IMG/VR virus record: IMGVR_UViG_3300042306_000815
Span: 1-26,532 of that record
DNA: 26,532 nucleotides
Source: a virus
Reading direction: 5' to 3' (one strand)
In this document: positions 1 to 26,532 of the stretch, in pieces
Numbering within the stretch: the stretch's first letter is position 1
Layout of the letters: each line of letters begins with the position of its first letter
Notes under the pieces: generated by a model
The model's input: the letters and a program-made list of their open reading frames with translations, nothing else
Database searches by the model: none
Told to the model about the DNA's origin: nothing
Made by a program: the position numbers and the translations under genes

Positions 1-1
1 C

Positions 2-1621
2 TTTAATGCCGGAGATGGTAATTCTACAAATGGTGGTATTGATTTCTCTACATACTCTGGTAGTTTGTTCTTAACCCCATCAGGGTTTAGTTCTACTACT
101 GCATCGATGTTGCACGTATCATCTTCATCGAATATAAACAACGTAAACTTAATATTCAAAAATAGTAATACTGCGGCTGATACAATAGTAAGTGGTAGTG
201 GTAATATATTCACAAACCCAGCAGCACCAACCGCAGGATTTAAAAGATATATGACTGGTGGTAATATAGCAGTTGGAGGTAGTGGAGTAGCAATTCCACA
301 AATATCAGGCTCTATGGCATTCTCACCAACGATAGCTAATAACTATTTTGGTGTATCTGCAAATCCTATTACATTAAGAGGACCTGTTAGTTCATCTGCA
401 TATACAATAACTAATAACGTATTTGGAGGTGGAACTATTAATTTAGGTACTTCTGCAGCTAACCATTTTGAAAGAGCAGTTACTGGAGTAAGTATTCAAA
501 GTAACTTATTAGCAGGTGCTATTAACGCTATAGCAAGTAAAACACAATTATCATCATCGGTTGCTATTGGTTCTAATATTGTTGGTGGAGGAGTTACATT
601 ATCTATGGATAGTTCATCTATCAATTTTAATGGTAATAGTGTTCAGGGAACATTAACTGTAAATAACTCATATTTCCCTTCTACAACTGGCTCACAGGTA
701 GTATCATCTGTTCAGGGTGGATTATATATTGGTAGTAATACAATATACGCATCAGGCTCTAACGCAACATTTACGGGCGCTCCTGGTAGAACAATTAATA
801 ACGCCGTTATGTTTGGTGCTAATAACGTAATATCTGCATCCCTAAATGGTGATTTAGCACAAGTTGCTTCTACAACCTTAATAGGACAAGGATTAGTTGT
901 TGTTGGTTCTAATAGTAGAACTGCTGGAGCATCGGCAGCTGATTGGGGTTCAGTATTCGTAGGTAGATGGAACTCTTTAACAGGTAATAGTGATTTAACT
1001 GCTGAAACAATCTTCGCAGTTGGTACGGGTACGGGAACAGCTGCAAGAAAGACTGGATTCTTAATCGATAGTGGTTCTAACACATTTGTAGAAGGTACAT
1101 TAAACGTAAGTGGTAGTACATCTCTAACAGGTAGTTTAACTATTCAAAGTGGAAGTGCATTCTTCGCAAATGGAAACAAACAATTTAATGTAGGTGCATT
1201 TACTTCTACAATAACTCAATCAGGTAGTGCAGCAGTATCACAATCAATGACATTTAATGTAACTGATATTTCAGAGGGTGTAACTCTAAATGGTGGTGGT
1301 ACTCAATTTATATTAGCAAATAGTGGAACATACAACATTCAATTCTCAGCACAAATATTAGCAGATACGGGAGCAGATGATGTATGGATTTGGTTAAAAA
1401 AGAATGGAACTAATATTGATAACTCTGCAGGTAGAGTAACATTGGCAAACAATGAAGAATTAATGGCAGCATGGAATTATGTTGTTACTGCAGCTGCCGG
1501 TGATTATTTTGAATTAGTTTGGGAGAGTGCAGGTGGAGATGCATTATTATTATACAATATTGCAGCAGGAAACTATCCAGCAGTACCATCAGTAATTGCA
1601 ACCATAACGCAAGTAAGATAA
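2..1621 (+). CDS. Tail fibre / receptor-binding-like virion protein, 5' truncated
   Basis: The reading frame is open to the left edge, so the N-terminus lies outside the window and the TTG at 65 is not a credible start. Most of the visible protein is low-complexity, rich in Gly, Ser, Asn and Thr, with repeated short strands and Asn/Gly turns as in beta-helical fibre shafts. A GTGTGTAARKTGFLIDSGSN-type stretch followed by VSGSTSLTGSL is typical of phage fibre tails. The last ~140 residues (about nt 1180-1615) alternate beta strands ending in NYPAVPSVIATITQVR and resemble the C1q/TNF-like jelly-roll tips of phage virion proteins. Role inferred: fibre or decoration protein that contacts the host. 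It lies upstream of the scaffold/capsid genes, separated by a candidate late promoter. The fold is an inference; confidence in a virion structural role is good. Confidence 0.65.
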   Translation, partial: FNAGDGNSTNGGIDFSTYSGSLFLTPSGFSSTTASMLHVSSSSNINNVNLIFKNSNTAADTIVSGSGNIFTNPAAPTAGFKRYMTGGNIAVGGSGVAIPQISGSMAFSPTIANNYFGVSANPITLRGPVSSSAYTITNNVFGGGTINLGTSAANHFERAVTGVSIQSNLLAGAINAIASKTQLSSSVAIGSNIVGGGVTLSMDSSSINFNGNSVQGTLTVNNSYFPSTTGSQVVSSVQGGLYIGSNTIYASGSNATFTGAPGRTINNAVMFGANNVISASLNGDLAQVASTTLIGQGLVVVGSNSRTAGASAADWGSVFVGRWNSLTGNSDLTAETIFAVGTGTGTAARKTGFLIDSGSNTFVEGTLNVSGSTSLTGSLTIQSGSAFFANGNKQFNVGAFTSTITQSGSAAVSQSMTFNVTDISEGVTLNGGGTQFILANSGTYNIQFSAQILADTGADDVWIWLKKNGTNIDNSAGRVTLANNEELMAAWNYVVTAAAGDYFELVWESAGGDALLLYNIAAGNYPAVPSVIATITQVR

Positions 1622-1630
1622 AAAAAAATT

Positions 1631-1665
1631 ACAACTTTTTAAACCGAAGTTGTTATTATTATATA
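1631..1665 (+). promoter_or_regulatory. Candidate late promoter 1 (GTTGTTAT) with overlapping inverted repeat
   Basis: GTTGTTATTATTATAT lies at 1649-1664, 23 nt before the ATG at 1688, in the gap between the fibre gene and the scaffold-like gene. The 5' part of the motif is also the right arm of a perfect 7-bp inverted repeat, ACAACTT (1631-1637) / AAGTTGT (1647-1653). It belongs to a set of six similar sites in the late region. Promoter function is inferred from position and recurrence only. Confidence 0.5.
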
Positions 1666-1687
1666 ATTTAGAAAAATCAAAAAAATT

Positions 1688-2386
1688 ATGAACGCTAAAA
1701 AAGTATTAAGTAAGATATTAACTCTTTTATCAAACGATGAAGTTAACTTAACTTACGCAAGATTGAAAGACGGAACAATTGTAGAATCAGCTACGTTCGA
1801 TGTAGGTGAAGATTTATTCGTAGTATCAGAAGATGGAACTAAAGTTGCTGCACCAGATGGTGAGCATGAATTAGCATTGAAAGATACTGAAGGAAATGAA
1901 ACCCTAATCAAAGTAATCTCTAAAGATGGTAAAATTGTTGAAAGAGAAAACGTTGAAATGGAAGATGTTGAAGTAAAAGACATCCCACAAGCAGGCGCAA
2001 CTGATAAGGCTAATGAAGTACCAACTGCTGAAGGTTCAGTAGAAAGTGGAACTTTAATGGCTGAAGTAACTGATGAAGCAGAAACTATCCCACAAGATGA
2101 TGAAGCTCCTATGAAAGAAGAAGCAACAACTGAATTAGGTGATATGGCTAAGAAAATCGAAGAGATGTCTTATCGTATCGAAGAAATGGAAAAGAAAATG
2201 GCTAAGATGGCTGAAATAGAAATCGAAGTTGGTGGTGAAGAAGAAGATGAAGAAGAGGATATGCCAAAATTAGATGGAGCACCTATCGAAGAAGTAGCTA
2301 AGTTTTCAGCAGAAAAAAACAATAAAGCATACGGTAAGAAAGTAAAGAACACCCAAAGTTCTTTCTTATCAAAATTATATAATTAA
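1688..2386 (+). CDS. Acidic coiled-coil protein, probable capsid scaffold
   Basis: A 232-residue protein directly upstream of the major capsid gene (18-nt gap). The N-terminal ~80 residues look like small beta repeats (DGT, DGK and DGE turns). The middle is strongly acidic, followed by a Met/Glu/Lys-rich heptad segment around residues 155-180 (MAKKIEEMSYRIEEMEKKM) that should form a coiled coil. The last ~25 residues are basic (NNKAYGKKVKNTQ) and end in FLSKLYN. An acidic rod with a basic C-terminal tail next to the capsid gene is the classic layout of phage scaffolding proteins, whose basic tail binds capsid subunits. I recognise no specific family; a capsid-associated or decoration protein is the alternative. 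Confidence 0.55.
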   Translation: MNAKKVLSKILTLLSNDEVNLTYARLKDGTIVESATFDVGEDLFVVSEDGTKVAAPDGEHELALKDTEGNETLIKVISKDGKIVERENVEMEDVEVKDIPQAGATDKANEVPTAEGSVESGTLMAEVTDEAETIPQDDEAPMKEEATTELGDMAKKIEEMSYRIEEMEKKMAKMAEIEIEVGGEEEDEEEDMPKLDGAPIEEVAKFSAEKNNKAYGKKVKNTQSSFLSKLYN

Positions 2387-2404
2387 TCAAAACATTTAAA
2401 AAAA

Positions 2405-3373
2405 ATGAAAGCAAAACAAAATTTCGCACTTCCTTCAGTAACTTCTACCTACGCAGGTGAAGCAGCTTCAGGATTTATCGCAGCAGCGTTATTAAGTGCA
2501 AGAACTTTGGATAATAAATTAGTAACTATCATGCCAAACGTGAAGTACAAATCTGTAATCCAAAAATTAGATGTAAGTGGTATCACACAAGATGCTTCTT
2601 GCGATTTCGTAACATCTGGCTCAGTAGCTCTAAGTGAGCAAGTATTGACTCCAAAAGAATTACAAGTTAACTTGGAATTATGTAAGCAAGAATTCGTAGA
2701 TAGCTGGGAAGCATTATCTTTAGGATTTTCTGCATTCGATGAAATTCCAAAGAACTTCAATGATTTCTTAATCTCTTATGTAGGTGGTAAAGTAGCAGAA
2801 GCAACTGAACAATCTATTTGGCAAGGTAACAACGCAACTAACGGTCAATTCGGTGGTTTCCAAACAGCATTATCTGCATCTATTGCAGCTGGTGGTGCAG
2901 GAGCAGTATTAGCAGCTAAGAGTGGTTCAATCATCATCTCTGGCTCTATCACAGCAACTAACGTATTATCAGTAATGAATTCAGTAGTAGACACTATCCC
3001 TGATACTGTTTATGGTAAAGAAGATTTATTATTGTACGTTCCAACAAACGTAGCAAAAGCTTACCAACAAGCATTAGCAGGTGGTGCAGTAGGAGCTAAC
3101 GGATGGAACAACCAATTAAACGTTGGTGAGAAACCATTCAATTTCAACGGAATTGAAATCGTATTATGTCCAGGTATGACAGCTTCTAAAATCGTAGCAG
3201 CTCAGAAATCTAACTTATTCTTCGGAACAGGTTTATTATCTGACTACAATGAAGTTAGAGTTTTAGACATGGCAAATATTGATGGTTCTCAAAACTATCG
3301 TATTATAATGAGATACACAGCAGGTACGCAATTTGGTATCGGTTCTGATATCGTTTACTATGGTGCATACTAA
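2405..3373 (+). CDS. Major capsid protein (HK97-fold type)
   Basis: A 322-residue protein whose N-terminus (STYAGEAASGFIAAALL, then PNVKYKSVIQKLD) and C-terminus (YRIIMRYTAGTQFGIGSDIV) match what I know of phage major capsid proteins with an N-terminal arm and a P-domain strand at the end. No long delta-type scaffold domain is fused at the N-terminus, in keeping with a separate scaffold gene just upstream. The ATG at 2405 is preceded by an A-rich leader, as usual in Bacteroidota. Odd feature: residues 10-30 closely match residues 318-338, the C-terminus, of the capsid protease encoded at 20658-21677. A hairpin without a T tract follows the stop codon. Confidence 0.85.
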   Translation: MKAKQNFALPSVTSTYAGEAASGFIAAALLSARTLDNKLVTIMPNVKYKSVIQKLDVSGITQDASCDFVTSGSVALSEQVLTPKELQVNLELCKQEFVDSWEALSLGFSAFDEIPKNFNDFLISYVGGKVAEATEQSIWQGNNATNGQFGGFQTALSASIAAGGAGAVLAAKSGSIIISGSITATNVLSVMNSVVDTIPDTVYGKEDLLLYVPTNVAKAYQQALAGGAVGANGWNNQLNVGEKPFNFNGIEIVLCPGMTASKIVAAQKSNLFFGTGLLSDYNEVRVLDMANIDGSQNYRIIMRYTAGTQFGIGSDIVYYGAY

Positions 3374-3395
3374 TAGTAACTAACTAACAAATAAA

Positions 3396-3417
3396 GGGTG
3401 GTGAGAAATCATCACCC
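3396..3417 (+). promoter_or_regulatory. Intergenic hairpin with GAAA loop
   Basis: GGGTGGTGA (3396-3404), loop GAAA, TCATCACCC (3409-3417): nine pairs including one G-U wobble, capped by a GNRA-type tetraloop. It lies between the capsid and tube-like genes. No T run follows (AATTATTAAAA), so it is more likely an mRNA 3'-end stabiliser, processing site or partial attenuator than a full terminator. Confidence 0.5.
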
Positions 3418-3447
3418 AATTATTAAAAACTAAAAACATTAACAGAT

Positions 3448-3984
3448 ATGGCTTGTAATTTATCACAGGGAAGACAAGAGGTTTGTAAGGAATCGATAGG
3501 TGGACTTCAAGGAGTTTACTTCATCAATTATACAACCGGTTCTTTCACTAAGAACGGAAGCGGAGAGGTAACAGCATTACCATCCGGCTCAACAGTTTAT
3601 TACTATGAATTGAAGGGCACAAGTGCATATACTGAAACTGTTAACACATCTCGTGAAAATGGTACAACTTTCTTCTCTCAAGAGTTAACTCTTAATTTGA
3701 AGAAATTAACAAACGAAATGACTACTCAATTAAAGCTTATGGCTTATGGTAGACCTCAAATCGTTGTTTGGACTAATAACGGAGATGCATTGTTAGTTGG
3801 GCAAGACCATGGAGCTGATGTTACCGGGGGTACTATTCAAACAGGTGGAGCAATGGGTGACCTTTATGGTTATTCAGTAACTTTCACAGGTATGGAGCAA
3901 TTACCGGCAGCATTCTTATCAGGTTCGACTACAACTAATCCATTCGCTGGATTAAGTGCACAACCAACTATCGTAGGTAACTAA
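3448..3984 (+). CDS. Probable major tail (tube) protein
   Basis: A 178-residue, largely beta-strand protein starting MACNLSQGRQEVCKESIGGL. The layout is a short N-terminal segment, GGLQGVYFINY, a YYYELKGTSAYTETVN strand pair, a TLNLKKLTNEMT helix, then PQIVVWTNNGDALLVGQDHG and GYSVTFTGMEQLPAAFL. This resembles the tail tube proteins of Bacteroidota phages (two sheets plus one helix; the closing strands describe a small-molecule-like field and a final FTGME strand). It is the only gene between two GAAA-loop hairpins, the second of which is a good terminator, so it can be expressed as a discrete transcript at high level, fitting an abundant tube subunit. No promoter of the GTTGTTAT type precedes it, so it is probably read through from the capsid gene. 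Head decoration is an alternative. Confidence 0.5.
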   Translation: MACNLSQGRQEVCKESIGGLQGVYFINYTTGSFTKNGSGEVTALPSGSTVYYYELKGTSAYTETVNTSRENGTTFFSQELTLNLKKLTNEMTTQLKLMAYGRPQIVVWTNNGDALLVGQDHGADVTGGTIQTGGAMGDLYGYSVTFTGMEQLPAAFLSGSTTTNPFAGLSAQPTIVGN

Positions 3985-4011
3985 TCAGTATATCACAAAT
4001 ATATTATAAAG

Positions 4012-4039
4012 ACCCTTTCAGAAATGAGAGGGTTTTTTT
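4012..4039 (+). terminator. Rho-independent terminator after the tail-tube candidate
   Basis: ACCCTTTCA (4012-4020), loop GAAA, TGAGAGGGT (4025-4033), then a run of T to 4039. Nine pairs with one wobble and a strong T tract. It closes the scaffold-capsid-tube transcript. Confidence 0.85.
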
Positions 4040-4060
4040 ATGCTTAACTATTTTGAGGTA

Positions 4061-4088
4061 ATTCGTTGTTATTAATAAGATAATACGA
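4061..4088 (+). promoter_or_regulatory. Candidate late promoter 2 (GTTGTTAT)
   Basis: The exact core GTTGTTAT lies at 4065-4072, between the terminator at 4012-4039 and the ATG at 4105. A new promoter is expected here because transcription from upstream is terminated. The site sits in a dyad, TCGT-T-GTTAT paired with ATAATACGA (4063-4088), with one bulged base and one wobble. The downstream half of the motif is weaker than at sites 3-5. Confidence 0.5.
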
Positions 4089-4104
4089 GATAAACAATAG
4101 ATAA

Positions 4105-4464
4105 ATGCTAGCATATTTCATTTCACAAAGTAATGAGTACACTATTCGTACTCAACCTACTGCTTCCAACCAATTTACTATGTCATTGCAAGATATGACA
4201 ACGCAAGATATATTCACTGCTTCTCTATCTGGCATCACTTATGAAGGGCACGAATCTATATTGGCGTTCACCGCATCAATTACGGGCTCAATAGTTAGTG
4301 AAGAGTATAGAGCAACAATTTTAAATAGTGGAAGCGTTGAACCCATATGGCATGGGACTGTGCAAGTATATGCATCACAAAGTATTGATAAATCAGTATA
4401 TGAAAATAAGAATACACAATACAAATCTAATGTGTCTGAAAACAAATATATCATAATGAAATAA
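4105..4464 (+). CDS. Small beta-rich structural protein, unknown
   Basis: A 119-residue protein that appears all beta: alternating strands (NEYTIRTQ, QFTMSLQDM, IFTASLSGITYEG, ILAFTASITG, EYRATILNSG) and a PIWHGTVQVYASQS segment. In Bacteroidota phages, proteins of this shape lie among head/connector genes, and their W-x-G-x-V-x-V-Y strand suggests an immunoglobulin-like or decoration fold. It starts the portal transcript and its stop is one base from the portal start, so translation of the two is probably linked. No catalytic motif or signal peptide is visible. Exact role unknown. Confidence 0.6.
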   Translation: MLAYFISQSNEYTIRTQPTASNQFTMSLQDMTTQDIFTASLSGITYEGHESILAFTASITGSIVSEEYRATILNSGSVEPIWHGTVQVYASQSIDKSVYENKNTQYKSNVSENKYIIMK

Positions 4465-4465
4465 T

Positions 4466-5761
4466 ATGAAGAAAGAACAAAACTTTTCGGTTGTAAATGT
4501 AAATACTAACTCATTGCCTGTTATCCAAGAGGATACTAAGACAAGATATAGTTGGGTGCCGTTCGGTGTTTATGGAAATGATGATTTCTTTGATGCAGTA
4601 ACTTTGGCATACAATACATCAACTACTACATCAGCGTGTGTTGAAGGATTAGCTGATTTAATCTTTGGTAAAGGAGTATATTCTAAAAGACCAGAATTTA
4701 ATGATATATTAGCAAAATTAATTCCACAAGAAGAAATTAAAAGAGTATCATTTGATTTTAAATTGTTTGGTAATGCAGCATTTCAAGTATATTGGAATGA
4801 TGACCATACTAAGATAAAGAAAATGTATCACGTGCCAGTACAAACACTTAGAGCTGAAAAGCTATATGGTGCAGCACGTATTGAGAACTATTACTATTGT
4901 ACTGATTGGCAAGACCAAAGAAAGATTAAAGATAAAAAGAAGATACCTGCATTTGGAACATCAAATGAAAAGATGGAGATACTATACATTAAACATTATG
5001 TACCAGGTCTTTACTACTATGCATTGCCTGATTATGTTTCATCTTTACAATTTGCATTATCTGAAGCTGAATTAAGTAACCTACACTTTAGTAATATCAC
5101 TAATGGTTTCTTACCTTTGGTTATGGTAAACTTTAATAATGGAGTACCTGCGCCTGAAGAAAGACAAACTATTGAGGATTTATTGCAAGCTAAGTTTACA
5201 GGCACAAATAACGCTGGTAGATTTATGTTATCTTTCAATGATGATGTAGCAACTAAGCCAACAATTGATACAATTAATATCGATAATATGCATGAGAAAT
5301 TTCAGTATGTTGCTGAATATGCACAAGATAGAATATTAGTATCACATAGAATTACTTCACCACTCTTATTTGGTATTCGTACTACTAATAACGGATTCTC
5401 TTCTCAATCAGAAGAAATGAAAACAGCATTTAGTATCTTACAAACGATGACTATTATGCCATTTCAAAATATCATATTAAACGTATTAGATTACGCATTA
5501 ACTGAAGGTGGATACCCAGATACACAAATTTACTTTGAGCAATTAACTCCATTAGTAATTCTTTCAACAACTGCTGAAGAAACTGATAAGACTGTAGCGC
5601 AAGTAGAAGATGAGGTAAACGATTCAATGGAAAACCCTGCAACAATAGAAGATGAGCCAGTAGATACAAATGAAGATGTTGTTGTAGATACGAGAGAAGA
5701 TATTAACTTTATCAGAACAGTAGGAACTCAATCAGCATTTTTTGCAAAAGAATATAAATAA
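4466..5761 (+). CDS. Phage portal protein
   Basis: A 431-residue protein that should form the dodecameric portal at the capsid vertex through which DNA is packaged. The N-terminal region has WVPFG-YGNDDFFD-TLAYNTSTT-AC-EGLADLIFGKG, a common start of portals in this group. The centre carries the wing/stem-type segments AELSNLHFSNITNGFLPLVMV, followed by ILVSHRITSPLLFGIRT, the usual portal motif where interior polypeptide meets the crown, and SEEMKTAFSILQTMTIMPFQNIILNVLD. The C-terminal ~70 residues are acidic and probably flexible. Unusually, the portal comes after the capsid and tail-tube candidates rather than before them. Terminase is not in the window. Confidence 0.85.
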   Translation: MKKEQNFSVVNVNTNSLPVIQEDTKTRYSWVPFGVYGNDDFFDAVTLAYNTSTTTSACVEGLADLIFGKGVYSKRPEFNDILAKLIPQEEIKRVSFDFKLFGNAAFQVYWNDDHTKIKKMYHVPVQTLRAEKLYGAARIENYYYCTDWQDQRKIKDKKKIPAFGTSNEKMEILYIKHYVPGLYYYALPDYVSSLQFALSEAELSNLHFSNITNGFLPLVMVNFNNGVPAPEERQTIEDLLQAKFTGTNNAGRFMLSFNDDVATKPTIDTINIDNMHEKFQYVAEYAQDRILVSHRITSPLLFGIRTTNNGFSSQSEEMKTAFSILQTMTIMPFQNIILNVLDYALTEGGYPDTQIYFEQLTPLVILSTTAEETDKTVAQVEDEVNDSMENPATIEDEPVDTNEDVVVDTREDINFIRTVGTQSAFFAKEYK

Positions 5762-5767
5762 AAAAAT

Positions 5768-6286
5768 ATGTCATACGCACTTTTTATAACAAGAAACGAT
5801 ATTATCAAAAACACTCCTTTACAGGGTGCTATTGATGCTGATGCACTTTTACCATTTGTAAGAGTATCGCAAGATAAGTATTTGAAGAATTTATTAGGAA
5901 CTGTCCTATTCGATTATCTACAAGAAAAAATTACTGATAATACTATTGGTACATTAAGTTCATACTACCAAGAACTAATGGATGATTACATTAAAAATAC
6001 TTTGATGTGGTATGCGTGTGTTGAATACATTCCATTCAGTTCAGTACAATTCAAATCTAATGGCGCTGTGAAGCAACAGAGTGAGCAAGGCGTCGCTCCA
6101 TCTAAAGGGGAGATAGATTACCTTAAACAGATATCACAAACGAATGCTGACTACTATGCGTTGAGATTACAAAACTATTTGATTTCATACTCTCAAAACA
6201 TTCCTCAATATTTAGAGACTGTTGGTAACCAAACACAAATTTATCCTGACCAAAGTAATCAATACTTCGGTGGAATTCAATTATAA
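5768..6286 (+). CDS. Head-tail adaptor (head completion) candidate
   Basis: A 172-residue, mostly helical protein just behind the portal (6-nt gap). It begins with ALFITRNDIIKNTPLQGAIDADALLPFVRVSQDKYLKNLLG and continues through an amphipathic helix ending YIKNTLMWYACVEYIPF, a pattern seen in adaptor proteins of Bacteroidota phages (the DUF6712-type group, from memory). Such proteins form the ring under the portal. The C-terminal third is polar (QTQIYPDQSNQYFGGIQL) and may reach into the neck. Family naming needs a profile search; the position between portal and tail-completion genes supports the role. Confidence 0.55.
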   Translation: MSYALFITRNDIIKNTPLQGAIDADALLPFVRVSQDKYLKNLLGTVLFDYLQEKITDNTIGTLSSYYQELMDDYIKNTLMWYACVEYIPFSSVQFKSNGAVKQQSEQGVAPSKGEIDYLKQISQTNADYYALRLQNYLISYSQNIPQYLETVGNQTQIYPDQSNQYFGGIQL

Positions 6287-6292
6287 TAAACT

Positions 6293-6805
6293 ATGGCATT
6301 AATAAACGATAGCGGCACAAACTTTTCGTTGTATTATAATATTTTGGACTATTTCAAAACTATTATGAACAACCATCCTTCTATTGGGTCAGTAACACAA
6401 GGACCTATATCTGAAGTTGATGATAGAGAGTATCCAATATACCCAATGGGTAATGTACAAATTATTGATGCAGCTTTGGGTGCAAACTATACTGATTATA
6501 CTATTCAGTTAATTGTAGCTGATAAACAAAAAAATAAAAGCAATGAATCTTCTGGAAGTGCTAACTCTCAAACAATTCCGTTCTATGGAGTGGATGATGT
6601 TGTTGATATTCATGCTAACACATTTTCAATTGTAAATGATTTGACATCTTATACACAATATAATGTTGAAGCATTGGAAGTAAACAATGATGTTGATTGT
6701 ATCCCATTTATGGATAGATTCAATAATGGTTTAGCGGGATGGGCATCTACGTTTGTAGTTAGAGCACACAACAATAGAAATCGTTGTTTGTTTGAATTAT
6801 TATAA
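6293..6805 (+). CDS. Tail terminator / neck protein candidate
   Basis: A 170-residue protein with an N-terminal helix (FSLYYNILDYFKTIMNNHPSI), then SVTQGPISEVDDREYPIYPMGNVQIIDA, a long beta strand (TDYTIQLIVADKQ), and a C-terminal SWASTFVVRAHNNRNRC-like strand region. An N-terminal helix spanning low-numbered residues followed by a curved sheet with the phrase REYPIYPMGNV is what I associate with tail-terminator proteins in this phage group. It is translationally coupled to the next gene by a TAATG overlap. An alternative is another neck protein. Confidence 0.5.
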   Translation: MALINDSGTNFSLYYNILDYFKTIMNNHPSIGSVTQGPISEVDDREYPIYPMGNVQIIDAALGANYTDYTIQLIVADKQKNKSNESSGSANSQTIPFYGVDDVVDIHANTFSIVNDLTSYTQYNVEALEVNNDVDCIPFMDRFNNGLAGWASTFVVRAHNNRNRCLFELL

Positions 6806-7200
6806 TGAAAACTCTTGCAGAAGTAGCAACAGTATATAAGACAGTTGCTCAAACACTTATTAGAAGCGGATATAGTGGTTGGAAGAAAGCACCATATGAT
6901 ACAGGCAATTTGTATCGTACCATAGGTTCATTTAATAATGAACAAAGAATGGTATTTACACAAGGTAAGCGTTCATTCTTAAATTTTAACTATGCACCTG
7001 ATGGTGCTAAGTATGGTTTATATGTAGAGAAGGGAACAAGCCGAATGCCATCTCGTCCATTCGCAGAAACTGCTGCAAATTCATCTGAAGTTAGAGAAGC
7101 TATAAGAGAATACCAAAATTCTGAAGTTGATGAAGTTCGTAACGAAATAAATAAACGAATGACAATCATTATGAAGGATGCAGGATTCCAAAAGAGCTAA
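6805..7200 (+). CDS. HK97 gp10-like head-tail connector / tail completion protein
   Basis: A 131-residue protein with the hallmark layout of the HK97 gp10 family: an N-terminal helix, APYDTGNLYRTIGSF (the DTG-x-L motif), a beta segment, then YGLYVEKGTSRMPSRPFAETAAN, which matches the family signature Y-x-x-x-V-E-x-GT-x-x-M-x-x-x-PF-x-x-x-A. The last ~40 residues form a charged helix. It begins inside the stop codon of the preceding gene. In related siphophages this protein sits at the neck and is required to join the tail. Confidence 0.75.
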   Translation: MKTLAEVATVYKTVAQTLIRSGYSGWKKAPYDTGNLYRTIGSFNNEQRMVFTQGKRSFLNFNYAPDGAKYGLYVEKGTSRMPSRPFAETAANSSEVREAIREYQNSEVDEVRNEINKRMTIIMKDAGFQKS

Positions 7201-7224
7201 CCATCAATTACTTTTATTGTTTTA

Positions 7225-7240
7225 GTGGTTATATAAGAAA
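7225..7240 (+). promoter_or_regulatory. Candidate late promoter 6 (variant GTGGTTAT)
   Basis: GTGGTTATATAAG (7225-7237) matches 10 of 13 positions of GTTGTTATAATAG at site 3. It lies in the only sizeable gap (51 nt) within this gene cluster, 20 nt from the end of the core to the ATG at 7252. It is the weakest of the six. Confidence 0.35.
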
Positions 7241-7251
7241 GATTTAATTAG

Positions 7252-8418
7252 ATGGCTATAACAATTTTACAAACTCCTTCGGAAGTTAGCTTAGCACAAT
7301 CACCTATCATATTTTCAGTATCATCATCTATTGATATTGCTAATAGTGGGTTTCAATATGTATGTGACTTATATTATTGGACAGGCTCTTTAGCCGCATC
7401 TGGCGGTGTAGATTATCAATTAGTAAAGTATCCAAATACTTCATTTTGCGGTATCTTTGATTTAAGTAGAATTTTAAACTCTACAATGACATCGTTAGCC
7501 GAACAAAATACATCTAATGTAGTGGCTTATAAAGCCGATTTCTATTACAGATACTTAGTAAATAATATATATGTAAATGATACAGGTTCGCTAATTTCAT
7601 CTAACATATACAAAGTATTAGATGGATATTCTATTTTCCAAGAAGAAATAAATCAACCAATTTACGCTAAAACGCCATATTGGCCATTAATGACTGATGG
7701 ACCTGCTACACAATCTTGCTTTACTACAAATACGGGCACACAAGGTGCATATGTTGGAAGTAATGGTTTAACTGCAAATAACGTACTATATGAATCAAAC
7801 TTAGGTCTTACTTTTACACTTGCATTAAGCGGTAGTGCAGGAACTACACAAACTGAAATTAGTGATTATCCAATTGGTCCATCGGAAAGTAATTTTCCTT
7901 TTGCAACTGTTGGATTAGAATGGTTTAAGATAACTGCTCGCAATAATACAACACCTGTAGCGTTACCAATAACATATAACGTTGAGTGTAACCAAAAGTA
8001 TCCTAATGTTAGAATTAAGTGGAAAAATAGATTTGGACAATTTGATTACTACAACTTTAATATGGTTAGTAGAGAATCATTCAGTACTGAAAAGAGAACA
8101 TATCAGCCACAATTAGGTAGCTGGGGTGGTAGAACTTTATCATATAATAAAGAGGACTCTCAAACACAAAACTATATTGTAGATTCTAAGCAAGGATTAT
8201 CAGTCAATAGCTGGTTTCTGCCTGAAACCTATAATGATATATTTAAACAATTAATGGTTAGTGATGAAATATATTGGGTATATGATGAAGTAAATAACTT
8301 TGTTAAACCATTAACAATTACAACATCTAACATCGTATTTAAAACAGGTGTAGTAGACCATTTAATTCAATACCAATTTGATTTTGAAATCGGACAAGGA
8401 TATAAATTAATTATCTAA
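7252..8418 (+). CDS. Tail/baseplate structural protein
   Basis: A 388-residue beta-rich protein. The N-terminal part (ILQTPSEVSLAQSPIIFSVSS) and the C-terminal part (RIKWKNRFGQFDYYNFNMVS, GGRTLSYNKE, SKQGLSVNSWFLPETYN) resemble the baseplate or distal-tail proteins that precede the large hub-like protein in Bacteroidota phages. It overlaps the next gene by one base (TAATG), indicating coupled translation. No enzymatic motif is visible. A specific role, such as distal-tail protein, cannot be fixed from sequence alone. Confidence 0.55.
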   Translation: MAITILQTPSEVSLAQSPIIFSVSSSIDIANSGFQYVCDLYYWTGSLAASGGVDYQLVKYPNTSFCGIFDLSRILNSTMTSLAEQNTSNVVAYKADFYYRYLVNNIYVNDTGSLISSNIYKVLDGYSIFQEEINQPIYAKTPYWPLMTDGPATQSCFTTNTGTQGAYVGSNGLTANNVLYESNLGLTFTLALSGSAGTTQTEISDYPIGPSESNFPFATVGLEWFKITARNNTTPVALPITYNVECNQKYPNVRIKWKNRFGQFDYYNFNMVSRESFSTEKRTYQPQLGSWGGRTLSYNKEDSQTQNYIVDSKQGLSVNSWFLPETYNDIFKQLMVSDEIYWVYDEVNNFVKPLTITTSNIVFKTGVVDHLIQYQFDFEIGQGYKLII

Positions 8419-10538
8419 TGGGAGTAACATCAACGCAAGGATATAATTTTAGATTAATAGCAAATGGTGAACAATTAGACCTTTTTAAAGATGAAGCGAT
8501 TACAATATCTAACAACGTAACAGGTTTATTTGATGTTGATATTTTACCTTCTGATTTTAGTAGGACTATTACTTTACCAGGTACAAAAATAAATAATGCT
8601 TTCTTTGAGCACGTTTATGATATATCAGTAAACGAACCTTATTTATTTGAAACAAATATAAAGGTGCCTGCTTACTTTGATTTTGGTGGTATCTATTTGA
8701 TTAATGGATACTTACAACTTATAAAAGTAAACTTATATGAAAATAAATTTATTGATTCATATGAGATTTCTATATTCGGTTCTCTATCTTCATTTAGTAG
8801 AGATTTAAATCGTACATTTTTAACTGATTTAACTGGCTCATTAGCAAAGTATAATCACGTATCCAATGTTACAAATATAAAAGAAAGTTGGGTAGGTAAT
8901 CTATTCAGCGGCTCAGTAGTTTATCCATTGGCTGAATATGGTCAAAAAATAAACTATTCAGCAGAAGCATTCTTCGGCGCAGATGATATAGAGGGTTCTT
9001 TAAACGTTCAAAACTTTAAACCTGCAATCAGAGTTAAAGCTGTATGGGATGCAATATTCGAAACATTCGGATATACATATACAGGCTCATTTTGGCAGAA
9101 TGAATGGTTGGATGATGTTTATATGATTGCTAATTATGGATTAAAATACCCAGAATACTCCGATGTTGATTTGGAATCATATGGACAGATAAGAATATCA
9201 GCAATTAGTGGAAGTGGTTTAAACAACGTAACAATGTCAGTTAATACTGATAGGAATGTAACGTGGTTTAATATTGAAAAAGATTCATCAGGTTTTGTTG
9301 GAGGAGCAGTATCATATAAAGTAGAAAAGTTAACAAAGTTAAGAGGTACTATAAATTTAAACTATAAAGTATCTTCAACTTCAGCTGGAAATGGTGCACC
9401 ACAATTCTTTTTAGATATTATCCCAACAGGTTCTGCATTACCGGCATCAACGACTAACTTAGTTGAAATTAACAATTATATGCAATCAGTTGTATTAGCA
9501 AATACTTCAACTGTAAATACAACATATAATATACCAACGAGATTTAATACAGTTGCTTTGCCAGCAGGTACATATAATTTTGCTTTAAGATATACAGCAT
9601 ATAACTCACCTTTTATTCAGGTTGTTTTAGACCCAGGTGATGCACCTAAATCTTTTTTGACTGTAGATGAGGTATGCCAAGCGGCTGATTTTAAAACATT
9701 AGTTATGGCTGATAATATGCCATATGGAACTAATGGAATTAAATGTGTTGATTTTATTAAAGGAATTCAACGTAAGTTTAATTTAATGATATATCCATCT
9801 AAGACTGTACCAAATCAATTTATTGTTGAAACATTTAATAATTGGTATAGAAGTGGTCAGATTAAAAACTTTGATAATTACATTAACTTAAATGATAAGA
9901 TAGAAGTAATGCCTGCTAATAACTTAGCAGTTAATAAATTAGAATTTGGTGATACATTAGACCAAGATTATGTTTCACAACAATTTAGTAAAGCTGCTAA
10001 TAGAGAATATGGTAAAACATATTATGTAGATACTCAAAACTTTTTTTCACAAGGTGAATTTAAAGTACAATCTGCATTTGCTTCATCTCCATTACTATTG
10101 GTTGCAGGTAGTGGTATATCAGGCTCAAATGGTTCATCAGATATTGTGACCGGAACTAATAGTATTTATATTGAGGATTCGTTTTATTCATCTGAACCTA
10201 TAACCTGTTTGTTTACATCATATGTTAATAGAACAAATAGAACTGAAGTATCTTTATTAGATTCTAATGGTAACACAATTGTAAATACAGGCTTTCCAAT
10301 AAGTATAAATCTATCATACACATATAGAGGATGTAATGGATTTGGAAACATTTATAGAGAAACTATTACAATTGCAAATGGACAATCATCAGCATACTAT
10401 GAGTATCAAAATCTTAACTATGTAGATTGTGGACAAGGTAGTTGTGATGCCGAAACAATTGAACTTCAATGTGTAAATTCTATAACAGGTCAATCACTAC
10501 CAATAAATAGTCTTTCACCTTTTAATACTATATGCTAA
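8418..10538 (+). CDS. Baseplate hub-like tail protein with Cys-rich C-terminus
   Basis: A 706-residue protein. It starts with YNFRLIANGEQLDLFKDEAI, then SNNVTGLFDVDILPSDFSRT, phrases I associate with the large tail protein of Bacteroidota siphophages. The middle (IKCVDFIKGIQRKFNLMIYP, NQFIVETFNNWYRSG, FGDTLDQDYVSQQFSKAANR) resembles tail hub domains. The last ~150 residues differ: a Gly/Ser stretch near residue 570, then a beta domain with several Cys (RGCNGFGN, DCGQGSCDAE, LQCVN, final IC). That Cys-rich tail is reminiscent of the repeats in the adhesin encoded 3 kb downstream. The next gene carries what normally looks like the end of this protein, so the ancestral gene may have been split. 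Confidence 0.6.
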   Translation: MGVTSTQGYNFRLIANGEQLDLFKDEAITISNNVTGLFDVDILPSDFSRTITLPGTKINNAFFEHVYDISVNEPYLFETNIKVPAYFDFGGIYLINGYLQLIKVNLYENKFIDSYEISIFGSLSSFSRDLNRTFLTDLTGSLAKYNHVSNVTNIKESWVGNLFSGSVVYPLAEYGQKINYSAEAFFGADDIEGSLNVQNFKPAIRVKAVWDAIFETFGYTYTGSFWQNEWLDDVYMIANYGLKYPEYSDVDLESYGQIRISAISGSGLNNVTMSVNTDRNVTWFNIEKDSSGFVGGAVSYKVEKLTKLRGTINLNYKVSSTSAGNGAPQFFLDIIPTGSALPASTTNLVEINNYMQSVVLANTSTVNTTYNIPTRFNTVALPAGTYNFALRYTAYNSPFIQVVLDPGDAPKSFLTVDEVCQAADFKTLVMADNMPYGTNGIKCVDFIKGIQRKFNLMIYPSKTVPNQFIVETFNNWYRSGQIKNFDNYINLNDKIEVMPANNLAVNKLEFGDTLDQDYVSQQFSKAANREYGKTYYVDTQNFFSQGEFKVQSAFASSPLLLVAGSGISGSNGSSDIVTGTNSIYIEDSFYSSEPITCLFTSYVNRTNRTEVSLLDSNGNTIVNTGFPISINLSYTYRGCNGFGNIYRETITIANGQSSAYYEYQNLNYVDCGQGSCDAETIELQCVNSITGQSLPINSLSPFNTIC

Positions 10539-10539
10539 T

Positions 10540-11100
10540 ATGGGACAAACTAATCCAATATACATTCCAACGTTTATAAACAGTGAAGCGTATGCGCCGG
10601 CTAGAGTATTACCTCATATATACTTTTTTAATGGAAACAAACCTTGTAGACCTTTTTGGTTTCAAGGATATAATGATGCAGCTAACACTGTAGTAGCACA
10701 ACAATATAGTTCATTTCCTTATTTTGGAAATTATAGTGGCATCGTTTCAACATCAAATTCAATTTCATTGTTATTCAATAACGAAGAAAGTCCGTATGGT
10801 GATATACCAACTGAATCTCTTTATACAACGTATTGGGAAACCTATATGACTTTATTATATAATCCAAAGACAAGAGTGATAAGTTGTTCAGCTATTATTC
10901 CTTTGGCTAATTATTTTGATATGGAATTAAATGATGTTGTATTTTGGAGAGGGAACTATTATCATTTAAGAGCAATAAATGATTATAATATATCAACAGG
11001 CGAATGTGGTTTACAATTATTAGGTCCAATTATACCTGATACATTACAGGCTTTATTAGGATTAGATTGTAACTTTGATTTTACGGAAAGAACTGCATAA
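10540..11100 (+). CDS. Baseplate protein, probable detached C-terminal part of the hub
   Basis: A 186-residue protein starting one base after the stop of the previous gene, in a different frame. Its C-terminal half, SAIIPLANYFDMELNDVVFW then RGNYYHLRAINDYNISTGEC and LQLLGPI, is the phrase I know as the C-terminal end of large tail proteins in Bacteroidota phages. The arrangement suggests that one ancestral protein is here made as two chains that assemble together. The upstream reading frame is closed by a stop at about 10504, so it cannot be joined by a simple long overlap; a sequencing error is possible but less likely because both ends are clean. Confidence 0.55.
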   Translation: MGQTNPIYIPTFINSEAYAPARVLPHIYFFNGNKPCRPFWFQGYNDAANTVVAQQYSSFPYFGNYSGIVSTSNSISLLFNNEESPYGDIPTESLYTTYWETYMTLLYNPKTRVISCSAIIPLANYFDMELNDVVFWRGNYYHLRAINDYNISTGECGLQLLGPIIPDTLQALLGLDCNFDFTERTA

Positions 11101-11109
11101 AATAAAAAT

Positions 11110-14100
11110 ATGGCAATAAATAAAATAATAACTCTGACAGAAGAAGGACTTAACGCAGGTCCTTACTATGAAGCGTATTACTCAACTGATTGTAGTAATT
11201 ATACATTAGCTACATCATCTTTATATTTGCCTGAAGTTGGTTCAACTGGCAGTATCGTAGTTGCTGACAATACAATTTGTATAAAGTTAGTTAACTTATC
11301 TCCTAATTGTGGATTGAATGATATCGTTTATGATTTCAGAGCAACAACTACTACGACTGTACCCGTTCCGCCTCCGTTTACAACTACTACAACCCAAGGA
11401 CCTACTACTACAACGACTCAAGGACCAACAACAACAACTACTCAAGGACCTTTACCAACAACAACAACGTATGGTCCATCTGCTAGAGTTGTAGCACATA
11501 GTTGTCAAAACTTTTATGATTTTAACACTTATAGAGTTCCAGGTTCACCAACTCCAGAAATTGGAGGAGTTTATATTGATGCATATGGTACTTGCTATTA
11601 TGTAACATCTATACCATCAGACCAAACCCTACCAGGTGTTGGTGATTTAACTTATGTTGGCGCTGAAGGAGCTTGTAGTTCATCTTCGTGTGTTACTACA
11701 ACTACAACAGCTGCACCATATTGTAATCAATGGCAAGTATTCAATAATACAGGCGCTGGATATTCATTCAAATACTATTATTGTGGACAAAATGAAGCCA
11801 CTTATTTAGAAGTTCCTGCTAATACTTCAGTTGTTGTGTGTACACAAAATGATAAAATATATAATTCATTTAATGCACCTTTAACATTTACAAATTTAAA
11901 TACATCGTGTATTGGTACAACTACCACTACAACTATGGCTCCTAATTTGTGGAGAGTTGTTGCGCATGCTTGCCAGGACTTTTACGATTTCAACACTTAT
12001 GGTGTTAATAAAAATATTACAACAACTGTAAACATTGGTGATGTATTTAAAGATTCAACAGGTACTTGTTACTATGTAACTTCAATACCATCTGACCAAA
12101 CGCTTCCTGTTGTCGGGGTTCTATCATATGTTGGTGGCAGTGGTGCTTGTTCATCTTCTGCTTGTGTTACAACTACGACTACGCAATCACCCTTCTGTAA
12201 CACGTGGAAAGTTGAGAACTTAAATGGGTTTGGACAATATTTCAAATATCAATATTGCGGACAGACTGGATACATATATCCTGAAGTAGCTGCTAATAGT
12301 TCGGTAACTGTTTGTGTACAAAACAACAACATATTTAATGCATTCAGTTCATCTTTAGTGTTTACTAATTTATCAACTGTTTGTAATGCAACTACTACAA
12401 CTACTACAACACAAGCGCCTCAAACAATATTTAGAGCAGCACCTTGTGAGAATATATTTAATTTCAACACATATACAGCAGATACATCGCCTTTATTAGT
12501 ATTAGGAGCAATACTGAAAGATAGTTTTGGTACGTGTTATCAAATACTTTCATTCAATGGAACAACTCCCGTTGGTAGTTTAACATATTTAGCTCCTCCA
12601 GGCAATTGTAGTTCTGCACAATGTGTAACTACAACAACTACAATATCTCCGTTTTGTAATACGTGGCAAGTAGAAAATTCATTTGGAGCTGCATATTCAT
12701 TTAAGTACAAATATTGTGGACAGACTGATTTTATATATCCATCAGTTCCTGCATTCACTACTGCAACTTTTTGTGTACAAAACAATGAGATATATAACGC
12801 ATTTGGCGCACCATTAGTATTTACCGATTTATCAGGTTCGTGTCAAGCAACTACGACTACTACTACAACTACATTAGCACCAACTACTACAACTACTACG
12901 ACTAGAGCACCATATTGTGCTATATTTAACGTTGTAAATCAATTTGGCGCAGGATATAATATATCTTATGTGTATTGTGGACAAACTTCAGCACAATTTG
13001 TTGAAGTACCACCATATACTACATCATCATTTTGTGTTCAGAATGCACAAATATCAACATTAGGTAATCCGTTAGTTATTACTGAAACAACATCAAGTTG
13101 CGTTTCAACTACTACGACTACTACAACAACGGCTGCACCTACTACGACTACAACTACGACTAGAGCACCTTATTGTTCAATTTGGAACGCTGAAAATGCA
13201 TTTGGTGCAGGATATACTATTCAGTACACTTATTGTGGAATAACAGGTTCTACATTTGTTGAAGTTCCACCAAATAGTACTATTCAATTATGTGTACAAA
13301 CTGCACAAATTAATACATTAGGCGCACCTATCTTATTAACTGAAACAACATCAAGTTGTGTTCAAACTACAACTACTACGACTACTATTGGTCCAACTAC
13401 TACGACTACATTAGCACCGGGTTGTTGGATATATTTAGCTCAGAATACAGGACTTGGTTCTGCAAATGTTAATTACATAAATTGTGAAGGAACAGGTAGT
13501 GTTTATTCAGTTCCAGCTAGTGGTTCAGTTGAATTATGTGTATTAAACGCACAAATTAGTTCTTCATATTTTCCAATGGTAATTACGAGAACTTCAATTA
13601 GTTGCGCAGGTGGAACTACTACTACAACAACTGCAGCTCCTACTACAACTACTACAACTACAACTGCAGCACCAACAACTACAACTACAACATTACCATT
13701 TGTTGCAAATCAAAAAGTAGTTATTGAAAGTTGTGAAGGACCTGGTGATATTACAACTCCAATTCAATTGGCTGTAAATGGTAATCAATTACAAAATGGT
13801 CAAGTTGTTAAGATATTAGGTGGATTCGCTGGATTAGATTGTTATACAATTACTAATAATAATTGGACAGCAAGTGTAGTTTATAATGCAACAGTAGAAT
13901 ATGTATTTAATGATTGTGAAAGTTGTGCAGTAGGTACAACTACTACAACTCAACCACCAACAACTACAACTGCCGCACCCGCTTCCACATATTGGAGAGC
14001 AGAGTGGTGTTGTGAACCATTCTCATCTTCTATCATAAAAAATGATACAGGTTTGAGTTTTCAAAATTTGGTTGTATGGAATCCTCAAATTAATCAATGT

Positions 14101-16758
14101 ATGAAAGCAGTAGCAACTGTTGCTACTCAATCAGTTTCTTATACTTATAATAGTTCAAACTATTCAACATACGCATTTGGATATGGTGAAGGTGAATGTG
14201 CAAATTGTATTTCATCATCTTTATCAGATGGATGTCCTGAATATGGTATATTTGCTGAATGTTGTAATACTGCATCTACATATGTAGTATATTCAGTATT
14301 TCCTGAAATATTTACAGCAAGTTATGTATTATCTCCAATGAATACATTACAAAATAGTGGAAGTGGTTATCCGATAAATACGTGTTTACAATTCGTATCA
14401 TCAACAACTGCATCTGCTGCTGATATATCAATACTATCAGCTAATGATTTTAGTGGATATAATTTATATGGTAATTATGCTTGGTCAAAAACCAATTGTT
14501 TAGCATCTTATCCGTGTCCAGGTGTAACATACGGATGTTGGAGTACTGCCTCTGTATATTGGACTATATCTACCCCTGAAAAAACTGCCGATATTCGTTG
14601 GTCAAATTGCGAAGGAACAGGATATCAAATTGGTGTAGCCGGCGATGGAGTTTATACAATATCAGATTGTGTTAAATCAGGAAGCATAGATTTTACTACT
14701 GCATTAGGTCCGTATGTTACCGATTTTTCAATATCATATAGTACACAAAGTTGTAATCCAACAACTACAACTACATCGGCGCCACCTACAACAACTACGA
14801 CTACTATTCCACCTGAAACGTTTATAGTAGCAACTGGTGGTATAACTGGCTCATTTACATCCGGAAGTATTACTTACAAATATCATAAGTTTACTTCAGT
14901 TGGAAGTACTTCATTCAATGTATTATCGGGCTACTCATCTCAATCAATAGCATTATTAGTTGGTGGTGGTGGAGCAGGTGGTACAGGTTTATATGATGGA
15001 GATAATTCATTTGCAGGCGGCGGTGGAGCAGGTGGTACTAAATGGTTTACAAATATACAATTATATTCAGGAAGTTATAATGTTGATGTTGGAGCAGGTG
15101 GATATTGGAATTTAGGAATTCAACTCAATGGGGTTGGTTCATATTTGTCTAATGCAGGCTCTACTCCATTTCCATTAAGTTTATCTGTAACAGCCGGTGG
15201 AAAAGGTGGAAATAAAAATTTAGCTGGAGGTTCAGGAGGTTCAGGCGGTGGAGGTGGAAAAAACTCTGCCGGTGGTGCCGGTATTATAAATGAAGGATTC
15301 GCTGGAGCAAATGGTACAGGTCTATTTGCAGGCGGTGGTGGAGGTGCAACTGAAGTGGGTGGACACAATGGTGTTTTATTAGATGGTGGATATGGATTAC
15401 AAACTAATATTGAAGGAACTACTAAATATTTTGGTGGTGGAGGTGGTGGAGCTGCTGGAAGTTCAACAGGCGTTGGTGGACTTGGTGGTGGTGGAAATGG
15501 TCAGTATACTGTAGGTACAAATGGAACTGCGGGTACAGCAAACACCGGAGGTGGTGGAGGTGGAACATCTCGTGCATTTGGAGGTCAAGCTGTTGGTGGT
15601 GCCGGTGGTAGTGGTATTGTTTATATAATATATCCAACAGAAGCTGGACCTACTACAACTACAACAAGTACTACGAGTACGACTACAACTACAACTCAAG
15701 CTCCAACAAAATATTGGAATTTGGTTGGATGTTGTACAAGTGGTTCATACGTTATAGCTGATAATACTACTGGTAATGTATTTGGAGTAAATTATACGTT
15801 ATATAACCCATCGGAGGACCAATGTATGACAGCTGTTTCTTCCGCTACTTCGCAATCTGTAACATTTACACTTACTGATGCAAATATTCAAACTTATGTA
15901 TATGGTGTAAATGGTGTTTATAATCAATGTGATAGATGTATTACATTAGGAAATCACCCTTGCGCTTCTACAACTACAACAACTGCAGGTCCTACAACGA
16001 CTACAACAAGTACTACGAGTACTACGAGTACAACTACAACTGTTGCTCCTACAACGACTACTACAACTGCAGCAATTTCGTTAGTTAGTGGATATAAAGT
16101 TTATTTTGACTTTGGTAATAGTTCATCTTATCCAGGTAGTGGTTCAATTGTAACTAACTTAGGTTCAGCAGGTTCTACTATGAGTGGAAGTTTAGTAAAC
16201 TCTCCAACATATAGTTCATCTAATGGTGGTGTAATGCAATTATCAAAAGCATCAGCTCAATATATTCAGTTTAACACCGCAGTAAGTGCTTCATTTACTA
16301 CTATGTGTATCGTTAAATACAATGGGTCATCTACATCGTGGGGTACAAGCACTACTGATTACAATGGTTTCCCTAACATTAGAGGAACTAATGGTATCAT
16401 TGTTACACCAAATATAGATGGAAATACGCAAGTATTGGCAATTATTTGGAATGGTGCATCTGCGCAAGTTCCATCTGGTAACTTTATTTTCCCATCTGAT
16501 ATTGCAGTATTTAACTCATACGCATATACATCAAATGGAACAAATGAACATAAGATGTATCTAAATACAGGCTCAGCAGCAACTGCGACTAACTCATACA
16601 CAAGAGGTAATTCATCAACTATTACATCTTACATTGGTAGAGATGTTGATAATAACGGATACTTAAATGGATATGTTATGGCATACCTACAATATGATAG
16701 AGTTTTAACTTCAGCTGAAATTGCACAAAACTATTCAGTATTTAGTAGCAGATTTTAA
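11110..16758 (+). CDS. Giant modular tail adhesin: Cys-rich repeats, poly-Thr linkers, polyglycine and lectin-like domains
   Basis: An 1882-residue protein, the largest in the window. Residues 1-77 form an N-terminal beta domain (LTEEGLNAGPYYEAYYSTDC), probably the tail anchor. A Thr/Pro linker (78-124) holds three TTTTTQGP repeats. Three type-A modules (about 126-195, 281-352, 441-507) share CQ-FYDFNTY...GTCYYVTSIPS. Six type-B modules (about 203-269, 361-426, 514-579, 601-666, 687-752, 771-833) share four Cys, including YCGQ and CVQN; a divergent seventh is near 1141-1216. Other Cys-rich modules lie at 862-941, 961-1138 and 1534-1619. Poly-Thr linkers (T5-T8 with AP, RAP or LAP) separate most modules. 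Residues ~1237-1511 are a Gly-rich domain with runs of GGGG, likely a polyglycine-II bundle. Residues 1657-1882 resemble a LamG/concanavalin-like lectin (FDFGN-S, KMYLNTG, IGRDVDNNGYLNG). Role inferred: host-surface adhesin. Confidence 0.75.
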   Translation: MAINKIITLTEEGLNAGPYYEAYYSTDCSNYTLATSSLYLPEVGSTGSIVVADNTICIKLVNLSPNCGLNDIVYDFRATTTTTVPVPPPFTTTTTQGPTTTTTQGPTTTTTQGPLPTTTTYGPSARVVAHSCQNFYDFNTYRVPGSPTPEIGGVYIDAYGTCYYVTSIPSDQTLPGVGDLTYVGAEGACSSSSCVTTTTTAAPYCNQWQVFNNTGAGYSFKYYYCGQNEATYLEVPANTSVVVCTQNDKIYNSFNAPLTFTNLNTSCIGTTTTTTMAPNLWRVVAHACQDFYDFNTYGVNKNITTTVNIGDVFKDSTGTCYYVTSIPSDQTLPVVGVLSYVGGSGACSSSACVTTTTTQSPFCNTWKVENLNGFGQYFKYQYCGQTGYIYPEVAANSSVTVCVQNNNIFNAFSSSLVFTNLSTVCNATTTTTTTQAPQTIFRAAPCENIFNFNTYTADTSPLLVLGAILKDSFGTCYQILSFNGTTPVGSLTYLAPPGNCSSAQCVTTTTTISPFCNTWQVENSFGAAYSFKYKYCGQTDFIYPSVPAFTTATFCVQNNEIYNAFGAPLVFTDLSGSCQATTTTTTTTLAPTTTTTTTRAPYCAIFNVVNQFGAGYNISYVYCGQTSAQFVEVPPYTTSSFCVQNAQISTLGNPLVITETTSSCVSTTTTTTTTAAPTTTTTTTRAPYCSIWNAENAFGAGYTIQYTYCGITGSTFVEVPPNSTIQLCVQTAQINTLGAPILLTETTSSCVQTTTTTTTIGPTTTTTLAPGCWIYLAQNTGLGSANVNYINCEGTGSVYSVPASGSVELCVLNAQISSSYFPMVITRTSISCAGGTTTTTTAAPTTTTTTTTAAPTTTTTTLPFVANQKVVIESCEGPGDITTPIQLAVNGNQLQNGQVVKILGGFAGLDCYTITNNNWTASVVYNATVEYVFNDCESCAVGTTTTTQPPTTTTAAPASTYWRAEWCCEPFSSSIIKNDTGLSFQNLVVWNPQINQCMKAVATVATQSVSYTYNSSNYSTYAFGYGEGECANCISSSLSDGCPEYGIFAECCNTASTYVVYSVFPEIFTASYVLSPMNTLQNSGSGYPINTCLQFVSSTTASAADISILSANDFSGYNLYGNYAWSKTNCLASYPCPGVTYGCWSTASVYWTISTPEKTADIRWSNCEGTGYQIGVAGDGVYTISDCVKSGSIDFTTALGPYVTDFSISYSTQSCNPTTTTTSAPPTTTTTTIPPETFIVATGGITGSFTSGSITYKYHKFTSVGSTSFNVLSGYSSQSIALLVGGGGAGGTGLYDGDNSFAGGGGAGGTKWFTNIQLYSGSYNVDVGAGGYWNLGIQLNGVGSYLSNAGSTPFPLSLSVTAGGKGGNKNLAGGSGGSGGGGGKNSAGGAGIINEGFAGANGTGLFAGGGGGATEVGGHNGVLLDGGYGLQTNIEGTTKYFGGGGGGAAGSSTGVGGLGGGGNGQYTVGTNGTAGTANTGGGGGGTSRAFGGQAVGGAGGSGIVYIIYPTEAGPTTTTTSTTSTTTTTTQAPTKYWNLVGCCTSGSYVIADNTTGNVFGVNYTLYNPSEDQCMTAVSSATSQSVTFTLTDANIQTYVYGVNGVYNQCDRCITLGNHPCASTTTTTAGPTTTTTSTTSTTSTTTTVAPTTTTTTAAISLVSGYKVYFDFGNSSSYPGSGSIVTNLGSAGSTMSGSLVNSPTYSSSNGGVMQLSKASAQYIQFNTAVSASFTTMCIVKYNGSSTSWGTSTTDYNGFPNIRGTNGIIVTPNIDGNTQVLAIIWNGASAQVPSGNFIFPSDIAVFNSYAYTSNGTNEHKMYLNTGSAATATNSYTRGNSSTITSYIGRDVDNNGYLNGYVMAYLQYDRVLTSAEIAQNYSVFSSRF
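11380..11451 (+). repeat. Three tandem TTTTTQGP codon repeats
   Basis: Three perfect copies of an 8-residue unit, 24 bp each, in the first linker of the adhesin. At DNA level the Thr codons vary (ACA, ACT, ACG, ACC), so the repeats are exact in protein but not in DNA. Confidence 0.85.
11713..13608 (+). repeat. Six homologous four-Cys (type-B) modules within the adhesin
   Basis: Modules begin near 11716, 12190, 12650, 12910, 13170 and 13420, each about 65 residues. The pattern is C, about 19 residues, C-G, about 18 residues, C-V-Q-N or similar, about 22 residues, SC. The first three are each preceded by a type-A module, so an A-B pair appears to have been triplicated before the B module expanded alone. 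Module 6 is the most divergent. Confidence 0.8.
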
Positions 16759-16767
16759 TACAAAATA

Positions 16768-16826
16768 AACCTAAGTTGTTATAATAGTATAAATTGGTAT
16801 TTTATGTTATTAAGACAACTTAGGTT
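16768..16826 (+). repeat. Perfect 12-bp inverted repeat around a start codon
   Basis: AACCTAAGTTGT (16768-16779) and ACAACTTAGGTT (16815-16826) are exact reverse complements, 35 nt apart. The left arm overlaps the GTTGTTAT promoter core; the loop holds the ATG at 16804; the right arm is inside codons 4-8 of the glycosyltransferase gene. Confidence 0.85.
16775..16790 (+). promoter_or_regulatory. Candidate late promoter 3 (GTTGTTATAATAGTAT)
   Basis: The exact core GTTGTTAT lies at 16775-16782 with the extended ATAATAGTAT, 21 nt from the core to the ATG at 16804. It is the best representative of the six-site family. Sites 4 and 5 match it at 15 and 13 of 16 positions. Confidence 0.6.
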
Positions 16827-17754
16827 CGTTAGCGCACAGCCCGCAACGAAGTATTACGCATGGCAAGTTGAGGTAATGCTCAACAATTTTATTGAAATGG
16901 GTGTAAACCCAAACTTCATTGATATAGTTTGTTGGAAGCAAGATGGTATAGTCCCAGAAGAATGGGATAAACTTCGTAACCACTACAACTATGTACGTTT
17001 CTTTTTCTATGATGATATGAGAGAAACTAAACATTACATTTCATCAATCAGACCTAATATTTTAAAGCAACATTGGAAAGCACATCCTTACTTAGAGGAT
17101 GAGGTAATCTTTTATCACGATTGCGATATTATTTTTAGTAAGCACATTTCTGAATGGATTACTGAAGATATGATAGCAGATGATTATTGGTATGGTTCAG
17201 ATACTCGTTGGTATATTGCAAACTCATACATCAAAGGAAAAGGTGAAGATGTTTTAAATGCAATGTGTGATGTATTTCAGATTGACCCTAAAGTGGTTGA
17301 AGATAATGAAATGAACGCAATCGGTGCTCAATATATGATGAAAGGTGCTACATACGATTATTGGGATTTAGTTGAAAAAAGATGTGAAGTTCTTTTTAAA
17401 GATATTACAGCTTTAAATGCAAAAAAGAAAACAGAAGACCCATCTTATCACGAATTACAAATATGGTGCGCAGATATGTGGGCAGTATTATGGTTATCTT
17501 GGCAAATGGGTGCTGAAACTCGTTGTCATCCTAACTTAGAGTTCAGTTGGGGTACTTCTACTGAAGATGATTTCTATAAATTAAATATAATGCATAATGC
17601 AGGAGTAGTAACTTCAGCTGATGGATTGTTTTATAAAGCTGGATATATGAATGATTACCCTTACTTTAAAGATTTAAAAATAGCTGATAATACGGCATCT
17701 AAAAAATATTACGAATGGATTCAAAAGATAGAAAAGATAACATGCTTAAAATAA
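16804..17754 (+). CDS. Glycosyltransferase-like protein (GT-A type, DCD motif)
   Basis: A 316-residue protein, probably a sugar-nucleotide-dependent glycosyltransferase. FYHDCDIIFS near residues 103-112 gives a D106-C-D108 motif at the end of a hydrophobic strand, the usual metal/nucleotide-sugar site of GT-A enzymes. Further on, LQIWCADMWAVLW and a late MHNAGV (263-268) fit the acceptor-side acid residues and the C-terminal His seen in several GT-A families. The N-terminal ~100 residues (FVSAQPATKYYAWQVEVMLNN, then a strand/helix pattern) fit a Rossmann-like half. The gene lies behind the Thr-rich adhesin, has its own candidate promoter, and overlaps the next glycosyltransferase-like gene. 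No signal peptide, so it acts in the cytoplasm. Substrate unknown; the adhesin or the host surface are possibilities. Confidence 0.6.
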   Translation: MLLRQLRFVSAQPATKYYAWQVEVMLNNFIEMGVNPNFIDIVCWKQDGIVPEEWDKLRNHYNYVRFFFYDDMRETKHYISSIRPNILKQHWKAHPYLEDEVIFYHDCDIIFSKHISEWITEDMIADDYWYGSDTRWYIANSYIKGKGEDVLNAMCDVFQIDPKVVEDNEMNAIGAQYMMKGATYDYWDLVEKRCEVLFKDITALNAKKKTEDPSYHELQIWCADMWAVLWLSWQMGAETRCHPNLEFSWGTSTEDDFYKLNIMHNAGVVTSADGLFYKAGYMNDYPYFKDLKIADNTASKKYYEWIQKIEKITCLK

Positions 17755-18617
17755 ATAAAGCCACATATGGTGGAGAAGATTGTACTAAATTAATACAATC
17801 AAAAATAAAGGGTAATAGACTCGTTTTAAGAGCAGATAATAATTTAATAGGTGATGTTATGCCTGGAGTGGTAAAGTATCTTCAAATCACAGGAGAATAC
17901 GAAGGAGAGCCATTTGCACACTCGATTAAGGAAGGTAACTTAATAACACTACCAAAAACTAAATTAAATAGATTAGGTATATTTTATTCAAATAATAATA
18001 ATCATGCTATTTGGCCCGCTATTGAGAAATCATTAGATACAATTAAAACGGCTGCTGAAGGTAAAGCTGATATTATATCGTGTATGTGGAATCCAATGCC
18101 AAACAATCCGTTTCATCAATTGCAAAGTTGGTACACATCACAATCGCATTTAAATCAATTACTTCAAATAATGCAATGTTTATATTCAGCTAAAGAAATG
18201 GGAGGGTATGAATATGTTTCATTCTTAGAGCACGATGTAATGTATGCTGAAGGACACTTTGATTATGATGAGTTTGAAAGTGGACAAGTTTTAACTAATA
18301 TGAACTATGGTGGATTATGTAGAACAGGTTGGCAACATAAAGGACAATCAGATGAGCCATTCCATCAAATGACAATGAGGTTTGATGATGCTATTCAGCA
18401 TTGCTTACATATTTTACCAAATGCATTGGTAACAAATAGTGGTATGATTGAAACTCAAAAATTAAAAAGAATTCGTTGGGAATCTCCTAATGAATCAATT
18501 CATATCAATCACGGTGTACATTTTACATCGCATAATTCAATTTACAAAAAAACCGATATTTACCCAGGTCATCCATATTGGGGCGAATATACTGAATACC
18601 TTCACTTATTTAATTAA
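17742..18617 (+). CDS. Glycosyltransferase-like protein with N-terminal DUF3395-like domain
   Basis: I choose the ATG at 17742 over 17715: the shorter form starts MLKINKATYGGEDCTKLIQS, which matches the start of DUF3395-like domains (I-x-KATYGG-x-DVT), overlaps the previous gene by only 13 nt, and gives 291 residues. Residues 1-72 are this beta domain, with NNLIGDVMPGVVKYLQI as its usual second half. Residues ~76-291 look like a GT-A domain: LGIFYSNNN, then YVSFLEHDVMYAEG (E163-H-D165, a DxD-like site), MNYGGLCRTGW, and GVHFTSHNSIY. Together with the preceding gene it forms a two-gene unit. Role inferred: sugar transfer, with the DUF3395-like part possibly guiding it. The acidic EHD in place of DxD leaves the catalytic details open. 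Confidence 0.6.
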   Translation: MLKINKATYGGEDCTKLIQSKIKGNRLVLRADNNLIGDVMPGVVKYLQITGEYEGEPFAHSIKEGNLITLPKTKLNRLGIFYSNNNNHAIWPAIEKSLDTIKTAAEGKADIISCMWNPMPNNPFHQLQSWYTSQSHLNQLLQIMQCLYSAKEMGGYEYVSFLEHDVMYAEGHFDYDEFESGQVLTNMNYGGLCRTGWQHKGQSDEPFHQMTMRFDDAIQHCLHILPNALVTNSGMIETQKLKRIRWESPNESIHINHGVHFTSHNSIYKKTDIYPGHPYWGEYTEYLHLFN

Positions 18618-18622
18618 TTAAT

Positions 18623-18638
18623 GTTGTTATAAGAGTAT
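18623..18638 (+). promoter_or_regulatory. Candidate late promoter 4 (GTTGTTATAAGAGTAT)
   Basis: Differs from site 3 at one of 16 positions. The motif runs into ATG at 18637, so a start of transcription about 8 nt after the core would fall on the start codon. It lies between the glycosyltransferase genes and the tape-measure gene. Confidence 0.55.
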
Positions 18639-18780
18639 GATAAGGAATGTAATAGATATGCTTCAATTTTCAGAATTCGAAAAGAGTAATGAAAGAATAG
18701 CAATAGCAAAAGGAAAATATGCTATACCTTACACATACACACAACTAAAAAAGTTAATTAAACGAGTTTGGTATGGCTGA
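18637..18780 (+). CDS. Small ORF before the tape measure
   Basis: A 47-residue reading frame starting MIRNVIDMLQFSEFEKSNER and ending YTYTQLKKLIKRVWYG (stop TGA); an internal ATG at 18658 would give 40 residues. Its stop codon overlaps the start of the tape-measure gene by 8 nt (18773-18780), an arrangement that couples translation. In siphophages the gene just before the tape measure usually encodes a tail-assembly chaperone, but those are larger, so this is positional reasoning only. Helical and basic at its end; no family recognised. Confidence 0.5.
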   Translation: MIRNVIDMLQFSEFEKSNERIAIAKGKYAIPYTYTQLKKLIKRVWYG

Positions 18781-20626
18781 TAATACAACCACATATACTA
18801 CCATTGTTGATGTTGAAGTAAAAGGAGAAAAGGCATTAGATAACTTAGGCAACTCTGCCGAAGAGACTGGTGATAAGTTTACCCGATTACAAAGACAGAT
18901 ACGAGATACTGCTACCGCAATGCAGAAAGCTGCGGAGACAGGTGATAGTGTAAAGTTCAATGCATTAAAAGGGCAATTGGATGATTTAGAAGATAAGTTG
19001 GAAATAACAACTTTAAAATCTAAACAATTTGATGATGCCTTAGTAGGTATGCCTGGTCCTGCCGGTCAAGCCGGTCAAGCTATTAAAATGCTTGATGGTG
19101 GATTGAAAGCTATGATAGCTAACCCCGTTGTTGCAACTATCGCAGCAATAGTCGGAGTATTTTTGTTGTTTAAAAAATCTTTAGAATCAACATCCGAAGG
19201 ACAAGAAACCCTTAATAGAATTTCAGCAGCATTTGGTAAGATATTAGGTCCTATTTTGGCTACCATCGAAGCAGTTGCTTTACCTTTATTTGAAGGATTC
19301 GCAGTTGTATTAGAAAAAGTAGGAGCAGGATTTGCATGGGTTGCTGAAAAGTTAGGTATATCTAAGAAAAAGATTGATGAAGCATCTTCAGGTATTAAAG
19401 ATTTCAAAAAGCATAATGAGGATTTAGCTAAAGCAGAAAAGGATGCAGCTGATAAACGTGTAGCAGCATCTAAAGCAGCATCTGAACAAAGAAAGAAAGA
19501 AGCTGAAGAAGCTAAGAAGAGATTAGAAGAACAAAAGAAGAATAAGCAAGAGCAAATTAATATTGATGAATCATTAGAAGAATCTGCTACTAAGCTTGGA
19601 CAAGCTAGAGCAAGAATTACTGATGATAGAATTAAACAATTAAATCAGGAGCAAACATTTGCAGATGCTAACTATCAAAGAGAAGTTAAACGTATCAATG
19701 ATTTATTAGCAGTTGAAAGAACTACTGCCGATGAAAGAAAGAAATTACTTACTGAAAAGAATAACTTAGAAGCTCAATATATTACCGATAATCAAAATAG
19801 ACAAACGGCGGTAAATGATGAGAATAAAAAGAGAACTGATGAAGCTAATAAGAGAGCAGAGGATGATAAAAAGAAAGCAGAAGAAGATGCTCAACTTAAA
19901 TTAGAATTAGAATCAACTGCTAGAGCAGATAAAGCAGCTTTATTAGTTGCTGATTATGAATATGAAAATACTCTTAAAGCACAATCATTTCAAGCAGAGT
20001 TAGATTTATTTGATAATGTAAGAAAATTAGAAAGAGATAACCTACAAGCTAATAAAGCATCAGCTGATGCATTACTTGCATTTGATAAGGAAACTGCGGC
20101 AAGTAGAATACAAATAGAAAGAGCTCAGCAAGAAACTAAATTAGCAATTATATCAGATGCATTAGGTACAATTGCAGATGCAGTTGGTAGAGAAACAGCC
20201 GCTGGAAAGACTCTCGCTATCGCACAAGCAACTATTAATACCTATATGGGTGCTACCAAAGCATTGGCTACATATCCGCCTCCATTTGGTGCAATTGCGG
20301 CAGGTACTGTAATATTAGCAGGTTTATTGCAAGTTAAAAAGATTATAAGTACTAAATTGCCTGATATACCTAAACCAGGTGGTGGTTCAGCTTCAACAGG
20401 TGGTGGAGGAGGCAGTGCACCATCTATTACGATGCCGCCAGTACCAACAATACCAACGTTAACTGCGCCAGGTGTAACTGCTACGGGTGGAACAAACCCA
20501 ACACAACAAATAGCAGGTACATTATCAGCAGCAACAAACAAACCGATTAAAGCTTATGTAGTGAGTGGAGATGTATCATCACAACAGGCATTAGATAGAA
20601 GAACTTCTAAAGCAGCTACATTTTAA
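18773..20626 (+). CDS. Tape measure protein
   Basis: A 617-residue protein that sets tail length and probably helps DNA exit. Residues 1-90 are helical; hydrophobic segments lie at about 115-133 (ANPVVATIAAIVGVFLLF) and 155-190 (ILATIEAVALPLFEGFA...); a charged coiled-coil rod spans about 205-440, rich in Lys, Glu and Ala. A further hydrophobic segment lies near residues 500-530 (GAIAAGTVILAGLL), then a Gly/Pro-rich linker. The end, NKPIKAYVVSGDVSSQQALD, matches the C-terminus of tape-measure proteins in Bacteroidota phages, where the tail end carries a conserved AYVV strand. At about 1.5 A per residue it implies a tail near 90 nm, a rough estimate. Translation is coupled to the small ORF before it. 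Confidence 0.8.
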   Translation: MADNTTTYTTIVDVEVKGEKALDNLGNSAEETGDKFTRLQRQIRDTATAMQKAAETGDSVKFNALKGQLDDLEDKLEITTLKSKQFDDALVGMPGPAGQAGQAIKMLDGGLKAMIANPVVATIAAIVGVFLLFKKSLESTSEGQETLNRISAAFGKILGPILATIEAVALPLFEGFAVVLEKVGAGFAWVAEKLGISKKKIDEASSGIKDFKKHNEDLAKAEKDAADKRVAASKAASEQRKKEAEEAKKRLEEQKKNKQEQINIDESLEESATKLGQARARITDDRIKQLNQEQTFADANYQREVKRINDLLAVERTTADERKKLLTEKNNLEAQYITDNQNRQTAVNDENKKRTDEANKRAEDDKKKAEEDAQLKLELESTARADKAALLVADYEYENTLKAQSFQAELDLFDNVRKLERDNLQANKASADALLAFDKETAASRIQIERAQQETKLAIISDALGTIADAVGRETAAGKTLAIAQATINTYMGATKALATYPPPFGAIAAGTVILAGLLQVKKIISTKLPDIPKPGGGSASTGGGGGSAPSITMPPVPTIPTLTAPGVTATGGTNPTQQIAGTLSAATNKPIKAYVVSGDVSSQQALDRRTSKAATF

Positions 20627-20627
20627 T

Positions 20628-20659
20628 TATTAACTTAACTTAAATTGTTAATATAGTAT
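20628..20659 (+). promoter_or_regulatory. Candidate late promoter 5 (ATTGTTAATATAGTAT)
   Basis: 20644-20659 matches site 3 at 13 of 16 positions, and its last bases form the ATG at 20658, as at site 4. The core overlaps the right arm of a perfect 7-bp inverted repeat TATTAAC (20628-20634) / GTTAATA (20647-20653). It precedes the capsid-protease gene. Confidence 0.5.
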
Positions 20660-21677
20660 GAAATTATATGAACTTAAAATAGAGGATGACCAAGACGAAG
20701 TGTTTGCGATATCATTAGTTGAATCGCCAGCAATCGAATCTGATTTCGTTTATTTCGATAAGGAAGCAGTTCAATTCGCTAAAGTAGATACTGAACAAAG
20801 AATGGTATTAGGCCCAATCCTTATACCTGACAAACATATATTAAGAGTAGATGGTGAAGGACAACCTTACCACGTATTTTTTACAAAGGATACAGTTAAG
20901 AAATTAGCTCAAAACTATTTGATGAAAAAATATACAAGCAACTCTACATTAGAACACGAGAAAAATATCAAAGGTGTTCACTTAGTTGAAAGTTGGATTA
21001 AAGATGGTAAGTTAGATAAATCAAATAACTATGGTTTAAATTTACCTGAAGGAAGTTGGTTAGGTATGTTTAAAATTACTGATGATAGTATTTGGAATGA
21101 TTATGTAAAGGATGGTAAAGTAAAAGGTTTCAGTATTGAAGGTCTTTTTACACATTCATTAGTACATGCTTCTAAAATCAATTTAGAGAAGGATGTAGAG
21201 GATTTGACAGAAGATGAGGTGAATGTATTGCTTGGACAAATTAAAGCAATTATAAAGAAGGATAAGCGATTTGGTAAGGGTGAAAGGATAGAGATGGAAT
21301 CTTATTCAGATTATCCATCAGGTGTTTCCAATAATGCTAAGAAAGGAATAGAATTAAACTTAAAGAATAACAACAAATGTGCAACGCCGGTTGGTAAAGT
21401 TCGTGCTCAGCAATTAGCAAAGGGTGAACCTATTTCAGCTGAAACAGTGAAACGCATGTTTAGCTATTTAAGTAGAGCTGAAGAGTACTACGATGAAACG
21501 GATATGAATGCTTGTGGAACTATCTCTTATTTATTATGGGGTGGTTTAGCAGGAAAACGATGGTCTGAATCTAAATTAAAAGAATTAGGTTTATTTGAAG
21601 GAGAACAACCATCAATTAGTTCATCATACCCTGGCGAAGCAGCTAGTGGTTCAATTGCTCCATCATTATTAAATTAA
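20658..21677 (+). CDS. XkdF-type capsid protease with accessory domain and capsid-like C-terminal peptide
   Basis: A 339-residue protein. Residues 1-175 match the XkdF/S78-2-type phage serine protease: MKLYELKIEDD...AISLVESPAIESDFV, TLEHEKNIKGVHLVESW, and VKGFSIEGLF. His100 and Ser159 are the likely catalytic pair. Residues ~213-312 form a second domain (SDYPSGVSNNAKKGIEL, CATPVGKVRAQQLAKGEPIS, MNACGTISYLLWGGLAGKRW), which I know as a module attached to phage capsid-maturation and other virion proteins; its function is unclear. Residues 318-338 (ending GEAASGSIAPSLL) match MCP residues 10-30 at 14 of 21 positions. Role: capsid maturation in the procapsid. Unusually, the gene lies 17 kb downstream of the capsid gene, beyond the tape measure. 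The start gives the family-like N-terminus. Confidence 0.75.
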   Translation: MKLYELKIEDDQDEVFAISLVESPAIESDFVYFDKEAVQFAKVDTEQRMVLGPILIPDKHILRVDGEGQPYHVFFTKDTVKKLAQNYLMKKYTSNSTLEHEKNIKGVHLVESWIKDGKLDKSNNYGLNLPEGSWLGMFKITDDSIWNDYVKDGKVKGFSIEGLFTHSLVHASKINLEKDVEDLTEDEVNVLLGQIKAIIKKDKRFGKGERIEMESYSDYPSGVSNNAKKGIELNLKNNNKCATPVGKVRAQQLAKGEPISAETVKRMFSYLSRAEEYYDETDMNACGTISYLLWGGLAGKRWSESKLKELGLFEGEQPSISSSYPGEAASGSIAPSLLN

Positions 21678-21678
21678 T

Positions 21679-21990
21679 ATGAACGCAAATAAAGTACATA
21701 AGAAAATAGAAGAGTTCGCAGCTAAGAGAAAGTATATTTCATTCCAAGAGATGACAAATATGGTTTTGACTTGGTATGAACCATTCAGAATATATTCTAA
21801 AAAAGTAAGTGGTAGAAATATAACAAGAGATATGTATTCAGTAGCAGGTCCTTCTGGTGATGCTGTATATGATTATGAAGCATATGGATATATGGTTTTC
21901 TATGATACGGGTGTAAATGATTTCAGAACCATTGTAATGGAGAACGTAGAAAAAGTTGTTAAAGATGGTATCACATACTATGTAAGTTAA
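21679..21990 (+). CDS. Small hypothetical protein
   Basis: A 103-residue mixed alpha/beta protein: helix ANKVHKKIEEFAAKRKY, TNMVLTWYEPFRIY, a basic turn (KKVSGRNITRD), and strands YGYMVFYDTG, FRTIVMENVEKVVK. It starts one base after the protease stop and lies in the same probable operon. No family recognised and no membrane segment. It may assist the capsid or protease, from position only. Confidence 0.5.
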   Translation: MNANKVHKKIEEFAAKRKYISFQEMTNMVLTWYEPFRIYSKKVSGRNITRDMYSVAGPSGDAVYDYEAYGYMVFYDTGVNDFRTIVMENVEKVVKDGITYYVS

Positions 21991-22001
21991 AAATTATAAT
22001 T

Positions 22002-22337
22002 ATGCCAGTAGATAAACCAAAAGCAGGAGAAACAAAAGAAGAATACTTAGCGTATTGTATTCCATTAGAAGTGGAAGCAGGCTATGAAGTTAGCCAAGCA
22101 GCAGCTATTTGTATTTCATATTACGATAAAGATAAGATGAGTAAGGTAAAAGATACTTCATCTAAAGTAATGGCTAGAGTAGCTTATGATACAAAGTTTA
22201 AAGGAATAAACTTAGGGCAAATATTGCCTGATGGTGATTACGAATTTGAAGAACCATGTTGGGCTGGATACGAACAATATGGAACAAAAGATATGGATGG
22301 TAGAGAAGTACCAAACTGTATCCCAATAAAAGAATAA
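22002..22337 (+). CDS. Small two-module protein resembling detached capsid-protease appendages
   Basis: A 111-residue protein made of two recognisable pieces. Residues 1-45 (MPVDKPKAGETKEEYLAYCI, then AAAICISYY) resemble a short module, with paired Cys, that is often joined to phage proteases or portals. The C-terminal part (EEPCWAGYEQYGTKDMDGRE, VPNCIP) is a motif I know from the end of capsid proteases and related virion proteins. Here both stand alone as a separate gene two genes after the protease. Function unknown; a partner of the protease is inferred. Confidence 0.5.
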   Translation: MPVDKPKAGETKEEYLAYCIPLEVEAGYEVSQAAAICISYYDKDKMSKVKDTSSKVMARVAYDTKFKGINLGQILPDGDYEFEEPCWAGYEQYGTKDMDGREVPNCIPIKE

Positions 22338-22339
22338 TT

Positions 22340-22609
22340 ATGGAGAATATATACACAGTCATAATAACTGCTATATCAACTTTAGGTGGTGCATCTGCTT
22401 GGAGATACTTTGAGAAAAGAGCAACCCATAAAGAAGATGATGAAAGATATATCAGAATGGACTGTCAAACTCGCATAACTAAATTAGAAATACTATTAGA
22501 AAAAGCATCTGAAGAGAAAGATATTCTTAGAGCACAAATCTTAGAACTGACAGCTCAAGTAGCTAAACTACAAACATTAGTAGAAGTATTGCAAAATAAA
22601 GAATTATAA
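22340..22609 (+). CDS. Membrane-anchored coiled-coil protein (possible holin/spanin-like)
   Basis: An 89-residue protein with one hydrophobic segment near residues 4-22 (IYTVIITAISTLGGASAWRY), then a polar region (THKEDDERYIRMDCQTRITK) and a long coiled coil (LEILLEKASEEKDILRAQIL...VAKLQTLVEVLQ). Proteins of this layout often sit at the end of a phage late operon near lysis genes, and some act as holins or spanin-like subunits, but no lysin or second spanin is visible here, so lysis function is a guess. It is the last gene before the late terminator. Confidence 0.5.
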   Translation: MENIYTVIITAISTLGGASAWRYFEKRATHKEDDERYIRMDCQTRITKLEILLEKASEEKDILRAQILELTAQVAKLQTLVEVLQNKEL

Positions 22610-22674
22610 TCAATTAGAGATACTGCTCCTCCTAAGTAATAACATAACCAATTTGATTTTACCGGAGCGTATAG

Positions 22675-22700
22675 AAGCCACCCCATAAAGGTGGCTTTCT
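22675..22700 (+). terminator. Rho-independent terminator of the late operon
   Basis: AAGCCACC (22675-22682) and GGTGGCTT (22690-22697) form a perfect 8-bp stem with a 7-nt loop, followed by a T-rich stretch (TCTTTATTT). It lies 66 nt after the stop of the membrane/coiled-coil gene. Confidence 0.8.
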
Positions 22701-22710
22701 TTATTTAAAC

Positions 22711-22741
22711 AAAAACCCCCAAAGCAAGAACGCAATGGGGG
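22711..22741 (-). terminator. Minus-strand terminator ending the small RNA
   Basis: Read on the minus strand: CCCCC (22741-22737), a 16-nt loop, GGGGG (22720-22716), then TTTTTG (22715-22710). This is an intrinsic terminator for leftward transcription, oriented opposite to all protein genes here. Confidence 0.65.
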
Positions 22742-22859
22742 CTACAAAAATTAGTTTGGAGATGGCACTCAACCAAACAATATATAAAAGTAAGAAGGAC
22801 ACTGATGATAAGTTACGATATAAGAATCAGTATTGATTAAGTCCTTCCTTCTTACTATA
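22711..22859 (-). ncRNA. Candidate structured small RNA, about 149 nt, minus strand
   Basis: A complete transcription unit with no ATG in the minus-strand sequence. It is predicted to start a few bases after the promoter at 22863-22894 and end at the intrinsic terminator at 22741-22711. Reading 5' to 3' on the minus strand, arm AGTAAGAAGGAAGGAC (22856-22841) pairs with GTCCTTCTTACT (22800-22789) as a 12-bp stem with a 4-nt bulge. Inside it ACTGAT (22831-22826) pairs with ATCAGT (22806-22801). A second hairpin is GTTTGG (22778-22773) with CCAAAC (22759-22754), 13-nt loop. The third is the terminator. Three hairpins with a U-rich end is the usual shape of a bacterial small RNA. No family recognised; it is too long and wrongly structured for a tRNA. 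Confidence 0.55.
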
Positions 22860-22862
22860 TAA

Positions 22863-22894
22863 CAAAGATACTAAAAATAATTTACACTTCCAAA
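22863..22894 (-). promoter_or_regulatory. Bacteroidota-type promoter, minus strand
   Basis: On the minus strand TTTG (22894-22891), a 20-nt spacer, TATCTTTG (22870-22863). This matches the established Bacteroidota consensus of TTTG near -33 and TAnnTTTG near -7. It points into the small-RNA candidate. Confidence 0.65.
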
Positions 22895-22974
22895 TAAAAA
22901 AGTTTAAAATAAATCGGCGTTTCAAAATTTGCGCTATATATATTACTGTACGATATAAATTAATATTTAGAACA

Positions 22975-23006
22975 TTTGGTAATTTAAAATAATTGTATTA
23001 TATTTG
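22975..23006 (+). promoter_or_regulatory. Bacteroidota-type promoter, plus strand
   Basis: TTTG (22975-22978), a 20-nt spacer, TATATTTG (22999-23006): a full match to the TTTG/TAnnTTTG consensus. It is divergent from the minus-strand promoter 80 bp away and would produce a leader of about 345 nt before the gene at 23358. Confidence 0.65.
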
Positions 23007-23190
23007 AATATCAAATTTAAAAATGGCATAACTCTAAAAACAATCCCAAATTACATCTTTACTCCTGAGCAGTGGTATATGGAGTCTAATCAATAGCCAC
23101 CAAACTTTCAGTAATCACTCTGATTGGACCAGGTAAAATAAATCTGCTTATGAATTGCGTTAGTTTACTTTACAGTTTTGATTGATTACC

Positions 23191-23253
23191 CACCCCATCT
23201 AACATTCAACATAGCCAGTACTTAAAAATTAAAATAAACTGAATAGCGGGGTG
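23191..23253 (+). repeat. Short inverted repeat in the early leader
   Basis: CACCCC (23191-23196) and GGGGTG (23248-23253), with a weaker inner pair ATTCA/TGAAT, could fold the leader just before the tandem repeats. Weak evidence on its own. Confidence 0.3.
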
Positions 23254-23261
23254 AGAGTTGC

Positions 23262-23284
23262 TGACAGCACTGACAGCACTGACA
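23262..23284 (+). repeat. Tandem 9-bp repeats TGACAGCAC
   Basis: TGACAGCAC at 23262-23270 and 23271-23279, followed by a partial TGACA (23280-23284). They lie 19 bp upstream of the TTTG box of the promoter at 23303, a suitable place for an operator or activator site. Confidence 0.7.
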
Positions 23285-23302
23285 AAATTAGTAGCACTAA
23301 AG

Positions 23303-23334
23303 TTTGGAAATGTGAAATAAATATACTATATTTA
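23303..23334 (+). promoter_or_regulatory. Second Bacteroidota-type promoter, plus strand
   Basis: TTTG (23303-23306), a 20-nt spacer, TATATTTA (23327-23334), one base from the TAnnTTTG consensus. Transcription would begin about 18 nt before the ATG at 23358, so this is the likely proximal promoter of the early genes. Confidence 0.6.
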
Positions 23335-23357
23335 TGTAAACAAAAATAAATAATAAT

Positions 23358-23648
23358 ATGGAACAAATGAAGTATTTAAACAGAGATGAGTATGAATTAG
23401 TATTGCAAGAGCAGTATAACTTATCAACATCAGCTGATATCATTCAATTGATAAATGATTCTAAGAAGTATAGCATAGAAATATATGCTAATAATAACAA
23501 TGTAGTAAGTGAAAGGCTTGATTTTATATTATCAATCATAACACAAGCAACTGAATTTAGAAGATTGAGCTTTAAGCAGTGGAAAGCACTTAAAGCATTT
23601 TGTAGAGATAATAGAGTTGCAAATGAAATTGAAACAAAAACATTCTAA
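23358..23648 (+). CDS. Hypothetical early protein
   Basis: A 96-residue, mostly helical protein (MEQMKYLNRDEYELVLQEQY, DFILSIITQATEFRRLSFKQ, WKALKAFCRDNRVANEIE). It is the first gene after the control region, with an A-rich leader ACAAAAATAAATAA that recurs almost exactly before the next gene. No family recognised. First genes after a host-type promoter in phages often act on the host early in infection; that is position-based inference only. Confidence 0.55.
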   Translation: MEQMKYLNRDEYELVLQEQYNLSTSADIIQLINDSKKYSIEIYANNNNVVSERLDFILSIITQATEFRRLSFKQWKALKAFCRDNRVANEIETKTF

Positions 23649-23670
23649 AACAGCTTTTTCAGTTTTAGAA
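23643..23670 (+). promoter_or_regulatory. Hairpin at the end of the first early gene
   Basis: TTCTAAAAC (23643-23651) and GTTTTAGAA (23662-23670) form a perfect 9-bp AT-rich stem with a 10-nt loop that includes TTTTT. It overlaps the stop codon. No T tract follows, so it is a weak terminator at best, perhaps an mRNA end or processing element. Confidence 0.45.
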
Positions 23671-23702
23671 ATGATATATATTACTATACAAAAATAAATA
23701 AG

Positions 23703-24236
23703 ATGGCAAATCAAACACAAACAAAAAGTTGTAATCACTGCAACAAATCCAAACCTACTTCAGAGTTTTATAAAAAGACTAAATCTAAAGATGGTTTACA
23801 GCCTACTTGTAAAGCATGCTGCAAAGTAGTAAACACTAACTTTCGCACTATCAATCCTCAATATCAGATTGAATGGCAAAGAACTAATAATAAAAAATGG
23901 ACTAAGTATATTGGTCAATGGAACAAAGTAAATACAAAAGCAGATAATTCTCGTTCAGCAATTTACTATATTATAAACCCTGAACAAAAGGTATATGTAG
24001 GACACACTCAAACTCGTTTCTACCAAAGAAAATCAGCACATAAAAAAGAATACAAATTAAATAAAGGAGCAATGCCTTATCTACATCAGTCTTTTGATAT
24101 TTACGGCTACGATAATCATAAGTGGGTTGTTTTAGATATGAGTGGCATGGATAAAGAAACTCTTCAGATGATTGAATATAAACTAATCAATCATTTTAAT
24201 AAAACAGGAATGACATTAAACAAAAGATTAAAATAA
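23703..24236 (+). CDS. GIY-YIG endonuclease-like protein with N-terminal zinc finger
   Basis: A 177-residue protein. The N-terminus has a four-Cys zinc-binding motif, C10-x2-C13 and C36-x2-C39, in the common phage/homing-endonuclease layout (SCNHCNKSKPTSEFYKK...TCKAC). The catalytic part starts near residue 86: AIYYI (GIY position), VYVG (YIG position, 97-100), then R105, R109 and H113, and E158 in MIEYKLINHF. These are the residues expected in an active GIY-YIG nuclease, though the first Gly is replaced by Ala. It probably nicks or cuts DNA. As a free-standing gene in an early operon it may be a homing endonuclease or a host/competitor DNA nuclease. No intron is seen nearby. Confidence 0.7.
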   Translation: MANQTQTKSCNHCNKSKPTSEFYKKTKSKDGLQPTCKACCKVVNTNFRTINPQYQIEWQRTNNKKWTKYIGQWNKVNTKADNSRSAIYYIINPEQKVYVGHTQTRFYQRKSAHKKEYKLNKGAMPYLHQSFDIYGYDNHKWVVLDMSGMDKETLQMIEYKLINHFNKTGMTLNKRLK

Positions 24237-24241
24237 AACAA

Positions 24242-24394
24242 ATGAGAAAAGATAAATCAGATTACGCAATGATACAATTGCCAAAAGAAGTCCACACAAC
24301 GTTAAAAGAATATTGTGCACATCACGGATTTAATATGTCCGGATTTGTATCAGCATTAATTAGACAAGCATTAGCAAATAATAAAAGAAAGTAA
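24242..24394 (+). CDS. Ribbon-helix-helix DNA-binding protein
   Basis: A 50-residue protein beginning MRKDKSDYAMIQLPKEVHTT. A short strand (AMIQLP), helix A (KEVHTTLKEYCAHHG) and helix B (NMSGFVSALIRQALAN) give the compact Arc/CopG-type ribbon-helix-helix fold, which binds DNA as a dimer, usually as a repressor. The start sits five bases after the nuclease stop and the stop is one base before the next start, so it is co-transcribed. Targets could be the TGACAGCAC repeats or the divergent promoters 1 kb upstream, but there is no direct evidence. Confidence 0.7.
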   Translation: MRKDKSDYAMIQLPKEVHTTLKEYCAHHGFNMSGFVSALIRQALANNKRK

Positions 24395-24395
24395 T

Positions 24396-24581
24396 ATGAA
24401 ATGTATATGGAGATTTGGGACTTGGTTTGAAGGATTACTAAATGTAATCAGCTTAGGTCATTCTAAACAAATTGCAGGATTTATTGCAATTAAAGTATTT
24501 GGATTAAAAGATTGTGGATGCGAAAGACGTAAAATCGCTTGGGATTCATTCTTTGGTTGTCAGGAGGGCATTAAATTATAA
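24396..24581 (+). CDS. Small conserved-looking phage protein with CxC-RR motif
   Basis: A 61-residue protein. Its N-terminal half is hydrophobic (WRFGTWFEGLLNVISLGHSK), and the C-terminal half has DCGCERRKIAWDSFFGCQEG, a Cys-x-Cys-x2-Arg pattern with a third Cys, which I have seen in short phage proteins of unknown function. Possible metal binding. It is tightly packed between neighbouring small genes. Confidence 0.55.
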   Translation: MKCIWRFGTWFEGLLNVISLGHSKQIAGFIAIKVFGLKDCGCERRKIAWDSFFGCQEGIKL

Positions 24582-24583
24582 TT

Positions 24584-24844
24584 ATGATAAAGATATTAAC
24601 TGAAGCAGAAAGCGCTCAAATGCGACTAAAAGAATTAGAAACAAAGCGATTGTGGAGTAGAGAACAAATCGTAGCAGATGCGAAACTATTCCGTTCAATG
24701 CCTGATATGGGAAATACAAAGTACATAGTAGGTGAGGAGAATTGGAATGGATTCTTTAAATGGTTAGAATCCAACGAAGCAAGGGAAGTATGGAATAGGA
24801 ATCCTTACATTTTAGAATTAGCAAAATATTATACAAACAAATAA
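24584..24844 (+). CDS. Hypothetical early protein
   Basis: An 86-residue, helical and basic protein: ILTEAESAQMRLKELETKRL, SREQIVADAKLFRSMPDM, EENWNGFFKWLESNEARE. It carries no motif I recognise and no membrane segment. It lies two bases after the previous stop in the same operon. Function unknown. Confidence 0.5.
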   Translation: MIKILTEAESAQMRLKELETKRLWSREQIVADAKLFRSMPDMGNTKYIVGEENWNGFFKWLESNEAREVWNRNPYILELAKYYTNK

Positions 24845-24852
24845 AAACAATT

Positions 24853-25116
24853 ATGAAAGCAGAAAAAGCAACATTAGATTTCGGAAGCACAAAAAAGGTA
24901 GACCCTAACTCACTTTACTTAGTGGATTTCAGTAAAATTACATCAGTACAATCGTTAATACTGATATTCGCAGCAATGGGTATATCATTCTCAACACATC
25001 ACCCACAATTTGAAGTAGTAAAAGAATTTCTTAACTTAGATAATCCTATTCCAATGCAACCACAACAACCACAGCATACTGATATTAAATTACCAAGATT
25101 AAAACCTGTTAAATAA
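24853..25116 (+). CDS. Hypothetical early protein
   Basis: An 87-residue protein with PNSLYLVDFSKITSVQSLIL, then IFAAMGISFSTHHPQFEVVK, followed by a Pro/Gln-rich tail (NPIPMQPQQPQHTDIKLPRL). The first half resembles a small conserved phage protein of unknown function that I know from Bacteroidota phages. It overlaps the next gene by one base (TAATG). Confidence 0.5.
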   Translation: MKAEKATLDFGSTKKVDPNSLYLVDFSKITSVQSLILIFAAMGISFSTHHPQFEVVKEFLNLDNPIPMQPQQPQHTDIKLPRLKPVK

Positions 25117-25373
25117 TGGAAGATAATGTGACAACAATTCCGCCAGAAGCAGTAGTACATCCTCTTTCATTAGAGGAGTACAATGAACTTAAAAATTTCA
25201 CTGCTACATTGGGAGCAAGATTGCCTGATGGTAAAATGAGTTATGTATGGAATACATATAATGTATTAAGAGGTGTACATGAAACACAACCCTGCGGATG
25301 CCAATCGGCAGCAGGACATTGGGTAAACGCAATAAACTATTTAAAACAATGGGTAAAATCCAAATCGATATAA
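25116..25373 (+). CDS. Hypothetical early protein with W-x2-Y...PCGC motif
   Basis: An 85-residue protein. YVWNTYNVLRG, then QPCGCQSAAGHWVNAINYLK, fits a short motif common in small phage proteins (aromatic, then Pro-Cys-x-Cys, then a helix with Trp). The paired Cys may bind metal. It overlaps the following sigma-factor gene by 25 nt, so the two are translated together. Function unknown. Confidence 0.5.
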   Translation: MEDNVTTIPPEAVVHPLSLEEYNELKNFTATLGARLPDGKMSYVWNTYNVLRGVHETQPCGCQSAAGHWVNAINYLKQWVKSKSI

Positions 25374-25918
25374 CTGGTAGCTTACATACTGAATGTAGTA
25401 ATAGGTTACAAACATTGTATTTGGAATCACATAATTGGTTAATTAACATTGCTAAAAATGTTACCAAAGACCAAACAAACGCAGAAGACTTAGTGCAAGA
25501 TTTGTATGTCTATCTTGCTGAAAAGTGTAATCCTAATATCTTTTGGGGTAAATCATACAATATAATGTATTGCCAACAATTTTTGAAACATAGATGGATT
25601 AATAAAGCAAAAAAGAATTCAAAGATGTTTTATAGAGAGGAAATACATTCAAATGAAACGGACATACCATATGATGAAACAAAAGATTTAGAAATGCAGA
25701 CTGCATTTGATGAAGTACAATCTGAATTAAAAAGATTGGAAACAACTAAACTATGGCCACAATCAAAGATATTTCAATTATATTGGTGTTCAGAAAAAAC
25801 ATTAGATGAAGTAGCTAAAGATATTAAAATAAGTAAAAGTACAACTTTTTTAGCAGTAAAGAAGATTCGTAACTATCTTAAAGAAGTTATAAAAAATCCA
25901 TATGAAAATGATAATTGA
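25349..25918 (+). CDS. Phage RNA polymerase sigma factor (ECF/late-sigma-like)
   Basis: I choose ATG 25349 (MGKIQIDITG); an in-frame ATG at 25298 would overlap the upstream gene by 76 nt. The 189-residue protein has a sigma region 2-like N-terminal part (about residues 25-95: LINIAKNVTKDQTNAEDLVQ, DLYVYLAEK, then FLKHRWINKAKKN) and a region 4-like HTH at about 138-182 (SKIFQLYWCSEKTLDEVAKD, IKISKSTTFLAVKKIRNYLK). No large region 3 or other domain. It should redirect host RNA polymerase, by analogy to T4 gp55 and phage-encoded ECF factors, and is the natural candidate for recognising the GTTGTTAT late motif. That link is an inference. Confidence 0.65.
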   Translation: MGKIQIDITGSLHTECSNRLQTLYLESHNWLINIAKNVTKDQTNAEDLVQDLYVYLAEKCNPNIFWGKSYNIMYCQQFLKHRWINKAKKNSKMFYREEIHSNETDIPYDETKDLEMQTAFDEVQSELKRLETTKLWPQSKIFQLYWCSEKTLDEVAKDIKISKSTTFLAVKKIRNYLKEVIKNPYENDN

Positions 25919-26357
25919 GGTAAGGACGTGTATTAAGTGTGGAGAAGAGAAAGAGATAAAGCAAAAAGCTACACATGCTAATAACGTATGTAATGAGTGT
26001 ATGAGAGCTAGGCAAAAGGTATATGCGAAAGAAGCAGCAACAAAAGCAGGTAAGGGTTCTATTGTTGGTAGAAAGCCATACCCAGGTGGATTCGATATAG
26101 CTGGTAGAAGTAAGTTTTATAGATTAAAAACTGAATTGGATAAATGTACACATAGAGAAGAGTGGATACCAATTATTAAAAGAAACTTAGATATAACTCT
26201 TAATGATGCAGATATAATACAATGGATAAAAACGGAAAAGGATGATGAACCAAAACCAAAGAAGCCAACTAAGATAAAAACGGATTACCCAGATACGAGA
26301 GGAATGACGTGGGAGGAATATATGGAAGGGCTGGGTGAGGATGATGTCGATTCGTAA
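25902..26357 (+). CDS. Zinc-finger protein, function unknown
   Basis: A 151-residue protein. The N-terminal part has C10-x2-C13 and C30-x2-C33 (TCIKCGEEKE...NVCNECMRARQKVY), the same zinc-finger layout as at the start of the GIY-YIG gene. The middle is basic (GRKPYPGGFDIAGRSKFYRL), followed by a helical EEWIPIIKRNLDITLNDADI and a Lys/Pro-rich acidic end. There is no nuclease catalytic motif that I can see. It overlaps the sigma gene by 17 nt. It may bind nucleic acid, perhaps as a regulator. Confidence 0.5.
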   Translation: MKMIIEVRTCIKCGEEKEIKQKATHANNVCNECMRARQKVYAKEAATKAGKGSIVGRKPYPGGFDIAGRSKFYRLKTELDKCTHREEWIPIIKRNLDITLNDADIIQWIKTEKDDEPKPKKPTKIKTDYPDTRGMTWEEYMEGLGEDDVDS

Positions 26358-26532
26358 GGAAAAAAAATTGATAGCAATGATAAGACAAGAAACATACCAA
26401 GCATTAGCAGATACATTCGGTACGGGATTAGGTGTAGCAGAATGGGAAGGTAATTTCTATCCACACTATACAAACATAGCAAAGATGCCGGATGAGATGA
26501 AGGTAATAGCACTAACTAACTTCGTAATAAGA
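26341..26532 (+). CDS. Hypothetical protein, 3' truncated by the window edge
   Basis: Starts at ATG 26341 (or the adjacent 26344), overlapping the previous gene by 17 nt, and remains open to the last base in view: 64 residues so far, MMSIRKEKKLIAMIRQETYQ, then ALADTFGTGLGVAEWEGNFY. No family recognised. A reverse-strand ORF at 26285-26512 overlaps it but has no supporting context. Confidence 0.5.
   Translation, partial: MMSIRKEKKLIAMIRQETYQALADTFGTGLGVAEWEGNFYPHYTNIAKMPDEMKVIALTNFVIR

Follow-up and report, generated by a model that had tools for sequence, protein, structure and literature searches.

We propose that the poly-Thr linkers of P0001, an 1882-aa modular adhesin coded in the tail region of a phage, are O-glycosylated by enzymes of the phage itself, with the predicted glycosyltransferase GT1 initiating the glycan and variable genes downstream of it extending it, which would give the virion a mucin-like surface; we put the probability of this reading at roughly 0.77. 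The stretch of DNA analysed here, hereafter the window, corresponds to a virus record of 26.5 kb in IMG/VR. Its portal and tail genes have their nearest cultured relatives among Nonlabens phages, which points to a host in the Bacteroidota.

P0001 lies between two conserved tail genes on one side and the tape measure gene on the other (Table 1); its position between a tail/baseplate-like gene and the tape measure gene agrees with the earlier note on this DNA, in which it had been read as a modular adhesin in a phage tail. The first of the conserved genes, coding for 706 aa, is 49-71% identical to its counterparts in three related loci (L003, L004, and L005), has 290 relatives in IMG/VR, and shows distant similarity to Nonlabens phage P12024L. 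The second one (“bp”) is fused at its C-end to adhesin modules in relatives, with or without poly-Thr. Directly 3′ of P0001, 45 bases after its stop codon, comes GT1, which the earlier note had overlooked.

The large Cys-rich modular chain with poly-Thr linkers described in that note is indeed a single ORF, with no competing ORF in the way of its frame. Thr accounts for 329 of the 1882 residues and forms 29 runs of at least four, against a mean of 1.4 and a maximum of 5 in 500 residue shuffles; with these runs, P0001 displays the repeated Thr/Ser/Pro-rich segments of the PTS type. An N-terminal module is followed by three A-B pairs, three more B modules, and a divergent A module; next come a composite rich in Cys, a Gly-rich domain, one more Cys-rich module, and, last, the C-terminal domain. 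This amounts to three A modules (plus a divergent one) and six B modules (plus a divergent one), the ten clean single-module segments having exactly 4 Cys each. By eye, modules of a third type can be recognised in the composite and again near residues 1530-1620; given these two regions, the 10-12 modules counted earlier are a slightly low figure for a chain that is modular as described. As for similarities, a phrog_2295 match extends across residues 723-1526, and PF21722 covers the Gly-rich domain; tblastn against cultured phages gave no match to P0001, and no Pfam family matched its C-terminal domain.

Table 1. Features of the window discussed in the text, with the corresponding residues of P0001 where given.
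Feature	Position	Strand	P0001 residues	Remarks
Conserved 706-aa tail gene, upstream of P0001	8418..10538	+		Anchor for unbiased sample
186-aa conserved tail/baseplate-like protein (bp)	10540..11100	+		
P0001, 1882-aa modular poly-Thr/Cys-rich tail adhesin	11110..16758	+		ATG to stop
First poly-Thr linker	11344..11469	+		TTTTTQGP repeats
A module 1	11470..11694	+	121-195	4 Cys
B module 1	11710..11916	+	201-269	4 Cys
A module 2	11935..12168	+	276-353	
B module 2	12184..12390	+	359-427	
A module 3	12412..12627	+	435-506	
B module 3	12643..12849	+	512-580	
Poly-Thr linker	12850..12903	+		
B module 4	12904..13107	+	599-666	
Poly-Thr linker	13108..13161	+		
B module 5	13162..13365	+	685-752	65% identical to B4, window-specific duplicate
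Poly-Thr linker	13366..13410	+		
B module 6	13411..13614	+	768-835	
Poly-Thr linker	13615..13692	+		
Divergent A-type module (A4)	13693..13935	+	862-942	
Cys-rich composite	13972..14760	+	955-1217	15 Cys; two third-type modules (by eye) and divergent B
Gly-rich domain PF21722	14896..15633	+	1263-1508	E = 2e-12
Third-type Cys-rich module (by eye)	15697..15969	+	1530-1620	6 Cys
Last poly-Thr/Ser linker	15970..16068	+		
C-terminal ~229-aa domain	16069..16755	+		Close relatives in L004, L005, L006
GT1, predicted GT-A glycosyltransferase	16804..17754	+		PHROG 4417; proposed initiator on poly-Thr
Second cassette gene	17742..18617	+		Likely start ATG 17742
Tape measure protein	18773..20626	+		

GT1 belongs to PHROG 4417, a family annotated as of unknown function. 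Searches of 45 members and of the Gram-positive homologues against Pfam and NCBIfam gave no consistent match, and a sequence-profile search of the PDB found nothing. The predicted structure (AlphaFold pLDDT 96.6) is a compact globular GT-A over the whole length, for which the best-ranked solved structures in Foldseek are UGGT, glycogenin, LARGE1, LgtC, and COLGALT1 (E 1e-7 to 2e-5); named viral structure matches are mostly glycosyltransferases, several of them annotated as family 8. The DxD motif (D106 and D108) does not vary among 45 sequences taken from viral contigs or among 16 diverse members, and the invariant set D106, D108, G174-A175-Q176, Q219, and H264 extends from Bacteroidota-type to Gram-positive phages. 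Fold and DxD motif thus both place GT1 among GT-A glycosyltransferases, an assignment in which we are confident on the strength of the predicted fold; sequence models assign it to no named family, be it GT8 or another curated one. GT1 was also found at seven loci in prokaryote genome contigs, mostly Bacteroidota MAGs, which are probably phage pieces.

In order to compare the occurrence of GT1 and poly-Thr, we collected loci from viral contigs by means of the upstream tail gene and the 186-aa gene, a choice that is blind to both Thr runs and GT1, and counted the 78 distinct loci that are complete to the tape measure gene. Poly-Thr and GT1 are found together in 27 loci and are both missing from 50; one locus (L076) has poly-Thr only, and none has GT1 only. 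On the tail-gene tree, the two traits change 13 and 12 times, and independent pairs are concordant in 10 cases, opposite in none, and undecided in one (p = 0.002). The sole poly-Thr locus without GT1 (L076 7050-7931) comes from a partial contig, of which 13 kb were examined, and an enzyme might still lie elsewhere. At L125 and L160, the poly-Thr near GT1 is weak.

When only the loci with a C-terminal adhesin extension are considered, GT1 is present in 27/28 with poly-Thr versus 0/28 without it; GT1, therefore, does not simply follow adhesins. Nor does it follow Thr content or Cys modules, since Thr still makes up 12-17% of the run-less extensions that we inspected, of which some are Cys-rich (L029, L060, and L182), and GT1 is missing from all of these loci; that GT1 tracks the Thr runs and not the Cys modules is a second point that the earlier note had missed. 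In L005, the C-terminal domain of P0001 (66%) is carried by a run-less chain, and GT1 is absent. The near-isogenic loci L073 and L069, whose tail genes are 0.02 changes per site apart and whose bp N-termini are nearly identical, differ in the interval from the tail gene to the tape measure gene: the former has a poly-Thr extension and GT1, the latter an unrelated extension and no GT1. The predicted glycosyltransferase gene is linked to virion structural genes, as for an enzyme of virion glycosylation.

Homologues of GT1 occur in 74 cultured phage records, mostly annotated as hypothetical and nearly all from phages of Gram-positive hosts, mainly lactobacilli, enterococci, staphylococci, and lactococci; among the matches listed, they are 28-34% identical to GT1 with coverage above 90%. 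In these phages, GT1 often comes directly behind a major tail or head gene. All 13 GT1 phages inspected have Thr-rich segments on proteins of the virion region, mostly C-terminal tags on major tail or head proteins, such as gp45 (...TTTTTKPTTTTTKPTTTTTTTQG) and gp50 (...TTTTTSTTTTTTSSTTTTTTTQASSK) of phiFL1A, orf10 and orf13 (...TTTTTTTTTTHHD) of 1706, or gp071/gp072 of Iacchus; PLE3, VPE25, bIL285, SA2, and CHPC836 are tagged as well. The tag of phage 9183, which is included in the 13, is short and broken (TTTDPVTTTSTT); this phage and L429 were considered as exceptions to the GT1/poly-Thr rule and dropped, as shorter or interrupted Thr tags are present. A nearby Thr tag is absent from 10/10 GT1-less records, namely Nonlabens P12024L and nine records with a relative of the tail protein of phiFL1A. 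Over whole records, poly-Thr is found in 11/11 with GT1 versus 1/10 without it (a single tract, in Bassarid), and a separate scan sampled on the tail protein found GT1 in 13/13 tagged versus 0/50 untagged cases, with about three independent switches.

Two layouts among these phages deserve mention in their own right. In Arcanobacterium phage TPWB06 (L461 4600-4960), the Thr-tagged major tail gene is overlapped by an ORF in another frame with a much longer poly-Thr, and the layout of SA2 (L459) is similar; judging from the TPWB06 sequence, a programmed frameshift leading to a minor, long-tagged tail protein is possible. In prophage bIL285 (L456, about 3440-3500), the major head gene is followed, immediately behind its stop codon, by an in-frame NDKTTTTTTRHD and a second stop, just ahead of GT1, possibly a stop read-through tag or a decayed tag.

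GT1 and poly-Thr can also be apart. Four phages of about 58-66 kb in which GT1 is not beside poly-Thr have 21-31 poly-Thr tracts elsewhere, versus 0-5 of the reversed pattern, in ORFs of 1273-1618 aa and their shorter neighbours. GT1 is directly behind poly-Thr ORFs in the large contigs L090, L117, and L163, and no poly-Thr tract was seen in several shorter GT1-bearing records, which are fragments. A DNA-pattern scan found poly-Thr proteins to be common in unrelated viral contigs (L248-L327, among the matches listed). Outside the phage family, a cassette-type gene is present within a few kb in 23/73 poly-Thr fragments, again among the matches listed; as many unrelated loci have no such gene nearby, poly-Thr must also exist with other enzymes or with none.

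One has to be cautious mainly about the linked transfer of neighbouring genes, as GT1 and poly-Thr genes are usually adjacent and the association is therefore due in part to their joint transfer as a block; this account is weakened, though not removed, by the cases in trans and by the conservation of GT1 beside entirely different modules. A rival explanation is a cassette that glycosylates the folded modules or other structural proteins, poly-Thr being a plain flexible spacer travelling along; it is favoured by genes that are neighbours in the majority of phages and are exchanged together, and by the plentiful Ser and Asn of P0001 outside the Thr runs. We nonetheless hold it to be improbable: the Gram-positive tags are on unrelated proteins (major head, major tail, protease), GT1-less relatives have similar cores without the tag, relatives with modules and without runs are also without GT1 (the 27/28 versus 0/28 above), and the modules next to GT1 can be entirely different, which leaves the Thr runs as the shared feature.

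Behind GT1, the gene content changes from phage to phage, with many genes of glycan biosynthesis: GT2, GT6, GT11, GT25, Gly_transf_sug (DXD sugar transferases), and PF11397, as well as FkbM and TylF methyltransferases, NAD epimerase, and APS kinase. GT1 is taken as the initiator because it is the sole cassette gene in some loci, such as L073. In the window, it is followed by a second cassette gene whose relatives come after GT1 in many cassettes and whose residues from about 14 to 50 resemble L-rhamnose-binding lectins (5h4s, profile E = 2e-8); the remaining ~230 aa matched no family, only 4 loci were found with this gene as a query in viral contigs, and profile comparison showed it to be unrelated to GT1. 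A by-eye reading of this gene as a glycosyltransferase was supported by no tool and was dropped. We also observed an APS kinase, an NAD sugar epimerase, and a radical SAM/SPASM protein behind GT1 (L133 13870-14337; L123 12277-13056; L115 10962-11987), the gene content of such cassettes hinting at sulfated or otherwise unusual glycans.

Many phage glycosyltransferases modify the host surface, and cassette members do resemble LPS and capsule enzymes (GT25, Caps_synth), so that the enzymes could be thought to serve serotype conversion or superinfection exclusion instead of modifying the virion. This seems quite unlikely to us, considering that GT1 is predicted to be a compact globular GT-A from end to end, that the genes are inside a structural operon, and that, across very different hosts, it is Thr runs of virion proteins that GT1 accompanies.

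The Cys modules had inspired another view of P0001, that of an unglycosylated fibre, stiffened by disulfides that would form after release, in which poly-Thr is mere spacing and codon mixing counteracts slippage. The observations behind it have stood up well. A and B modules keep four Cys within the chain and across loci, homologous modules of other phages (70 B-type segments from 32 loci and 36 A-type segments from 20 loci) having mostly 4; the even number seen in each B module (4 Cys) extends to most homologous segments, and Cys-containing segments below 110 aa are even in 179 cases versus odd in 38, these segments being related and not independent. The proposed history, a pair triplication and then single duplication, is borne out as well: each A-B pair of the window best matches the same-position pair in L003 (B1 70%, B2 80%, and B3 75%), and the triplication, therefore, predates the split between the two, while B4 and B5 (65% alike) have no positional counterpart in L003 and must be a later duplication. 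Thr codons are mixed beyond chance, with 35/136 identical neighbours for a shuffle mean of 55 (P = 0.0006) and a longest run of one codon of 3 (P = 0.004). A structural model of A+B (pLDDT 84.6) predicts two beta domains with a low-confidence Thr linker between them, for which solved structures offered no significant fold match (best E 0.43). Conserved and mostly even Cys counts and codon alternation are what such a fibre would have, yet it leaves unexplained why GT1 is present or absent together with the Thr runs, and we see very little chance that it is the whole answer; disulfides and glycosylation are compatible, and both may occur in the same protein. The word “mucin-like” in the earlier note was in fact more apt than its author knew, as the poly-Thr linkers go together with a glycosyltransferase. 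Least likely of all, GT1 would glycosylate modified bases of phage DNA, DNA glucosylation being a role on record for phage glycosyltransferases (PMC12619734); DNA modification would not be expected to follow the presence of poly-Thr in tail and head proteins, and GT1 is positioned in the structural module.

In our preferred reading, the glycosylation of poly-Thr, GT1 would recognise Thr runs (linkers here, C-terminal tags in phages of Gram-positive hosts) and add the first sugar, before or during tail assembly. By the established biology of phage assembly, and since a phage has no secretory pathway, this O-glycosylation would have to take place in the host cytoplasm. The variable genes after GT1 (glycosyltransferases, methyltransferases, epimerase, and APS kinase) would then extend and decorate the glycan, turning the linkers into a mucin-like bottle-brush, that is, stiff, protease-resistant spacers that would hold the binding domains of P0001 apart and present a variable glycan surface. 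We infer that protein is the substrate of GT1, with Thr as the acceptor; the nature of the sugar, the sequence of the steps, and a function at the cell surface, in adsorption, are inferred as well. It is fairly likely that PHROG 4417 is a general writer, glycosylating any virion protein with a Thr run, be it a linker or a C-terminal tag. Such a writer could reasonably be expected to account for cis and trans arrangements, in Bacteroidota and Gram-positive hosts alike, with swappable downstream genes setting the glycan; the Thr tag would then rather probably be a portable glycosylation signal comparable to a sequon.

If the proposal is true, a widespread phage gene family that had been left unannotated acquires a function, the poly-Thr tails seen on major tail and head proteins are accounted for, and glycosylated virions become predictable from the sequence alone, for example, in phages of Lactococcus, Lactobacillus, Enterococcus, and Staphylococcus that are in culture; it would also make available a compact O-glycosylation system that works in the cytoplasm and reads a simple peptide signal. 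The near-perfect association in two separate phage groups, with the GT1 family found almost exclusively in phages that have poly-Thr on particle proteins, suggests that a mucin-like coat of sugars, made by dedicated enzymes, covers the virions of many phages. It has been reported that virion glycans influence how the immune system recognises phages, and adsorption and stability may be influenced too, hence a relevance to phage biology generally, if the proposal is true. In the open-access literature, our searches yielded nothing on a poly-Thr signal served by a dedicated enzyme, nor on mucin-like or Thr-rich glycosylated phage proteins, which is weak evidence of novelty.

Several known systems share features with the one proposed here. 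P0001 has a model match in common with phage Gly-rich domain proteins (PF21722), this domain being one of many in the chain. GT1 shares its predicted fold and DxD motif with GT8-like GT-A enzymes (glycogenin, LgtC, and LARGE; also UGGT and COLGALT1), from which it differs, as from other GT-A enzymes, by an identity of about 10%, TM-scores of 0.4-0.6, and a separate family (PHROG 4417). Eukaryotic mucins and PTS domains likewise have segments rich in Thr (with Ser and Pro) between Cys-rich domains, and an O-glycan bottle-brush, which for P0001 is proposed only; unlike them, P0001 is a phage protein, and the sequence of its proposed enzyme shows no relation to a Pfam family. That phage enzymes can glycosylate virions is itself already known: mycobacteriophage virions are glycosylated by phage-encoded glycosyltransferases (Freeman et al. 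2023, cited in PMC12619734), the glycans being reported at the C-terminal ends of tail tube and capsid subunits, proteins of the kinds that bear Thr tags in Gram-positive phages. Mycobacterium phages are absent from the GT1 search matches among cultured phages. In contrast to the mycobacteriophage system, the acceptor here would be a recognisable poly-Thr tag or linker, present also in a giant modular adhesin.
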